64,000 nucleotides of DNA. It comes from Lutimonas saemankumensis (GTDB lineage Bacteria; Bacteroidota; Bacteroidia; Flavobacteriales; Flavobacteriaceae). The DNA lies in assembly GCF_020171465.1 (NCBI RefSeq), contig NZ_JAIUZR010000005.1, forward strand, positions 310,001-374,000. Reading direction: 5' to 3'. A program made the position numbers and the translations under genes. How positions within the stretch are numbered: the stretch's first letter is position 1; every line of letters begins with the position of its first letter. Shown here piece after piece: positions 1 through 64,000 of this stretch. The notes beneath the pieces were generated by a model. That model was not told where the DNA came from. It ran no database searches and saw only the letters and a program-made list of their open reading frames with translations.

Positions 1-911
1 GATACATCCTCTGCATCAAGGGTCCTCAAAACAAAATTTCCATTGACGTCAGGATAAAAGGAATAGGGTAAATGGCCTCTGGATTCCGTGGCATAGAGAT
101 AGGTGTTGAAGATGTTGTCAAGTCTTGTTTTAAAGATATTGTTCGTTGCATTTCGAATTTCTTTGGTGTCAAAATAAAGGTATTCATTGCCTGCCCAGTA
201 GGAGATGCCATCTATATAATTGTACCATAGTTTGGTTCCCAGGACATTTTTTGGTTTTATCTCTTTGATAACAGAATTCCAGTCATTGTTTTGGTAAACA
301 TCTACTTTGATCTCTCGGGAAGGATCATTCAATACAAGATTTGGATGGTTTATTACAAACTGAATACTGTGTTTTTCGTTGATTTTTGAAGGATCCGTGC
401 TGCGATGGGCCGTAACGGCCACATTTACTTTTGGCTGGTACATGATGAACCTTCGGGTAAAAAGGACATTACCGTAATCATCAAGAATAGTAACAAGATA
501 ATTACCACTTAATTTGATCCTGTTGTTCTCATTGGGAATTTCCAATTCGTAATGAGTATAATATTGCAGAGTGTTAAAAGAATTCTGATAATTTCGAATT
601 CTGTCTGATGCATAACCCGTCATATATTCAGTAGAGGACAGGTTAGAGATCTGCCAGTTGTAATCACAATGTTCTATTTTGTAGGAATAGATTCTTTGAT
701 CTGCGTTGATATCGTCAAAACTCAGTTTCAGCTTTTCTCCCAGCTTCACCACGGGAGCGTAAGAATCAGGATCTAATGGCTTGAATTCAATCGTTTTGAT
801 ATGCGACGGAGGAGGGATGATGTTGTTGCGCTGGGCCTGGAGTTGCGGCAAACTGATAAATCCGGCGGTTGTAAAAAAAAGCACTAGTCGAATAAGTATT
901 GATTCAGGCAT
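1..911 (-). CDS. T9SS plug protein (DUF5103), C-terminus cut by window edge
   Basis: The frame is open from an ATG at 911 down to the left edge, about 303 codons, so the C-terminus is missing. The N-terminus is a signal peptide (hydrophobic LVLFFTTAGFISL, then a likely cut after LQAQ). The following stretch carries the DUF5103 hallmark YSYKIEHCDYNW, then EYMTGY and LSGNYLVTILDDYGNVLFTRRF. In the Flavobacterium SprA translocon a DUF5103 protein closes the periplasmic side of the outer-membrane channel, so this is probably an envelope component of type IX secretion. It is divergent from nqrA and shares a 214-bp intergenic region. Family assignment rests on motif memory, not on a search. Confidence 0.85.
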   Translation of the reverse strand, partial: MPESILIRLVLFFTTAGFISLPQLQAQRNNIIPPPSHIKTIEFKPLDPDSYAPVVKLGEKLKLSFDDINADQRIYSYKIEHCDYNWQISNLSSTEYMTGYASDRIRNYQNSFNTLQYYTHYELEIPNENNRIKLSGNYLVTILDDYGNVLFTRRFIMYQPKVNVAVTAHRSTDPSKINEKHSIQFVINHPNLVLNDPSREIKVDVYQNNDWNSVIKEIKPKNVLGTKLWYNYIDGISYWAGNEYLYFDTKEIRNATNNIFKTRLDNIFNTYLYATESRGHLPYSFYPDVNGNFVLRTLDAEDV

Positions 912-1035
912 TTGTCTTTCAGTGAGTTGTATAAAGATTAAATTCAATCTTGATACGAAAGTTGAACAAAAAAATCCGAGATTTTCGATTCTAAATAAAT
1001 GTTTATTAAATGCTAATCTATAAAATATTAATTAT

Positions 1036-1043
1036 TAAATTTG
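1036..1043 (+). promoter_or_regulatory. Candidate -7 element of the nqr operon promoter
   Basis: TAAATTTG matches the Bacteroidota -7 consensus TAnnTTTG exactly. It lies 82 nt upstream of the nqrA ATG in a very AT-rich intergenic region. No clear TTG -33 element is found at the usual spacing, so the call rests on the -7 box and its position. Confidence 0.5.
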
Positions 1044-1125
1044 CACTCGATTAAGAAACAATTGATTTTTCCATTTTTAGAGGCCGAATGGGCAAGATTG
1101 GAAAATAAATTTAATTAAGCAAAGT

Positions 1126-2472
1126 ATGTCTACAGACATTAAATTTAAAAAGGGTTTATCCATTAAACTCAAAGGAGTAGCCGCAAAAGATGTATCTACG
1201 GCAAATCGCTCTAAAATTTTTGCTATCAATCCATCAGATTTTCACGGTTTACAACCTAAATTATCAGTCAAAGAAGGCGATAAGGTAAAAGTTGGTGATC
1301 CAGTTTTTTACGCAAAGAACAATGATCAGATCAAATTTGTATCTCCTGTGAGTGGTACGATAAAGGAAATCGTAAGGGGAGCAAAAAGAAGGTTGTTGTC
1401 GATAAAAATAAGTGCAGATCAAAAAGACACATTTGTAGATTTTGGATCAAAAACACCGACGAAGCTGGCAGCTCCTCAGGTCAAGGAAGCCCTGCTTGAA
1501 AGCGGTTGCTGGCCAATGATCAGGCAACGCCCTTATGATGTTATTGCAGATCCTAATGACACACCAAAGTCCATCTTTATTTCAGCATATGCCACTGCAC
1601 CTCTTGCAGCTTCCTATGAAGTGATTCTGGATGGTAAGGAAAAGGAGTTTCAGGCAGGTATTGATGCTTTAAGTAAATTAACAGAAGGTAAGGTTCACCT
1701 CTCTGTCGGTGCTTCGGATTCCTTTTTGGGCCAGGTAAATAATGCAGTGGTCAACAAGGTAAGTGGCAAGCACCCCGCAGGAAATGTTGGTGTTCAAATA
1801 GCCAGGCTGGATCCTATAAATGCAGGTGACAGGGTGTGGGTTGTAGATCCTCAGGATATTGCTTCTATCGGAAGTATGTTCCTTTCAGGAAAATATGATG
1901 CCAAAAGAACAATTGCATTGGCAGGAAGCCAGGTTGAAGGGCCTCAGTATTATGAGATCACTCAGGGAGCTCAAATTGCTGACTTGGTTGCTGGAAAACT
2001 GAAATCAGGAAAAAGCAGGATTATCAGTGGAAACCCGTTGACAGGTATAGCAGTTTCTCCTGATGATTCGATAGGTTTTTATGATAACCAGATCAGTGTG
2101 ATCCCTGAAGGTGATCACTATGAATTCTTTGGTTGGGTTCCGTTTATTGGAAACCATAAATTCAGTATGAGCAGAACATTCTTTTCCTGGTTGTCTCCAA
2201 ATAAAGAATACGATCTTGATACCAATTTAAATGGTGAGGAAAGAGCATTTGTAGTGACAGGAGAAATGGAAAGAGTGTTACCAATGGATATATATCCAAT
2301 GCAGTTATTAAAGGCAACCATGATTCAGGATATTGAAAAGATGGAAAACCTCGGTATTTATGAGGTTGCCCCTGAAGATTTTGCGTTGATCGATTTTGTG
2401 AGCACTTCAAAGATCGAAGCACAGCAGATTATTCGTGAAGGATTAGATTTAATGATAAAAGAAGTAGGCTAA
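1126..2472 (+). CDS. nqrA: Na+-translocating NADH:quinone reductase subunit A
   Basis: NqrA is the cytoplasmic-side, cofactor-poor subunit of the Na+-pumping NADH:ubiquinone oxidoreductase. The 448-residue product has the usual length. It shows the NqrA N-terminal region (residues 1-100, including FAINPSDFHGLQPKL and SPVSGTIKEIVRGAKRRLL) and the conserved PGCWP-like segment, here SGCWPMIRQRPYD. It is the first gene of a complete nqrABCDEF set, and its stop codon directly abuts the nqrB ATG, so the two are surely co-transcribed and probably translationally coupled. Confidence 0.96.
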   Translation: MSTDIKFKKGLSIKLKGVAAKDVSTANRSKIFAINPSDFHGLQPKLSVKEGDKVKVGDPVFYAKNNDQIKFVSPVSGTIKEIVRGAKRRLLSIKISADQKDTFVDFGSKTPTKLAAPQVKEALLESGCWPMIRQRPYDVIADPNDTPKSIFISAYATAPLAASYEVILDGKEKEFQAGIDALSKLTEGKVHLSVGASDSFLGQVNNAVVNKVSGKHPAGNVGVQIARLDPINAGDRVWVVDPQDIASIGSMFLSGKYDAKRTIALAGSQVEGPQYYEITQGAQIADLVAGKLKSGKSRIISGNPLTGIAVSPDDSIGFYDNQISVIPEGDHYEFFGWVPFIGNHKFSMSRTFFSWLSPNKEYDLDTNLNGEERAFVVTGEMERVLPMDIYPMQLLKATMIQDIEKMENLGIYEVAPEDFALIDFVSTSKIEAQQIIREGLDLMIKEVG

Positions 2473-3615
2473 ATGAATTTTTTTAGAAAACAATTAGACA
2501 AGTTTAAACCTCATTTTGACAAAGGGGGGAAATTTGAAAAATACGCTCCGGCATTTAACGGGATAGATACTTTTTTGTTTGTTCCGAATCATACAACAAA
2601 GCATGGGGCTCATATCAGGGACGGGGTTGATTTAAAACGTGTCATGATTACTGTTGTAATCGCCTTGTTACCAGCTTTGATCTTTGGGATGTGGAATGTT
2701 GGTTACATGAATATGGGTGACGGACATGCTTTTATGGACTATTTTATTTTTGGTGCGATTCGATTCCTGCCGATGATTATTGTTTCTTACGGGGTAGGTT
2801 TGGGTATAGAATTTGCCTATGCAGTGTTCAGAGGACATGACGTAAATGAGGGCTATTTGGTAACGGGACTTTTGATTCCGATGATAATGCCCATTGACTT
2901 TCCTTTATGGATGCTTGCAATTTCTGTAATATTTGCTGTAATAGTTGGAAAGGAAGCTTTTGGCGGAACCGGAATGAATATTTTGAACCCGGCTCTTGTT
3001 GCTCGGGCTTTTGCCTTATTTTCCTACGCTCCCTTTATGTCGGGTAATACGGTTTGGGTTGCAGATTCGGTTGCTGATGGAGTTTCAGGTGAAACGGTAT
3101 TGGGTTCTCTAGCTGCAGGTACAGAAGTTCAATACAGTACTTTCGATATGTTTATGGGTTATATTCCGGGATCTGTTGGAGAAACTTCCGTTTTGATGAT
3201 TCTTATTGGTGCAGCATTGCTATTGTTCGCAGGAATAGCGAGCTGGAGAATTATGCTTTCCTGTTTAATAGGAGCATCGCTCATGGGACTCTTATTCAAT
3301 GCGATCGGAAGTGAAACGAACGAGTTGTTGAATTTCCCTTGGTGGCAACATCTGATTGCCGGAGGATTTGCATTTGGTCTGGTATTTATGGCGACTGATC
3401 CGGTTTCAGCGGCTCAGACAACCAAAGGTAAATGGATATATGGATTCTTAATAGGAATCTTTGCAATTCTGATCAGGGTGGTAAATCCTACTTTGCCGGA
3501 AGGAATGATGATGGCGATTCTGTTGTTGAATGTTTTCGCACCGACTATAGATCATTATGTTGTTGAGAGCAACGTAAAAAGAAGAAAAAAGAGATTACAA
3601 AAAGTTAGCGCTTAA
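2473..3615 (+). CDS. nqrB: Na+-translocating NADH:quinone reductase subunit B
   Basis: NqrB is the large membrane subunit that carries covalently bound FMN and riboflavin and takes part in Na+ transport. The 380-residue product has many hydrophobic helices from about residue 55 on. The segment GSVGETS (residues 233-239) places Thr238 where NqrB proteins carry phosphoester-linked FMN. GGTGMNILNPALVARAF (about 165-180) is another family block. The flavin would be added by the ApbE encoded at 8292. Only 2 nt separate it from nqrC. Confidence 0.97.
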   Translation: MNFFRKQLDKFKPHFDKGGKFEKYAPAFNGIDTFLFVPNHTTKHGAHIRDGVDLKRVMITVVIALLPALIFGMWNVGYMNMGDGHAFMDYFIFGAIRFLPMIIVSYGVGLGIEFAYAVFRGHDVNEGYLVTGLLIPMIMPIDFPLWMLAISVIFAVIVGKEAFGGTGMNILNPALVARAFALFSYAPFMSGNTVWVADSVADGVSGETVLGSLAAGTEVQYSTFDMFMGYIPGSVGETSVLMILIGAALLLFAGIASWRIMLSCLIGASLMGLLFNAIGSETNELLNFPWWQHLIAGGFAFGLVFMATDPVSAAQTTKGKWIYGFLIGIFAILIRVVNPTLPEGMMMAILLLNVFAPTIDHYVVESNVKRRKKRLQKVSA

Positions 3616-3617
3616 TT

Positions 3618-4313
3618 ATGGATAGAAATAGCAATTTATACACATTTATTTTTGCCATTATCATGGTGATTGTTGTTGCGGCGGCCTTAGCCTTTACAGC
3701 AACTTCTTTGAAACCATTGCAGGCAGAAAATGTTCGCCTTGAAAAAATGCAGAGCATACTTTCAACCATTGGTGTTAATGTGGGCAGATCGGAGGCGGGA
3801 GCCAAATTTGAAGAGTTCGTAAAAGAGGAACTGGCTTTAAATGTGGATGGAACGGTAAATCAGGATATCAATGCATTTAGCATTGATTTGATGAAAGAGA
3901 TCAAGAAGCCTCATGAAGATCAGGCTTATCCAATTTACATCGCGGAAAAAGAAGGGAAGAAATACTATGTAATCCCTTTGTTTGGTGCTGGTTTATGGAA
4001 AGAGATCTGGGGTTATATGGCTCTTGATAGTGATAAGAATACAATCATTGGAGCTTCTTTTGACCATGCCGGTGAAACTCCCGGGCTTGGAGCTGAGATC
4101 AATCAGTCATGGTATGAGGACCAATATATTGGAAAAACCATTTTTGATGAATCCGACAACTTCGTTTCTGTGAGAGCTCAGAAGGGAGGTGCTGACCCTG
4201 CTGACCCGCATGGAGTGGATGCGATTTCAGGTGGTACCATTACAACTGATGGAGTAAATAACATGGTTGAAGAACGATTAAAAAATTATATACCATATTT
4301 TAAAAATAATTAA
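3618..4313 (+). CDS. nqrC: Na+-translocating NADH:quinone reductase subunit C
   Basis: NqrC is the membrane-anchored periplasmic subunit with the second covalent FMN. The 231-residue product has one N-terminal membrane helix (about residues 8-30) and the FMN-binding domain behind it. The flavinylation motif is DAISGGTIT, with Thr207 as the expected FMN acceptor; the usual SGAT reads SGGT here. EIWGYMALD and [13 protein letters not shown] are further NqrC blocks. It sits 2 nt after nqrB and 2 nt before nqrD. Confidence 0.97.
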
Positions 4314-4315
4314 TT

Positions 4316-4987
4316 ATGGCTGGAGATAAAGAAGGATTATTATCTGCTAAGAACAGAAGGTTATTAATTGATCCCCTAAACGATGATAACCCGATCACGG
4401 TTCAGGTTTTAGGTATTTGTTCGGCTTTGGCAATTACCGTGCAGCTTAAGACGGCTATCGTAATGTCGATCGCGGTGCTTTTTGTGATGGTTTTTGGTAA
4501 CCTGATCATTTCACTTTTAAGGAACCTGATCCCGAATAGAATTCGAATTATTGTTCAATTATTGGTCGTTGCATTTTTGGTGATCCTCGTAGATCAGGTG
4601 CTTAAGGCATATGCATATGACGTGAGCAAGCAGTTATCTGTTTTCGTAGGACTGATTATAACCAACTGTATTATCATGGGACGTTTTGAAGCATTTGCCC
4701 TTGGAAACGGTGCCTGGAGGTCTATTCTGGATGGAGTTGGAAATGCATTGGGTTATGGAGTGATCCTGATCATCGTTGCTTTCTTTAGAGAACTTTTGGG
4801 ATCAGGAAAGTTAATGGGATATGAAGTTCTGGGTCACAAAGCGAAGACTGTGGCAGAATCAACCGGGCTTTACGGACTTGGGTATGAAAATAACGGTTTT
4901 ATGTTGTTGTCTCCTATGGCCCTGGTAACGGTAGGAGTTTTGATCTGGTTACAACGTTCAAGAAATAGAAAATTAATTGAAGAATAA
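4316..4987 (+). CDS. nqrD: Na+-translocating NADH:quinone reductase subunit D
   Basis: NqrD is an integral membrane subunit that with NqrE forms an inverted pair of helical bundles carrying the intramembrane iron centre. The 223-residue product has about six hydrophobic helices. Cys35 ([11 protein letters not shown]) and Cys118 ([11 protein letters not shown]) sit where this family has its iron ligands. A 40-nt gap follows before nqrE, the widest in the operon. Confidence 0.97.
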
Positions 4988-5027
4988 AATTAAGGATTAG
5001 TCAACGCTAAATCTGAAACAAAATAAT

Positions 5028-5645
5028 ATGGAAGCATTAGGAAGTTTATTTGTAAGAAGTATTTTCATCGACAATATGGTGTTTGCTTATTTTTTCGGTA
5101 TGTGCTCTTATCTGGCGGTATCGAAAACAGTAAAAACCGCAGTTGGTCTCGGAGCCGCCGTAATTTTTGTATTAACCATAACGGTGCCTGTTAACTATTT
5201 GCTGGACACTTATATTTTAAGGGATGGGGCCTTGGTTTGGCTTGGACCTGAGTACGCATCAATTGATCTGAGCTTTTTGAGCTTTATCATGTTCATTGCG
5301 GTGATTGCTTCTATGGTACAATTGGTAGAGATGATTGTAGAACGATTTGCACCTGCCCTATATAGTGCATTGGGGATTTTTCTTCCTCTGATCGCAGTTA
5401 ACTGTGCGATTTTGGGAGGATCTTTATTTATGCAGCAAAAGAATTTCACTACAGTAACTGAATCGGCTGTATATGGTTTTGGTTCAGGGATTGGTTGGTT
5501 TTTAGCTATTTTGTCGATAGCTTCTATTAGAGAAAAGATCATGTATTCGAATGTTCCGAAACCTCTAAAAGGATTGGGAATTACATTTATCATTACAGGG
5601 TTAATGGCTATCGCTTTCATGAGTTTTTCAGGAATTAAATTATAA
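5028..5645 (+). CDS. nqrE: Na+-translocating NADH:quinone reductase subunit E
   Basis: NqrE is the partner of NqrD in the membrane domain. The 205-residue product has about six hydrophobic helices. Cys26 ([12 protein letters not shown]) and Cys126 ([11 protein letters not shown]) are the expected intramembrane iron ligands. The sequence [12 protein letters not shown] near residue 150 is typical of NqrE/RnfA. nqrF follows after 21 nt. Confidence 0.97.
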
Positions 5646-5666
5646 ATCATTAAGATAATATAGAGA

Positions 5667-6959
5667 ATGAGTCCAATTGCAGCGAGTATCGTATTTTCAT
5701 TAGTGTTAATACTTATCTTAGTAACTGTCTTGCTTGTAGCCAAAGCTAAATTGCTTCCTTCTGGTAAGGTTAAACTATTGATAAACGGACAAAAAGAGGT
5801 TGAAGTTGAAACGGGGAGTACCTTGCTGACGACTTTAAGTGAACAAAAAATATTTTTACCATCTGCATGTGGAGGAGGGGGAACCTGCCTTCAATGTGAG
5901 TGTCATGTTTTAAAAGGTGGCGGACAGGCTTTGCCCACTGAAGTTCCCAATTTTACAAGAAAGGAATTAGCCGCTGGTGCCAGATTAGGGTGTCAGGTAA
6001 AAGTGAAGGAAGACATGGAAATTGAAATTCCGGAAGAGATTTTTGGAATTAAGAAATTTGAGGCTAAAGTAGTATCAAACTATAACGTAGCTTCCTTTAT
6101 CAAGGAATTCGTTGTAGAACTTCCTGAGGACATGGATTATAAACCGGGAGGATATATTCAAATTGAAATTCCTTCAACAGAAGTAGATTTTAAGGATATT
6201 GATATTACTGCACATCCAAAGGAACATCCGGATGATGCCGAGAAGTTTAAACTGGAGTGGGATAAGTTTGACCTCTGGCCGTTGAAAATGAAAAACGGAG
6301 AGAATGTTGAAAGAGCCTATTCCATGGCTTCGTATCCTGCTGAAGGCAGAAATATCATGTTAAATGTTCGTATTGCTACTCCCCCATGGGACAGGGCTAA
6401 GAATAGCTGGATGAATGTGAATCCTGGTGTTGCTTCTTCTTATATCTTTAGTAAGAAACCAGGAGATAAAGTAATTGTATCGGGACCATACGGTGAATTC
6501 TTTATCAACGAATCAGAAGCTGAAATGCTTTACGTTGGTGGTGGTGCTGGTATGGCTCCAATGAGATCGCACTTATATCACTTGTTCAAAACGCTTCAGA
6601 CAGGAAGAAAAGTAACTTATTGGTATGGTGGTAGGTCGAAAAGAGAACTGTTCTACATTGATCACTTCAGAGATCTGGAAAAGGAATTCCCTAACTTTAG
6701 ATTCTATATTGTCCTTTCTGAACCAACCGAAGAGGATGACTGGAAGGTAATGAAGGATATCGACGATAAGGAAGGAGACGGTTTCTTAGGATTTGTACAT
6801 CAGGCTGTAATCGATCAGTATTTATCAAAACATGAGGCACCAGAGGATCTTGAACTTTATTTCTGTGGTCCACCAATGATGAACCAGGCGGTTCAAAAAA
6901 TGGGTGAAGACTTCGGAATGGCTGATGAGAATATCAGGTTTGACGACTTTGGAGGTTAA
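5667..6959 (+). CDS. nqrF: Na+-translocating NADH:quinone reductase subunit F
   Basis: NqrF oxidises NADH and passes electrons through FAD and a 2Fe-2S cluster into the complex. The 430-residue product has one N-terminal membrane helix (about 5-27). A ferredoxin domain follows with Cys68, Cys74, Cys77 and Cys109 as cluster ligands. The ferredoxin-reductase module contains the FAD motif ERAYSMASYP and the NADH motif YVGGGAGMAPMRSH. The C-terminus FDDFGG is characteristic of NqrF. It is the last gene of the operon, and a strong terminator starts 24 nt downstream. Confidence 0.97.
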   Translation: MSPIAASIVFSLVLILILVTVLLVAKAKLLPSGKVKLLINGQKEVEVETGSTLLTTLSEQKIFLPSACGGGGTCLQCECHVLKGGGQALPTEVPNFTRKELAAGARLGCQVKVKEDMEIEIPEEIFGIKKFEAKVVSNYNVASFIKEFVVELPEDMDYKPGGYIQIEIPSTEVDFKDIDITAHPKEHPDDAEKFKLEWDKFDLWPLKMKNGENVERAYSMASYPAEGRNIMLNVRIATPPWDRAKNSWMNVNPGVASSYIFSKKPGDKVIVSGPYGEFFINESEAEMLYVGGGAGMAPMRSHLYHLFKTLQTGRKVTYWYGGRSKRELFYIDHFRDLEKEFPNFRFYIVLSEPTEEDDWKVMKDIDDKEGDGFLGFVHQAVIDQYLSKHEAPEDLELYFCGPPMMNQAVQKMGEDFGMADENIRFDDFGG

Positions 6960-6982
6960 GCCTTGGCCTTTAAAACGATATG

Positions 6983-7011
6983 AAAATCCCGCCGACCGGC
7001 GGGATTTTTTT
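6983..7011 (+). terminator. Rho-independent terminator of the nqr operon
   Basis: A GC-rich stem ATCCCGCC / GGCGGGAT (6986-6993 with 6998-7005, loop GACC) is extended by three A-T pairs and runs into a seven-base T tract. It lies 24 nt after the nqrF stop codon. Confidence 0.93.
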
Positions 7012-7270
7012 GTGTTTGAATGTTTTCCATTTGGAATTATATCATGAACTTTTCTAAACTTAATAGAGTTAAACCAGGATATTTTTCGAAGTAATTTAGT
7101 TTAAGAACTCAGAGCTTTAATTTGTTTTCATATGATTGATTACAGTTCCCTGGATTCGGGTGAAACAGGAACAAAGAAGTTTTCTCCTGGGTATCCAAAA
7201 GCTCTTTCTCTTCATCTTGTTTGGTTCATCTTGTTCGCCTGATCTAGCTGACAACCCTCCCCTAGTATTC
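7012..7270. other. Non-coding stretch between two terminators
   Basis: About 260 bases lie between the nqr terminator and the terminator of the OmpA-type gene. No ORF with sensible codon use, no repeat and no recognised RNA was found. It may be a degraded remnant or plain spacer. Confidence 0.4.
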
Positions 7271-7302
7271 AAAACAAAAAAAACCCACCTGCTGGTGGGT
7301 TT
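7271..7302 (-). terminator. Rho-independent terminator of the OmpA-family lipoprotein gene
   Basis: The stem AAACCCACC / GGTGGGTTT (7281-7289 with 7294-7302) closes a 4-base loop. Read on the minus strand it is followed by TTTTTTTGTTTT. It lies about 26 nt past the stop codon at 7328. The plus-strand side is also T-rich, so it may work in both directions. Confidence 0.9.
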
Positions 7303-7327
7303 CTTTTAATTTCTAATAAGTTAAAAA

Positions 7328-8155
7328 CTATTCAGGTTTTTGCTCTAGAATATCAAAGAACTCTTCTAGTTTTGGAAGAATTACAATTCTCGTTCTTCTG
7401 TTTATAGATCTCCCTTCAGCAGTATCATTGGATGCCAATGGAACATACTCACTTCTACCAGCCGCGATTAAACGCCCTGAGTCAACAGAAAAATCATTCT
7501 GAAGTACTCTAACAACCGAAGTTGCCCTGGCAACACTAAGATCCCAGTTATCTTTCATACAGTCTGTATTGATTGGCACATTATCTGTGTAGCCTTCAAC
7601 CTGAACTTCCATTTCAGGCTTACTATTTACTACAGTAGCCACTTTACCCAATACCTCTTTGGCTCGGTCAGAAACGGTTGAACTTCCGCTTTTAAACAAC
7701 ATTTTATCAGCAATAGAAATATAGACAACAGTTTTTTCCACTTCAATCTGAATATCTTCATCCTGAATTCCTTTAGCTAAATCTTTCTTTAACTGAAATG
7801 CAAGTGCAAGGTTTATTGAATCCTTTTTGGTCATTGCATCTCTAACGCCGTTAATGTATTTATCTTTCTCACTTAATTGGGCAATAACCTCTTTGATATT
7901 ATCAGAAGAAGATTGTGTAAGAACGGTCAAATTCTCCACTTGCTGGATAGATCGGGCTTTATCTGCTTCCAAAGATTTGTTTTTTTCCATTAAGTGATCC
8001 TTATCAACCAGACAGGCCTGTAATTCGGCTTTGGTATCAACCAGGTCCTGTTTTGTTTTATTGTGCTGAGTCTCCAGATCAGCGTACTTTTTGTTCGACA
8101 CACAAGATGTTAACAGAACCGACAGAAAAAGGGTTCCAATAAATATTTTTTTCAT
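7328..8155 (-). CDS. OmpA-family outer-membrane lipoprotein
   Basis: The product probably tethers the outer membrane to peptidoglycan. The start at 8155 is chosen because it gives MKKIFIGTLFLSVLLTSC, a lipoprotein signal with Cys18 as the lipidated residue, and a perfect -7 promoter box lies just upstream. The longer frame up to 8341 would run through that promoter and overlap apbE. The 275-residue protein then has a coiled coil (about 25-110) rich in K/E/D and a C-terminal OmpA/MotB domain (about 150-265) with VEGYTDNVPI, NWDLSVARA and GRSINRRTRIVI. It is divergent from apbE. Confidence 0.9.
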   Translation of the reverse strand: MKKIFIGTLFLSVLLTSCVSNKKYADLETQHNKTKQDLVDTKAELQACLVDKDHLMEKNKSLEADKARSIQQVENLTVLTQSSSDNIKEVIAQLSEKDKYINGVRDAMTKKDSINLALAFQLKKDLAKGIQDEDIQIEVEKTVVYISIADKMLFKSGSSTVSDRAKEVLGKVATVVNSKPEMEVQVEGYTDNVPINTDCMKDNWDLSVARATSVVRVLQNDFSVDSGRLIAAGRSEYVPLASNDTAEGRSINRRTRIVILPKLEEFFDILEQKPE

Positions 8156-8181
8156 AATTTGAATAGAATTTAATTTACAAA

Positions 8182-8189
8182 CAAAACTA
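8182..8189 (-). promoter_or_regulatory. Candidate -7 element for the OmpA-family gene
   Basis: On the minus strand this reads TAGTTTTG, an exact TAnnTTTG match, 26 nt upstream of the start codon at 8155. It supports the shorter start of that gene. Confidence 0.55.
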
Positions 8190-8256
8190 TTAAATATTTT
8201 GCTTCGTTTAACATATTTTACTAAAAAAAAGCTAAGCGCAAAACTAAGATAAAACT

Positions 8257-8264
8257 TATCTTTG
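8257..8264 (+). promoter_or_regulatory. Candidate -7 element for apbE
   Basis: TATCTTTG matches TAnnTTTG exactly and ends 27 nt before the apbE ATG. No TTG element stands at the classical -33 distance. Confidence 0.55.
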
Positions 8265-8291
8265 ACTGTTAAATAATCCATAATTTTTGAT

Positions 8292-9290
8292 ATGAAATAC
8301 ACGGTTTTATTTCTTCTTATTTTGTTTGCAGTATCCTGCAATAAGCAGAAGCAGACAAGCTACCAGAAGTTCGAGGGAATTGCCTTTGGAACAACTTTTC
8401 ATATCACCTTTGAAGGGCAGGAAGGACTCATTTCTGAAAAATCAATTGACAGTATTATTCACAGGGTGAATAAATCATTATCCACCTATATTCCAAATTC
8501 CGATATCTCCAAAATCAACAGGGGGGATACTTCAGTAGTCATCGATGAAATGTTCAGGGAAGTATTTGAAAAATCATCCATAATTTATAAGGAAACAAAC
8601 GGCTTTTTTGACCCTACTGTTGGCACCTTGGTAAATGCATGGGGATTTGGCCCGGGGAAACAGATAAAGGAAATGAATCAGTCAACAATTGACAGTCTGA
8701 TGCAATATGTAGGCTTTGAGAAAGTCAGGATTCTCAATGGAAAAGTGGTTAAAGAACATCCAGAGACTTTTTTGGATTTTAATGCAAATGCCAAAGGCTA
8801 TGGAGTAGATGTAATAGGCAAATTTCTGGAAGGGAAGGAAATATCTAATTATCTCGTTGAGATTGGCGGAGAGATTAGGGCCAGAGGTGTGAATAGCAGG
8901 GGTACGATATGGAGGGTAGCCATTGAAAAACCCAATTTTGATGGTACCAGGTCCTTTCAGACCATAGTAAGCCTGGATAATGAATCCATTGCTACCTCGG
9001 GTAATTATAGAAAGTTTAAGGTTGATTCAATTAGTGGGGAAAAGTATGCACATACAATAGATACCAAAACAGGATTCCCAACCAAAAGCAATCTCCTGAG
9101 TGCCACTGTAATCGGAGAAATTGATTGCGCAGATGTGGATGCATACGCAACTTCCTTTATGGCCATGGGATATGAGAAAACCCTGGTTTTTATTGATAAA
9201 CACAAGGATTTGAAAGTCTTTTTAATCTATAGTGATTCTGATGGTTCACTTAAAACGTTTACATCAAGCAATCTGTTACTTGACCAATAA
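8292..9290 (+). CDS. apbE: FAD:protein FMN transferase
   Basis: ApbE transfers FMN from FAD to threonine in target proteins, as in maturation of NqrB and NqrC. The 332-residue product starts with a lipoprotein signal (MKYTVLFLLILFAVSC, Cys16), which fits its periplasmic site of action. Family blocks are AFGTTFHITF, NANAKGYGVDVIG, YLVEIGGEIRARG, SIATSGNYRKF and the metal-binding C-terminal region ADVDAYATSFMAMG. It lies close to the nqr operon but behind its own promoter, separated by the OmpA-type gene. NqrB and NqrC are the obvious substrates here. Confidence 0.95.
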   Translation: MKYTVLFLLILFAVSCNKQKQTSYQKFEGIAFGTTFHITFEGQEGLISEKSIDSIIHRVNKSLSTYIPNSDISKINRGDTSVVIDEMFREVFEKSSIIYKETNGFFDPTVGTLVNAWGFGPGKQIKEMNQSTIDSLMQYVGFEKVRILNGKVVKEHPETFLDFNANAKGYGVDVIGKFLEGKEISNYLVEIGGEIRARGVNSRGTIWRVAIEKPNFDGTRSFQTIVSLDNESIATSGNYRKFKVDSISGEKYAHTIDTKTGFPTKSNLLSATVIGEIDCADVDAYATSFMAMGYEKTLVFIDKHKDLKVFLIYSDSDGSLKTFTSSNLLLDQ

Positions 9291-9319
9291 GTACAGTATT
9301 GAGGAGGGCCGATTACGGA

Positions 9320-10288
9320 TTATTTAAGCTCAATGGTTTTTAATATGGCCTCGAGTTCAAAAACCACATCTCTTTTTTTCGAACCAGGAGAATAGCTGAA
9401 CCCTTCTACCACAATAAGCCGGTCATTTTCCTCGTCTTCGATCGTGTAACTGATAAATGGGCCTCCCATATAATCACCTTCTACAAACCAGAGACCCCTC
9501 GATTCAAGTGATTTAAAATTGTTGAATTCAACGGTTTCTGTTACGGGTTTAAATTGTGGTTCAGTTCTCATATAGGTGTTTTCAAACTGGCCGGGTATAT
9601 AGTTTTTACCTATTGAATCCCTGAAGGAAACAAGTGATTCCTCAGAAAACGACTCCTCAATAAAAGGAATTTCATAGGCAATTATGTTGAGCAATCCTCT
9701 TTCAAAGGTATTTCTGTACCAAAGAAATTGCCCGGAGTCCTCTACCTGTTTATATTCAAAGGGGATCTTCATTCTGATTCCCAAAGCATTCAGCGTTTCT
9801 ATTTCCTCAGGATTATGGAAATCTTTAGTAACTTTTTTTTGATAAAGAGCAAGATCGTTTTTCTTGAATATACCGATGATATCATCTTCATGAGATCGGA
9901 TGTTTTGGATTAGTTCTTCCTTATCTTTCCCTAATATGGTCAAAGTTGTCTGAGGACTGGCATAAACATCATGATTGGTATAGAAATTTTCTTCCTTGTC
10001 AAGTCCTACAAACAAGATGTTTCTGTTTCTCTTGAAAAGACTGTTAAAAGTAACCGGATCTACCTGATTGATGGAGAACTGATTTTCTTCCTGAGGTAAT
10101 CCCAGGACGGGCTGCCCAATGATCTTTTTTAGTTCATCACCAATTTTTCCATCCCAGTCTTCATTGTTCATGACAATGAGAACGTGATTGATTCTGCCTG
10201 TTGATGAGACAAGAGTAACTTTGTCACTTTTCTCACAGGAGATCATTACGCCCAGTATCAATAGAAACAGGGTAATTCTTTTTAACAT
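9320..10288 (-). CDS. DUF4837 family lipoprotein
   Basis: This 322-residue protein is of a Bacteroidota family without an assigned function. It begins with a lipoprotein signal (MLKRITLFLLILGVMISC, Cys18). Recognisable features are GRINHVLIVMNNEDWDG and the C-terminal segment GPFISYTIEDEENDRLIVVEGF. It lies 40 nt downstream of a lytic transglycosylase gene on the same strand, so it is probably the last gene of that envelope operon. It converges with apbE, with only 29 nt between the two stop codons. Confidence 0.85.
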   Translation of the reverse strand: MLKRITLFLLILGVMISCEKSDKVTLVSSTGRINHVLIVMNNEDWDGKIGDELKKIIGQPVLGLPQEENQFSINQVDPVTFNSLFKRNRNILFVGLDKEENFYTNHDVYASPQTTLTILGKDKEELIQNIRSHEDDIIGIFKKNDLALYQKKVTKDFHNPEEIETLNALGIRMKIPFEYKQVEDSGQFLWYRNTFERGLLNIIAYEIPFIEESFSEESLVSFRDSIGKNYIPGQFENTYMRTEPQFKPVTETVEFNNFKSLESRGLWFVEGDYMGGPFISYTIEDEENDRLIVVEGFSYSPGSKKRDVVFELEAILKTIELK

Positions 10289-10328
10289 TTTCAGGTTTTT
10301 TTGAGAGAACCGGCAATCAAAACAAGAT

Positions 10329-11963
10329 TTAATAAATTTTGAGCTTGGTTCCTGGTTTCAGACTTTTGCTACTCCAAATATTGTTCCATTCTTTCAATTG
10401 AGCGACAGAAACTTTCGGATATTTTTGAGAGATCAGCCAAAGTGAATCTCCTTTTTGTACCACATAGGTTGAATATTCACCCTTAGGTGGGGTCTTTTGA
10501 GAAGATACCTTTTTTGTCGAAGAAGTAGTATTTACCGAAGCGACAGGCCTCCTAGGATATATTGTAAGACGTTGACCAACTCTAAGGTTATCACTTTTAA
10601 GACCGTTCCATCTCTTAATACTGCTTACTGAAACCCCATACCGGTTTGCGATCTTACCCAGGTAATCTCCGCTTCTGACGCGGTACCTTATTCGGTCATT
10701 GGCTTCAAAATATTTGGGTAAAGGTTTTTCTCGTTTTGCATCTTCCTGCTCCGCATAAGCATAAATCTCAGCCTCGTTAGAGACAAAACTGCCCGTTGCA
10801 AATTTAGGAAGTGTAAGCGTGTAATCACGATCTTTTATAACCGGAATTATTTTTAACTTGTACTGTGGGTTAAGAAATGTTAGCAGTTCCATATCTGTTC
10901 CAAGTACCTTGTTCACCTGGTCAAAAGTAATTTGCCTTTTTACCACCACCGTGTCAGTTTCAAAAGTATGAAGGACCTCATTTTTTGCATATAACTGATG
11001 TTCTTCTGCATATTCAAAAATATAATAGGTAGCGTAAAATGCCGGCAAATAACCCGCGGTTTCTCTTGGTAAATAATGACGAATGTTCCAATAGTTCTTT
11101 TGACCTCCGGACCTGCGTATCGCCTTGTTTACATTTCCAGGGCCCGAGTTGTAAGCAGCAAGTGCAAGATCCCAGTCATTGAAAATACCGTGAAGTTTTG
11201 TCAGGTACTTACATGCGGCTTCGGTTGCTTTAATAGGGTCACATCGCTCATCTACATAAGAACTGACCTTCAAATCGTACTCTCTTCCTGTTCCGTACAT
11301 AAATTGCCACAATCCCTTGGCACCAACTCTTGAAGTTGCATTCGCTCTTAAAGCAGATTCAACGATTGCCAGATATTTTAATTCCATTGGGATATTGTAT
11401 TTCGCCAGATGTTCTTCAAACATGGGGAAATAATATTTGGCTTTACCCATTAAATTGGCAAGGGTTTCCTGCCTGTTTTTTAAATAATGTTTAATTATTT
11501 TTTCAAGTGACGGATTGTATTCAAAATTAAAAGGTGTCTGGCTATCCAGGTAGGCGATCCTTTCTTTTAATTGTTCGGTTGTAAAATTTTCAATAACTAC
11601 TTTTCCTGCCGTGTCCTCAGGTTTGATGATCAGGCTGCTGTCTATCACGTTGTTTCTCCATGATTCAAGCCATTTTTTATCAAAATCTGTAGCTTCGGCA
11701 TGATCGATTAATGCCACCACCCTGCCTTCAATAAGTGTAGTGTCGATTTTTATCGTGTCAATTGCATTGAGAACCGCCAGCTCTGATAACCCATGAATTG
11801 AATCAGTTGCATCGAGCTCTCTGATATTGCTTGCAACATCCTCTTTCATATCAGTTGCAGATTCCAGGTTTGAAGAAGATAAAGAATCATCTGTTTCCTG
11901 TCCAAAGAACGGAACAGTAAAAAAGCAAAAGGTCAAAATAAGATAGAATCGCGTCATTTTCAT
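10329..11963 (-). CDS. Lytic transglycosylase with two LysM repeats (MltD-like), copy 1
   Basis: The enzyme is predicted to cleave peptidoglycan glycan strands in the periplasm. The start at 11963 is preferred because it puts a signal peptide at the N-terminus (MKMTRFYLILTFCFF, cut near FFGQ); an upstream ATG at 12017 gives an 18-residue polar extension. An acidic low-complexity region is followed by the SLT domain (about 187-292) with catalytic Glu202 in AIVESAL, then GAKGLWQFMYGTG and LALAAYNSGPGNV. Two LysM domains lie at about 429-472 and 500-544. It is a paralogue of the next gene upstream and probably in the same operon. Confidence 0.92.
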   Translation of the reverse strand: MKMTRFYLILTFCFFTVPFFGQETDDSLSSSNLESATDMKEDVASNIRELDATDSIHGLSELAVLNAIDTIKIDTTLIEGRVVALIDHAEATDFDKKWLESWRNNVIDSSLIIKPEDTAGKVVIENFTTEQLKERIAYLDSQTPFNFEYNPSLEKIIKHYLKNRQETLANLMGKAKYYFPMFEEHLAKYNIPMELKYLAIVESALRANATSRVGAKGLWQFMYGTGREYDLKVSSYVDERCDPIKATEAACKYLTKLHGIFNDWDLALAAYNSGPGNVNKAIRRSGGQKNYWNIRHYLPRETAGYLPAFYATYYIFEYAEEHQLYAKNEVLHTFETDTVVVKRQITFDQVNKVLGTDMELLTFLNPQYKLKIIPVIKDRDYTLTLPKFATGSFVSNEAEIYAYAEQEDAKREKPLPKYFEANDRIRYRVRSGDYLGKIANRYGVSVSSIKRWNGLKSDNLRVGQRLTIYPRRPVASVNTTSSTKKVSSQKTPPKGEYSTYVVQKGDSLWLISQKYPKVSVAQLKEWNNIWSSKSLKPGTKLKIY

Positions 11964-12069
11964 CAGAACATTGTTATTGTCAGTGGGCTCGCTATAAAAA
12001 CGGTAAAAATAGGACAAAATTTTATTTCACCAATTTTTTTTCAGGTATCATGAAGGATTTGGGAAAATC

Positions 12070-13575
12070 TTAAGATTTGTTTCCATGATCAATTTGAGGT
12101 GCTGCATCTTTGGTTCTTATTTTTAATTCGGTTCCTGGTTTTAAATAATTTACATTTTCCAGACCATTCAAAGTTCTAAGCTCTGAAATAGATATATTCC
12201 CAAATTTTCTGGAAATTTTAAACAGTGTATCCCCAAACCCTACTCTATAAATCTGGTAATTGGTATTATTTATATTTTTCTTTTTATTCACTCCCGGCTC
12301 TGTACTCTTTTTCTTATCTGTAACAACAAGCCTCTGGCCGGAAATTAAAAAATTACTATCGAGTCCGTTCCAGGTTTTTAGTTTTTCAAGACTGATATTA
12401 TGTTTTATTGCAATACGGTTTAAATTGTCGCCTGGCTGAACGATATAACTGTTCATCTGGGTTATGGCAATGGATTCCCCTGGTTTTGGATTCATTTCAA
12501 CACCTGAATGAGCTAAGTAGATGTCCTTTTCTGCCTCCAAAAATTGTTGCAGGTATTTGACGGGTAAGGTGAGATACATTGTATGGCCCGGAATATCCGG
12601 GATAATGTCTTTTTTGTAAGAAGGATTAGAAGATCTTAAAGTTTGGATAGGGATCCCTGCAAATTTTTTTATCATCTCAAAATTTAGAGAACCCTTGATC
12701 TGAACGGTATCAGTATGTTGGTATACAGTTTCTTTTGATTGGGGTTTTAAATTGTGAAAATCGGCATGTGTAAAGAGGTACATTGTTGCATAAAATGCGG
12801 GAACATAACTACTGGTTTCTTTGGGTAGAAAATGCCTTAATTCCCAATAATTCTTTGTGCCACCAGCCCTTTTTATTGCTTTTTTAACATTACCCGGCCC
12901 TGAATTATAGGCTGCGAGGGCAAGATCCCAGTCACCAAAGGTGTCGTAAAGAGACTTCAGATAAGAACAGGCAGCCCTTGTAGATTTTATCGGATCAAAG
13001 CGTTCATCCACAAACGAATCAATATACAGTCCATACTCGTTCCCTGTTCCATACATGAACTGCCAAAGCCCCTTGGCACCTGATGCGGAAACTGCAACCG
13101 GATTCAAGGCTGATTCAACAATTGCCAGGTATTTGAGTTCAAGTGGAAGATCATAACGGTCAAGATATTGTTCAAATAATGGAAAATAATAAGCAGATTT
13201 TTCGATAAGTCGGTTAAGATATTCACGTCGGTCTTTAAGGTATACTCTTATGAATCTTTCCAGGGTAGCACTATGGTAAACCTTGAAAGGAGTTGTTTTA
13301 TTAAGAACGGAAAGTTGTTCTTTTAAAGTCATGGAAGAGAACGTATCAATTTCTTCGGGTTTTGGGATCTCTCTGTGGTCTAACAGAAAAATATCGGGTT
13401 CCATAGAATTTGAGATTAAATCCAATGTTTGGAGGTTTGTCACATCCATCCATAGATCTAGTTTCGATTTTAAGCCTGAATTTTTACTCAGATCCCATTG
13501 GTTTTTTGGGATGCTGTTTTGGCCAATCAGTAGACATGGTAATAGAAAAAAGGTAAAGAATTGTAATTTTTTCAT
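12070..13575 (-). CDS. Lytic transglycosylase with two LysM repeats (MltD-like), copy 2
   Basis: This is a 501-residue paralogue of the 10329-11963 product with the same order of parts. A signal peptide (MKKLQFFTFFLLPCLLIG) is followed by an SLT domain with catalytic Glu154 in AIVESAL, then GAKGLWQFMYGTG and LALAAYNSGPGNV, and by two C-terminal LysM repeats (NSYIVQPGDNLNRIA and YRVGFGDTLFKIS). Outside the SLT core the copies have diverged, so the duplication is not recent. It starts 11 nt after the hydrolase gene ends, which suggests co-transcription. Confidence 0.92.
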   Translation of the reverse strand: MKKLQFFTFFLLPCLLIGQNSIPKNQWDLSKNSGLKSKLDLWMDVTNLQTLDLISNSMEPDIFLLDHREIPKPEEIDTFSSMTLKEQLSVLNKTTPFKVYHSATLERFIRVYLKDRREYLNRLIEKSAYYFPLFEQYLDRYDLPLELKYLAIVESALNPVAVSASGAKGLWQFMYGTGNEYGLYIDSFVDERFDPIKSTRAACSYLKSLYDTFGDWDLALAAYNSGPGNVKKAIKRAGGTKNYWELRHFLPKETSSYVPAFYATMYLFTHADFHNLKPQSKETVYQHTDTVQIKGSLNFEMIKKFAGIPIQTLRSSNPSYKKDIIPDIPGHTMYLTLPVKYLQQFLEAEKDIYLAHSGVEMNPKPGESIAITQMNSYIVQPGDNLNRIAIKHNISLEKLKTWNGLDSNFLISGQRLVVTDKKKSTEPGVNKKKNINNTNYQIYRVGFGDTLFKISRKFGNISISELRTLNGLENVNYLKPGTELKIRTKDAAPQIDHGNKS

Positions 13576-13586
13576 AGCGCAATTAA

Positions 13587-14420
13587 TTAGGTTTGTGTTT
13601 GTTCTTTAAGCCATTCCCTTATTCTCTCAAAAAGCTGATTTTTCTCTTTGTCGTGGTGAAGTTCATGATATCCGCCTTTTATGGGGTAAAATACCGCCTT
13701 TCCATTTGAGTTATAGGCAAAGGTTTGAGATGCCTTGCAGGATGTGATTCGATCAGAAGTTCCATGGACGATAAGCATAGGTACAGTTAAACCGGTGGCA
13801 TTTTCTATGGCCCATGAACCCGTTTCCATTAATCGAAGTGAATATCTTGTACTGACTTTGTCATGTACCAATGGATCTTTTTCATAAGCCTCAATTTCTT
13901 TGGGGTCTTTTGAAAGTGCGTCCAGTTCCAGATCATTCGGCATGGTGAGTGAAGGAAAGATCCGGTCCATTATTTTTCCAAAGCTCAGCTTCCATTTTGG
14001 TGGATCAAAAGCCAGTTGTAAAAAAGGGCTGGTTGCAATAGATCCTTTTAAGTTATGCCTTTTTCGCAAGGTGTAATTGATCACTACGTTACCACCCATG
14101 CTATGCCCGTACAGGAAGACAGGAAGGGAAGGATATGTTTTTTGAGCTTTTTCCAAAACCTTATCCAAAGCTTCTAACAAATAGCTGAACCCGGGATTAT
14201 CTCCTTTTTTACCTTCAGAAGTCCCATGTCCAAATTGATCATATGAAAAGACGGTATAGGATTCTTTGATCAACCATGGAACCACTGTTCTTTCGTATCG
14301 TTTCCCGTATTCACCCATCCCATGAACAATTACTATTACACCTTTGGCATCATCCGCCTCATAAGATTGGCCTTTTAAGGTATGGTTGGCTATTTGAAAT
14401 TCAAATCCTTTTGACAGCAT
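13587..14420 (-). CDS. Alpha/beta hydrolase, lysophospholipase / monoacylglycerol lipase type
   Basis: The protein resembles the serine aminopeptidase S33 / monoacylglycerol lipase group. The start at 14420 (277 residues) is chosen over an ATG at 14441 because a perfect -7 promoter box at 14439-14446 overlaps the upstream ATG. Visible parts are VHGMGEYGKRYE, FSYDQFGHGTSEG, the nucleophile elbow YGHSMGG (Ser107), LIVHGTSDRIT with the acid residue, and the C-terminal GGYHELHHD with the catalytic His. No signal peptide is seen, so it is probably cytoplasmic. The exact substrate cannot be told. It is the first gene of the envelope cluster. Confidence 0.85.
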   Translation of the reverse strand: MLSKGFEFQIANHTLKGQSYEADDAKGVIVIVHGMGEYGKRYERTVVPWLIKESYTVFSYDQFGHGTSEGKKGDNPGFSYLLEALDKVLEKAQKTYPSLPVFLYGHSMGGNVVINYTLRKRHNLKGSIATSPFLQLAFDPPKWKLSFGKIMDRIFPSLTMPNDLELDALSKDPKEIEAYEKDPLVHDKVSTRYSLRLMETGSWAIENATGLTVPMLIVHGTSDRITSCKASQTFAYNSNGKAVFYPIKGGYHELHHDKEKNQLFERIREWLKEQTQT

Positions 14421-14438
14421 GATGAAGGTGTATTTACT

Positions 14439-14446
14439 CAAAAATA
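14439..14446 (-). promoter_or_regulatory. Candidate -7 element for the hydrolase/transglycosylase cluster
   Basis: On the minus strand this reads TATTTTTG, an exact TAnnTTTG match. Transcription would start near 14432, which rules out the ATG at 14441 and supports the start at 14420. Confidence 0.5.
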
Positions 14447-14560
14447 ATTAAGCCCTGGATTGAAATTGCAAAATTGTTGAAAACTGATAAAAACTTGCGC
14501 GGTAAATAACTGATTTACAGGTTTTAATATTTTTTGGATGTCAATAGAATCCTATTTTAC

Positions 14561-14630
14561 CTCTGATTTTGAATCTAATTTAAAATTAATTGAAGCTTCT
14601 CAGAATCATTTTTTTAGATTAAAATCAGAG
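14561..14630. repeat. Long imperfect inverted repeat upstream of the sigma-like gene
   Basis: CTCTGATTTTGAATCTAA (14561-14578) is matched in reverse complement by TTAGATTAAAATCAGAG (14614-14630), with one bulged G. The arms are 35 nt apart. The right arm ends 20 nt before a near-consensus -7 box (TAACTTTA, 14651-14658), so it would cover the -33 region of that promoter. It may be a two-site operator or a cruciform; no U tract follows, so it is not a terminator. Confidence 0.7.
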
Positions 14631-14671
14631 TTAAATTCCTACATATTTTGTAACTTTAAGAGGACTACTAA

Positions 14672-15373
14672 ATGCCTTGGCTTATGACTTCAGTAAACAA
14701 TAATTCATCAGGAAATCCCGAAAAAAAGACCCTTACCATTGTTCATCTTTTACATCCATATGCGAAGCAACGGATTAGAGTGGGCGAAATATTGGGGATC
14801 TTTCCAAGAAACATGTACAAATCAAATGAAATCATTGATGAGGTTGTTTTGGAAACCTATGAAAAAGGACTGCACATGGAGAATCATATCGAAGAACTTC
14901 GACTGAGTATGTTTCAGATGCTCAATGACAGGTATCAGGGATTATTTCAAACGGAAGAATGGCATAAAGATGCAATAAGCACCAAGTATATTCTGGAGCA
15001 GGAATTAAAACAGCTTGAAGAAAATTTTACGACGGATGGAGGAAATGATCTGATTATGAATGAAGAGTTGGATGATATTTCCTATCATCAGGACGATTTG
15101 AAATCAAATGAACTTCCATATGACGATGCGGAGGAGGGAGTAAGAGCATTTTTAGGATTGGATAATGTTGAAAGCCATCCCGAATTTCATGACAGGAGTA
15201 ATTTGAGAAAAGTATATTATAAGCTACCGGTGCATACTTCGAATATTGTGGATCTGTATGTTCTTGGAAAGTTAAGTTATCATGAGATCGCATCCATTCT
15301 GAATATGGATGTTTCGGAAGTTAAAGAAATAGTCAATTTTGTAAGGGAAACAATTAAAAAACAACTTGATTAG
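14672..15373 (+). CDS. Divergent sigma-70-like / HTH protein
   Basis: I do not recognise the exact family of this 233-residue protein. Residues about 194-230 (LPVHTSNIVDLYVLGKLSYH, then EIASILNMDVSEVKEI) look like a sigma-70 region 4 helix-turn-helix. Residues about 24-65 (LLHPYAKQRIRVGEI, then IIDEVVLETYEKG) resemble a weak region 2. An acidic linker (about 105-155) separates the two. It could be a divergent sigma factor or a regulator derived from one. It stands alone between the envelope cluster and the arginine operon, behind the inverted repeat at 14561-14630. An alternative start is Met5 at 14684. Confidence 0.65.
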   Translation: MPWLMTSVNNNSSGNPEKKTLTIVHLLHPYAKQRIRVGEILGIFPRNMYKSNEIIDEVVLETYEKGLHMENHIEELRLSMFQMLNDRYQGLFQTEEWHKDAISTKYILEQELKQLEENFTTDGGNDLIMNEELDDISYHQDDLKSNELPYDDAEEGVRAFLGLDNVESHPEFHDRSNLRKVYYKLPVHTSNIVDLYVLGKLSYHEIASILNMDVSEVKEIVNFVRETIKKQLD

Positions 15374-15448
15374 TGATTGATTGTCAAAGATTCGTTCATT
15401 TGATTGAAAAATATTGAATTAATTCTTTTTCTGTTTGAAATTTAATTG

Positions 15449-15456
15449 TAATATTG
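15449..15456 (+). promoter_or_regulatory. Possible -7 element of the arginine/proline operon
   Basis: TAATATTG differs from TAnnTTTG at one base and is the best box in this region. It ends 4 nt before the GTG of the Arg-rich leader ORF, so if used, transcription would begin at or next to that GTG and the leader would be leaderless or nearly so. A promoter further upstream is equally possible. Confidence 0.3.
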
Positions 15457-15460
15457 CAGT

Positions 15461-15535
15461 GTGAATACGAAAAGACCATATTCTTCTACACGATTTGAAC
15501 GCCGCCGTCCCGCACGCCGCCCGCGTTCAATCTAA
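15461..15535 (+). CDS. Candidate arginine/proline-rich leader peptide
   Basis: A GTG-initiated ORF of 24 codons plus TAA lies about 220 nt upstream of the first gene of the arginine/proline operon. Arg occurs at positions 5, 11, 14, 15, 16, 19, 20 and 22, and Pro at 6, 17 and 21; the core reads FERRRPARRPR. Six of the eight Arg codons are CGC or CGT, and the block is strikingly GC-rich within AT-rich DNA. The Arg run lies inside a potential hairpin (TTGAACGC 15495-15502 with GCGTTCAA 15523-15530). The operon makes exactly these two amino acids. The start codon is uncertain, since an in-frame TAA at 15449 leaves no ATG. Confidence 0.7.
   Translation: MNTKRPYSSTRFERRRPARRPRSI
15495..15530 (+). 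promoter_or_regulatory. Hairpin enclosing the Arg codon run of the leader
   Basis: A perfect 8-bp stem TTGAACGC / GCGTTCAA encloses a 20-nt, C-rich loop that holds the codons for Arg14 to Pro21 of the leader. A ribosome paused on these codons would keep the stem open. What the freed arm would pair with instead is not clear. Confidence 0.55.
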
Positions 15536-15753
15536 TGGTATTAAAAATTTCAGTTCACATTTCAATAATTACACAATGCATTTTTTCAGGTTTTTTATTT
15601 CAACATTCATCTTTAAAGTATCAGTTTTAAAGAACTTTGTTTTTCCATTTCCCCTTAATCGCCGCCCGTAAGGGTATATTCTTGTATTAGGAGATAGGTG
15701 AGTCCATCTCTGTTTATCGCTCATTTTTTTCGAAATTTATTTAAGTCATCAGG
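15536..15753 (+). promoter_or_regulatory. Untranslated leader between leader peptide and first operon gene
   Basis: Besides the second short ORF, this stretch has an A/T hairpin TCTTTAAA / TTTAAAGA (15610-15617 with 15626-15633) followed by CTTTGTTTTT, which could act as a weak terminator. There is also a GAGAT / ATCTC stem near 15690-15710. A purine-rich AGGAG precedes a GTG near 15700, opening a 22-codon frame that ends inside the GNAT gene. None is a strong Rho-independent terminator. Confidence 0.45.
15576..15671 (+). other. Second short ORF in the operon leader, ending Arg-Arg-Pro-stop
   Basis: ATG at 15576 opens 31 codons, Phe-rich, ending CGC CGC CCG TAA. The nonamer CGCCGCCCG (15660-15668) also occurs in the first leader ORF (15515-15523), and both copies are read in frame as Arg-Arg-Pro. 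The copy here lies in the loop of a 6-bp hairpin CCCTTA / TAAGGG (15652-15657 with 15669-15674) whose right arm contains the stop codon. Translation is unproven; the Phe richness may only reflect T-rich DNA. Confidence 0.4.
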
Positions 15754-16383
15754 ATGGAAATTGTAATTGCATCACAGAAACATACAAAATACGCTCAAAT
15801 CATCAGTAAAACCATTGATAACTCTGCAAATCAAAGAGGAACTGGTATTGCTAAAAGAACGCCCGAGTATATTGAAGAGAAAATAAAAAACGGCAATGCT
15901 GTCATTGCACTTGAAGGTGAAAAGTTTGCCGGTTTTTGTTATATAGAAACCTTTGGGGGAAAGAATTTCGTAGTTCATTCAGGATTAATTGTACATCCTG
16001 ATTTTAGAAATCAGGGCCTGGCAAAAAAGATTAAGACCAAAGTTTTTAAATACTCGCAGGAGAAATTTCCCGATTCGAAAATATTTGGTATTACAACCGG
16101 ATTAGCGGTCATGAAGATAAACTATGACCTGGGTTATAAACCCGTCACGTTTTCTGAATTAACGGATGATCCTGAATTTTGGAAGGGCTGTCAGACTTGC
16201 AGAAACTATGATGTTTTACAACGTACCAACCAAAAGATGTGTCTTTGCACCGGTATGTTATATGACGGAAAGAAAAAGGTCAAAAAAGAGCATCCTTATA
16301 ATTCTAAAAGTTTAAGCAGGTTGAAAAGGATCAAGCAAAGCCTGTTCTTAAAAAAGAAAGAAAAGAATAAAAAAACAGATTAA
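15754..16383 (+). CDS. GNAT N-acyltransferase, probable glutamate N-acyltransferase of arginine synthesis
   Basis: This 209-residue protein has a GNAT fold: VIALEGEKFAGFCYIE, then the acyl-CoA loop VHPDFRNQGLAKKI (about 80-93), then FGITTGLAVMKINYDLGYKPV. As first gene of the arginine operon it is the natural candidate for the N-acetylglutamate or N-succinylglutamate synthase; no argJ or classical argA is present here. Behind the GNAT fold lies a Cys cluster (Cys146, Cys149, Cys163, Cys165) that could bind a metal, and then a strongly basic Lys-rich tail (about 172-208). The role is inferred from position and fold. argG follows after 47 nt. Confidence 0.75.
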   Translation: MEIVIASQKHTKYAQIISKTIDNSANQRGTGIAKRTPEYIEEKIKNGNAVIALEGEKFAGFCYIETFGGKNFVVHSGLIVHPDFRNQGLAKKIKTKVFKYSQEKFPDSKIFGITTGLAVMKINYDLGYKPVTFSELTDDPEFWKGCQTCRNYDVLQRTNQKMCLCTGMLYDGKKKVKKEHPYNSKSLSRLKRIKQSLFLKKKEKNKKTD

Positions 16384-16430
16384 TAAAATATTAGGTCCAG
16401 GTCATTTACCGGATAAAAAAATTATACATA

Positions 16431-17612
16431 ATGAAGAAATTAGTTTTAGCATATAGTGGAGGGTTAGACACCTCATATTGCGCAAAATACCTTTCAAAGG
16501 TTCAGGGTTATGAAGTACACGCGGTCAGTGTTAATACAGGTGGATTTGAAAAAGAAGAGATCACCTCCATTGGAGAAAAGGCGGTTCAGTTAGGGGCTTC
16601 AACCTATACTTCAATAGATGCCGTGAGCACTTTTTATGATAAAGTTGTCAAGTACCTCATTTATGGAAACGTTTTAAAGAATAATACCTATCCGCTTTCC
16701 GTTAGTGCCGAAAGGATCATTCAGGCGATTGAAATAGTCAACTACGCAAAAAAAATAGGTGCTTCTTATATAGCTCATGGAAGTACAGGTGCGGGAAATG
16801 ACCAGGTCAGGTTTGATATGATCTTTCAAACACTTGCTCCGGATATTGAAATTATTACTCCGATAAGGGACAATAAACTTTCAAGGCAAGAAGAGATTGA
16901 ATTTTTGAAGGAAAATGGAGTTGACCTGCCATGGGAGAAGGCAAAATATTCGATCAACAGGGGATTGTGGGGTACAAGCGTAGGGGGAGAAGAAACGTTA
17001 AGCTCTCATTCTGGCCTACCGGAAGAAGCCTATCCGAGCCAATTGAAAAAAAATGATCCGACCGATCTGAAGCTGACTTTTAAAAAAGGAGAACTTGTGG
17101 CGATCAACGATCAATCTTATGGACATATTGAAGCCATTGAGACTTTGGAAAAACTGGCTTCTGCCTACGCCATCGGAAGAGATATTCATGTGGGAGATAC
17201 AATAATAGGTATTAAAGGAAGGGTTGGTTTTGAGGCTGCAGCACCATTGCTGATCATCAAAGCACATCACTTACTTGAAAAACATACTTTGACAAAATGG
17301 CAACAGCATCATAAAGAGCAATTGGGCAACTGGTATGGCATGCTACTTCATGAAGGGCAGTATTTGGACGAGGTGATGAGAAATTTTGAATCTTTTCTAA
17401 CGGATACGCAAAAGAATGTAAGCGGAGATGTGTTCGTAACCCTTCATCCTTACAGGTTTACTTTGAATGGAATATCTTCTGATCATGACCTAATGAATTC
17501 TTCTTTTGCCAGTTACGGAGAGACAAATGAAGGATGGACGGCTGATGACGCCAAAGGATTTATCAAAATTACGGCAAATCAGGGAAAAATATTTAATCAT
17601 GTCAATTCATAA
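16431..17612 (+). CDS. argG: Argininosuccinate synthase
   Basis: ArgG joins citrulline and aspartate using ATP. The 393-residue product carries the ATP-binding AYSGGLDTSYC loop near the N-terminus, HGSTGAGNDQVRFD in the middle, and the citrulline/aspartate-binding region KYSINRGLWGTSVGGEE. It is of the shorter type common in Bacteroidota. Only 3 nt separate it from argC. Confidence 0.96.
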   Translation: MKKLVLAYSGGLDTSYCAKYLSKVQGYEVHAVSVNTGGFEKEEITSIGEKAVQLGASTYTSIDAVSTFYDKVVKYLIYGNVLKNNTYPLSVSAERIIQAIEIVNYAKKIGASYIAHGSTGAGNDQVRFDMIFQTLAPDIEIITPIRDNKLSRQEEIEFLKENGVDLPWEKAKYSINRGLWGTSVGGEETLSSHSGLPEEAYPSQLKKNDPTDLKLTFKKGELVAINDQSYGHIEAIETLEKLASAYAIGRDIHVGDTIIGIKGRVGFEAAAPLLIIKAHHLLEKHTLTKWQQHHKEQLGNWYGMLLHEGQYLDEVMRNFESFLTDTQKNVSGDVFVTLHPYRFTLNGISSDHDLMNSSFASYGETNEGWTADDAKGFIKITANQGKIFNHVNS

Positions 17613-17615
17613 ACG

Positions 17616-18593
17616 ATGATCAAAGCAGGCATAATTGGAGGTGCGGGATATACGGCAGGAGAACTGATCAGATTGATTCTGAATCATCCGGGGATGGAGC
17701 TGGATTTTGTTTACAGCACCTCTAATTCCGGAAATAAAATATATCATATTCACTCAGATCTTATCGGTGAAACCGAGATGAAGTTCAGCCAGGAGATCAA
17801 TCCTGAAATTAACGTTTTGTTCTTATGTCTGGGGCATGGGAACTCCAAGGCGTTTTTAGAAAATCAAGATTTTTCCGATCATACAAAAATCATTGATCTG
17901 AGTAATGATTTCAGGCTTACAGGTGACAGTCAATTTAAAGGGAAAAAGTTTGTCTACGGACTTCCAGAGGTTTTTAATAAGGAGATTCAGGAAGCTTCCT
18001 GCCTGGCTAATCCCGGATGTTTTGCTACAGCCATTCAGCTTGCTCTTTTACCTCTGGCAGCGAATAATTTGTTGAATGACGACATTCATGTAAATGCCGT
18101 GACAGGAGCTACCGGGGCAGGAGTTTCCTTGTCCAAAACAACTCATTTTACCTGGCGCGATAATAATTTTTCTCATTATAAGGCATTTGATCATCAACAT
18201 TTAGGTGAGATCAATCAGACTCTGGGAATACTGCAGGAAGGCTTTGAAGAAGAGGTGATTTTCATTCCTAACAGAGGGAACTTTAGCAGAGGTATTTTTG
18301 CCACGGCATACACGGATTTCAGTGGAAGTATAGAAGAGGCCAATTCCCTTTTCGAAAGCTATTATAAGGATGCCTCTTTTACTCATGTGTCATCATCGGA
18401 AATATTTCTGAAGCAAGTGGTTAACACAAATAAGTGCCTGATCCATTTAAAAAAGCACAAGGATAAAATATTGATAACCAGCGCTATTGATAATTTGCTT
18501 AAAGGCGCATCGGGTCAGGCAATTCAAAATATGAATATCATGTTCGGGCTTGAAGAAGATTTGGGTCTGTCACTTAAAGCTAACTTTTTTTAA
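17616..18593 (+). CDS. argC: N-acetyl-gamma-glutamyl-phosphate reductase
   Basis: ArgC reduces N-acyl-glutamyl phosphate to the semialdehyde with NADPH. The 325-residue product has the Rossmann start AGIIGGAGYTAGELIRL and the catalytic Cys135 in LANPGCFATA, followed by AVTGATGAGVSL. With an N-succinyl pathway the substrate would be the succinylated form. It lies 11 nt before proC. Confidence 0.95.
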   Translation: MIKAGIIGGAGYTAGELIRLILNHPGMELDFVYSTSNSGNKIYHIHSDLIGETEMKFSQEINPEINVLFLCLGHGNSKAFLENQDFSDHTKIIDLSNDFRLTGDSQFKGKKFVYGLPEVFNKEIQEASCLANPGCFATAIQLALLPLAANNLLNDDIHVNAVTGATGAGVSLSKTTHFTWRDNNFSHYKAFDHQHLGEINQTLGILQEGFEEEVIFIPNRGNFSRGIFATAYTDFSGSIEEANSLFESYYKDASFTHVSSSEIFLKQVVNTNKCLIHLKKHKDKILITSAIDNLLKGASGQAIQNMNIMFGLEEDLGLSLKANFF

Positions 18594-18604
18594 TCTAAAG
18601 AACT

Positions 18605-19402
18605 ATGAAAATAGCGATCATCGGAGTAGGAAATCTAGGTTATTCCATAGCAGTTGGAATCCTTGGCCAAAAAAAGGAAATAGGATGCAAATCGCTGTAT
18701 CTGACCAAAAGAAATACTTCTTCACTGAATCATTTTGATAAAGTATCACTGATAAAAACAACCACTGACAACAGACGTGCCGTAAAGTATTCTGATGTGA
18801 TTATTCTGGCGGTTCAACCCACTCAATTGATGGAGGTTCTAAAAGAAATTCGAGATTTAATAGACCCTAAAAAACACATCATCATTTCTGTGGCTACCGG
18901 AAGAAAAATCAGTGACATAGAGGCTTTGTTACCACAGGGGGTACCGGTTATCAGATGTATGCCCAATACAGCGATTTCAGTAGGACAATCGATGACCTGT
19001 ATCAGCGCAAATGAGGTGGCTCAGGCTAATGTCCATAAGGCAAAAAGCATATTCAATGCCTTGGGAGAAACCATGTGCATTGAGGAAAGTTTAATGCAGG
19101 CAGCTACAGTAATATGTGCAAGCGGCATCGCATTTTGGATGCGATTGATCCGAGCTACAACTCAGGGTGCCGTTCAACTAGGATTTCACAGTGAAGAAGC
19201 CCAAAAGCTTTCTATGCAAACCTGTCTTGGAGCTGCCAGTCTGCTTATTGATTCTCAAAGTCATCCTGAGCAGGAAATAGACAAGGTAACCACCCCAAGC
19301 GGTTGTACCATAGAAGGACTAAATGAGATGGAGCATCAGGGGCTGAGTTCCTCTATCATCAAGGGGCTGGTCACCTCCTATGAAAAAATAAACCAGATTT
19401 AA
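18605..19402 (+). CDS. proC: Pyrroline-5-carboxylate reductase
   Basis: ProC reduces pyrroline-5-carboxylate to proline with NAD(P)H. The 265-residue product shows the Rossmann motif IAIIGVGNLGYSIAVGIL, VIILAVQPTQLMEVL, and the family block RCMPNTAISVGQSMTCI. The C-terminal helical region ends with TTPSGCTIEGLNEMEHQGL. A proline gene within an arginine operon fits the common precursor chemistry. Confidence 0.94.
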   Translation: MKIAIIGVGNLGYSIAVGILGQKKEIGCKSLYLTKRNTSSLNHFDKVSLIKTTTDNRRAVKYSDVIILAVQPTQLMEVLKEIRDLIDPKKHIIISVATGRKISDIEALLPQGVPVIRCMPNTAISVGQSMTCISANEVAQANVHKAKSIFNALGETMCIEESLMQAATVICASGIAFWMRLIRATTQGAVQLGFHSEEAQKLSMQTCLGAASLLIDSQSHPEQEIDKVTTPSGCTIEGLNEMEHQGLSSSIIKGLVTSYEKINQI

Positions 19403-19412
19403 ACGATACCAC

Positions 19413-20564
19413 ATGGAATTATTTGATGTATATCCACTCTATAACGTAACCCCAGTCAGGGCCAGGGGCTGTTATGTGATTGACGATAACGGGAAAAGCT
19501 ATCTGGATCTTTACGGAGGGCACGGGGTGATCTCAATAGGTCATAGTCATGAACAATACGTAAAAAGGTTGAGTGAGCAATTGAGTAAAATGGGATTCTA
19601 TAGTAACTCCATAAAGAATCCCTTGCAGGAAGAACTGGCAGGAAAGCTGGGAGAAATATCCGGTTGTCCGGATTATAATTTATTTCTCTGTAATTCTGGA
19701 GCAGAGGCAAATGAAAATGCGCTGAAAATGGCTTCTTTTGAAACAGGTAAAAAGAAGATCGTCGCCTTTCATAAGGCATTTCATGGAAGGACGTCGGCTG
19801 CGGTTGCGGCAACGGACAATATAAAGATCAACGCTCCTTTAAACAAACAACAGGAAGTAGTTTTTCTTCCTTTAAACGATGTGGGCGCCCTGGAAACCGA
19901 ATTGAAAAAGGGTGACACAGCAGCGGTTATCATTGAAGGGATTCAGGGAGTTGGAGGGCTTAATCAAGGGTCAAAAGAATTCTTTCAGGCTTTAGAGAGT
20001 TTATGCAGACAATACCACGCTGTATTGATCTTGGATGAAATTCAATCTGGTTTTGGAAGAAGTGGTAAATTCTTTTCATTTCAGCATCATGGAATACAAC
20101 CGGATATTATCAGTATGGCGAAAGGAATGGGAAATGGATTTCCGATTGGAGGAATTCTGATTTCTAATAAAATAAAGGCTTCTTACGGTTTACTGGGAAC
20201 GACGTTTGGAGGTAATCATTTGGCATGCGCGGCATGTTTAGCCGTTCTCGAAGTAATTTCTGATGAGGGCTTAATGGATAATGTCAAAAGTATATCAAAG
20301 TATTTTCTGGAGAGAATAAAGGAAATTGGCCCTGTAAAAGCGGTTAAGGGAAAAGGACTTATGCTTGGTGCTTCCTTTGATTTTCCCGTAGCTGAACTGA
20401 GGAAATCCCTGATTTATGAAGAAGGTATATTTACCGGCGGGTCATCAGATCCTAATCTTCTGAGAATCTTGCCCCCTTTGTCAGTGGGTAAGAAAGAAAT
20501 TGACCTTTTTATTGAGGCCCTGAAAAATGTATTGACAAAAATGCTGAATCATGAATCCAGTTAA
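19413..20564 (+). CDS. argD: Acetyl/succinylornithine aminotransferase
   Basis: This class III PLP aminotransferase converts N-acyl-glutamate semialdehyde to N-acyl-ornithine. The 383-residue product has NSGAEANENALKMA, FHKAFHGRTSAA, LILDEIQSGFGRSGKFF and the PLP-binding Lys237 in DIISMAKGMGNGFPIGG. Position in the operon decides the ornithine role; the family also includes other aminotransferases. proA follows within about 10 nt. Confidence 0.93.
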   Translation: MELFDVYPLYNVTPVRARGCYVIDDNGKSYLDLYGGHGVISIGHSHEQYVKRLSEQLSKMGFYSNSIKNPLQEELAGKLGEISGCPDYNLFLCNSGAEANENALKMASFETGKKKIVAFHKAFHGRTSAAVAATDNIKINAPLNKQQEVVFLPLNDVGALETELKKGDTAAVIIEGIQGVGGLNQGSKEFFQALESLCRQYHAVLILDEIQSGFGRSGKFFSFQHHGIQPDIISMAKGMGNGFPIGGILISNKIKASYGLLGTTFGGNHLACAACLAVLEVISDEGLMDNVKSISKYFLERIKEIGPVKAVKGKGLMLGASFDFPVAELRKSLIYEEGIFTGGSSDPNLLRILPPLSVGKKEIDLFIEALKNVLTKMLNHESS

Positions 20565-20574
20565 AGACAGAAGT

Positions 20575-21771
20575 ATGGAATCGATATTAACCACAGAGCA
20601 AAGGAACAGCGTTTTGTTCACCATGGCAGAACTTGTTCGCAAAGAACAAAAAGATATTCTTGAGGCTAACGCTCTTGACATGTCCGGATTTGATCAGAAT
20701 GACCTGGCAATGTACGATCGTTTAAAAGTAGATCAAGAGAAAATAGACGGGATGATACTGTCTTTACAGCAACTGGCGCAGCAGGAAGATCCGATAGGCG
20801 TTGAACGATTTCATTTTAAGCATGAGAGCGGACTCGATGTCTACAACAAAACTGCCTCCTTTGGAACAGTGATGATCATTTATGAATCAAGACCGGATGT
20901 AACCATTGAAGCTGGCGGTATTGCTTTTAAATCAGGTAATAAAATTCTTCTCAAAGGAGGTAAGGAAGCTTTAAATTCAAATTTGGCGATTGTGAATTTA
21001 TGGCATAAAGCCCTTGACAAAAATGGTATAAGTAAAGATTGGGTGACCTATTTAAATTATGATCGAAAACAGACAAGAACTTTTTTAAAGAATCCTGATC
21101 AAAAGATTGACCTAATCATTCCAAGAGGAGGAGAACGTTTGATTGAATTTGTAAAAGACAATGCCACTTGTCCTGTTATCGTCAGTGGCAGGGGCAATAA
21201 TTTTGTCTTTGTTGACAAGGAAGCGGATACTGAAAAAGCATTGGAAATAATCATTAATGCCAAAACAGCTAAGATTTCAGCATGTAACGCTTTAGATAAG
21301 GTGCTTATTGATAAAAATTTTCCTGATTATGATGGGTTTGTCAAAGAGCTGATCAGGAAATTAAAAGACTTTGATGTGGAAATTATGGGTGGAAAAGGAT
21401 TCAATGATTTTGAAGGTGTCAAAACAATAACTGACGAGCTAATATGGTACGAGGAATTTCTTGATTACAAGATAGTTTTGGGAGAAGTAAGTTCAGCTCA
21501 GGAAGCAGTAAGAATGATAAACAAATACGGAGGGGGACATTCAGCTTCGATTGTCACTGAAAATAAAAATGAGGCTGATTTCTTTCTCGAGGCAGTAGAT
21601 GCTGCTGCTGTTTATCATAATGCCTCCACCAGGTTTACAGATGGGTTTCAATTTGGTTTAGGCGGAGAATTAGCAATAAGTACGGATAAACTTCATCAAA
21701 GGGGCCCTATAGGCCTTCAGCATTTGGTGACCAATAAATGGTATGTATACGGCAATGGGCAAATCAGGTAA
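20575..21771 (+). CDS. proA: Glutamate-5-semialdehyde dehydrogenase (gamma-glutamyl phosphate reductase)
   Basis: ProA reduces gamma-glutamyl phosphate to glutamate-5-semialdehyde. The start at 20575 gives 398 residues, a usual length, and a 10-nt gap to argD; an ATG at 20551 would overlap argD by 14 nt. Catalytic Cys237 lies in KTAKISACNALDKVLID, and further blocks are MIIYESRPDVTIEAGG, LLKGGKEA and IPRGGERLIEFV. It overlaps the start of proB. Confidence 0.94.
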   Translation: MESILTTEQRNSVLFTMAELVRKEQKDILEANALDMSGFDQNDLAMYDRLKVDQEKIDGMILSLQQLAQQEDPIGVERFHFKHESGLDVYNKTASFGTVMIIYESRPDVTIEAGGIAFKSGNKILLKGGKEALNSNLAIVNLWHKALDKNGISKDWVTYLNYDRKQTRTFLKNPDQKIDLIIPRGGERLIEFVKDNATCPVIVSGRGNNFVFVDKEADTEKALEIIINAKTAKISACNALDKVLIDKNFPDYDGFVKELIRKLKDFDVEIMGGKGFNDFEGVKTITDELIWYEEFLDYKIVLGEVSSAQEAVRMINKYGGGHSASIVTENKNEADFFLEAVDAAAVYHNASTRFTDGFQFGLGGELAISTDKLHQRGPIGLQHLVTNKWYVYGNGQIR

Positions 21772-22537
21772 AACAAGGGTTCTTTTAAAGATTGGAACAA
21801 ATACCCTGACTAAGGAAACTTCGCAGATCTCCAGAGGAAAAATTGAAGATATTGGCAGACAGATTTCTGAATTGCAGGACAGATATGAATTCATTATTGT
21901 GAGTTCTGGTGCCATAGCCGTGGCAAAGCAATTTGTAAAGTTGGAGTCAAGCGGTATGGAAATTAATGTAAAACAGGCCCTGGCAGCAATCGGTCAGCCA
22001 CACCTGATGAGGATTTTTCAGGAAAATTTCCGTGAACTTGGCTTGCTTACTTCCCAGTGCCTTTTGTCATACGCTGATTTTGAAAGGGAAAAATCCAGAG
22101 AGAATATTGTAAATACTCTAAATGTATTATTGGAAAATAATTATATCCCCATAATTAACGAAAATGATACGGTAGCTACTGATGAGATCCAATTTGGAGA
22201 CAATGATAAACTGGCGGCCTTGACAGCAGCATTAATAAAGGCAGATCTGGTTATAATAGCTACCAATACAGATGGTATTTATACCAAAGAAAGCATGGGT
22301 CTAAACAACAAGAAAACCATTTTAAAAGTTGAGGACCTCTCTTCTCTGAGAAATGAAATATCCGATGGAAAAAGCTCTCATGGAACCGGAGGGATGCTCT
22401 CAAAGATAGAGGCGGCAGAAATTTTAAAAGATAATGATATAGAAACCTGGATTCTCAATGGAATTGGCGATAATTTTATGATCAATGCCTTCAATGAGAA
22501 GATCCCGTTCACGAAAATTTTAAACCAGATAAAATGA
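21755..22537 (+). CDS. proB: Glutamate 5-kinase, short form without PUA domain
   Basis: ProB phosphorylates glutamate as the first step to proline. The start at 21755 (MGKSGKTRVLLKIG) is preferred; an ATG at 21743 adds four residues. The product of about 260 residues is only the amino-acid kinase domain (LLKIGTNTLTKET, IVSSGAIAVAKQF, INENDTVATDEIQFGDNDKL, GTGGMLSKIEAAEI) and lacks the C-terminal PUA domain of the enterobacterial enzyme. It overlaps proA by 17 nt and the next gene by 4 nt, so translation is likely coupled. Confidence 0.94.
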   Translation: MGKSGKTRVLLKIGTNTLTKETSQISRGKIEDIGRQISELQDRYEFIIVSSGAIAVAKQFVKLESSGMEINVKQALAAIGQPHLMRIFQENFRELGLLTSQCLLSYADFEREKSRENIVNTLNVLLENNYIPIINENDTVATDEIQFGDNDKLAALTAALIKADLVIIATNTDGIYTKESMGLNNKKTILKVEDLSSLRNEISDGKSSHGTGGMLSKIEAAEILKDNDIETWILNGIGDNFMINAFNEKIPFTKILNQIK

Positions 22538-23487
22538 ATTACTTATCAATAAAGGACATAGATTCACTGGAAAACTGGGTTGAGGAAGCCAGAAACCTAA
22601 AACGGTATCCTCTTAAATACAAGCAGCTTGGATCTGATAAAACAATTGGACTGTTGTTCTTTAATCCCAGTTTAAGAACAAGATTAAGCACTCAGAAGGC
22701 AGCGCAGCAATTGGGTATGAATTGTATGGTTATGAACTTTGATAAAGAAGGCTGGGCCCTTGAATATGGTGATGGCATCGTCATGGATCAGGGAAAATCA
22801 GAGCATGTCAAAGAAGCAGCGCAGGTTATATCTCAATTTTGTGATATAATTGCCATAAGGGCTTTTGCCGGGCTGGTAGACAAAGAGCTTGACCGGGCAG
22901 AAGTGGTGTTGAACGGTTTTGTGAAGTACGCTTCGGTTCCCGTTGTTAATATGGAGAGTTCGGTAGGGCATCCTTTACAGGCTTTGGCGGATGCCATAAC
23001 CCTTGAGGAGGACAGAACAAGGATAAAGAATAAAAAACCTAAGGTAGTTTTATCCTGGGCTCCTCATCCTAAAGCCCTTCCTCACGCGGTTGCCAATTCT
23101 TTTATCGAAATGATGCAAAGGCAGGACGTGGAATTTGTAATTACGCATCCGGAAGGCTATGAACTTGACCCGGAAATTGTTAGGGAAACTAATGTTGAAT
23201 ACGATCAGAATAAAGCCTTTGAGGAGGCAGATTATATATATACAAAGAACTGGAGTTCATTCAGAGATTACGGTCAAGTTATCTCAAAGGATACTTCCTG
23301 GACTATTGATGAAGAAAAAATGGCATTGACCAATAAGGCCAGGTTCATGCACTGTTTACCGGTAAGGAGAAATGTCGTAGTGACTGATGGTGTACTGGAT
23401 AGTGAACAATCGCTGGTTATTCAGCAAGCTGATAACAGAACGTATGCGGCACAGATTGTTTTAAAGAAGATTTTGGAAAACACTTAA
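22534..23487 (+). CDS. argF': N-acetyl/N-succinyl-ornithine carbamoyltransferase
   Basis: This enzyme makes N-acyl-citrulline from N-acyl-ornithine and carbamoyl phosphate, the hallmark of the arginine route of Bacteroidota and Xanthomonas. The 317-residue product has the carbamoyl-phosphate loop FFNPSLRTRLS (plain OTCases have STRT), WAPHPKALPHAVANSF, EYDQNKAFEEADYIYTKNW and MHCLPVRRNVVVTD. The specificity position of this family, Pro in the Bacteroides succinyl enzyme and Glu in the Xanthomonas acetyl enzyme, reads Ser89 here (DQGKSEH). The preferred acyl group is therefore open, with succinyl more likely. Confidence 0.93.
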   Translation: MNYLSIKDIDSLENWVEEARNLKRYPLKYKQLGSDKTIGLLFFNPSLRTRLSTQKAAQQLGMNCMVMNFDKEGWALEYGDGIVMDQGKSEHVKEAAQVISQFCDIIAIRAFAGLVDKELDRAEVVLNGFVKYASVPVVNMESSVGHPLQALADAITLEEDRTRIKNKKPKVVLSWAPHPKALPHAVANSFIEMMQRQDVEFVITHPEGYELDPEIVRETNVEYDQNKAFEEADYIYTKNWSSFRDYGQVISKDTSWTIDEEKMALTNKARFMHCLPVRRNVVVTDGVLDSEQSLVIQQADNRTYAAQIVLKKILENT

Positions 23488-23505
23488 ATTCGAAAACAAA
23501 ACAGC

Positions 23506-24285
23506 ATGGCAAAGGAATTAACCATTGTAAAAATCGGCGGAAATGTGATAAACGATCCTGATCAGCTGATGTCTTTTCTTCGGGACTTTTCAAATCTTGA
23601 AGGGATGAAAATTCTGGTCCATGGCGGAGGTAAAAAAGCCACAGAAATGGCTGATTCCCTGGGCCTATCTCCTAAAATGACAGGTGGAAGAAGAATTACC
23701 GATGCCGCGAACCTGGAGGTGGTTACCATGGTCTATGCGGGTTTGTTAAACAAAAATATTGTCGCAAGACTTCAGGCCTTTAATTGTAATGCACTTGGAT
23801 TAAGCGGTGCTGACGCAAATGTGATAAAGGCGCATAAAAGAATTGTAAAAGAAATCGATTTTGGTTTTGCCGGTGATATCGATGAGGTGGATGCCACAAT
23901 GATATCCTCTTTTTTGGATGCTGGGTTGAGCCCGGTTTTTTCAGCTATTACGCATGATCAAAATGGGCAATTGCTCAACACAAATGCAGATACCATTGCA
24001 TCGGAAATTGCCAAGGCGATGTCGGGTATATTCAAGGTAGATTTAATATATTGCTTTGAAAAGTCAGGGGTGTTAAGAGATGTCGAAGATGAGGATTCCA
24101 TAATCGAGGAAATCAACAGGCAGTCCTATACAAGGCTGGTGGAGAATGGCGTCATTGCTGACGGAATGCTTCCTAAGCTCAAAAATTGTTACGAGGCCCT
24201 CGGGCAGGGAGTTGATAAGGTAAGAATAGGAAAGCCCGATTTAATTAGAAATAAAGAAATCAAGCATACAACTTTGAAGTTATGA
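23506..24285 (+). CDS. argB: Acetylglutamate kinase
   Basis: ArgB phosphorylates N-acyl-glutamate. The 259-residue product is an amino-acid kinase with the N-terminal TIVKIGGNVINDP, ILVHGGGKKATEMADSLGL, and NTNADTIASEIAKAM, and a C-terminal DGMLPKLKNCYEAL block. It lies 18 nt after the carbamoyltransferase and overlaps the next gene by 4 nt. Confidence 0.95.
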   Translation: MAKELTIVKIGGNVINDPDQLMSFLRDFSNLEGMKILVHGGGKKATEMADSLGLSPKMTGGRRITDAANLEVVTMVYAGLLNKNIVARLQAFNCNALGLSGADANVIKAHKRIVKEIDFGFAGDIDEVDATMISSFLDAGLSPVFSAITHDQNGQLLNTNADTIASEIAKAMSGIFKVDLIYCFEKSGVLRDVEDEDSIIEEINRQSYTRLVENGVIADGMLPKLKNCYEALGQGVDKVRIGKPDLIRNKEIKHTTLKL

Positions 24286-25340
24286 AAAATGAATTGGGAA
24301 AGGAGGCAGTTGGATTATTGATCGACCTGATCAATACGCCTTCTTTGTCCGGCGAAGAGGATAAAACAGCATTGATCTTGGAGAGATTTTTGGAGCGAAA
24401 ATCAATTTCTTTTAATAGGAATGGTAATAATATCTGGTCCCTGAATCAGTGTTTCGACGCTTCAAAACCATCGATCCTTTTAAATTCACATCATGATACG
24501 GTAAAGCCAAACAAGGGATATACAAGAGATCCTTATAAGGCATCGATTGAGGACGGAAAATTATTTGGCCTGGGTTCCAATGACGCGGGAGGTTGTTTGG
24601 TATCGTTGATTTCGGCATTCATATATTTCTATCAGAAAAAAGATCTAAAGTATAATCTGGTATTACTGGCATCAGCCGAGGAGGAGAATTCAGGGGAAAA
24701 TGGCATAAGATCCATGATTCCTTTAATCCCGGAAATCGATTTCGCTATTGTAGGAGAACCTACTTTACTGGACCTTGCCATTGCAGAAAAAGGCCTTCTG
24801 GTTTTAGATTGTTATGCTCACGGAGAAGCCGGGCATGCGGCCCATATTAGAGGAGATCACGCCATCAACAAAGCGATGCGAGCCATTAACTGGTTTGAAT
24901 CCTATACATTTCCCAAAATTTCAGAAACCCTAAAGGATACTAAAATGACCGTGACTCAGATAAATGCGGGGAGCCAGCATAATGTGGTCCCTGCTACCTG
25001 TCACTTTGTTGTCGATATCAGGGTCAATGACCATTATTCAAATGAAGAGGTCCTGAGTATTGTGAAGGACCATGTTTCTGTGGAAGTAAAAGAAAGGTCA
25101 CTCAATTTGAATTCATCTTCCATACCTGAAAATCACGAAATCGTTCAGGCAGGAATAAAAATGGGAAAACAGATTTATGGTTCTCCTACCTTATCCGATC
25201 AGGCAAATTTGAAATGCCCTTCTTTGAAGCTTGGGCCGGGCGATTCCTTGAGGTCTCATAAGGCAGATGAATTTATATACGAAGAAGAAATATATCAGGG
25301 AATTGAACTGTATATAAAGTTGTTGGAACAAATATTATAA
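24282..25340 (+). CDS. argE: M20 family N-acyl-ornithine/citrulline deacylase
   Basis: This zinc amidohydrolase removes the N-acyl group late in the pathway; next to an N-acyl-ornithine carbamoyltransferase its substrate is most likely N-acyl-citrulline. The 352-residue product has the metal ligands in LLNSHHDTVKP (His70, Asp72), GLGSNDAGG (Asp101) and ASAEEENSGENG (catalytic and metal-binding Glu133/Glu134). The dimerisation part contains EAGHAAHIRGDHAI. The gene overlaps argB by 4 nt. Confidence 0.92.
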   Translation: MKNELGKEAVGLLIDLINTPSLSGEEDKTALILERFLERKSISFNRNGNNIWSLNQCFDASKPSILLNSHHDTVKPNKGYTRDPYKASIEDGKLFGLGSNDAGGCLVSLISAFIYFYQKKDLKYNLVLLASAEEENSGENGIRSMIPLIPEIDFAIVGEPTLLDLAIAEKGLLVLDCYAHGEAGHAAHIRGDHAINKAMRAINWFESYTFPKISETLKDTKMTVTQINAGSQHNVVPATCHFVVDIRVNDHYSNEEVLSIVKDHVSVEVKERSLNLNSSSIPENHEIVQAGIKMGKQIYGSPTLSDQANLKCPSLKLGPGDSLRSHKADEFIYEEEIYQGIELYIKLLEQIL

Positions 25341-25366
25341 TCAACGAATAACCAAAAACAAAAAAT

Positions 25367-26659
25367 ATGAAACTTTGGGATAAAGGATTTAGCACCGATA
25401 AAAAGATTGATTTGTTTACCGTTGGAAACGACCGGGAGCTGGATCTGGTTTTGGCAAAATATGATGTCAAAGGCTCTTTGGCTCATGCTAAAATGTTGCA
25501 TAAAATAGGTTTGTTGACGGATGCCGAGATAGAATCGGTGCAAAAGGAACTTGAACGTATCCACGATCAAATCAATAAAGGAGAATTTGAAATTGAAGAC
25601 AGTTTTGAGGATGTCCATTCAAAAGTTGAGTTCCTGCTCACCCAGAAACTCGGAGACACAGGCAAAAAAATTCATACGGCCAGATCGCGAAATGACCAGG
25701 TTCTCGTGGATGTTCATTTGTACCTCAGGGATGAGATTAAAGAAATCAAAGCTTTGGTGAACGAGTTTTTTGAACTTTTACTGGAGCTGTCGGATAAGTA
25801 CAAGGAGATTCTCTTACCAGGTTATACCCATTTTCAGGTAGCCATGCCTTCATCGTTCGGAATGTGGTTTTCCGCCTATGCAGAGAGCCTTATAGATGAT
25901 GTCTATATGATCAATGCAGCGTATAGAGTTGTTGATCAGAATCCTTTAGGATCGGCTGCCGGTTATGGAAGCTCTTTTCCCATAGACAGGGACTTTACCA
26001 CGGAGGCTATGGAGTTTGGTGAGTTAAAGGTAAATTCCGTTGCGGCCCAGATGAGCAGGGGAAAAACGGAAAGAAATGTTGCTTTTGCAATGAGTTCTCT
26101 GGCAGGAACCCTTTCTAAATTTGCCATGGATATCTGTTTATACATGAGTCAGAATTTTGGATTTGTTTCTTTTCCGGATGAATTGACAACAGGATCGAGT
26201 ATCATGCCTCATAAAAAGAATCCTGATGTTTTTGAACTTATTAGAGGAAAATGTAATAAGATTCAGAGCCTGCCTTATGAACTTACCCTGATCATTAATA
26301 ATCTTCCAAGTGGTTACCACCGTGACCTTCAGTTGCTTAAAGAGGGGCTATTACCTGGAATACAAACCTTAAAATCCTGTTTGGAGATGTTTACATTTTC
26401 ATTGAAAAATATTCAGGTGAACAAAGAGGCGGTGGATGACAGGATTTATGATTATCTGTTTACGGTTGAAGAAGTGAATCAGCTGGTCCAGGAAGGTATT
26501 CCGTTTAGAGACGCGTATAAAATTGTTGGAGCAAAAGTGAATAAAGGTGAGTTTCAACCTTTGAAAAAAGTATCTCATTCCCATATTGGAAGTATTGGAA
26601 ATCTGGGCCTTGACAGAATCAGGAAGAAGATGATAAAGGCCAATGCCCATCACAAATAG
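25367..26659 (+). CDS. argH: Argininosuccinate lyase
   Basis: ArgH splits argininosuccinate into arginine and fumarate. The 430-residue product has HTARSRNDQV, GYTHFQVAMP, the stretch NPLGSAAGYGSSFPIDRD and the signature GSSIMPHKKNPD with Ser277/Ser278 in the catalytic loop. It is the last gene of the operon. It converges with pabB, with only 30 nt between stop codons and no strong terminator hairpin between them. Confidence 0.96.
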   Translation: MKLWDKGFSTDKKIDLFTVGNDRELDLVLAKYDVKGSLAHAKMLHKIGLLTDAEIESVQKELERIHDQINKGEFEIEDSFEDVHSKVEFLLTQKLGDTGKKIHTARSRNDQVLVDVHLYLRDEIKEIKALVNEFFELLLELSDKYKEILLPGYTHFQVAMPSSFGMWFSAYAESLIDDVYMINAAYRVVDQNPLGSAAGYGSSFPIDRDFTTEAMEFGELKVNSVAAQMSRGKTERNVAFAMSSLAGTLSKFAMDICLYMSQNFGFVSFPDELTTGSSIMPHKKNPDVFELIRGKCNKIQSLPYELTLIINNLPSGYHRDLQLLKEGLLPGIQTLKSCLEMFTFSLKNIQVNKEAVDDRIYDYLFTVEEVNQLVQEGIPFRDAYKIVGAKVNKGEFQPLKKVSHSHIGSIGNLGLDRIRKKMIKANAHHK

Positions 26660-26689
26660 ATTGACCTGATAGGAGGGGAGTGGAACGTT

Positions 26690-28000
26690 TTAGGCTCCTA
26701 AGGCTTCTCTTAATGCCTTTGCCTTTAGCAGACACTCCTCAAATTCTTTTTCAATAACTGACTTTGAGGTAATGGCGCTTCCCACACTGAATGAGACATA
26801 CCTTTTTGATGCATTGTAAAGAATACTTCGGATCACCACGTTAAAGTCAAAATTTCCCTGAGGATCGAAAAATCCAACGGCTCCGGAATAAAGCCCTCTT
26901 TTTGAGGCTTCTTCCTCTTCAATGATCTTCATTGCAGATATTTTTGGTGCACCGGTCATGCTGCCCATGGGGAACAAATTCTTTATAATATCCACCGGAT
27001 GCAAATTATTTTCGGCTAATGCTGTTACGGTTGATATCAACTGGTGAACCTGTTGGAATGAATATACCTTGCACAGTTCTTCTACTTTTACACTCCCTTT
27101 TTGAGCTCCTCTTGAAAGGTCGTTTCGGATCAAATCAACAATCATTATATTCTCCGCCCGTTCTTTAGGATCTTGAGAAAGTTCTCTTGCCAGTTTTTTG
27201 TCTTCAGACGGAGAACTTGTTCTTCTTGCTGTTCCCTTGATGGGCTGAGCAATAATTTTATTCCCCGTTTTTTTTACGAATCGCTCAGGTGACGAGCAAA
27301 GTAGATACTTATCATCTTGTTTTACAAAACAGGCAAAAGGCGCCAAAGAGATGCTGTTTAATTTTTCGAAAACGGATACGGGTTCGATATCCGTTTGCGA
27401 GGCATAGAATTCCTGACAAAAATTTACTTCATAAATGTCACCTCTGTGAATATGATCAAGAATATTTCCAACGCTTTCGTAATAGGACTCTCTAGAGATC
27501 TTACTGTGTATAAAAGGCCTTTCCCTTGGTAATTCGTATTCCACCAAGTAATTTTCAATTTCTTTAAAATCGGAATTAATTTTATCTCCAACTTCCTCCA
27601 GATATAAAAATTCGACCTCATTGTTTTTCCAGATCAGGAGCCTCAAGGGCTGGAAAAAGTAAAGGTCTTTAAACCCAACCCGATCTTCATGAGAAGATGA
27701 AAGTTCTTCAATGTCATTTTTTAAATCATAACTCAGGTGACCAAAAAGGTAATCTTTATTCTCGTTTTGGAAAGACTTCAGTTTTTCAAATGCATTTTCA
27801 AAACTCGAGGATAAGCTTAAATTCGCACCTACCACTAAAATGGCATCATATTCACTGTAAGGTTGAATTGTGATTTGCGAGGAGGTATTTCCTTCGAGCA
27901 GAATAACTTCATTAAATTTCTGAGCCCACAGAAGCGCCTTTTTTTTAAAGTCACCCGAATTTTCGAGAGGAAAAATTTTCGAAATTCTTTTCACTTGCAC
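26690..28000 (-). CDS. pabB: Aminodeoxychorismate synthase component I
   Basis: PabB converts chorismate to aminodeoxychorismate for folate synthesis. The 436-residue product has the chorismate-binding domain with GDIYEVNFCQ, DLIRNDLSRGA, FPMGSMTGAPK and a C-terminal GSAITSKS. The motif PIKGTARR, with Lys255, is the PabB form; TrpE-type anthranilate synthases have Ala at this place. No glutamine amidotransferase gene (pabA) is adjacent. Confidence 0.9.
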   Translation of the reverse strand: MQVKRISKIFPLENSGDFKKKALLWAQKFNEVILLEGNTSSQITIQPYSEYDAILVVGANLSLSSSFENAFEKLKSFQNENKDYLFGHLSYDLKNDIEELSSSHEDRVGFKDLYFFQPLRLLIWKNNEVEFLYLEEVGDKINSDFKEIENYLVEYELPRERPFIHSKISRESYYESVGNILDHIHRGDIYEVNFCQEFYASQTDIEPVSVFEKLNSISLAPFACFVKQDDKYLLCSSPERFVKKTGNKIIAQPIKGTARRTSSPSEDKKLARELSQDPKERAENIMIVDLIRNDLSRGAQKGSVKVEELCKVYSFQQVHQLISTVTALAENNLHPVDIIKNLFPMGSMTGAPKISAMKIIEEEEASKRGLYSGAVGFFDPQGNFDFNVVIRSILYNASKRYVSFSVGSAITSKSVIEKEFEECLLKAKALREALGA

Positions 28001-28025
28001 AATATACGCTTAATAATAGCCGAAC

Positions 28026-28871
28026 TCATTCAAAAATATAAACTTTTTTATCTACTTCAGTAAGTCGAAAGTATCCAAAAGCATAATTGTCAGGGTTACT
28101 TATATTGATACAGTTTCCTTTTATTTCAGCCGGAGTGGTACTAAAAGGCCCTCCCGGCCCACCTGACTGTTGAATGAGTAACTTTATATAATTATAATAC
28201 TGCTCTGAGATTCCATGCAGATAAATATCGACTACATCTCCCGGCTGGAATTCTGTTTCACCAGAGTCGTCATCCTTTAATTTTTCATAAAAGATGGTCA
28301 TTCTGTTACCATCGGTAAATTCATCCTTTAAATCGAACAAGGTTTGCAAAAGATCTCCTCTTCGTTTAAATTTCGTCAAGTAGAAATTTTCAATGTCAGC
28401 AGGATCATTCCACTCGATATTTACCTCCAAAGCATTTTTGTCGAAACCATTTTCCCTTGACTGAAATACTTCGGTAATATCGGTTACCGCTGTCATGGTT
28501 TCCGTGGCGCGATAGATTTCATTGTCGTACTGAATTTCAAGGGTGTAGGATTGGCCTATGGTGGGAACAAAATTACTCGTTGTGTAGGTACCGTTATTTT
28601 GATCGGTAAAAATAAACTCTGTCAGATCCGAATCATTTACGACTTTGACCAAGGCACCGGATACCGGTGATTCCTGAAGATTCTCAAAATAGGGTGTAGA
28701 GGTGCTTAATTTGATCGTTTGCTCGTTTCCGTCAGTTCCTTTGATCCAGTCCATTGAGGCCTCTACAACCAGGCGTGGAGGTGCATCAGGTACGTCCACG
28801 TCAATTACGTCTGTACAGGAATAAAAGATGAAATTGAGAGAAAATACGAGTATGTAGATATAATTTTTCAT
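28026..28871 (-). CDS. DUF4249 family lipoprotein, TonB-receptor partner
   Basis: The 281-residue protein has a lipoprotein signal (MKNYIYILVFSLNFIFYSC, Cys19) followed by DVIDVDVPDAPPRLVVEA, the typical opening of DUF4249. Its function is not known, but DUF4249 genes regularly follow carboxypeptidase-like TonB receptor genes, as here with a 5-nt gap. It is probably a surface or periplasmic accessory of that receptor. Confidence 0.88.
   Translation of the reverse strand: MKNYIYILVFSLNFIFYSCTDVIDVDVPDAPPRLVVEASMDWIKGTDGNEQTIKLSTSTPYFENLQESPVSGALVKVVNDSDLTEFIFTDQNNGTYTTSNFVPTIGQSYTLEIQYDNEIYRATETMTAVTDITEVFQSRENGFDKNALEVNIEWNDPADIENFYLTKFKRRGDLLQTLFDLKDEFTDGNRMTIFYEKLKDDDSGETEFQPGDVVDIYLHGISEQYYNYIKLLIQQSGGPGGPFSTTPAEIKGNCINISNPDNYAFGYFRLTEVDKKVYIFE
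28031..28038 (-). promoter_or_regulatory. Candidate -7 element for pabB
   Basis: On the minus strand this reads TATTTTTG, an exact TAnnTTTG match, 31 nt upstream of the pabB start. It lies within the last codons of the DUF4249 gene, so pabB may be transcribed both alone and by readthrough. Confidence 0.45.
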
Positions 28872-28876
28872 CTTTC

Positions 28877-31246
28877 TTAAAATTTAAAATTATAGGTTAC
28901 TGATGGCACGATCCCAAAAATCGCTATTCGCGTTGCTTCATTGATTCCTGTTTCCCTGTTTTGAGAAAAAGTAATTGAGGCTGCATTTCTTCTGTTATAT
29001 ACGTTGTAAATACTGAATACCCATTCCCCTTTCCATTTTTTTCCAGGTTTTCCCGGAACAAGTATAGCCGAAAGATCTAACCTGTGATAAGCAGGAAGCC
29101 TGTCTGAATTACGATCCGAATAACTCGCTATAGATTGTCCCTCATATTCATACTGACCGTTAGGGTAGGTGACCGGTCGGCCCGTTTGATAGATCAGGTT
29201 TGCGCTAAACCTCCATTTTTTATTCAATCTGTAGGTCCCTGTCATGGATATATCATGGGTTCGGTCATAAGGTGTATAATACCATTCACCTTCATTTATA
29301 CCTGGGCCTCCTGCTGTTCCTCCAGGAGTTCTCTGTTCTGACTTTGACCAGGTATATGCCAGCCACCCCGTAAAATCTCCTTTTGTTTTCCTCATCAGGA
29401 ATTCAAGCCCATAGGCCTTTGATTCTCCATTCAGAATTTCTGTTTCAATGGTATTGTTACCAATGAGGTCCGAACCATCTATATAGTCAATTCTGTTGGC
29501 AATGTCCTTGTAGTAGGCTTCAACCTCCAAAGAAAGTCCGCTGTTTTTCAATTTTCGAAAATAGCCAACCGCATATTGATTCGACAGTTGTGGTTCAATA
29601 TATGGCCCGCTGGGTGCCCAGACATCAAGAGGAGTAACAGAGGTCGTATTCGAAATAAGGTGAATGTACTGAGCAACTCTGGAATATCCTGCTTTAATGG
29701 AAGAATGCTCTCCCAGTTCATAAGCAAAGGCAAGCCTGGGTTCAAGATTGCCGAAACCTCTGATAACTTCACCTTTGTCATAATCAATGGCATCCGCGGG
29801 GGTTCCTCTTTTGTAGATCTCAAGTTCCTCATCATAAACCACCGGTTGATCATTTTCATACTGAACAATTGCCTGTCCTCCCATTCTTGCAAAATTGGAA
29901 TAACGGAGGCCGTACTGGATGGATAATTTTGAAGAGACCTGATGCTCTGCTCCAATATACAGGCCCCCTTCAAAGGCCCTTTTCTGATCCAGTTTTAGAT
30001 AATTTACCCCGGATGTCTCCGTTGTTGGGCTGATGATTCCCGGATTGAACAAATAATGAATGCCATTGAGTCCGAAATCGAGTTTTATGTCATTATTGAG
30101 GTAATAACTTAGCGCGTATTTTAGATTTATATTGTCGATTTCCGAGAGCCAGTCAAATTCAAATGCGCTAATCTCAAGATCGTAGTCATATTTGCTGTAA
30201 TTAAGTGATAAATTGGAAAATATCTTGTCATTAAAGACATGGTTCCATCTTAAGTTTCCCGAGGAGTTCCCGTAAGAATTTTTAAAATTCTCATTGAATT
30301 CAAAAACATCCCTGCCAAAATATCCGGACAAAAAAAGCTGGTTATTTTCATTGATCTCAAAATTGGTCTTTAGATTAAGATCGTAAAAATAAGCACTGTT
30401 GTCCTTCAGATCCTCGTCCAGTTTGAGAAATAAATGCGCATATGAACCTCTCCCTGCCACAAGGAAAGAGCTGCGATCTTTTACTATAGGGCCCTCAACA
30501 GCCAATCTGGTTGAGACGGTACCAATACCTCCGGTCAGTGCAAAATTTTTGTTATTTCCATCCTTTTGTCTTACATCGAGAACCGATGAGGCTCGTCCGC
30601 CAAACTTTGAAGGAATATTTCCCTTGTACAATTTAATATCCTTGATGGCATCGGAGTTGAATATGGAAAAGAACCCTAATAAATGGGATGTGTTGTAGAT
30701 GATGGTTTCATCCAGTAGTACCAGGTTCTGATCCACGGAACCACCTCTTACGTTAAAGCCACTTGATCCCTCACCATTATTGGTTACCCCGGGAAGAAGT
30801 TGTAGTGATTTGATAATATCCACCTCTCCCAAAACCGCTGGCATTTGTTTGATGGTTCCCACCTTGAGTTTTGAGACACTCATTTGAGGCTTTCTCAGGT
30901 TAATATCTTCAGAATCTTCGGTCTGTAAGACAACTTCGTTTAGTTGACTGGAACTTTCAGAAAGCTCAATATTCAGGTTCTGATCTTTGTCCAGCAGAAC
31001 ATCTTTTTTTATGTTATCAAATCCCAAATAAGAAATAATAAGTGTATGGGAACCTTCTGGAGCCGAGATCGAGTAAAACCCGTATTCGTTTGTTGTGGTT
31101 CCAATTGAGGTGCCTTCAATAAAAACTGTAGCACCAAAAAGTGATTCACCACTGCTCTTATCCTTAACGGTTCCACTAAGGCTGTATTTGTTTTGAGCCG
31201 CTGACAACGCTGGAAACAGCAACAGCAGGAATAAGAATTTTTTCAT
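28877..31246 (-). CDS. TonB-dependent receptor with carboxypeptidase-like N-terminal domain
   Basis: The 789-residue protein has a signal peptide (MKKFLFLLLLFPALSAAQ), a carboxypeptidase-like beta-sandwich (about 22-105, GTVKDKSSGESLFGATVFIEG), a plug domain (about 115-225, GFNVRGGSVDQNLVLLDE) and an outer-membrane beta-barrel ending in the aromatic terminus PSVTYNFKF. The substrate is unknown. The DUF4249 lipoprotein gene lies directly downstream. Confidence 0.92.
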   Translation of the reverse strand: MKKFLFLLLLFPALSAAQNKYSLSGTVKDKSSGESLFGATVFIEGTSIGTTTNEYGFYSISAPEGSHTLIISYLGFDNIKKDVLLDKDQNLNIELSESSSQLNEVVLQTEDSEDINLRKPQMSVSKLKVGTIKQMPAVLGEVDIIKSLQLLPGVTNNGEGSSGFNVRGGSVDQNLVLLDETIIYNTSHLLGFFSIFNSDAIKDIKLYKGNIPSKFGGRASSVLDVRQKDGNNKNFALTGGIGTVSTRLAVEGPIVKDRSSFLVAGRGSYAHLFLKLDEDLKDNSAYFYDLNLKTNFEINENNQLFLSGYFGRDVFEFNENFKNSYGNSSGNLRWNHVFNDKIFSNLSLNYSKYDYDLEISAFEFDWLSEIDNINLKYALSYYLNNDIKLDFGLNGIHYLFNPGIISPTTETSGVNYLKLDQKRAFEGGLYIGAEHQVSSKLSIQYGLRYSNFARMGGQAIVQYENDQPVVYDEELEIYKRGTPADAIDYDKGEVIRGFGNLEPRLAFAYELGEHSSIKAGYSRVAQYIHLISNTTSVTPLDVWAPSGPYIEPQLSNQYAVGYFRKLKNSGLSLEVEAYYKDIANRIDYIDGSDLIGNNTIETEILNGESKAYGLEFLMRKTKGDFTGWLAYTWSKSEQRTPGGTAGGPGINEGEWYYTPYDRTHDISMTGTYRLNKKWRFSANLIYQTGRPVTYPNGQYEYEGQSIASYSDRNSDRLPAYHRLDLSAILVPGKPGKKWKGEWVFSIYNVYNRRNAASITFSQNRETGINEATRIAIFGIVPSVTYNFKF

Positions 31247-31267
31247 TGCATTTTTCTAAATCATGGT

Positions 31268-31283
31268 TAAAGCAATTGCTTTA
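31268..31283. promoter_or_regulatory. Perfect 16-bp palindrome upstream of the TonB receptor gene
   Basis: TAAAGCAATTGCTTTA is fully self-complementary and sits 22 nt upstream of the receptor start codon at 31246, in the gap after lpdA. A second palindrome, GTTTAG-A-CTAAAC, lies at 31295-31307. No U tract follows on either strand, so an operator is more likely than a terminator. Confidence 0.55.
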
Positions 31284-31313
31284 GGGGAAAACCCGTTTAG
31301 ACTAAACTATATT

Positions 31314-32717
31314 TTAACTGTGCAGGGCCCTGTTTTCAACCGCAAGGCACGCTTCTTTGATTGCCTCGGTAAAGGTTGGATGCGCATGACTCATTCTTGC
31401 CACATCCTCACTGGAGGCTCTGTATTCCATAGCAACAACGGCCTCAGCGATCATATCTGCCGCTCTGGCTCCAACCATATGAACTCCCAGGATTTCATCT
31501 GTTTTCTCGTCTGCCAGGACCTTCACAAGTCCATCTATATCCATACTTGCCCTTGAACGTCCCAAGGCACGCATCGGAAAACTTCCTGTCTTGTATTTTA
31601 TCCCGGATTCCTTTAGCTGCTCTTCGGTTTGACCCACTGAGGCCACTTCCGGCCAGGTGTAAACAACACCGGGAATCAAATTGTAGTCTATATGTGGTTT
31701 CTGGCCCGCAATAATTTCAGCAGCCATGGTACCCTCTTCCTCCGCCTTATGTGCCAGCATGGCTCCTCGGACAACATCACCAATAGCATAAATGTTCTTC
31801 ACATTGGTCTGTAAGTGGTCATTTACCTCTACCTGTCCTCTTTCATTGATATTGACTCCGGCGGCTTCAAGATTAAGGCCTTCTGTAAACGGCCTCCTTC
31901 CGACGGAGACCAAACAATAATCTCCCTTGATCTCCACTTCATTTCCTTTTTTGTCATCAGCCAGGACTGAAATTTCATCACCCTTACGGTTTACAGCTTT
32001 TACCTTGTGAGATACATTGATTTTGAATTTGGATTTCTTCAAAACCTTGGTCAACTCCTTGGAAAGACCTGCGTCCATAGTTGGAATGATTCTGTCCATA
32101 TATTCCACCACAGTCACTTCGGCCCCAAGTCTTTTATAAACTTGCCCCAGCTCAAGTCCAATAACACCTCCTCCAATTACGATCAGATGCTTTGGAATTT
32201 CTTTGAGTTTAAGGGCCTCTGTTGAGGTGATGACTCTTTCTTTGTCTATAGTAATGAAAGGTAAGTTTGAAGGCTTACTTCCTGTGGCAATAATGGTATT
32301 CTTAGAGCTAATCTCTTCGATACTTCCATCATCTTTAGTCACATTTATATGTGTTGCATCCTTGAAGCTTCCCAGACCATGGAAGACTTCAATTTTGTTC
32401 TTTTTCATAAGAAAATCAATACCTCCGGTAGTTTGAGATACCACGGCATCCTTTCGGGCAATCATTTTTTCAAGATTCACTTTTACTTCTCCTGGAATTT
32501 CAATTCCATGTGTTTCAAAGTGTTTTACCGCATCTTCGTAATGATGTGACGAATCCAGCAAGGCTTTACTGGGAATACAACCTACATTCAGGCAGGTGCC
32601 GCCTAAAGTACTATACTTTTCAACAAGCGCAGTTTTTAATCCTAATTGGGCGCATCGTATAGCCGCAACGTATCCACCTGGTCCCGAACCGATAACAGTA
32701 ACATCAAATGATTTCAT
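31314..32717 (-). CDS. lpdA: Dihydrolipoyl dehydrogenase
   Basis: This is the E3 flavoprotein of 2-oxoacid dehydrogenase complexes and the glycine cleavage system. The start at 32717 (467 residues) is chosen because it places the FAD-binding VTVIGSGPGGYVAAIR at the N-terminus, and a perfect -7 box lies 27 nt upstream. The redox disulfide is in GGTCLNVGCIPSKAL (Cys42, Cys47). An NAD-binding GGGVIGLELGQVYKRLG and the C-terminal HAHPTFTEAIKEA with the catalytic His-Glu follow. No other complex subunit gene is nearby. Confidence 0.95.
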   Translation of the reverse strand: MKSFDVTVIGSGPGGYVAAIRCAQLGLKTALVEKYSTLGGTCLNVGCIPSKALLDSSHHYEDAVKHFETHGIEIPGEVKVNLEKMIARKDAVVSQTTGGIDFLMKKNKIEVFHGLGSFKDATHINVTKDDGSIEEISSKNTIIATGSKPSNLPFITIDKERVITSTEALKLKEIPKHLIVIGGGVIGLELGQVYKRLGAEVTVVEYMDRIIPTMDAGLSKELTKVLKKSKFKINVSHKVKAVNRKGDEISVLADDKKGNEVEIKGDYCLVSVGRRPFTEGLNLEAAGVNINERGQVEVNDHLQTNVKNIYAIGDVVRGAMLAHKAEEEGTMAAEIIAGQKPHIDYNLIPGVVYTWPEVASVGQTEEQLKESGIKYKTGSFPMRALGRSRASMDIDGLVKVLADEKTDEILGVHMVGARAADMIAEAVVAMEYRASSEDVARMSHAHPTFTEAIKEACLAVENRALHS

Positions 32718-32743
32718 AAACTTAATTCGTTTTTTTGTGCTTG

Positions 32744-32751
32744 CAAAAATA
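32744..32751 (-). promoter_or_regulatory. Candidate -7 element for lpdA
   Basis: On the minus strand this reads TATTTTTG, an exact TAnnTTTG match, and supports the lpdA start at 32717 over the upstream ATG at 32783. Confidence 0.5.
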
Positions 32752-32825
32752 AGCGATTTAACCTTATATAAGAAAGGATTCACAGAATCATTTAAAGCCA
32801 GGTCGTAAGATTCTTAAGAGAAAGG

Positions 32826-34862
32826 CTATTTAATCTTCAGAAGTCCGGCACGTTTTAAAAGGGCATCAGGAGAAGGTTCCTTGCCTCTGAAACGTTTGTA
32901 CAGGACCATGGGCTTTTCTGTACCTCCTTTACTCAAAATATTTTCTTTGAATTTAGCAGCAACTGATTTATCAAAAATCCCTTTTTCTTTAAACGCTTCA
33001 AAAGCATCTGCATCCAGTACCTCGGCCCATTTATAACTGTAATAGCCAGCCGAGTAACCCCCCTGAAAAATATGAGAAAACGCAGTGCTCATGCAGTTCT
33101 CCTTAACATCAGGATAGAGTTGAGTGGAACCGAAGGCCTCTAACTCGAATTCCTTTAAATCCTTAATCCTAACCGGATCTTTAGAATGATAAGCCATATC
33201 AAGCATCCCAAAACTCAGTTGTCTCAGTGTAGCTATACCTTCCAGGAAATTTGAAGAATCTTTGATTTTTTTTACGAGCTCCATTGGAATAGGTTCATCG
33301 GTCTTATAATGTCTTGCAAACATGATCAGCGCTTCTTTTTCAAAACACCAGTTTTCAAGAATCTGGCTTGGCAATTCCACAAAATCCCAGTATACACTTG
33401 TTCCGGACAGGTTGGGATAGGTAGTATTGGCCAGCATACCATGCAAAGCGTGCCCAAATTCATGGAACAGGGTAGTTACTTCGTTAAAAGTCAAAAGAGA
33501 AGGTTTTGTTTCAGTTGGCCTGGTGAAATTACAAACAATTGAAATATGAGGCCTTGAATTGTCATCGCCCTTTTTCCATTGAGGTTTATAGCTTGTCATC
33601 CAGGCGCCGTTCCTTTTTCCTTTTCTGGGAAAGAAATCTGCATAGAACAAAGCTACAAATTCGCCTTTCGAATCGCTTACCTGATAGGTTTTCACCTCTT
33701 TATGATAGGTGTCTACATTGCTTACGGGCTTAAAATTAAGGTCAAAAAGCCTGTTGGCGATCTTGAAAACGCCTTCAATTACATTTTCAAGTTTAAAATA
33801 AGGCTTTAGTTTTTCATCGTCCAGATCGAATTTTAGTTTTTTCAGTTTTTCCGAATAATAGGCGCTATCCCATTTTTCCAGATTTTCTATACCGTCTTCA
33901 AGGGCTAAATCCTGGATGAGCTTAAATTCTTTGGTTGCGGCAGGTTTGGCCTTCGAAAGTAATTCGGAAAGAAACGTATTTACTTTCTTCGGAGTTTCGG
34001 CCATTCTTTCTTCAAGAACATAGTGGGCATGAGATTCATAACCCAAAAGTCTGGCGCGATCATGTCTCAGGGCCACAATTTCTTTGACTATTTTCTCATT
34101 ATTATATTCATTTTTTTGGAATCCTCTCGAACCGAATGCCATGGATAACTGCTCTCTTAGCGTTCTGTTATCGGCATAGGTCATAAACGGGATATAACTC
34201 GGATAATCCAGGGTGAATAACCATCCCTCTTTATTTTTTTCATTGGCTCTCATTTTGGCTGCCTCTCTAACCCCATCAGGAAGGCCAGACAGGTCCTCTT
34301 CCCTGGTTATGATAAGTTCAAATTTATTGGTCTCAGCCAATACATTCTCACCGAATTTTAGTCCTAATTTCGATTTTTTCTTGTCGATCTCCCGCAGCTT
34401 CTTTTTGTCTTCCTCATTCAGGTTGGCACCATTTCTGACAAAAGCTTTATAATTTTTCTCCAGAAGCATTTGCTGTTCTGGATTCAAATCCAAGGTTTCT
34501 TTCTTATCATATACTTGTTTGATCCTATTGAACAGATTCTCATTTAAACTGATGTCGTTGGCAAACTCACTTAATAAAGGGGAGACTTCTTGTGCAATTT
34601 TCTGAATCTCTTCATTGGTTTCAGCAGCATTGAGGTTGAAAAAAATACTTGATACCCTGTTTAACTGATTTCCTGAGAACTCGAGGGGAACAAGCGTGTT
34701 GTCAAAACTGGGAACTTCCGTATTATTAATAATTTCATCCACAGTTTGTTTGGCCTCTGCAATGTGGCTTTTAAAAGCGGGAACAAAGTGATCATTTTGA
34801 ATGGATGTAAATGGAGCTGAACCAAAGGCTGTTGTAAATTCTTTAAGAAGTGGATTATTCAT
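32826..34862 (-). CDS. M3 family metallopeptidase, peptidyl-dipeptidase Dcp type
   Basis: The 678-residue enzyme has the zinc motif TLFHEFGHALHGML (His467, Glu468, His471) and the downstream M3 block with FPRKGKRNGAWMTSYK. Length and the GGYSAGYYSYKWAEVLDADAF region fit the Dcp/oligopeptidase A group, which degrades short peptides. No signal peptide is present, so it is likely cytoplasmic. It stands alone, about 77 nt from purE on the same strand. Confidence 0.92.
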   Translation of the reverse strand: MNNPLLKEFTTAFGSAPFTSIQNDHFVPAFKSHIAEAKQTVDEIINNTEVPSFDNTLVPLEFSGNQLNRVSSIFFNLNAAETNEEIQKIAQEVSPLLSEFANDISLNENLFNRIKQVYDKKETLDLNPEQQMLLEKNYKAFVRNGANLNEEDKKKLREIDKKKSKLGLKFGENVLAETNKFELIITREEDLSGLPDGVREAAKMRANEKNKEGWLFTLDYPSYIPFMTYADNRTLREQLSMAFGSRGFQKNEYNNEKIVKEIVALRHDRARLLGYESHAHYVLEERMAETPKKVNTFLSELLSKAKPAATKEFKLIQDLALEDGIENLEKWDSAYYSEKLKKLKFDLDDEKLKPYFKLENVIEGVFKIANRLFDLNFKPVSNVDTYHKEVKTYQVSDSKGEFVALFYADFFPRKGKRNGAWMTSYKPQWKKGDDNSRPHISIVCNFTRPTETKPSLLTFNEVTTLFHEFGHALHGMLANTTYPNLSGTSVYWDFVELPSQILENWCFEKEALIMFARHYKTDEPIPMELVKKIKDSSNFLEGIATLRQLSFGMLDMAYHSKDPVRIKDLKEFELEAFGSTQLYPDVKENCMSTAFSHIFQGGYSAGYYSYKWAEVLDADAFEAFKEKGIFDKSVAAKFKENILSKGGTEKPMVLYKRFRGKEPSPDALLKRAGLLKIK

Positions 34863-34939
34863 GTTAACGGATTGTAGTTGGCCTGTACAGCCTTACTGAT
34901 TTGAACTCATTTTAAAAACCGGGAAAGATATTCTGAAAA

Positions 34940-35425
34940 TTACTGCTTGATTCCTTTGGCAGCCTTCATTACTTTTTCTTTTAAACTTTCTTTGTATGCA
35001 ATGATACTTTTCAAAACCTCTGGATTTGATGCACCGAGAATCTGGGCAGCCAGAATTCCTGCATTTTTTGCACCATCAAGGGCAACCGTAGCAACGGGTA
35101 CACCTCCTGGCATCTGTAAAATGGATAAGACGGAATCCCATCCATCGATGGAGTTTCTTGATTTAACGGGAACTCCTATCACAGGTAAAGGGCTCATGGA
35201 TGCTACCATTCCGGGCAGATGAGCAGCACCACCGGCACCCGCAATAATTACATTGACTCCTCTGTTATGGGCGTTTGAAGCATAATCAAACAATTTTTCC
35301 GGTGTACGGTGCGCAGAAACAATATCAACCTCAGTTTTAATATCAAAGCTTTTTAAGATGTCAATAGCTTCTTGCATGACAGGCAGATCTGAATCGCTAC
35401 CCATGATAATACCTACCTTCCCCAT
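34940..35425 (-). CDS. purE: N5-carboxyaminoimidazole ribonucleotide mutase
   Basis: PurE moves the carboxyl group of N5-CAIR to give CAIR in purine synthesis. The 161-residue product has the class I hallmarks GIIMGSDSDLPVM, SAHRTPEKLFDYA, IAGAGGAAHLPGMVAS and MPGGVPVATVALDGAKNAG. purK is not adjacent. It is divergent from the GH3 gene. Confidence 0.95.
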   Translation of the reverse strand: MGKVGIIMGSDSDLPVMQEAIDILKSFDIKTEVDIVSAHRTPEKLFDYASNAHNRGVNVIIAGAGGAAHLPGMVASMSPLPVIGVPVKSRNSIDGWDSVLSILQMPGGVPVATVALDGAKNAGILAAQILGASNPEVLKSIIAYKESLKEKVMKAAKGIKQ

Positions 35426-35516
35426 AATTTCTAATTTTCTAAATCTTGTTGAATTGGACTAATAAAAATTGTATTTTTAAGGGCTAAAGGTAAGATAAAA
35501 AAGTGTTTTCACAGCA

Positions 35517-37028
35517 ATGCAGATTCCATTATTTAACACTGTAGTATCCTGGATTTTAAAAAAAAGAAAGTACCAGGTTGATATGTTTTTGAACCATCCG
35601 GTGGAGGTGCAAAATGAGGTTTTGTACGAGTTATTATCGGAAGCAAAGCACACCCTGTATGGTAAAAAATACGGTTTTGAGGATATTAAAAGCTACAGGT
35701 CTTTTGCTAAGACCGTCCCGATTCGTCAATATGAAAGTATTGAGCCTTTTATAGGAAGAATTCGTAAGGGTGAACAGAACGTATTCTGGCCATCAAAGAT
35801 CCATTGGTTTGCAAAATCAAGTGGAACTACCAATGCTAAAAGCAAATTTATTCCGGTCAGTGATGAAGCCATTGACGATTGTCATATGAAGGCGGGAAAA
35901 GACATGCTCTGCCTTTTTATCAATAATAACGAAGACACTGAAATTTTTAAAGGCAAAGGATTAAGATTAGGTGGCAGTTCTGCGATCTACGAAGATAACG
36001 ATACTTATTTTGGGGATTTATCGGCAATTATTATCGAAAATATGCCTTTCTGGGCGGATTTCAGCAGCGCTCCAAGTCAGAAAACGGCACTGATGAGTGA
36101 ATGGGAGACTAAAATGGATGCCATCATTAAAGAAACTATTCCTGAAAATATTACCAGTTTAAGTGGAGTTCCATCCTGGATGCTTGTCCTTCTGAATAGA
36201 GTATTGGAGGTTACCGGTAAGAACAATATCCTTGAGGTCTGGCCGAATTTAGAAGTTTATTTTCACGGAGGAGTAAATTTTAAACCCTATAAAGAACAAT
36301 ACCAGAAACTTATTCCTAAAAAGGACTTCAGGTACTATGAAACGTACAATGCCTCGGAGGGGTTCTTCGCTATTCAGGATCGTAATAATTCAGACGAATT
36401 GCTTCTAATGCTTGATTATGGGATTTTTTATGAATTTATTCCTATGGATCAATACAAAGGTGAAGATTCCATTGCAATCCCTCTGGAGCAGGTTGAAAAA
36501 GATGTAAATTACGCTATGGTGATCACCACCAATTCCGGGTTATGGCGTTATTTAATAGGAGATACCGTAAAGTTTACGGATACCAATCCATACAGAATCA
36601 AGATAACCGGTAGAACCAAACATTTTATTAATGTATTTGGCGAGGAACTGGTTGTTGAAAATGCAGAGGACGCCCTTGAAGTGGCCTGCAGAAACTACGA
36701 TGCTGTTGTTAATGAATTCACCGTTGCTCCTATTTTCATGGATGGCGAAAAGAGTGGAGGACACGAATGGTTGATAGAGTTTCAGAAAGTTCCGGATGAC
36801 ACAGAAGGTTTTATTACCTGCCTGGATGAAACCTTGAAATCTTTGAATTCTGATTATGAGGCCAAAAGGTATTTGGATATGACCATCAAAAGGCCTGTGG
36901 TTCATTGTGCTCCCAGCGGACTGTTTTATCAATGGTTAAAAAATAACGGAAAATTGGGAGGGCAACACAAAGTTCCCAGACTCAGTAATTCCAGAAATTA
37001 CCTGGAAGAACTCTTATCGATTGCTTAA
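35517..37028 (+). CDS. GH3 family acyl-acid-amido synthetase-like protein
   Basis: The 503-residue protein belongs to the GH3 auxin-responsive family of adenylate-forming enzymes. Visible ANL-type motifs are FAKSSGTTNAKSKFIPV (P-loop), YNASEGFFAIQD (adenine/acyl site) and LWRYLIGDTVKF. In plants these enzymes conjugate carboxylic acids to amino acids; the substrates of bacterial members are unknown. Its end overlaps the converging peptidase gene by 4 nt. Confidence 0.88.
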   Translation: MQIPLFNTVVSWILKKRKYQVDMFLNHPVEVQNEVLYELLSEAKHTLYGKKYGFEDIKSYRSFAKTVPIRQYESIEPFIGRIRKGEQNVFWPSKIHWFAKSSGTTNAKSKFIPVSDEAIDDCHMKAGKDMLCLFINNNEDTEIFKGKGLRLGGSSAIYEDNDTYFGDLSAIIIENMPFWADFSSAPSQKTALMSEWETKMDAIIKETIPENITSLSGVPSWMLVLLNRVLEVTGKNNILEVWPNLEVYFHGGVNFKPYKEQYQKLIPKKDFRYYETYNASEGFFAIQDRNNSDELLLMLDYGIFYEFIPMDQYKGEDSIAIPLEQVEKDVNYAMVITTNSGLWRYLIGDTVKFTDTNPYRIKITGRTKHFINVFGEELVVENAEDALEVACRNYDAVVNEFTVAPIFMDGEKSGGHEWLIEFQKVPDDTEGFITCLDETLKSLNSDYEAKRYLDMTIKRPVVHCAPSGLFYQWLKNNGKLGGQHKVPRLSNSRNYLEELLSIA

Positions 37029-37987
37029 GGAGACGGCAGGGTTAGTACCACATCATTGGTTATCCATGCCTCGCACAGTATTCCGAAATCGCCCTCGGGA
37101 TCACCAGCTTGTTCCCAGGCCTTATAATCGATCCAAACGAAGCCATCATTTCCCCAGTTTTTACCCCAGGAATTGACAACTTTAAATGCATTCATCTCGT
37201 CGCTGTATCCCACTACAAGCATAGCATGACCCCCGGCGGGTTCTTTATATTTTCTGTAAACATATTGACCATCAGCATCTCTTGCTCCAAAATAACTTCG
37301 ATCCACGGTTACTGCAATGACAACAGGCTGGTTATTCAATAAAGCGGCTTTAGTCTGCTCAAGAATGGAAACCGTATCCAGATAAAAGTAATTCTTAATT
37401 TTATTCACCCCGGCAAGTGCAATCTGAAAATCCTGAGGTTGTGTGGAACAATCATTCTCATTATATGGCATTTGTGACCATTCAGCAATTCCCTGGCTAA
37501 CGATTGTGTCAAGGGCTCTTTGAATAACTGATCCATCGTCACAACCAGCAGCCTTTACCTGATTGTATATAAAAGCAGGACTCATTTCATTGCTGTTGGC
37601 CAATATCCCGTTTTGAAAATCTTCGTAATTTTCCTGAAAACTTTTTAAATAGTAACCTGCCGCCCATGCCACACAAGAGCCTTGTTTTCCCTGAGACCTT
37701 ACTTCAGGCAAATATTCTGATAAATCATGTTCTTCAGGAAAGTCAATATCTATGTCTATTTCGGCAACCTCAGCTTCAGGTGTACTGTATCCGTAGCAAA
37801 ACCCTCCTCCAACACCAAAGGTGAATAACTCTCTTTGCTCAGGGGTGTCGGCGTTTTCAATGACAGGATCTCCTTCGTCATCTATAGTGTATTTTACGCC
37901 ACTTTGACGCTCACCCAATTCAAAATCATAATCGCTGTTGCAGGACCATAGGAAAGTAAGCAAAAAAAGGAGTAAGATTTTTTTCAT
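37025..37987 (-). CDS. Papain-like (C1 family) cysteine peptidase lipoprotein
   Basis: The 320-residue protein has a lipoprotein signal (MKKILLLFLLTFLWSC, Cys16) and a C1 peptidase domain from about residue 88. The oxyanion Gln102 and nucleophile Cys105 lie in GKQGSCVAWAA, the catalytic His in GGHAMLVVGY and the Asn in VVNSWGKNWGNDGFVWI. All catalytic residues are present, so it is probably an active enzyme held in the outer membrane. Its substrate is unknown. Confidence 0.9.
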   Translation of the reverse strand: MKKILLLFLLTFLWSCNSDYDFELGERQSGVKYTIDDEGDPVIENADTPEQRELFTFGVGGGFCYGYSTPEAEVAEIDIDIDFPEEHDLSEYLPEVRSQGKQGSCVAWAAGYYLKSFQENYEDFQNGILANSNEMSPAFIYNQVKAAGCDDGSVIQRALDTIVSQGIAEWSQMPYNENDCSTQPQDFQIALAGVNKIKNYFYLDTVSILEQTKAALLNNQPVVIAVTVDRSYFGARDADGQYVYRKYKEPAGGHAMLVVGYSDEMNAFKVVNSWGKNWGNDGFVWIDYKAWEQAGDPEGDFGILCEAWITNDVVLTLPSP

Positions 37988-38043
37988 AAGTTGATCTGCT
38001 TTAGCCTTTTAAGCTTCAAAAGTTATGCCATGAAATGTTAAAG

Positions 38044-39021
38044 TTATTTTTCTCGGTCGATGACGTAGTTCACCATGGTAAGAAGTGAATCCTTATAAGG
38101 TGAGCTGGGATAGGTATCTAAAATATCAATTGCAGCCTTTTGATATTCCTTCATTTTTTTTACTGTATACTCAATACCTCCATTCTGTTTTACAAATTCA
38201 ATGACCTCCTTGACTCTGGATTTGTCCTTGTTATGTTTTTTTACCGAGTTTATCAGCCATTTTCTCTCTTTTTTGGAACAGTTATTAAGGGTATAGATCA
38301 ACGGAAGGGTCATTTTTTGTTCCTTGATATCTATACCTGTGGGTTTTCCTATTTTTTCATCGGTATAATCGAAAAGATCATCCTTGATCTGAAAGGAAAT
38401 GCCGATCATTTCACCAAATTTTCGCATACTTTCAATCTCTTCTTTACCGGCATCCACGGAAGTAGCGCCAATGGCCGTACAGGCAGCGATAAGGGTAGCT
38501 GTTTTTTTTCTGATAATATCAAAATATACATCTTCCGTTATATCGAGTTGTCTTGCTTTTTCGATTTGAAGTAATTCACCTTCGCTCATTTCTCTTACAG
38601 CAACGGAAATATGTTTAAGAATGTCAAAATCATCATTGTCTATTGACAATAACAGACCCTTTGATAAAAGATAGTCCCCTACAAGAACCGCAATTTTATT
38701 TTTCCATAAAGCATTCAGTGAAAAGAACCCTCTCCTTCTGTTGCTGTCATCAACCACATCGTCGTGCACAAGTGTGGCCGTATGAATCAGTTCAATAATG
38801 GAAGCTCCCCTGTAGGTTCGTTCTTTAAACTGACCATTTGATACCATTTTTGCCACAAGAAAAACAAACATAGGCCTCATTTGTTTTCCCTTTCGCCTTA
38901 CGATGTAATGGGTTATTCTGTTGAGTAGGGATACATTCGAGATCATGGAAGCTTTGAATTTTGTTTCAAAGAATTCCATTTCCTTTAGAATGGGAAGTTT
39001 TATTTGTTCAACAGTTTTCAA
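38044..39021 (-). CDS. Polyprenyl (octaprenyl-type) diphosphate synthase
   Basis: This trans-prenyltransferase probably makes the side chain of menaquinone. The 325-residue product has the first Asp-rich motif LVHDDVVDDSNRRRG (Asp87, Asp88, Asp91, Asp92), GKQMRPMFVFLVAK at the N-terminus, and the second motif FQIKDDLFDYT. Chain length cannot be read reliably. It starts 27 nt after glnS on the same strand and is probably co-transcribed. Confidence 0.92.
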   Translation of the reverse strand: MKTVEQIKLPILKEMEFFETKFKASMISNVSLLNRITHYIVRRKGKQMRPMFVFLVAKMVSNGQFKERTYRGASIIELIHTATLVHDDVVDDSNRRRGFFSLNALWKNKIAVLVGDYLLSKGLLLSIDNDDFDILKHISVAVREMSEGELLQIEKARQLDITEDVYFDIIRKKTATLIAACTAIGATSVDAGKEEIESMRKFGEMIGISFQIKDDLFDYTDEKIGKPTGIDIKEQKMTLPLIYTLNNCSKKERKWLINSVKKHNKDKSRVKEVIEFVKQNGGIEYTVKKMKEYQKAAIDILDTYPSSPYKDSLLTMVNYVIDREK

Positions 39022-39048
39022 GAGGTGAACAATTTACAATAAATAAAA

Positions 39049-40737
39049 TTATTTCTTCTGTTGAATTTTTGCCCAGGAGTCCCTTAAAGCCACTGTCCTG
39101 TTAAATACAAGTTTGTCATTTGTTGAATCTGGATCCACATTGAAATAACCAAGTCGTTGAAATTGAAAATTGTCTCCCGGTGCAACCGTAGCAAGGCTTG
39201 GTTCAACATAAGCGTTTTCAATCAATTTCAATGAATCAGGGTTTATGAATTCCTTGAAGTCCTTATCCTTGTGTGAGTCAGGGGCTTCATCAGTAAACAG
39301 CCTGTCATAAAGTCTGACTTCCGCATTCAGGGCATGTTGTATAGAAACCCAGTGGATGGTCCCCTTAACTTTCCTCATACTGGCCTCTGAACCACTTCCG
39401 CTTTTGGAATCCGGGTCATAGGTACAGTGAATTTCAGTTATTTCACCCTCCTCATTTTTAACCACAGAATTGGCTTGAATGATGTAGGCATTTTTTAATC
39501 GTACTTCTTTGCCTAGTTTCAGTCGAAAGAATTTTTTATTCGCCACTTCCCTGAAGTCTTCTCTTTCTATATACAACTCCCTTGAAAAGGGAACTGTTCT
39601 AAAACCAGCTTCCTCGTCTTCCGGATTGTTTTCCGCTGTCAGCATCTCCTCCTTGCCTTCCGGGTAATTCGTGATCACCAGTTTTACAGGATCAAGAACT
39701 GCCATAACACGTGGAGCCGTTTTGTTTAATTCAGCTCTGATATGAAACTCAAGTAAGGCCAGATCCGTTACATTGTCTCTCTTGGCAATACCGGCAGTTT
39801 CACTAAAATCACGTATTGATTTTGGGGTGTAACCCCTTCTTCTCAACCCTGAAATGGTAGGCATACGAGGATCGTCCCAACCATTAACATGACCTTCTTC
39901 TACCAACTGAAGCAATTTTCTCTTGCTCATCACGGTATAGCTCAGATTTCTTCGTGCAAATTCTCTTTGTTTTGGTCTGATCATTTCAGGTTCATAGACA
40001 CGGTCAAGGAACCAGTCATATAATTCCCTGTGGTGTTTGAATTCAAGAGTACACAAAGAATGTGTAATTTGTTCGATATAATCTGATTCACCATGTGTCC
40101 AGTCATACATTGGGTAAATCTTCCAGGTTTTACCCGTCCTGTGATGCGATCTTTTCAGAATTCTATACATCACGGGGTCCCTCATCAGCATATTTGGTGA
40201 AGACATATCAATTTTGGCTCTCAACACATGAGTTCCTTCTTCAAATTCCCCGTCTTTCATTTTTTGGAATAAATCAAGGTTTTCTGAGACGGGTCTGTCT
40301 CTGTAGGGACTGTTCGTACCTGCCTGGGTTGGTGTTCCTTTTTGTTCCGCAATCTCATTAGAGGTTTGGTCATCCACATAAGCATATCCCTCTTTGATCA
40401 TAACCACGGCCCAGTCATAGAGTTGTTGAAAATAATCAGAAGAAAACAAAACCTCTTCCCATTGAAAACCCAGCCATTCAATATCTTTTTTGATCGCATC
40501 GACATATTCCTGTTCTTCCTTTTCAGGGTTGGTATCGTCAAAACGAAGGTTTACCGGGGCATTGTATTTAAGCCCAAGTCCAAAATTCAGGCAGATTGAT
40601 GCAGCATGTCCGATATGCAGGTATCCGTTTGGTTCGGGGGGGAATCTGAATTTGAGATTTGCTCGATCAAGGCCATGAGCCAGATCTTCTTCAATAATTT
40701 GCTCTAAAAAATTGAGTGACTTTTTTGTTTCTGACAT
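39049..40737 (-). CDS. glnS: Glutamine--tRNA ligase
   Basis: The 562-residue class I synthetase has [17 protein letters not shown] (HIGH motif), [23 protein letters not shown] and VMSKRKLLQ (KMSKS-like). The C-terminal anticodon-binding beta-barrels carry [12 protein letters not shown] at the end. Its presence means glutamine is charged directly, not through a Glu-tRNA amidotransferase. Confidence 0.96.
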
Positions 40738-40756
40738 AGGATCAATTATAGAATGG

Positions 40757-40764
40757 CAAAATTA
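40757..40764 (-). promoter_or_regulatory. Candidate -7 element for glnS
   Basis: On the minus strand this reads TAATTTTG, an exact TAnnTTTG match, 20 nt upstream of the glnS start. Confidence 0.5.
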
Positions 40765-40831
40765 AGGAAATTTGCTCAGTAAAAAAGCGAAAAAAAATAA
40801 AGTTGCAGGCCAGCCAAATGAATAGAAAAGG

Positions 40832-42181
40832 TTAAAATCCCAGTATCAGTTTAGCGATGTAAAAAAAGATAAAAATTCCGAAAATATCATTACTGGTTGT
40901 AATGAAAGGCCCTGTTGCAACCGCAGGGTCAATTCCGTTTTTGTCAAGAATCAAGGGCACAAAGGTCCCAATTAAAGAAGCGAGTATTATGACCATGATA
41001 AGCGAGATCGAAATCGTAACGCTGATGCTGGTACTGTAATTCAGAAAAAAACCAAAGATGAAAATGAGGGCCGCCAATAACACACCGTTAATTATACTCA
41101 GGCCAATCTCTTTAAACATCCTGCTGAGCATACTTCCTTTGATATTGTCATTGGCCAGACCTTGTACAATAATGGCAGAGGACTGAACACCTACATTACC
41201 AGCCATGGCAGCTATCAGTGGTGTGAAATAGAACAGCTCAGGGAAATTGGTTAAGGCTTCCTCAAAACCACCCATGATGGAAGCAGCGGCCAATCCGCCC
41301 ACAAGACCCAGAATAAGCCAGGGAAGCCTCGCTTTGGTCTTATCCAGAATACTGTCATCGGCATCAATGTCTTCTGTAATACCGGCCGCCATCTGATAGT
41401 CTTTTTCCGCCTCCTCTTTGATCAGATCAACGATATCGTCTATAGTAATTCGGCCAATAAGGGTGTTTTGATCATCCACTACCGGAATGGCCTCCAAGTC
41501 ATATTTTTGCATGAGTCTGGCCACATCTTCACCTTTATCATTGACATGCACGGAATCTACCTTTGGAATATAAATATCGGATACTCGGTCCTTTGGCGAT
41601 GCCACAAGAAGATCCTTCAGGGAAAGCCTTCCTATAAGGCGATTCTCCTTGTCCACAACATAGATCGAATGAACACGAGTAACTTCCTGTGCCTGGGAAC
41701 GCATTTTTCTGACACAGGTAGGCACCATCCATGTTTCCTTTACTTTAACAAGTTCTTTCGCCATCAAACTACCCGCCGTTCCTTCTTCATAATTTAGGAG
41801 TTCGACAATATCCTTTACAAAGGCATCATCTTCAATTTCTGAAATAACTTTTTCAACTCGTTCCTCAGGCAGTTCCTGAATAATGTCAGCGGCATCATCC
41901 GTATCCAGCTCATCGATCTCATCTGCAATTTCCTCTGCTGACAGATTTTTTAATATTTTTTCACGATCATCTTCATGGATCTCAAGTAAAGCCTCTGCCG
42001 TGAGTTCACTATCGAGTAATTTAAAAAGGTAAGTTGCATTGTCTAAATCGAGTTCATCGATAATTTCAGCAATATCGGCCGGATGTTCTTCGGAAAGTAA
42101 TTTTAATAAGGACTTCTCATCATTAGCTGAAATGAGCCGTTTAATTTCCTCTAAAAATTCTTTAGTCACTTCGGCTGCCAT
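40832..42181 (-). CDS. mgtE: Magnesium transporter MgtE
   Basis: MgtE is a Mg2+ channel gated by cytoplasmic Mg2+. The 449-residue product has the N-domain of MgtE repeats (about 10-125, [11 protein letters not shown]), two CBS domains (about 135-255) and five membrane helices from about residue 285. The membrane part has [16 protein letters not shown] and a C-terminal [18 protein letters not shown], both conserved at the pore. The start overlaps the end of rsmA by 20 nt, so the two are co-transcribed. Confidence 0.95.
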
Positions 42182-42947
42182 CTTCAGCTAGACTTTTTGT
42201 TAATTCCACAAATTGCTGAACACTCAATTGTTCAGGCCTTAACGCAAATATAGTATCTTCCTTTAAGTTATCCGAAATTTGAAATGATTTTAAGCTGTTT
42301 CGAAGTGTTTTTCTTCTTTGATTAAAGGCTGTTTTTACTACTTTAAAGAAGAATGATGTATCTACAGGAAGTGAATAATCTGCTTTTCTTTTCAGTCTCA
42401 GAACCCCAGAATCAACTTTTGGAGGAGGATTAAACACTGAGGGCGGAACCGTAAATAAATACTCAGCTTCATAGAACGCCTGAGTTAGAACAGAAAGTAT
42501 ACCGTAGATCTTATTTCCGGGCCCTGCGGTAATTCGTTGCGCAACTTCCTTCTGAAACATACCGGTAAATTCAGGTATCTGATCTCTTAGTTCAATAGCC
42601 TTAAAAACAATCTGAGAAGAAATGTTATAGGGGAAATTACCAGTGATTGCCAAAGGTTCATCCTTAAAGTATTTTTTGAGATCCATCTTTAAAAAATCTC
42701 CTTCAATGATCCTGTCGGTCAAGTGCAAATAGTGTGATTTTAAATAATCTATAGATTCATTATCGATTTCAATTACCCAGATATTCTTATTCTTTTTTAA
42801 AAGATATTTGGTCAGGACCCCCATTCCAGGACCAATTTCAAGAATATGATCATAACCTTCAAGGGTAAGCGTATCTGCAATTCTGGAAGCAATGGATTCA
42901 TCATTTAAAAAATGCTGACCCAGATGTTTTTTGGCTCTTACGCTCAT
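42162..42947 (-). CDS. rsmA: 16S rRNA (adenine1518-N6/adenine1519-N6)-dimethyltransferase
   Basis: RsmA (KsgA) dimethylates two adjacent adenines in helix 45 of 16S rRNA. The start at 42947 gives [17 protein letters not shown], the normal N-terminus of this family, and 261 residues. The SAM motif is [12 protein letters not shown] and the catalytic motif is NFPYNIS. It lies between the DUF4286 gene and mgtE in one minus-strand unit. Confidence 0.95.
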
Positions 42948-42960
42948 GTTTAATTTAGAT

Positions 42961-43278
42961 TTAGTGCGTAAACTCCCGTACAATTTTCAGTTCGGTTCGA
43001 AAGGCACCAAACTTATCCGGAAATTTTTTATTCAGCTCATGTCGAAGCCGCGGAGCATCTTGCTCGTAATATTTCATTAACAATTCACTTGATTTACACG
43101 TGTATTGAACCGAATATGTTATACCTCCCAAATCTTCATTAACAAGTACCTGGCTCAGTAAGGCTTTGATGAATTTCCCCGTGGCCAGAACTTCCGGGAT
43201 ATGAATGTCACTCATCCATTGTATCCATTCATCATGAATGCTTTCGTCCACATTGATTGTAACATTGTAAATATACAT
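42961..43278 (-). CDS. DUF4286 family protein
   Basis: This 105-residue protein is of a conserved Bacteroidota family without known function. The start [20 protein letters not shown] and the middle [13 protein letters not shown] suggest a ferredoxin-like, dimeric alpha-beta barrel fold. It is the first gene of a DUF4286-rsmA-mgtE unit, with a 13-nt gap to rsmA. Confidence 0.85.
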
Positions 43279-43362
43279 GGTTAATTTTGTTTAAAGTTAT
43301 AACTAATAATTTAACTCAAATCATGAGTGCTTAAAGTCAAAAATAGACAACAGTCAGGGTTT

Positions 43363-45180
43363 TCATATATCATCACCTCGAATTTGCCTGAATGCCGCCC
43401 TCGCATCAACCAGATAAATACTGGAAGGAAATTCAAAAATGATGCGCTCAAACATTTCTTTGGCTTTTTCCTTATTGTTCAACTCATCCCTGTATAAGAC
43501 TCCAAGTTTATAGAGACAGTCATCTATTAAAAGGCTTTCAGGGTGAAAGTCCAAAATGGAGATTAGATTTTTTTCCGCTGCCGGGAATTCTTTCAGGGCT
43601 TCAAAACAAATGGCCTGGTAATAAAGTGCATCGTCTTCAATCTGTCTGCCTTTATATTCGCTAAGGACTATATTCAGGGTGTCCACGGCCTGTCTGAATT
43701 TATGCTGAAAGCCAAGAAGTTCTGCCTTCGCATAAAGCCTGACGCCTTCGTTGATACTATCTTTTTCAATATTGTTTCCAATTTTTAGGCTGAGTTCAAG
43801 TGCGTCGTTAGCAATGAGTTGTGAAGTGGACGATTTTAGTACCTTAAGTTGATTCTGGGCCCATTCAAAATCTCCTTTGAAATAGGAGGTTCGAGCAACT
43901 TTAAATCTGGCTTCCTGAGCAAGTTCACTGTTTTTTAAATCATATTGAATCTGGGTATACAAAATCAAAGCCTGGTTGAATTTATCATTAAAAACCAGAA
44001 TGTCAGCAATTTTCATTTGAACGACTCCTGTGTTAAAAGGAGATTGAAGAGAAGCAGCAACACCCTCAAGATGGCTAATAGCCTTTTCTGCCTTATTGAT
44101 ATCAAACGCCAAAAAATCGGCATACGATAAATGTAGCTCAAGCGTTTCTGAATAAATACTGTATTTTTCGAGTAGCTCCTCAAATTTTTCCTCGATAATG
44201 ACTTTTTCCTTCAAGGTATTTATGTTCAAATTTTCAATCTTCAGAAGGTAAAGCTCAGCAAGCATCACCGGTTGTACATCGGTTAAATTATCTTCACTGT
44301 TTTCAACCAGAAAAGAAAATGCATCTCTTGCTGTATCATAGTCCCTGGACTCAAAAGAAAGATACCCAATTTCAGCAACACGGCTCAAATTTCCGGGCTT
44401 TCGCCTGAACAAAGACTTTTCCTGAACCAGGGCTTTTTTGTAATCTTCCTGTTGCATGAACAACCAGCTTAACAGGATATTCCAGGCATCTTTAGGATCT
44501 GATTGAGCCCTTTTTAACAGGAGGTTCCTGAAGAGGATATTGTTAGGATCTGTTTTGTCGTTGCTTATGAAATTAGCGCTGTAGCGCTGAACTGTGGAAA
44601 AATAGTTTTCGTTTTTATCAATAAGATCAAGGAACAGGTTGAACATTTTTTCCAAATCCCCCTTTTCTCCATAAATTCTGGCTTCGCTAATTTCAGTATT
44701 GAGTTTTGGATTCAGTTCTTTGGCCACTGAATATGTTTCAAGTGCTTTATCCAATAAGTGATTTTGACTAAAGGATCTCCCGATCATAAATGCATAGCTC
44801 GGGTTCATCCTCACGAAACCAACGGCTTTTTCATAGTATTCAGCTGCGAGATCTTCTTCTTCCATCAATTGATGATTATACCCCAACTCCACATAAAGAT
44901 ATACCTGTTCCGGAAAGCGGATTAATTGATTCCGGATCAGCGTCTGTGCCTCTGAGTAGTCTTCAATCTGCTGATAACAGGTCAATAAGTTCTTAAAATA
45001 ATCCTGCCTTATTGGATTTGCTTCGAGAAGAGGTTTGTACAATAAAATCGCTTTTTCGTATTCTCCTTTTCGGTAATAAGAATTGGCAAGCTCAGCACTC
45101 TGTGCAATGGATTGAAGCGTTACAAAAAACAGCGCAATAAAGAAAAGTCCTTTTATTTTTAGAGAATATTTACTCCTCAT
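43363..45180 (-). CDS. Tetratricopeptide repeat protein, exported
   Basis: The 605-residue protein has an N-terminal signal (hydrophobic GLFFIALFFVTLQSIAQS) and TPR-type helical repeats throughout (for example ANSYYRKGEYEKAILLYKPL, YNHQLMEEEDLAAEYYEKAV, YKLGVLYRDELNNKEKAKEM). It probably acts as a periplasmic or outer-membrane scaffold. No enzymatic domain is seen, and its partners are unknown. Confidence 0.85.
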   Translation of the reverse strand: MRSKYSLKIKGLFFIALFFVTLQSIAQSAELANSYYRKGEYEKAILLYKPLLEANPIRQDYFKNLLTCYQQIEDYSEAQTLIRNQLIRFPEQVYLYVELGYNHQLMEEEDLAAEYYEKAVGFVRMNPSYAFMIGRSFSQNHLLDKALETYSVAKELNPKLNTEISEARIYGEKGDLEKMFNLFLDLIDKNENYFSTVQRYSANFISNDKTDPNNILFRNLLLKRAQSDPKDAWNILLSWLFMQQEDYKKALVQEKSLFRRKPGNLSRVAEIGYLSFESRDYDTARDAFSFLVENSEDNLTDVQPVMLAELYLLKIENLNINTLKEKVIIEEKFEELLEKYSIYSETLELHLSYADFLAFDINKAEKAISHLEGVAASLQSPFNTGVVQMKIADILVFNDKFNQALILYTQIQYDLKNSELAQEARFKVARTSYFKGDFEWAQNQLKVLKSSTSQLIANDALELSLKIGNNIEKDSINEGVRLYAKAELLGFQHKFRQAVDTLNIVLSEYKGRQIEDDALYYQAICFEALKEFPAAEKNLISILDFHPESLLIDDCLYKLGVLYRDELNNKEKAKEMFERIIFEFPSSIYLVDARAAFRQIRGDDI

Positions 45181-45224
45181 TAATCTAATCCGTTTAAGCT
45201 AATTATTTAATTCGCAATTTAAAG

Positions 45225-45232
45225 CAATATTA
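45225..45232 (-). promoter_or_regulatory. Possible -7 element for the TPR protein gene
   Basis: On the minus strand this reads TAATATTG, one base off TAnnTTTG, 45 nt upstream of the start. It is the same variant seen before the arginine leader. Confidence 0.3.
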
Positions 45233-45318
45233 TTGATGTTGTGCTAAAAACTTAATGGTTTTTATTTGATATTCTAAACAATGTTAAAATTTTAATAAAA
45301 TAATTTCTAAAATGTAAC

Positions 45319-45334
45319 GTTATTTAAAAATAAC
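45319..45334. promoter_or_regulatory. A/T-rich inverted repeat upstream of a small ORF
   Basis: GTTATTT-AA-AAATAAC forms a perfect 7-bp inverted repeat, 44 nt before the ATG of the 44-codon ORF. It lies in the 197-nt region between that ORF and the divergent TPR gene and could be an operator. Other sequence in this gap is plain A/T-rich DNA. Confidence 0.4.
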
Positions 45335-45377
45335 AGTCTTAATAGTATAAGTCAACAATAACAAAAATCTTAAAGTT

Positions 45378-45512
45378 ATGAACGAAGTAAAAACATTCTA
45401 CGAAAGAGCCAGACAAAGTGCAAAGAACCATATGAAAAATGGTCAGATCAACGATTACTTGAATGATTTGTTAATTATGAATCATTACAAGAAAATGATG
45501 GATGCATCTTAG
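45378..45512 (+). CDS. Small conserved-looking protein, 44 residues, unknown function
   Basis: ATG at 45378 opens 44 codons ending TAG. The peptide (MNEVKTFYERARQSAKNH, then NGQINDYLNDLLIMNHYKKM) has a balanced, protein-like composition and two likely amphipathic helices. An A-rich stretch precedes the start (AAATCTTAAAGTT), as usual for genes here. The other strand has no gene in this interval. No family is recognised. It lies alone between the divergent TPR gene and the 3' end of serS. Confidence 0.6.
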   Translation: MNEVKTFYERARQSAKNHMKNGQINDYLNDLLIMNHYKKMMDAS

Positions 45513-45543
45513 TAGGTCAATGCAGAAAATAGATTTTAATCGA

Positions 45544-46818
45544 CTAATCAATCACGTCAAAACCTGTATATTTTCTCAAGACTTCAGGGATTACAATACC
45601 ATTTTCGGTTTGACAATTCTCTAAAAGTCCGGCCAGAACTCGAGGTAAAGCAAGTGAGCTTCCATTAAGAGTGTGCGCCAACTGACTTTTCCCATCTTTA
45701 TTTTTAAAACGCAGTTTTAATCGATTCGCCTGAAAAGTTTCGAAATTAGACACCGAGCTGATTTCAAGCCATCTGTTCTGAGCGGTTGAAAAAACTTCAA
45801 AATCATATGTTAGCGCTGATGTGAATCCCAAATCCCCTCCACAGAGGCGCAAAATTCGATAAGGAAGTTTTAATTCCTTGAGAATACCTTTTACATGTTC
45901 AACCATTTTATCCAGAGCCTGATATGAATTATCAGGGTGCTCTATTCTTACGATCTCCACTTTATCAAACTGATGCAGACGATTTAACCCTCTTACATGT
46001 GCACCATAAGATCCGGCTTCTCTTCTAAAACATGGGGTGTAAGCCGTGTTGAGTATAGGAAATTCACTCTCTTTTAATAAAACATCTCTGTAAAGATTGG
46101 TAACAGGAACCTCGGCAGTCGGGATCAAATAGAGGTTGTCAATACCAACATGATACATCTGTCCTTCCTTATCAGGAAGCTGTCCGGTCCCTAAACCGGA
46201 GGCTTCATTGATTAGAAGCGGTGGTTGTACCTCCGTATAGCCGGCTTCTGAGTTCTTATCTAGAAAATAAGTAATCAACGCACGCTGTAATTTTGCACCC
46301 TTTCCTTTATAAACCGGAAAACCTGCTCCTGTTATTTTATTTCCAAGTTCAAAATCTATGATGTCATGTTTCTTACACAATTCCCAGTGAGGCATGGATC
46401 CGGTATGCAATTCCGGAATGTCTCCTTCCTCATGAACCACTTCATTATCCTCTTCTGAATTTCCCTTGGGAACAAGATTGTTTGGAACATTCGGGATCTG
46501 ATAGAGCAGTTCATTTAACTCCGTTTCAAGTTTAGCCAACTGTTCTGAAAGTGATTTGGATTTATCTTTTAACTGGCTGGTTTTCTCTTTGGCAAGATTT
46601 GCTTTTTGAACCTCTCCAGACTGAAATAATTTCCCAATTTCCTTTGAAATTTTATTGCTTTCAGCAAGTACGGCATCCAGATCCGCTTGAGTTGAACGGC
46701 GCTTCTGGTCGGCATCAATCACTGTATCAACAATTGACTCAGCATCCTTAATATTACGAATTCCCAGTCCTTTGATGACCAGATCTCTGTTTTCGCGAAT
46801 GTAGGGTAATGATAACAT
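45544..46818 (-). CDS. serS: Serine--tRNA ligase
   Basis: The 424-residue class II synthetase has an N-terminal coiled-coil arm (about 30-105) that grips the tRNA, and catalytic motifs in the C-terminal half. Motif 2 is CFRREAGSYGAHVRGLNRLHQF and motif 3 is TLNGSSLALPRVLAGLLEN. Length and order of parts are normal for SerRS. Confidence 0.96.
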   Translation of the reverse strand: MLSLPYIRENRDLVIKGLGIRNIKDAESIVDTVIDADQKRRSTQADLDAVLAESNKISKEIGKLFQSGEVQKANLAKEKTSQLKDKSKSLSEQLAKLETELNELLYQIPNVPNNLVPKGNSEEDNEVVHEEGDIPELHTGSMPHWELCKKHDIIDFELGNKITGAGFPVYKGKGAKLQRALITYFLDKNSEAGYTEVQPPLLINEASGLGTGQLPDKEGQMYHVGIDNLYLIPTAEVPVTNLYRDVLLKESEFPILNTAYTPCFRREAGSYGAHVRGLNRLHQFDKVEIVRIEHPDNSYQALDKMVEHVKGILKELKLPYRILRLCGGDLGFTSALTYDFEVFSTAQNRWLEISSVSNFETFQANRLKLRFKNKDGKSQLAHTLNGSSLALPRVLAGLLENCQTENGIVIPEVLRKYTGFDVID

Positions 46819-46836
46819 ATTCTAATTTTTGACGTG

Positions 46837-46844
46837 CAAAGATA
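46837..46844 (-). promoter_or_regulatory. Candidate -7 element for serS
   Basis: On the minus strand this reads TATCTTTG, an exact TAnnTTTG match, 19 nt upstream of the serS start. The same octamer occurs before apbE and atpD. Confidence 0.5.
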
Positions 46845-46864
46845 AATAATACCTCTTGATTAAA

Positions 46865-47806
46865 TTAGTGTTGATCCAATTTACTCAACCAATTTCTGGC
46901 CAATAATTCGTCCTTGCCTATCTGTTCTTTCAAATCATCAATATTTTCAAACTTTTTTTCATCCCGTAACCGGGTCAATACTTCGAGCTGCATGCCCATA
47001 CCATAAAGATCTCCATTAAAATCAAGAAGATGGACCTCAATGGTTTGTCCTTTTCCTCCAACTGTGGGTCTGAAACCTATATTCATGATGCCAAAACAGG
47101 ATTCGTTCCTGAATTTGGCATGAACTACATAGACGCCTTTTTTAGGTATCAGCTTAAAATCTTCACTAATATTCAGGTTAACTGTCGGAAATTCTATCTT
47201 TCTTCCGATGCCCTGGCCCTTAACGATCTCTCCAGTCAATAAGTAATTATATCCCAGATACTTATTTGCCGTATCCATGTCTCCATTTTCAATGGCCTTT
47301 CTTATTTTGGTTGAGCTTACCGAAACATGTTCTATCTCCTGGGCTGATATTTTTTCGACACCAAAGTCATACAATTCACCATATTCGATCAGCTGCTCAA
47401 AGTTGCCCTCTCTGTTTTTGCCAAACTGATGATCATAACCAATTACTAACTTCTTCAGATGTAACTTCAATACAAGTATATTCCGAACAAAATCAAGTGC
47501 CGACTGCCTGGAAAACTCCTTGGTGAACGGTTCCACGATGAGATCATCCAGGCCAAATTTTTCCAGTAACTGAATCTTTTCATCAAGCGTTGTGAGCATT
47601 TTAATATCGTTTCTATGATCCAAGACACGTCTTGGATGCGGATAAAAAGTGAGTATTACGGATCTTTGCTGTGAATTGCTCTTTATTTCGTTTAATCTTT
47701 GGATGATCTTTTGATGCCCTATGTGAACCCCGTCAAACGTACCAATTGTTAAAACAGAGGATTCTTTTTTTGGGTCATAATTTTCAATCGATTGATGAAC
47801 TCTCAC
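46865..47806 (-). CDS. ribF: Bifunctional riboflavin kinase / FAD synthetase
   Basis: RibF makes FMN and then FAD. The 313-residue product has the FAD synthetase domain (LTIGTFDGVHIGHQKII, with the HIGH-like ATP site, and VSSTKIRKAIENGDM) and the riboflavin kinase domain from about residue 185 (GIGRKIEFPTVNL, KGVYVVHA). It supplies the FAD used by NqrF and by ApbE. It is 11 nt downstream of a lipoprotein gene on the same strand. Confidence 0.95.
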   Translation of the reverse strand: MRVHQSIENYDPKKESSVLTIGTFDGVHIGHQKIIQRLNEIKSNSQQRSVILTFYPHPRRVLDHRNDIKMLTTLDEKIQLLEKFGLDDLIVEPFTKEFSRQSALDFVRNILVLKLHLKKLVIGYDHQFGKNREGNFEQLIEYGELYDFGVEKISAQEIEHVSVSSTKIRKAIENGDMDTANKYLGYNYLLTGEIVKGQGIGRKIEFPTVNLNISEDFKLIPKKGVYVVHAKFRNESCFGIMNIGFRPTVGGKGQTIEVHLLDFNGDLYGMGMQLEVLTRLRDEKKFENIDDLKEQIGKDELLARNWLSKLDQH

Positions 47807-47817
47807 TGTCTTTTAAA

Positions 47818-48372
47818 TTAGTATTTTATATTTTCCTCAATATGAGTTACGATTTGTGGCACTTTTTTAACCTTAAAAGTGGTTCTAAGCTGCAGGTTTT
47901 TTTCTCTATGAAACAGAAACAGACTTCCTTCGTGAACCGGGAAATATCCCATAGAACCTTTGCAGAAGCAAATTCTCCCAAAAATCATTTTTACTTTTTG
48001 CAGTTCTTTGTCTTTCAAAATGAGCTGCTCGTTTTCGGGGTTAAATTCGAGATAGACATACTCTGAGTAACCGCTATCCATTAAATCCGGTTCCGGTTTT
48101 CTTTCATAATGATACTTGATAACAAAGTTTTCACCAGGTTCGATGGCCGGGTATAATTTACCCGTATCATCATATTTAAATTCCAGGCTTGAATTTTTAA
48201 TTATTTCGAACTTGCAATCTCCGTCATCCGGGCAATTGATTTCGGGAGCCGCTGTAATTTTCCCGCCATTTTCTCCTGTATTTTTTGCAGTGGAACATGA
48301 CATCAAAAGGGCCAGGAACAGACTATGAAAAAATAGTCTTGGTATACATCTTTTTGTTTTCACCCCTCGCAT
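47818..48372 (-). CDS. Lipoprotein of unknown function
   Basis: The start at 48372 is chosen because it gives MRGVKTKRCIPRLFFHSLFL followed by ALLMSC, a lipoprotein signal with Cys26; a longer frame to 48453 adds 27 residues and overlaps the promoter of the protease gene on the other strand. The 184-residue product has a beta-rich look (FVIKYHYERKPEPDLMDSGY, YVYLEFNPENEQLILKD). No family is recognised. It lies directly upstream of ribF. Confidence 0.65.
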   Translation of the reverse strand: MRGVKTKRCIPRLFFHSLFLALLMSCSTAKNTGENGGKITAAPEINCPDDGDCKFEIIKNSSLEFKYDDTGKLYPAIEPGENFVIKYHYERKPEPDLMDSGYSEYVYLEFNPENEQLILKDKELQKVKMIFGRICFCKGSMGYFPVHEGSLFLFHREKNLQLRTTFKVKKVPQIVTHIEENIKY

Positions 48373-48397
48373 TAACAGCTTACTTGAAAAAAGTTCA

Positions 48398-48405
48398 TAA
48401 TTTTG
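48398..48405 (+). promoter_or_regulatory. Candidate -7 element for metalloprotease copy 1
   Basis: TAATTTTG is an exact TAnnTTTG match, 23 nt before the chosen start codon at 48429. It supports that start over the longer frame from 48285. Confidence 0.5.
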
Positions 48406-48428
48406 TTTGTGTTCGAAAAAACCTAAAA

Positions 48429-51149
48429 ATGAGAAAAATCTACTTTGGAGCAAAGCTATTTTGCCTTATGTTTCCGATTACTTTTCTTCATGCCCAACAT
48501 ATACAATCATGGTCTGTGATTGATGAGGCAAAAATAGGTATTTCAAAGATTCAAAGAAAGGTTCTTCCTAAAAATTATAAATCATTTGAACTTGATTTCG
48601 AAAGACTTAAAAACGATTTGAAGATTCTTGAAAATAAGGAAACAGAATTTAAGCCGGCCGGTGTTATAAGCTCCTTTCCGAACGAAAAAGGACAGATGGA
48701 AGACTATAGAGTTTTTTTATACCGGGTGATGCCAGAAAAATTGGCGGCTAAATTTTCCGGTAATCGATCATTTAAAGGCGTATCGCTTGAAGATCCATCA
48801 AAAATGATTTATTTCAGTATGAATGAAATTGGATTTTCGGGAGTAATAATGGATGGCAAAGGGGAAAATACGATAATAGAGCCAATGACAAGCGGCCGTA
48901 AATACTACAAAGTGTATTCTGAGTCATCACTGCAGGGAGAAATGGAGGTCCGCTGCTACACTGAAAGTTCAGAAGTTTTAATTGACAATGAAAAATTAAA
49001 TGCCGGAAAGAATGACCAAAATTTCGTAAAGGTCTATAGACTTGCATTATCAGCAAACGGGGAATATTCAGTATATCACATAAGGAAACAAGACGCAATT
49101 CAGTCAAGCAGTGAGCAAAAAAAGGCCATTGTTATGGCGGCGTTAACAACGGCTGTTACAAGGGTAAATGCGCTTCTTGAAAGAGACCTGGCAATTCGTT
49201 TTGAACTGGTAGAAAATAATGACAGGCTTATTTTCCTGAGGCCTCAGGACGACCCCTACGATAATGATTTTATCAATCCGGGTGTTATGTTGGATCAGAA
49301 CCAGTCCACCTGTGATCAGATTATTGGGAGAGCTAATTATGACCTGGGGCATGTTTTTTCAACCACCGGAGGGGTTGCAAAAATAGGCGTTATCTGCTCA
49401 GATGGTCTGAAGGCTCAAGGCGTAAGTGGTTCTCTGGAACCGGACGGAGATATATTTTATTACGATGTGGTAAGTCACGAATTTGGCCACCAGTTAGGAG
49501 CGAATCACACGTTTAACGGAGATGAGGATTCCTGTGGGTTAGAAGGACAAAGAATAGATTTTACGGCTGTTGAACCAGGAAGCGGATCCACAATTATGTC
49601 TTACGCCGGATATTGCGGATCCCAGAACATACAAAGCCACAGTAGTACTTACTTTCACGGCGTCAGTCTGGATGAGATCAATGCATACATCGGTACTGAA
49701 GGAAGTGCTGATTGTGCAAGGAGTGAACCATTTCTCAGGAATTTAAATCAGCCTCAGGTAAATGCCGGTAGAGATTATTTGATTCCTTTTGGAACCCCTT
49801 TTAAATTAGAAGCGGAGGCCTTTGATATTGACGGGGACCAGCTGAGTTATTGTTGGGAACAGACAGATGCAGGAATTAGTTCGGTTCCTCCTAATTCAAA
49901 TTCAAAATCAGGTGCTTCTTACCGATCCTTTTCTCCAAACGAGTCATCTGTCCGATATTTTCCAGAACTGGAATCGATTGGTAAAGGTTTGGTCTCCACG
50001 AAATGGGAAGCAACACCGGATAGTGAACGCAACCTTAATTTTAAAGTTACGGTAAGGGACAATAATGAAGAAGGTGGAAGATTAAATTCAGATGATTTGA
50101 TACTTACTACCACATTAAGTGCAGGTCCCTTCAAAGTGATTTCTCAGGATGAGGAAACAGATTTTTGGGTGGCCGGAACCCAGGAAATTATTAAATGGGA
50201 TGTAGCCGGTACCAATAGTAATGGAATAAATGTATCCCGCGTTAATATTTTATTATCGATTGACGGTGGCAGAAACTTCAATATTGAGTTAGCCACCAAT
50301 GTTTTGAATAACGGGATTCATTTTGTGACGGTTCCCCAGGTTCAGTCTCCCAATTGCAGGATTATGGTTGAAGCTGTCGGAAATGTATTCTTTTCAGTAA
50401 ATCAATACAGGTTTTCAATTGGCGAATACAATACGGTATGTACAAGGTATGAAGCTGAGGATACCCCCATAGAAATAGAATATGGCAGTTCAAATGTTGT
50501 TCGTTCAATCGTGAATGTTGAAGAGGATTTTTTGATCGATGATCTTTCGGTGGAAGTAAAGATTCAGCACACATTTATCAATGATCTTGAACTGAGTCTT
50601 GTCAGCCCGGAAGGAAAGATTGTTGATCTGTTAAAGAATCCTTGTAATTTTAATGATGAGGACATCGATGCAGTATTCAGTGACAGCGGAGAGGAAATTT
50701 CCTGTTTTTCTTATTCCCCGGCTATTAAAGGTGTTGTCAAAGGATTAGGAGCATTGTCAAAATTGTCTTATCAAAGTTCAAAGGGTAAATGGACCTTGAA
50801 AGTTGCGGATCTGGCCGAAGGTGATTTCGGGCAATTGGAATCCTGGAGTTTAAATTTATGTACTTCCCAGTCATTATTGGGTATCGCTGAGAATAACCTC
50901 GAAGGTTTTCAGGTTTATCCAAACCCATCAAAGGGTGAGCTCAATGTTTTTTTCTCATCTGATCAGTCAGGAACTGTTTATCTTGACTTATTTGACACTC
51001 TTGGCCGAAGACTGTTAGAAAATGTTTACCCTGATTCCAGTGAGAATTTTGAAGAAGTAATCAACCTGAACTTTATAGAAAAGGGAATTTATATTCTGCG
51101 GATCAGAAAAGGTGACCGAAAATCATTGAGAAAAATAAGGATTAATTAA
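48429..51149 (+). CDS. T9SS-exported reprolysin-like metalloprotease, copy 1
   Basis: The 906-residue protein starts with a signal peptide (MRKIYFGAKLFCLMFPITFL, cut near HAQ). A propeptide-like region leads to an M12B reprolysin-like catalytic domain with the zinc motif HEFGHQLGANH (His350, Glu351, His354, His360) and the Met-turn TIMSYAGYC. Ig-like beta-sandwich repeats follow, then a proprotein-convertase P domain (about 675-810, TFINDLELSLVSPEGKIVDL) and a C-terminal type A sorting domain (FQVYPNPSKGELNVFF). It should be secreted through the T9SS. A close paralogue follows after 62 nt. Confidence 0.92.
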   Translation: MRKIYFGAKLFCLMFPITFLHAQHIQSWSVIDEAKIGISKIQRKVLPKNYKSFELDFERLKNDLKILENKETEFKPAGVISSFPNEKGQMEDYRVFLYRVMPEKLAAKFSGNRSFKGVSLEDPSKMIYFSMNEIGFSGVIMDGKGENTIIEPMTSGRKYYKVYSESSLQGEMEVRCYTESSEVLIDNEKLNAGKNDQNFVKVYRLALSANGEYSVYHIRKQDAIQSSSEQKKAIVMAALTTAVTRVNALLERDLAIRFELVENNDRLIFLRPQDDPYDNDFINPGVMLDQNQSTCDQIIGRANYDLGHVFSTTGGVAKIGVICSDGLKAQGVSGSLEPDGDIFYYDVVSHEFGHQLGANHTFNGDEDSCGLEGQRIDFTAVEPGSGSTIMSYAGYCGSQNIQSHSSTYFHGVSLDEINAYIGTEGSADCARSEPFLRNLNQPQVNAGRDYLIPFGTPFKLEAEAFDIDGDQLSYCWEQTDAGISSVPPNSNSKSGASYRSFSPNESSVRYFPELESIGKGLVSTKWEATPDSERNLNFKVTVRDNNEEGGRLNSDDLILTTTLSAGPFKVISQDEETDFWVAGTQEIIKWDVAGTNSNGINVSRVNILLSIDGGRNFNIELATNVLNNGIHFVTVPQVQSPNCRIMVEAVGNVFFSVNQYRFSIGEYNTVCTRYEAEDTPIEIEYGSSNVVRSIVNVEEDFLIDDLSVEVKIQHTFINDLELSLVSPEGKIVDLLKNPCNFNDEDIDAVFSDSGEEISCFSYSPAIKGVVKGLGALSKLSYQSSKGKWTLKVADLAEGDFGQLESWSLNLCTSQSLLGIAENNLEGFQVYPNPSKGELNVFFSSDQSGTVYLDLFDTLGRRLLENVYPDSSENFEEVINLNFIEKGIYILRIRKGDRKSLRKIRIN

Positions 51150-51175
51150 TCATCTCATTCTAAACAAAAAATTCA

Positions 51176-51183
51176 TAGATTTG
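51176..51183 (+). promoter_or_regulatory. Candidate -7 element for metalloprotease copy 2
   Basis: TAGATTTG is an exact TAnnTTTG match, 28 nt before the start at 51212. The second protease gene therefore seems to have its own promoter. Confidence 0.5.
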
Positions 51184-51211
51184 TTATCCTCCGAACAACA
51201 AAATTGAAAAT

Positions 51212-53950
51212 ATGATCAAAAACTACTTGAGATTTTTAATTCTTCTTGTATTTTTTTGCACGAATCCAGGTTTTGCTCAGCAGCAGAATTTTTGGTCTCA
51301 GGTAAGTGAATCACGGATCAATATAGAAGACATTCAACATAAGGTTAAACTCAGAAAATCTGAAACCTTTTCTCTTCAGTTGGATCAATTCAAAAAAGAA
51401 CTTTCAAAGGTCAATTCAATTTCCAAGGTAGGAAGGTCAGCCGGTTCAAGAGTTTTATTTCCTGACGCTGATGGTAAAATGTTAAGTTTTATGGTCCTGG
51501 AATCTTCGGTAATGGCTCCTGAACTGGCCAGAAAGTATCCCAACAATAAATCTTATGTAGGTTATTCAGAAAAGGATAAATCAAAAAGGATCAGGTTCAG
51601 TCTGAATGAGATTGGACTCCATGCCGTGATTATGGAGTCAGGAGGCAAAACGAGATATATTGAACCACTGACCAAAGACAAAAAGAAGTATAGAATATAT
51701 GATCGAGCTGATCTGGAATCTGATCGAAAATTTGAATGTCTTGCTGAAGAAGTCTTACAGGAATTTGAAAAAGGCCAGTCTGCTAAAATAACCGATGATG
51801 GAATTTTGCGCACCTATGATCTTGCCCTGGCCGCCACAGGAGAATACTCTCAGTTTCATATCAATGATCAGAATGCCCAGAATGAGTCTGACGCTCAGAA
51901 AAAAGCCATCGTTCTTGCGGCTATGACCACAGCGATTACCAGGGTAAATGCCATTTTTGAAAATGATCTTGCTATACATTTACAGTTGGTTTCAAAGAAT
52001 GAAGACATCATATATCTGGATCCCGAAACAGACCCGTACACGAATGATGATGGCAGAGAGATGCTGTCAGAAAATCAGGTAACCTGTGATAATGTCATTG
52101 GAATTCCTAATTATGATATAGGGCATGTTTTTAGTACGGGAGGAGGAGGAATAGCCACAAGATCCAGTGTTTGTGCAAGTGGATTCAAAGCAAGAGGAGT
52201 TACGGGTTCACCTTTTCCAATCGGAGATGAGTTTTATTTTGATTTTGTAGCTCATGAAATGGGACATCAGTTTGGTGCAAACCACACTTTTAATGGGGAC
52301 GAAAGTGGTTGCTCTGGCGGGAACAGGAATGAACCAACAGCTGTGGAACCCGGAAGTGGTTCTACCCTTATGGCTTACGCCGGTTTATGTTCTTCACAAA
52401 ATGTTCAGGGAAAAAGTGATCTCTATTTTCATATCATCAGTATAGAAGAGATCAGAGACTATATAATTAACGGAGCAGGGGGTAACTGTGCAGCCGAATC
52501 AAATTTGATCTTTAATCAGAACGTCCCTACTGTTGATGCAGGAGAAAGTTTTACCATTCCTAAAGGGACTCCATTCAAACTGACAGGCGAAGGAGAAGAC
52601 CTTGATGGAGATCCCCTTTCCTATTGTTGGGAACAGGTAGATGCAGGTGTGACCATTGTGCCTCCGAGTTTTTTAGCAAAAAGTGGAGCATCGTACAGAT
52701 CTTTTGAGCCGACGGAGAGTAATACCCGCTATTTTCCCAAGTTAAGCACTTTGGTAACTGGGGAGATTTCTTCAAAATGGGAAGTGACGCCAGGAGTTGG
52801 AAGAGATTTAAATTTTAAATTAACCCTTAGAGATAATAATACCGAAGCAGGGCAAGTGGTCTCGGATGAAATGAAAATTACTGTAAGTAATGAGGCAGGG
52901 CCTTTTGTTACTACCTCCCAAAATACGGAAGAAATTGTCTGGACCGTTGGAGAGGAAGAGACAATAACATGGGATGTGGCAGGAACTACAGCGAACAATA
53001 TAAATGTAACCCAGGTTAATATTCTTCTTTCAACAGATGGAGGAAGAACCTTTCCAACAATACTTGCCAATGCTGTTGCCAATGATGGAAGCCATGACAT
53101 AATAGTTCCTGACCTTAAAGCCTCTCAATGTTTTGTGATTGTCGAGGCGGTGGGTAATGTTTTTTTCTCAATGAATACCAAAAGCTTTTCAATTGGTAAT
53201 TTTAATCAGGTATGCACCACCTATGAATCTGTTGATACACCCCGTGGAATTCCCGATAATAATCCTGAGGGAATTAATTCAGTAATAAACATTGAACAAG
53301 ATGTTCTCGTAGAAGATGTAAAAGTTAGTTTTATAGATCGTTCCGGAGGAGCTGATGCCCCGGGAATTGTTCATACCTGGTTAAGTGATTTAAGCATTTT
53401 CCTTACAAGTCCTTCAGGTACAACGATAGAATTGATCAGTGGAGCATGTGAGGCGCAAGAAGATATTCAGGCTGTTTTCTCGGATGACGGGGATCCTCTT
53501 AATTGCAATAATTTTATCCCGGCTATTTCGGGCAATGTTGAGCCTGTTGATAACTTTACATCTTTTAAAGGCGAAAGCTCTTTAGGAGACTGGATTCTGA
53601 CTGTAGCAGATACGGCACCACAGGATTTAGGATTCCTGGAGGCCTGGAGTCTGGAAATATGCAGTTCAGAAGAGGTATTGGCCGTGAATAATTATGTATT
53701 CGATAATTTTAAGGTATTTCCAAACCCTTCCGACGGTAATTTTAATATAAAATTTCGTTCGGAGGAGACCAGTGATGTTGAAGTCCAGATTTTTGATGTA
53801 CTGGGAAGGAAAATTTTAAACAGAAGCTTTATTAATCCAAATACCGAATTTAATGAAAACCTGAATGTTCAGGATATTTCAGGGGGGCTTTATATTCTTA
53901 ATGTCAAAAGAGGGAATAAAAGTTCATCCCAAAAAATCTGGATAGAATAG
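51212..53950 (+). CDS. T9SS-exported reprolysin-like metalloprotease, copy 2
   Basis: This 912-residue paralogue has the same architecture as the gene before it. A signal peptide (MIKNYLRFLILLVFFCTNPG) is followed by the catalytic domain with HEMGHQFGANH (His348, Glu349, His352, His358) and Met-turn TLMAYAGLC, Ig-like repeats, a P domain with an extra short insertion (RGIPDNNPEGINSVINIEQD, FIDRSGGADAPGIVHTWLSD), and a C-terminal type A sorting domain (FKVFPNPSDGNFNIKF). The copies have clearly diverged, so the duplication is old and both seem intact. Confidence 0.92.
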   Translation: MIKNYLRFLILLVFFCTNPGFAQQQNFWSQVSESRINIEDIQHKVKLRKSETFSLQLDQFKKELSKVNSISKVGRSAGSRVLFPDADGKMLSFMVLESSVMAPELARKYPNNKSYVGYSEKDKSKRIRFSLNEIGLHAVIMESGGKTRYIEPLTKDKKKYRIYDRADLESDRKFECLAEEVLQEFEKGQSAKITDDGILRTYDLALAATGEYSQFHINDQNAQNESDAQKKAIVLAAMTTAITRVNAIFENDLAIHLQLVSKNEDIIYLDPETDPYTNDDGREMLSENQVTCDNVIGIPNYDIGHVFSTGGGGIATRSSVCASGFKARGVTGSPFPIGDEFYFDFVAHEMGHQFGANHTFNGDESGCSGGNRNEPTAVEPGSGSTLMAYAGLCSSQNVQGKSDLYFHIISIEEIRDYIINGAGGNCAAESNLIFNQNVPTVDAGESFTIPKGTPFKLTGEGEDLDGDPLSYCWEQVDAGVTIVPPSFLAKSGASYRSFEPTESNTRYFPKLSTLVTGEISSKWEVTPGVGRDLNFKLTLRDNNTEAGQVVSDEMKITVSNEAGPFVTTSQNTEEIVWTVGEEETITWDVAGTTANNINVTQVNILLSTDGGRTFPTILANAVANDGSHDIIVPDLKASQCFVIVEAVGNVFFSMNTKSFSIGNFNQVCTTYESVDTPRGIPDNNPEGINSVINIEQDVLVEDVKVSFIDRSGGADAPGIVHTWLSDLSIFLTSPSGTTIELISGACEAQEDIQAVFSDDGDPLNCNNFIPAISGNVEPVDNFTSFKGESSLGDWILTVADTAPQDLGFLEAWSLEICSSEEVLAVNNYVFDNFKVFPNPSDGNFNIKFRSEETSDVEVQIFDVLGRKILNRSFINPNTEFNENLNVQDISGGLYILNVKRGNKSSSQKIWIE

Positions 53951-54066
53951 ATTCTGAATTTAAACACCTCTTTTTTCTTGTTTTATTTCTTTTTTGTTAA
54001 AAATTTAGGGATAGTCAAAAAAAATTGTATTTTTCCGCCACTTTAACTTACGCAAATTATTTATCT

Positions 54067-56883
54067 ATGAACAAATTTTTAACGTTGCTCGCTATATTAT
54101 GCGGGACAGTGGTGTTCGGGCAAACGTCTATTTCAGGACTGGTTTCCGACTCGAACACAGGTGATCCATTACCAGGAGTAAATGTTAGGGTGGTGGGAAA
54201 AGCTATTGGAAACTCTACCGATTTTGATGGAAATTTTACTCTGAATACGAATGAAGAACTACCTTTCAGTATCGAGTTTACCTTTGTCGGGTACCAAACC
54301 CAGACAGTTGAAATAACAGGTGATACAGAAGACTTACAAATAGCACTGGTTGAAAATGCGACTTCTCTTGATGAGGTTGTTGTATCGGCTTCAAGGACAC
54401 CGGAAAGTGTTAGAGAATCACCGGTAACCATTGAAAGAATTGGAATCAGGGATTTGAAAAGTGCCAGTTCACCCAGTTTTTATGAAGGACTAGAAAATTT
54501 GAAAGGTGTTGATATGAATCGTGGAAGTTTAACTTTCAATTCAATCAATACTAGAGGTTTTGCCACATTTTCAAATGAAAGGTTCGTGCAGTTGGTTGAT
54601 GGAATGGATTCTTCATCACCAGCCTTGAATTTTCCACTGGGTAATCTGGTTGGAGTAAATGAGCTGGATCTTCAAAGTGTCGAAATTATTCCAGGTGCTG
54701 CATCTGCTCTTTATGGTGCAAATGCTTTCAATGGAATTCTTTTTATGAATACGAGAAATCCATTTGAGAATACGGGAATAAGTACCTATGCAAAAACCGG
54801 TCTGACGGTTCAAAAGGCAGCCGGTGATAATGTTTTTTATGATCTGGGAGCCCGATATGCGCATGCATTCAGTGAAAAATTTGCCCTTAAGGTGTCCATT
54901 TCTTATTTAAAAGGTACGGACTGGTATGCCAACGACGACAACATGTATTCCAATGCCAATACCAATGTTGGTGAACCGGACGAAGTATTAGCTTATCGAT
55001 CAGGCCCTGCCCATGATGGTTTAAATATTTATGGAGATGAGGTGTCGCTCGCGGCGAATGGATTGAATTTTAGAGAATTTGCCCAACTTGCTGAGGCATC
55101 CGGGCAGTTACCTGCTGGTTTGAGTGGCTTGATCCCTGAGGTTAACGTTGCCAGAACAGGATATTACGAGCAAGCCTTTACTGATTATAATGCAGAAAGT
55201 TTTAAATGGGATGCTGCCTTCCATTACAGGCCCAATGGAGATGATCTCGAGATCATCTTTAATACGAGAGGAGGGTATGGTTCTACATTTTATCAGGGAA
55301 CTAACAGATATGCATTGAAGAACTTCATCTTGCAACAGCATAAACTGGAAATTCGCAACAAAGATTTTTTTGTCAGAGGTTATATGGTGACAGAAGACGC
55401 AGGAGATTCCTATGATATGCGTTTTACCGGAATTAATATTGCCAAATACAAGGCAACGGAGTGGTTCGGTGCCTATTTGGGAGGATACCTGGAGGCTGTT
55501 CTTGGAGGCGCAACGGATGATCAGGCACATAGCCTGGCAAGAGTTGTGGCCGATTCTGACGAAACCACTACGCCCAGACCAGGTTCTGAATTATTTAATC
55601 AATTATTTGATGAGATCACTTCAGACGGGAATCTAGAAACAGGTTCTAAATTTATCGATCAGACCAAAATGTATATTGGTGAGGGTAATTATAATTTCGC
55701 AAGGCTACTTGATGACAAGTGGGACCTTCAGGTTGGTGGATCTTACAGACAGTACTCATTGAATTCAGAAGGAACAATCTTTACAGATTATGACGGCCCT
55801 ATAAATTATGATGAATATGGAATTTATGTTCAGGGTATTAAAAAATTAATGGATGACCGTTTGAAGTTACAGGCCTCTATTCGTTACGACAAGAATAAAT
55901 TCTTTGACGGCAACTATTCTCCCAGAGCCTCGATCACTTATGCTGCAGGTGATGCCAGAGATCATAATTTCAGGGCATCTTTTCAAACTGGTTTCAGAAA
56001 TCCTACCACACAGGATCTGTTTATCGGATTAGATGCGGGTAGAGCCATACTGGTTGGATCTTCGCCTGATAACCTTGACCGGGACCTTCCAAACACACCT
56101 TTAACAGGTAGAAAAGTTTATAGTGATTCTTATACGGCTGCATCAGTTAGTGAGTTTGCGGCAACCGGAGACCCTACAAAACTAAGGCCGGTGGATCAAG
56201 AGTTTGATATTGACGGGAATCTAATACCTACCAATTTAGTTCAGCCCGAAAAAATAAGATCCTTTGATGTCGGTTATCGTGGAATTTTTGGAAAGATTTA
56301 TGTGGATGTATCCGGTTATTACAGTAAATATGAAAACTTTATTAGTAATTCAAACGTAGTTACACCTATTTCAGGAACAACACTTGATCAGTCAGGAGTA
56401 TTTGATATAGTAACAGGAAACTTTGATGTTTTTCAAACCTATACAAACTCTAAAGCCGATATTTCTTCTTATGGAGGTACAATTGGCCTAAATGCAAAAA
56501 TTTTGAAAAAGCTGGATGTTGGACTGAATTATACACTTGCCAAGTTTGATTTCGACCAGTCGTCTGACCCGGATTTTTCCGCGGGATTCAATACGCCGGA
56601 ACACAAATGGAAATTTTCTATTGGAAGCGCAAAAATTGTCGACAATTTAGGTTTTAATTTCAATTTGAGATGGAGTGATGAATATTTGTGGCAGGCAACC
56701 ATTGCCAATGCTGTTATTCCCGAAAGAACTGTTATTGATGCTCAGGTCAACTACTATGTTCCAAAGATCAATTCAATGTTCAAGATGGGTGGAGCCAACT
56801 TAGGAGGAAAGGAATATCAAAGTGCCGTAGGAGCTCCTTTTATTGGAACACAGTTCTTCGTTTCATGGGTATTCAATCAGTAA
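54067..56883 (+). CDS. TonB-dependent receptor with carboxypeptidase-like N-terminal domain
   Basis: The start at 54067 gives a clean signal peptide (MNKFLTLLAILCGTVVFG). The 938-residue product has a carboxypeptidase-like domain (about 22-105, SDSNTGDPLPGVNVRVVGK), a plug domain (about 115-225, INTRGFATFSNERFVQLVDG) and a beta-barrel ending QFFVSWVFNQ. The next gene, 18 nt downstream, encodes an SGNH-type lipoprotein, a pairing that recurs in Bacteroidota. The substrate is not known; the lipoprotein hints at an esterified or lipid-like ligand. Confidence 0.9.
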   Translation: MNKFLTLLAILCGTVVFGQTSISGLVSDSNTGDPLPGVNVRVVGKAIGNSTDFDGNFTLNTNEELPFSIEFTFVGYQTQTVEITGDTEDLQIALVENATSLDEVVVSASRTPESVRESPVTIERIGIRDLKSASSPSFYEGLENLKGVDMNRGSLTFNSINTRGFATFSNERFVQLVDGMDSSSPALNFPLGNLVGVNELDLQSVEIIPGAASALYGANAFNGILFMNTRNPFENTGISTYAKTGLTVQKAAGDNVFYDLGARYAHAFSEKFALKVSISYLKGTDWYANDDNMYSNANTNVGEPDEVLAYRSGPAHDGLNIYGDEVSLAANGLNFREFAQLAEASGQLPAGLSGLIPEVNVARTGYYEQAFTDYNAESFKWDAAFHYRPNGDDLEIIFNTRGGYGSTFYQGTNRYALKNFILQQHKLEIRNKDFFVRGYMVTEDAGDSYDMRFTGINIAKYKATEWFGAYLGGYLEAVLGGATDDQAHSLARVVADSDETTTPRPGSELFNQLFDEITSDGNLETGSKFIDQTKMYIGEGNYNFARLLDDKWDLQVGGSYRQYSLNSEGTIFTDYDGPINYDEYGIYVQGIKKLMDDRLKLQASIRYDKNKFFDGNYSPRASITYAAGDARDHNFRASFQTGFRNPTTQDLFIGLDAGRAILVGSSPDNLDRDLPNTPLTGRKVYSDSYTAASVSEFAATGDPTKLRPVDQEFDIDGNLIPTNLVQPEKIRSFDVGYRGIFGKIYVDVSGYYSKYENFISNSNVVTPISGTTLDQSGVFDIVTGNFDVFQTYTNSKADISSYGGTIGLNAKILKKLDVGLNYTLAKFDFDQSSDPDFSAGFNTPEHKWKFSIGSAKIVDNLGFNFNLRWSDEYLWQATIANAVIPERTVIDAQVNYYVPKINSMFKMGGANLGGKEYQSAVGAPFIGTQFFVSWVFNQ

Positions 56884-56901
56884 AAAATTAAAAAGAAAAC
56901 A

Positions 56902-58488
56902 ATGTTAAGAATAAAATATATATGGTTTGTAATAGGGGCAGTGATCTTGTCCTCTTGTGAACAAGGAAAATATGACAGAGAAATTGAGCCCCCGGTAGAG
57001 GTGGTTTCAGGAGATGCGGATTTTAGTAAAATGGTTAGTCTCGGAGCTTCTTTTGTTTCCGGTGTATCTGATGGAACCGTGTTTATTAACTCACAGGAAA
57101 ACTCCTTTCCAAATATTATGGCGAAACAAATGGAACTCGCCGGCGGTGGAGAGTTTGTTCAGCCTTTAGTAGATGACAACATAGGAGGTCTTTTATTGAA
57201 CGGAGATGTATATACTGGTCCAAGACTCTATTTTAATGGGGCTGCACCCGTACCTGTTGAAGGTACACCTTCAACTGAGATTACCAATGTAATTTCCGGT
57301 CCCTTTAATAATATGGGAGTTCCCGGGGCCAAAAGCTTTCATCTGGTAGCGCCTGGATATGGAAATGTGGCTGGTGTTGAACTGGGACTGGCTAACCCTT
57401 ATTTTGCAAGAATGGCTTCAGGCCCGAATGTTACCGTCCTGGAAGATGCAGCATCTCAGTTTCCCTCGTTTTTTGTGATTTCGGAAATAGCCGGAAACGA
57501 TGTATTGGGCTATGCAACTTCCGGAGGAACCGGGGTGGATCAGACGGGTAACTTTGATCCGAGTACCTATGGTCCTAATGATATCACGGACCCAAATGTT
57601 TTTGCACAGGTTCTCAATACGGTGGTGGAAACCATGACAGCCGGTGGAGCCAAAGGTGTAATTGGAAATATACCGGCAGTAACGAGCCTTCCTTATTTTA
57701 CTACGGTACCGCATGACCCTTTGGATCCCAATACGATACCTGAATATGCAGAGCAAATTCCTTTGTTGAACGCTGCCTATGCTCAGCTGAACCAGGCTTT
57801 TGTAGCTATAGGATATCCGGATCGGCAGGTGTTCTTTTCTGAAGATGAACCAAGTCCGGTTGTGATCCATGATGAGTCCTTACAGAACATTTCTCCTTTG
57901 CTAAAAGGGGCATTATTATTTGGAGGTGTAACAGAACCTACTGCAACGATTTTATCAGCGCAGTACGCCCAGTCAAGACAGGCCAATGAAAATGACTTGC
58001 TCGTTTTAACATCCAGCGGGGCAATATCAAGTATAAATGAGGAGTATTTTACATTTTTGACAGGCCTTGGTGTACCTCCTGAGCTGGCAGGTCAGTTATC
58101 GGTGAACGGCCTTACTTTTCCACTTGAGGATAAATGGGTGCTTCTGCCATCAGAGCAAGAGGCAGTAATGAATGCAACCGACGCTTACAATCAGGCCATA
58201 TCGGCAGTTGTAACTCAAAAAGGCTTAGGTTTTGTGGATGCAAATAGTCTTTTGGAGCAATTATCAAATGGAGGAGTTTCCAGTAATGGATTTATCCTTA
58301 CCGGTGATTACGTTACAGGAGGCGCCTTTTCATTGGATGGAATACATTTGAATGCCCGTGGTTATGCCTTCCTTGCCAATGAATTCCTTAAAGCGATTGA
58401 TGAAACCTATGGATCTAATTTTGAAGATGCCGGAGCTTTGGTCGACATAGGAAAGTATCCTGCTTTTTATGGCCCGATACTTCCATAA
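56902..58488 (+). CDS. SGNH/GDSL-type lipoprotein
   Basis: The 528-residue protein has a lipoprotein signal (MLRIKYIWFVIGAVILSSC, Cys19). It keeps the SGNH layout: block I as MVSLGASFVSGVSDG, a GVPGAKSFH segment, block III as ISEIAGNDVLGYA with the Asn, and block V as DGIHLNARGYAFLANEF with Asp and His. Block I reads GASFVSG instead of GDSL, so the nucleophile Ser is present in a changed setting. It is probably a surface esterase or a binding protein for the TonB receptor before it. Confidence 0.82.
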   Translation: MLRIKYIWFVIGAVILSSCEQGKYDREIEPPVEVVSGDADFSKMVSLGASFVSGVSDGTVFINSQENSFPNIMAKQMELAGGGEFVQPLVDDNIGGLLLNGDVYTGPRLYFNGAAPVPVEGTPSTEITNVISGPFNNMGVPGAKSFHLVAPGYGNVAGVELGLANPYFARMASGPNVTVLEDAASQFPSFFVISEIAGNDVLGYATSGGTGVDQTGNFDPSTYGPNDITDPNVFAQVLNTVVETMTAGGAKGVIGNIPAVTSLPYFTTVPHDPLDPNTIPEYAEQIPLLNAAYAQLNQAFVAIGYPDRQVFFSEDEPSPVVIHDESLQNISPLLKGALLFGGVTEPTATILSAQYAQSRQANENDLLVLTSSGAISSINEEYFTFLTGLGVPPELAGQLSVNGLTFPLEDKWVLLPSEQEAVMNATDAYNQAISAVVTQKGLGFVDANSLLEQLSNGGVSSNGFILTGDYVTGGAFSLDGIHLNARGYAFLANEFLKAIDETYGSNFEDAGALVDIGKYPAFYGPILP

Positions 58489-58497
58489 AAAATAGAT

Positions 58498-58549
58498 ACC
58501 CGTAACGGGAAAATTGAATGATAAATATCCGCCAACCGGCGGATATTTT
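58498..58549 (+). terminator. Terminator hairpin abutting the cytochrome peroxidase start
   Basis: An 11-bp perfect stem AAATATCCGCC / GGCGGATATTT (58523-58533 with 58538-58548, loop AACC) ends in TTTT, 35 nt after the lipoprotein stop. A small CCCG/CGGG hairpin (58499-58509) precedes it. The main hairpin ends only 6 nt before the ATG at 58555. Confidence 0.85.
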
Positions 58550-58554
58550 CAAAT

Positions 58555-59775
58555 ATGAGAGAATTATTTTACATAAAAGGATATGCTGTTTTGTTTCTTT
58601 TGCTGACGCTGATGGGTTCATGCGAAAAAAAGGAAAAGGTTCTTTTCTTAGAAAATAATCAAGCAGTTGAAAGTACTCAAATAGAGCTCTGTGATATCTG
58701 TCCTCCTGGATTTGTTTTAAATGAAGATAACAGATGTATTGCCAAAAATTTGTATCAGCAGTACGAATCGCTACAGGATAAGGGGGTTGGCGGGCTGAAA
58801 ACTTCATTACCACAAGTCAGAGATGGTTTTAGCCCACAGCAGATCGATCTGGGGAGGTATTTGTTTTTTGACCCTGTCCTTTCAGCAAATGGTCAGATTT
58901 CATGTGCCACATGTCACGACCCTAAGAAAGGGTTTGCGGACGGCAGAAGTCTATCGAAAGGAATAAACGATTCCATTACAGAAAGATCCTCACCCAGTTT
59001 ATGGAATGTGGCTTATTTGAAAAAGTTTTTCTGGGATGCCCGAGCAGGTTCTTTGGAGGAACAAATGCAAGGCCCCTTATATTCTCCTAAGGAAATGGGT
59101 AACAATCCTCAGCAACTTCTTCAAACCATGAATGCTATTCCTGTTTACAGAAGTTTATTCTCTGAGGCATTCCCTGAAAGACCTGAAAAAGACAGTATTC
59201 AATTACACGAGATTTACACTGCCATAGCAGCTTTTGAAAGTTCTCTGATCTCGCTAAATTCAAAATACGACAGATATGCCCACGGGTTTTCAGGTGCACT
59301 GAATGAGAATGAAATTAAAGGGTTGAACATATTCCGCTCCTTTGTGGCGCGATGCGCGGAGTGCCATACACCACCTTTGTTTACCAATCAGCAGATCGCG
59401 GTGATAGGATCACCGGAGCCTGAAGGCCATGCGTTTGACATAGGAGCGGAAAAAACGTTTAATGACGCAACACGAAGAGGTGGTTTTAAAGTGCCGAGTT
59501 TAAGGAATATTGAAAAAACGGCACCTTATATGCATTCAGGAAAGTTTTCAACGCTTCGGGAAACGGTTGAATTTTATACCAAAGGAAGGGGACATGCGGT
59601 GCCTGAAGGTGAAAAATTGTATCTTCATTGGCATATATGGGAACCTGAACTCACAGAGGAAGAACTGGACAGACTTGTGGATTTTTTAAAGACTTTGACC
59701 GATGAATCTTTTTTGCCAAAAGCTCCTGTCATCGTTCCTTCAGAAATTAAAAATAACATACTCGAAAATTCATAA
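58555..59775 (+). CDS. Di-heme cytochrome c peroxidase / MauG-family lipoprotein
   Basis: The 406-residue protein has a lipoprotein signal (YAVLFLLLTLMGSC) and then a small Cys-rich segment (CDICPPGFVLNEDNRC, about 43-63) that looks EGF-like. Two c-type haem motifs follow, CATCH (Cys117, Cys120, His121) and CAECH (Cys267, Cys270, His271), plus FWDARAGSLEEQ and the C-terminal TAPYMHSGKFSTLRETVEFY. This fits the bacterial cytochrome c peroxidase/MauG group, active in the periplasm. The short gap to the next gene (10 nt) suggests joint transcription. Confidence 0.92.
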   Translation: MRELFYIKGYAVLFLLLTLMGSCEKKEKVLFLENNQAVESTQIELCDICPPGFVLNEDNRCIAKNLYQQYESLQDKGVGGLKTSLPQVRDGFSPQQIDLGRYLFFDPVLSANGQISCATCHDPKKGFADGRSLSKGINDSITERSSPSLWNVAYLKKFFWDARAGSLEEQMQGPLYSPKEMGNNPQQLLQTMNAIPVYRSLFSEAFPERPEKDSIQLHEIYTAIAAFESSLISLNSKYDRYAHGFSGALNENEIKGLNIFRSFVARCAECHTPPLFTNQQIAVIGSPEPEGHAFDIGAEKTFNDATRRGGFKVPSLRNIEKTAPYMHSGKFSTLRETVEFYTKGRGHAVPEGEKLYLHWHIWEPELTEEELDRLVDFLKTLTDESFLPKAPVIVPSEIKNNILENS

Positions 59776-59785
59776 TTAGCAGATC

Positions 59786-61273
59786 ATGATAAAAAAAATA
59801 CTAGTTGTCCTTGTCGTTTTAATGGCCGGAATTGGCATCGGAAAATTTATATGGAATAATGGGGGAGGAACCGTAATGCCTAGTCCGAATGCTTTGTATC
59901 ACGCTTCTTCTTCTGACGGAGTGGCCCTGAGGGCAAAGTTGGAATTTACGGGAACCATTCACGAGGTCAGGGAAGGTGACCTGATCATGGATGCGGTACG
60001 AAAAGCTGCTCCGGGTGATTTAATCAGGGTGTACCCGGGAACCTATAAAGAAACCGTATATATTGATAAGGATGATATCAGTTTTCAGGGCATTATAAAG
60101 GAGGGTGAATGGCCTGTTCTTGATGGTAGTAAAGAACTCAATGATGCATTTTTGTATTCAGGCAACGGTATTCGCATAGAGAACTTTAAAATTATCAACT
60201 ACAAAGGGAATGGCATTATGGGCCAGGCCGGGAACAATTTTGTACTGAGAAACAACTGGGTCATTGACGCCGGGGTTTACGGAATATTTCCTCAGTTTGG
60301 AAAAAACGGGCTCATTGAGCACAATATTCTGACCGGCATTGAAGATGCGGCCATTTATGTGGGTATGTGCGACAATATTGATGTGCTGAACAATGAGGTA
60401 TTTGGCAATGTGGCCGGGATAGAGATCGAGAATTCAAGACATTGTCTGGTAGAGAATAATCTGGCCTATAACAATACAGGAGGGATTCTGGCCTTTATCA
60501 CCCCGGGATTACCCATTAAGACCACTTTTGATGTGATTATACGCAATAACTTTGTAACAAAGAACAATCATGAAAATTTTGGTGCTCCGGGCTCCATTGT
60601 TTCCGGAATTCCTCCCGGGACAGGGATATTGGTTATGGCTGCGGATGACGTGATCATAGAGAATAATATTATCTCGGGAAATGACAATGCAGGAATCATT
60701 ATCACTGATTTTGCCAATGGAGGGGCAGAGGCCTCAAATGACCCGGATTCTGAACCTAACCCTGACCGTATAACCATTCTGGATAATTTTATGATTGATA
60801 ACGGGAATAATCCGGTGGGTGAGTTAAAAGCCTTAATGCTGACGCAACTATCTTCGACGGGCCCGGATATTCTGGCTATTGGAGGTGGTGAAGGAAGCAG
60901 TATCAGGGATATTGAACGATACCGTACCTGGGGACTTGGGGATTTTGCTGTACCCGAGATTACTTCAACTTCCGACAGAAAGACCTTTTTACTGGATAAG
61001 CCGGCGGAGCCAAGGCAAATAAGCAAGGAGGACCTCGGTGAAATGACCTATTATGGTATTTGCTCCGGATGTCACGCCTATGACATTCGACTAATTGGAG
61101 TGCCTACCAATGTGATTCAAATGATTTATAAGGACAATCCACAGGGAATGGTGGACTACATGAACAACCCTAAAAACCTTCGTGATGATTATCCTGAAAT
61201 GCCTCCGCAGGATTACCTTTCGGATGAGGCCAAACTCGCTGTGGCTGAGTATATTCTGACTTTAAAAAAATAA
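59786..61273 (+). CDS. Right-handed beta-helix protein fused to a C-terminal cytochrome c domain
   Basis: The 495-residue protein has an N-terminal membrane anchor or signal (IKKILVVLVVLMAGIGIGKF). A parallel beta-helix (about 45-330) follows, with repeats such as NGIRIENFKIINYKGNGIMG, VLRNNWVIDAGVYGIFPQFG and DVIIENNIISGNDNAGIII. A mono-haem cytochrome c domain ends the protein, with CSGCH (Cys426, Cys429, His430) and a likely Met ligand in PEMPPQDYL. It resembles the NosD-like beta-helix proteins that occur paired with c-type cytochromes; here the haem domain is part of the same chain. The role is unknown, but electron exchange with the adjacent peroxidase is plausible. Confidence 0.88.
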   Translation: MIKKILVVLVVLMAGIGIGKFIWNNGGGTVMPSPNALYHASSSDGVALRAKLEFTGTIHEVREGDLIMDAVRKAAPGDLIRVYPGTYKETVYIDKDDISFQGIIKEGEWPVLDGSKELNDAFLYSGNGIRIENFKIINYKGNGIMGQAGNNFVLRNNWVIDAGVYGIFPQFGKNGLIEHNILTGIEDAAIYVGMCDNIDVLNNEVFGNVAGIEIENSRHCLVENNLAYNNTGGILAFITPGLPIKTTFDVIIRNNFVTKNNHENFGAPGSIVSGIPPGTGILVMAADDVIIENNIISGNDNAGIIITDFANGGAEASNDPDSEPNPDRITILDNFMIDNGNNPVGELKALMLTQLSSTGPDILAIGGGEGSSIRDIERYRTWGLGDFAVPEITSTSDRKTFLLDKPAEPRQISKEDLGEMTYYGICSGCHAYDIRLIGVPTNVIQMIYKDNPQGMVDYMNNPKNLRDDYPEMPPQDYLSDEAKLAVAEYILTLKK

Positions 61274-61307
61274 TCAAAAAAAGAGTTTAATTTTTGTATT
61301 AAAAACA

Positions 61308-61315
61308 TATCTTTG
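61308..61315 (+). promoter_or_regulatory. Candidate -7 element for atpDC
   Basis: TATCTTTG is an exact TAnnTTTG match, 79 nt upstream of atpD. A TTG stands at 61294-61296, closer than the classical -33 spacing. Confidence 0.55.
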
Positions 61316-61355
61316 CACCGCAAAAGAAAAATGCGATTAAATTGATTCTGAGTGA

Positions 61356-62903
<1,548 letters not shown>

Positions 62904-62914
62904 AATCACAAACT

Positions 62915-63193
62915 ATGTTTTTAGAAATAGTAACACCCGAAGCAAGTATCTTTCAAGGAGACGTTGATTCTGTCACTGTTCCTGGTGTTGTGGGAGAATT
63001 TCAAATCCTGAATAATCACGCTCCCATCGTATCTTTGCTTCAGGAAGGTAATGTTAGAATAAGTGGTAAACTAGAGATCGAAGAAGCTTATCAGGATAAA
63101 TTTTCAAAAGGAGATAACGATTCCAGAGTATTGAAGATCAACAGTGGTACCATTGAAATGAATGACAATAAGATCATCATTCTTGTTGATTAA
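62915..63193 (+). CDS. atpC: F1 ATP synthase subunit epsilon, short form
   Basis: AtpC sits on the central stalk. The 92-residue product covers only the N-terminal beta-sandwich (FLEIVTPEASIFQGDVDSVT, VPGVVGEFQILNNHAPIVSL) and lacks the C-terminal two-helix arm that inhibits ATP hydrolysis in many bacteria. It follows atpD by 11 nt and is closed by a terminator. Confidence 0.94.
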   Translation: MFLEIVTPEASIFQGDVDSVTVPGVVGEFQILNNHAPIVSLLQEGNVRISGKLEIEEAYQDKFSKGDNDSRVLKINSGTIEMNDNKIIILVD

Positions 63194-63214
63194 TTGATAT
63201 TCAAAAAAGAACAG

Positions 63215-63246
63215 AATCCTCGCATTTTTTGCGGGGATTTTTTTTT
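63215..63246 (+). terminator. Rho-independent terminator of atpDC
   Basis: AATCCTCGCA / TGCGGGGATT (63215-63224 with 63230-63239, one T-G pair) forms a 10-bp stem with a TTTTT loop and runs into a T tract. It lies 21 nt after the atpC stop. The convergent gene ends at 63255, so it may serve only the plus strand. Confidence 0.92.
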
Positions 63247-63254
63247 GATTTTGA

Positions 63255-64000
63255 TTACAGATACAGATTCATACCAAAGGTCAGTCCGTTAGATTTGGGA
63301 ACAAATCTACAAACTCCTCCGATACAGATCAGTCCACCCCTTTGCCTTCCATAGTTGAGTGACAACCTGGTTTTCCCTTTTCTATAAGTGGCTCCGGCGT
63401 TGTAATAATGAATTCGCTCTGTCTCAAGCTCGTTTCCATAATTGTAGAGGTCATTAACATAAAGGGAAAACTTTCGTAAAAAAGTGAACTCGATTAAACC
63501 ACCGGCCCAGTTTTTTCCATCATCTTGGGTCCAAAGATGTTCGGCCTGAATTCGTAATTCATTTTTTGCGCCAATGGTGAGGTACGAGTCAAGGGCCAGA
63601 ATATTGGTATTTACCTTACCTCCGTTGCCTTCTAATGCTGTCTTATTATAATATTGATTGATCCAAAGGAATCTTGTTTTCCAGTTGGTGGACCATTGAT
63701 TTTTGATCTCAAAATTCAGATCTGAATAGTATTGCTCTCCATAAGCAAGAAACTCACTTGAATACGTTCTGTTTTCAAGATCATAAGTTGCTTTGAGTCC
63801 AAACCATGAAGAATAATTGACAGCTAAAACGGTTTGATATTTTGTTAAGAAACTATTCTTCTTTGAAAACCTGTAAAAGGCATCTATTTGTTGGCCAATT
63901 TCCCCTGATTTTCCTCCGGATAAAAAAGAAATCTGTGGCTGAGCCTGATATACGTAAATATTTGAAAGGCCCACGTTATGTTGTTTTGTAAGTGCAGGTA
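63255..64000 (-). CDS. DUF6029-like outer-membrane beta-barrel protein, N-terminus cut by window edge
   Basis: The frame stays open to the right edge; the codons before the in-frame GTG at 63974 (PALTKQHNVGLSNIYVYQAQ) read on smoothly, so the gene begins outside the window. At least 248 residues are present. Alternating aromatic/polar strands (YYSDLNFEIKNQWSTNWKTR, FLRKFSLYVNDLYNYGNE, GKTRLSLNYGRQRGGL) and the end GLTFGMNLYL suggest an outer-membrane beta-barrel. The match to DUF6029 is from memory of the LTKQH...IYVYQ block and is not certain. Confidence 0.75.
   Translation of the reverse strand, partial: PALTKQHNVGLSNIYVYQAQPQISFLSGGKSGEIGQQIDAFYRFSKKNSFLTKYQTVLAVNYSSWFGLKATYDLENRTYSSEFLAYGEQYYSDLNFEIKNQWSTNWKTRFLWINQYYNKTALEGNGGKVNTNILALDSYLTIGAKNELRIQAEHLWTQDDGKNWAGGLIEFTFLRKFSLYVNDLYNYGNELETERIHYYNAGATYRKGKTRLSLNYGRQRGGLICIGGVCRFVPKSNGLTFGMNLYL

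Follow-up and report, generated by a model that had tools for sequence, protein, structure and literature searches.

A probable arginine-sensing leader, read by the ribosome, ahead of the arginine/proline operon of Lutimonas saemankumensis and its relatives

The arginine/proline operon of Lutimonas saemankumensis is preceded by a 5′ leader that probably senses arginine by way of the ribosome, through the charging of tRNA-Arg(ACG). The leader contains two short open reading frames, ORF1 and ORF2, followed by two hairpins, H1 and H2, at fixed spacings. The ORFs, the hairpins and a strong bias in the choice of Arg codons are conserved in relatives, the stem of H2 covaries, and no arginine repressor was found in the genomes searched. 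The initial annotation of this DNA had read ORF1 as a leader peptide that senses shortage of arginine and proline together. Its arginine half, a translated leader acting as a sensor, is supported by the conserved frame, the Arg codons, the geometry of the start, the preference for CGC/CGT and the lack of an arginine repressor. The window analyzed is a stretch of 64,000 nt (positions 310001-374000 of contig 5; genome size 3.58 Mb), and the features discussed below are the following.

15449..15456, + strand: probable −7 promoter box TAATATTG (consensus TAnnTTTG)
15461..15535, + strand: ORF1, outer leader peptide VNTKRPYSSTRFERRRPARRPRSI, 24 codons, GTG start; its start probably lies near +1, which would make it nearly leaderless
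15461..15466, + strand: 5′ arm of a possible long-range stem (from folds), which would pair with 15553-15558 and shut off the stretch upstream of ORF2
15495..15530, + strand: hairpin round the Arg run of ORF1, arms 15495-15502 and 15523-15530, 8 bp, z −1.97; unconserved
15553..15558, + strand: 3′ arm of the possible long-range stem (from folds), 17 nt ahead of ORF2
15576..15671, + strand: ORF2, inner leader peptide MHFFRFFISTFIFKVSVLKNFVFPFPLNRRP-stop, ending NRRP-stop; kept in relatives
15664..15675, + strand: hairpin H1, GCCC-GUAA-GGGU; the loop holds the stop codon of ORF2, the 5′ arm its last Arg and Pro codons
15690..15711, + strand: hairpin H2, GGAGAU-A-GG-UGAGU-CC-AUCUCU; covarying stem, with the A bulge, the GG/CC pairs and the UGNGU loop almost invariant
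15754..16383, + strand: GNAT acetyltransferase, first gene of the operon (profile matches)
16431..26659, + strand: argG, argC, proC, argD, proA, proB, (acetyl)ornithine carbamoyltransferase, argB, ArgE/DapE-family deacylase, argH

The operon is indeed a joint arginine and proline operon, with the arg genes and proC, proA and proB together behind the GNAT gene. Its carbamoyltransferase is of the N-acetylornithine type, scoring over the curated cut-off. The gene called argE in the initial annotation does encode an ArgE/DapE-family deacylase, but the score is below the cut-off of that model. In relatives, argG and argC were present in all 73 long named loci and proC in 72 of them. Upstream of the leader, the gene at 14672-15373 has a weak likeness, below cut-off, to the C-terminal part of an ECF sigma factor.

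ORF1 was confirmed at 15461-15535 as a 24-codon GTG ORF with eight Arg codons, most of them CGC or CGT (AGA, CGA, CGC four times, CGT twice), and three Pro codons. Among the ORFs of 20-60 codons that the window contains on its two strands, 687 in all, it ranks first by Arg fraction. When its own letters were shuffled 20000 times, eight Arg were reached in a fraction of only 0.0002. The three Pro codons are what composition predicts (shuffle mean 2.8). Across 44 loci ORF1 contains 229 Arg against 69.9 expected, and 66 Pro against 66.8 expected. Frame and Arg codons are kept in relatives; Pro codons are not in excess in ORF1. Between relatives of equal length we counted 298 nonsynonymous and 87 synonymous codon changes (one of the 44 picks, in these counts and in those of codon bias below, is actually the ORF2 of its locus, L048). 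Such drift of the peptide apart from its Arg is expected if codons, and not the peptide, are read. Short ORFs are common, as the 687 in the window testify, but it is barely credible that ORF1 is a chance Arg-rich ORF without function, since the conservation, position, codon bias and covariation found in the leader contradict this.

The hairpin that was described as enclosing the Arg run of ORF1 is present in the window with its 8 bp. In the near relative L003, however, a mismatch already interrupts it, and no counterpart was seen by eye in L005-L009. The possible long-range stem at the start of ORF1 is weak: complementarity of the ORF1 start to downstream sequence gave a mean z of −0.98 in 48 two-ORF loci, with z below −2 in only 5.

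Many relatives carry ORF2 without ORF1. In three near relatives in the window's genus (L012, L015, L020) ORF1 is shortened to Met-Lys-Arg-stop, beside a GATAG/CTATC inverted repeat, and the stub in L010 reads Met-Lys-Ser-stop. In L135 and L194, and perhaps L162, there is an apparent fusion, in which an ORF1-like start runs straight into the Arg-Arg-Pro end of ORF2. These three-codon stubs and fusion leaders mark ORF1 as accessory and ORF2-H1-H2 as the core. Judged by sequence, ORF1 is dispensable and forms the outer, more variable half of the whole element.

The core was absent from the initial annotation and is better conserved than ORF1. We aligned 100 diverse leaders, the most different of 135 distinct H1-H2 segments, and anchored the ORF2 frames on a covariance model of H1/H2. 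The frame was open with a start codon in 100 of 100 leaders, and in 93 it ended in Arg-Pro-stop. Counting back from the end, Pro stands at position −1 in 99 leaders; Arg stands at −2 in all 100 (CGC in 99), at −3 in 95 (CGT 67, CGC 26 and CGG 1 among those listed) and at −4 in 57. The Arg codons at −2 and −3 are mostly CGT or CGC and never AGA or AGG. Seven leaders (L033, L034, L037, L039, L049, L195, L200) continue past the Pro position of H1, with ends that include RRPLG..., RRTFVRA, RRRPGRM and VRPFGYDLH. By eye, the body of ORF2 is poorly conserved between genera, and a (V/L/I)(R/S)PF-like motif recurs shortly before the C-terminus in many one-ORF species.

An end of this kind calls to mind TnaC, which likewise ends in Arg-Pro-stop and whose release is blocked by tryptophan; a TnaC R23F variant is reportedly described in an abstract. 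ORF2 might be a nascent-chain arrest peptide: bound in the ribosome, free arginine or some other ligand would prevent release at Arg-Pro-stop, and the operon would be controlled by the ribosome arrested there. The TnaC-like Pro codon right before the stop (93 of 100 leaders), the near-constant Pro and the motif shared by many one-ORF species speak for it. Arrest of the TnaC/SpeFL type depends on conserved peptide residues; here the C-terminal R-R-P of ORF2 is kept, some one-ORF species share a motif, and the body of ORF1 drifts. We find this reading decidedly unlikely, as seven leaders read past the Pro of H1, the ORF2 body varies between genera, and arrest has no need for CGC/CGT over AGA. 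TnaC also differs in having inducer-dependent arrest, conserved peptide residues and a catabolic operon.

The hairpins were evaluated in the same 100 leaders, all of which aligned, by fitting them to the covariance model. In this model-fitted alignment 95.0% of paired cells were complementary, against 86.7% in shuffles; changes on both sides occurred in 8 pairs (4.4 in shuffles) and in 111 cells (38.2 in shuffles). None of 500 shuffles reached these values. Sliding the pairing partner abolished the signal. A MAFFT alignment of 51 sequences likewise showed both-side changes in 8 of the 10 predicted pairs. Seven of the eight pairs of H2 covary, including the inner pair next to the loop, where G-C becomes A-U in three sequences. 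The bulged A of H2 is retained in 98 of 100 leaders, and its loop is UGNGU, with N being A in 78, U in 17 and C in 5, and the last U replaced by C in one sequence. For H1, which hardly varies and lacks its outer pair in 40 of 100 leaders, covariation says little. H1 is also short, and the z-scores obtained by folding in the window are modest (−0.92 and −1.30). The spacings are tight: H2 starts 14 nt beyond H1 in the window, and in the set the H1-H2 spacer measures 13-14 nt in 87 of 100 leaders and 11-15 nt in all, with 22-25 nt from the Pro codon to H2 in 98. H1 is retained even where the stop codon of ORF2 moves.

Several other pairings and frames around the hairpins were considered, and none was adopted. 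An ORF3 beginning in H2 is not kept open (L032 is an example, by eye). Base pairing between the GNAT start and H2 or H1 is slightly stronger than in mononucleotide shuffles (by −0.96 and −1.16 kcal/mol) and does not covary. Alternative pairing between H1 and H2 (CGCC/GGUG, GGGU/GUCC) is possible on paper and does not covary, with a single coincident change in L034. Rfam, including its riboswitch, leader and Flavo-1 models, gave no match above gathering in the window; in the leader there were two matches only, far below gathering and on the minus strand (E 0.13 and 3.5), and a search of seven loci, six of them arg leaders, gave no match to E 0.5.

The almost invariant loop and bulge of H2, its covarying stem and the persistence of H1 where the stop moves would all fit an RNA that acts through its structure, with a protein or a small molecule as its binding partner and the Arg-rich end of ORF2 as a by-product of a CG-rich hairpin. 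We consider it very improbable that this is mainly what the element is. The Arg at −3 lies just upstream of H1 and is kept through changes at the third codon position, ORF1 shows the same enrichment in Arg and CGY about 140 nt away, and relatives at the level of the order retain an Arg-bearing leader with different hairpins.

The position of the leader ORFs relative to the promoter would fit translation from close to the start of the transcript. The −7 consensus of Bacteroidota is TAnnTTTG, according to the part of PMC9723704 available to us, which also reports that leaderless mRNAs are rare in Flavobacterium psychrophilum (5.5%). In a scan in which the ORF was chosen without using the box, and which gave a leader candidate in 97 of 100 loci, the box lay 4-5 nt before the leader start in 44 cases and 7-8 nt before it in 27 (the counts are boxes), compared with fewer than one at each distance for control positions. 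From this spacing we infer that at most a few bases separate the start of the first leader ORF from the transcription start. Two designs can be told apart: 55 loci with one ORF (Zobellia, Maribacter and others) and 40 with two, 43 of 146 being unclassed; the classes were drawn with the box distance itself (of an original 63 one-ORF loci, 8 proved two-ORF by their box), and the independent test of the box is therefore the 97-candidate scan.

The choice of Arg codons bears on what is being read. Of the Arg codons that precede H1 in the ORF2 frame, 263 of 310 are CGC or CGT (a count spanning up to 29 open-frame codons, which may extend past the start codon), and of those in ORF1 196 of 228, giving 85-86%. 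The adjacent GNAT gene, taken as a control, has 159 of 795 (20%), and the window's longer ORFs (200 codons or more) have 95 of 677 (14%). In ORF2 the remaining codons are no richer in GC than those of the control gene (GC3 0.26, control 0.33). In ORF1 the GC3 of the other codons is 0.49 in the second half and 0.11 in the first, so part of the CGC bias of ORF1 may be compositional. The Arg codons inside H1 are inseparable from RNA pairing. The tRNA-Arg anticodons in the genome are TCT, CCT, TCG and ACG (ARAGORN saw 33 of the 34 tRNAs found by search), and it is tRNA-Arg(ACG) that reads CGC and CGT. The bias toward the codons of a single minor isoacceptor suggests that tRNA charge is what is sensed, and not a signal in the peptide.

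Of the earlier proposal, that shortage of both arginine and proline is sensed, the arginine half is the supported one. The operon makes both amino acids, with proC at the same locus in nearly all long named loci, and ORF2 shows a modest excess of internal Pro (160 against 111.6 expected, sd 8.3, last four codons left out) in addition to its terminal Pro; the Pro codons of ORF1 are skewed to CCC (47 of 66). The number of Pro in ORF1, however, is no higher than composition predicts, the choice of Pro codons in ORF2 is like that of the control gene (p 0.14), and the terminal Pro lies inside H1 and may be kept for pairing. We therefore think joint sensing unlikely.

Arginine repressor (ArgR/AhrC) domains were absent from the window's genome, and the C-terminal domain of the repressor was found in none of 299 family genomes, in a search where control genomes including a Bacteroides matched. 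The genome does use leader peptides, as is seen from its his operon: upstream of hisG (L215 ~1338-1456, contig 3) the leader MKRIALHHHHIHTCTQAR-stop has a GC hairpin and a run of seven T behind it, by sequence an ordinary intrinsic-terminator attenuator. As far as the scans show, the arg leader is built differently. No terminator was called on the + strand of the window between 15000 and 16000. Searches for an alternative antiterminator helix, by helix and by covariation, supported only H2 and, slightly, H1. The his/trp type of attenuator on which the initial annotation had drawn was hence not recovered, the scans yielding neither a strong terminator nor a covarying antiterminator. H2 as a terminator was rejected, being called in 0 of 146 relatives, of which only 14 have a T-rich tail after H2.

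Across relatives, a simple scan that does call the his-leader terminator found H1 with its spacer terminator-like in 45 of 146, compared with 5.7 in mononucleotide shuffles (a further control, which shuffled the spacer alone and gave 7.7 of 146, may reach into H1 and was set aside). The spacer is 51% T. These numbers would suit a weak intrinsic terminator formed by H1 and its T-rich spacer, covered by a ribosome paused on the Arg codons, with no separate antiterminator, which would be a simple read-out and a special case of the sensor we favor. We give this version only a minor chance of being right: it is not called in the window's own leader or in 101 of 146 relatives, the stems mostly have only 4-5 pairs, and the invariant loop of H2 would be left without a role. 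In addition, the T-rich part of the spacer adjoins H2 and the first eight bases mostly contain 2-4 T, for which reason we rate H1 as at most a weak terminator. Base content in the one-ORF class, as first drawn, was C 0.29/G 0.17 in the leader ORF, 0.21/0.08 after H2 and 0.19/0.17 upstream of the promoter; a C-rich, G-poor transcript would suit Rho, which proves nothing.

For the arginine sensor that we consider probable, the following sequence of events can be envisaged. The transcript would start at, or a few bases before, the first short ORF (ORF1, or ORF2 in one-ORF species), and a ribosome would load at once. Both peptides end in a run of CGC/CGT Arg codons, rare in the genome and read by tRNA-Arg(ACG). 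At low arginine this tRNA would be uncharged and ribosomes would pause on the CGC/CGT codons, over H1; with ample arginine the ribosome would move on as far as the stop codon, which lies in the H1 loop, and leave, and H1 and H2 would fold. The position of the ribosome relative to H1 and H2 would decide expression of the operon, and in two-ORF species ORF1 would probably also gate ORF2. The read-out may be premature termination or decay, with H1 as a weak terminator or none and H2 as an element for recognition or pausing, which is a guess. Translation, pausing, the direction of control and the read-out are the parts of this scheme that we infer.

The nearest known logic is that of Salmonella orf34-speF, for which the available part of PMC6386406 describes a short leader ORF with consecutive Arg codons that senses arginine, Rho-dependent termination with alternative RNA structures, and a hairpin downstream of the stop codon that depends on ribosome position. 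By analogy, we propose that ribosome position on the CGY run settles the state of H1 and H2 and the fate of the operon. Unlike the arg leader, orf34-speF controls an ornithine decarboxylase (polyamines), has a ~500 nt leader with one ORF and belongs to Gammaproteobacteria; neither tandem ORFs nor an H2-like loop are described in that part of the paper. The leader resembles his, trp, leu and thr attenuators, and the his leader of the same genome, in placing a leader ORF with a regulatory codon run before an amino-acid operon; it differs in having two ORFs, a fixed double hairpin and no strong terminator or covarying antiterminator. Staphylococcus aureus rbfL is also an Arg-codon leader peptide with rare codons and one minor tRNA-Arg, but there, in the available text of PMC13009471, the codons are AGA/AGG, pausing blocks the RBS of a biofilm regulator and no biosynthesis operon is involved. 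Within the same family, PMC9723704 gives clues for leader-peptide attenuation upstream of amino-acid operons in F. psychrophilum, with no arginine leader mentioned in the part available, and leader-like sORFs in long 5′ UTRs have been described for Bacteroides thetaiotaomicron (PMC7366714, in part). The claim that no arginine leader of this kind is described in Bacteroidota agrees with our search of open-licence papers, which found none for an arginine operon; arginine-sensing leaders are known elsewhere, namely orf34-speF and rbfL, though not for an arginine biosynthesis operon in the available parts of those sources.

If the proposal is true, it explains the control of arginine and proline synthesis in an environmental family where the arginine repressor was not found. 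It would also mean leader-peptide sensing with nearly leaderless starts where Shine-Dalgarno pairing is scarcely used, and without a classical terminator/antiterminator pair. The invariant loop of H2 points to a partner and is a concrete target. More tentatively, and with the chances rather against it, the leader may represent a family-wide class of ribosome-gated switch without that classical pair, in which a rigid unit of H1, spacer and H2 is fed by Arg-codon ORFs that stand in tandem and are nearly leaderless, the UGNGU pentaloop and bulged A are recognized by RNA polymerase, the ribosome or an RNA-binding protein, and the whole replaces the arginine repressor in Flavobacteriaceae. The number of terminator-like calls in relatives lowers the odds of such a terminator-less class.

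In order to assess the distribution of the element we looked for the H2 pattern ahead of the same GNAT gene and found it in 51 of 52 fetched family loci, the exception being L059. An enlarged set of 195 loci, from which two too short (L055, L064) were dropped and duplicates merged, gave 163 distinct upstream regions, 146 with the pattern and 17 without; one match of 51 residues at a contig end (G011) was left out of the locus set. The H1/H2 covariance model had matches in 188 of 299 family genomes. In the window's genome there was one strong match (E 5.9e-17); the next, at E 0.36 and worse, lie within open frames of more than 300 codons and are ascribed to chance. A sample of 395 genomes from the phylum gave 30 matches, 17 in the family and 13 outside it. 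We take the latter as chance as well (E 5.8e-5 or worse, 12 in open frames of at least 207 codons and one in a frame of 81), together with a family match in G524 (E 0.005) inside an 808-codon open frame.

Among the 111 family genomes without the motif, 20 were tested, of which 16 had no argG match and a 17th only a weak one of 31 residues. The other three (G038, G053, G071) have argG and no match to the model, and the same holds for the genus g155 in all four genomes tested. By eye, G038 and G053 have an Arg-containing leader with two other hairpins. Upstream of argG in G038 and G071 (L250, L251) a different protein of 193 codons replaces the GNAT, and in L250 a leader ending VVRFPQTRP-stop lies ahead of this gene. 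The g155 loci (L247-L249) carry, about 320-230 nt upstream of the GNAT gene, another conserved leader-like ORF, MNKxSLHITSLSRTxxPxTSPEVRML, with few Arg codons (by eye).

In other families with the same GNAT, Arg-bearing leaders with different hairpins were seen in L054, L056 and L057 (family f15), L053 and L058 (f2) and L066 (f3). No short Arg-bearing ORF was seen in the f16 loci or in two of three f5 loci, and the third f5 locus has only a distant one. The principle thus extends beyond the H2 element and is not universal. In L056 the two hairpins repeat GGGAA/CCC arms, which would make an alternative 2:3 pairing possible.
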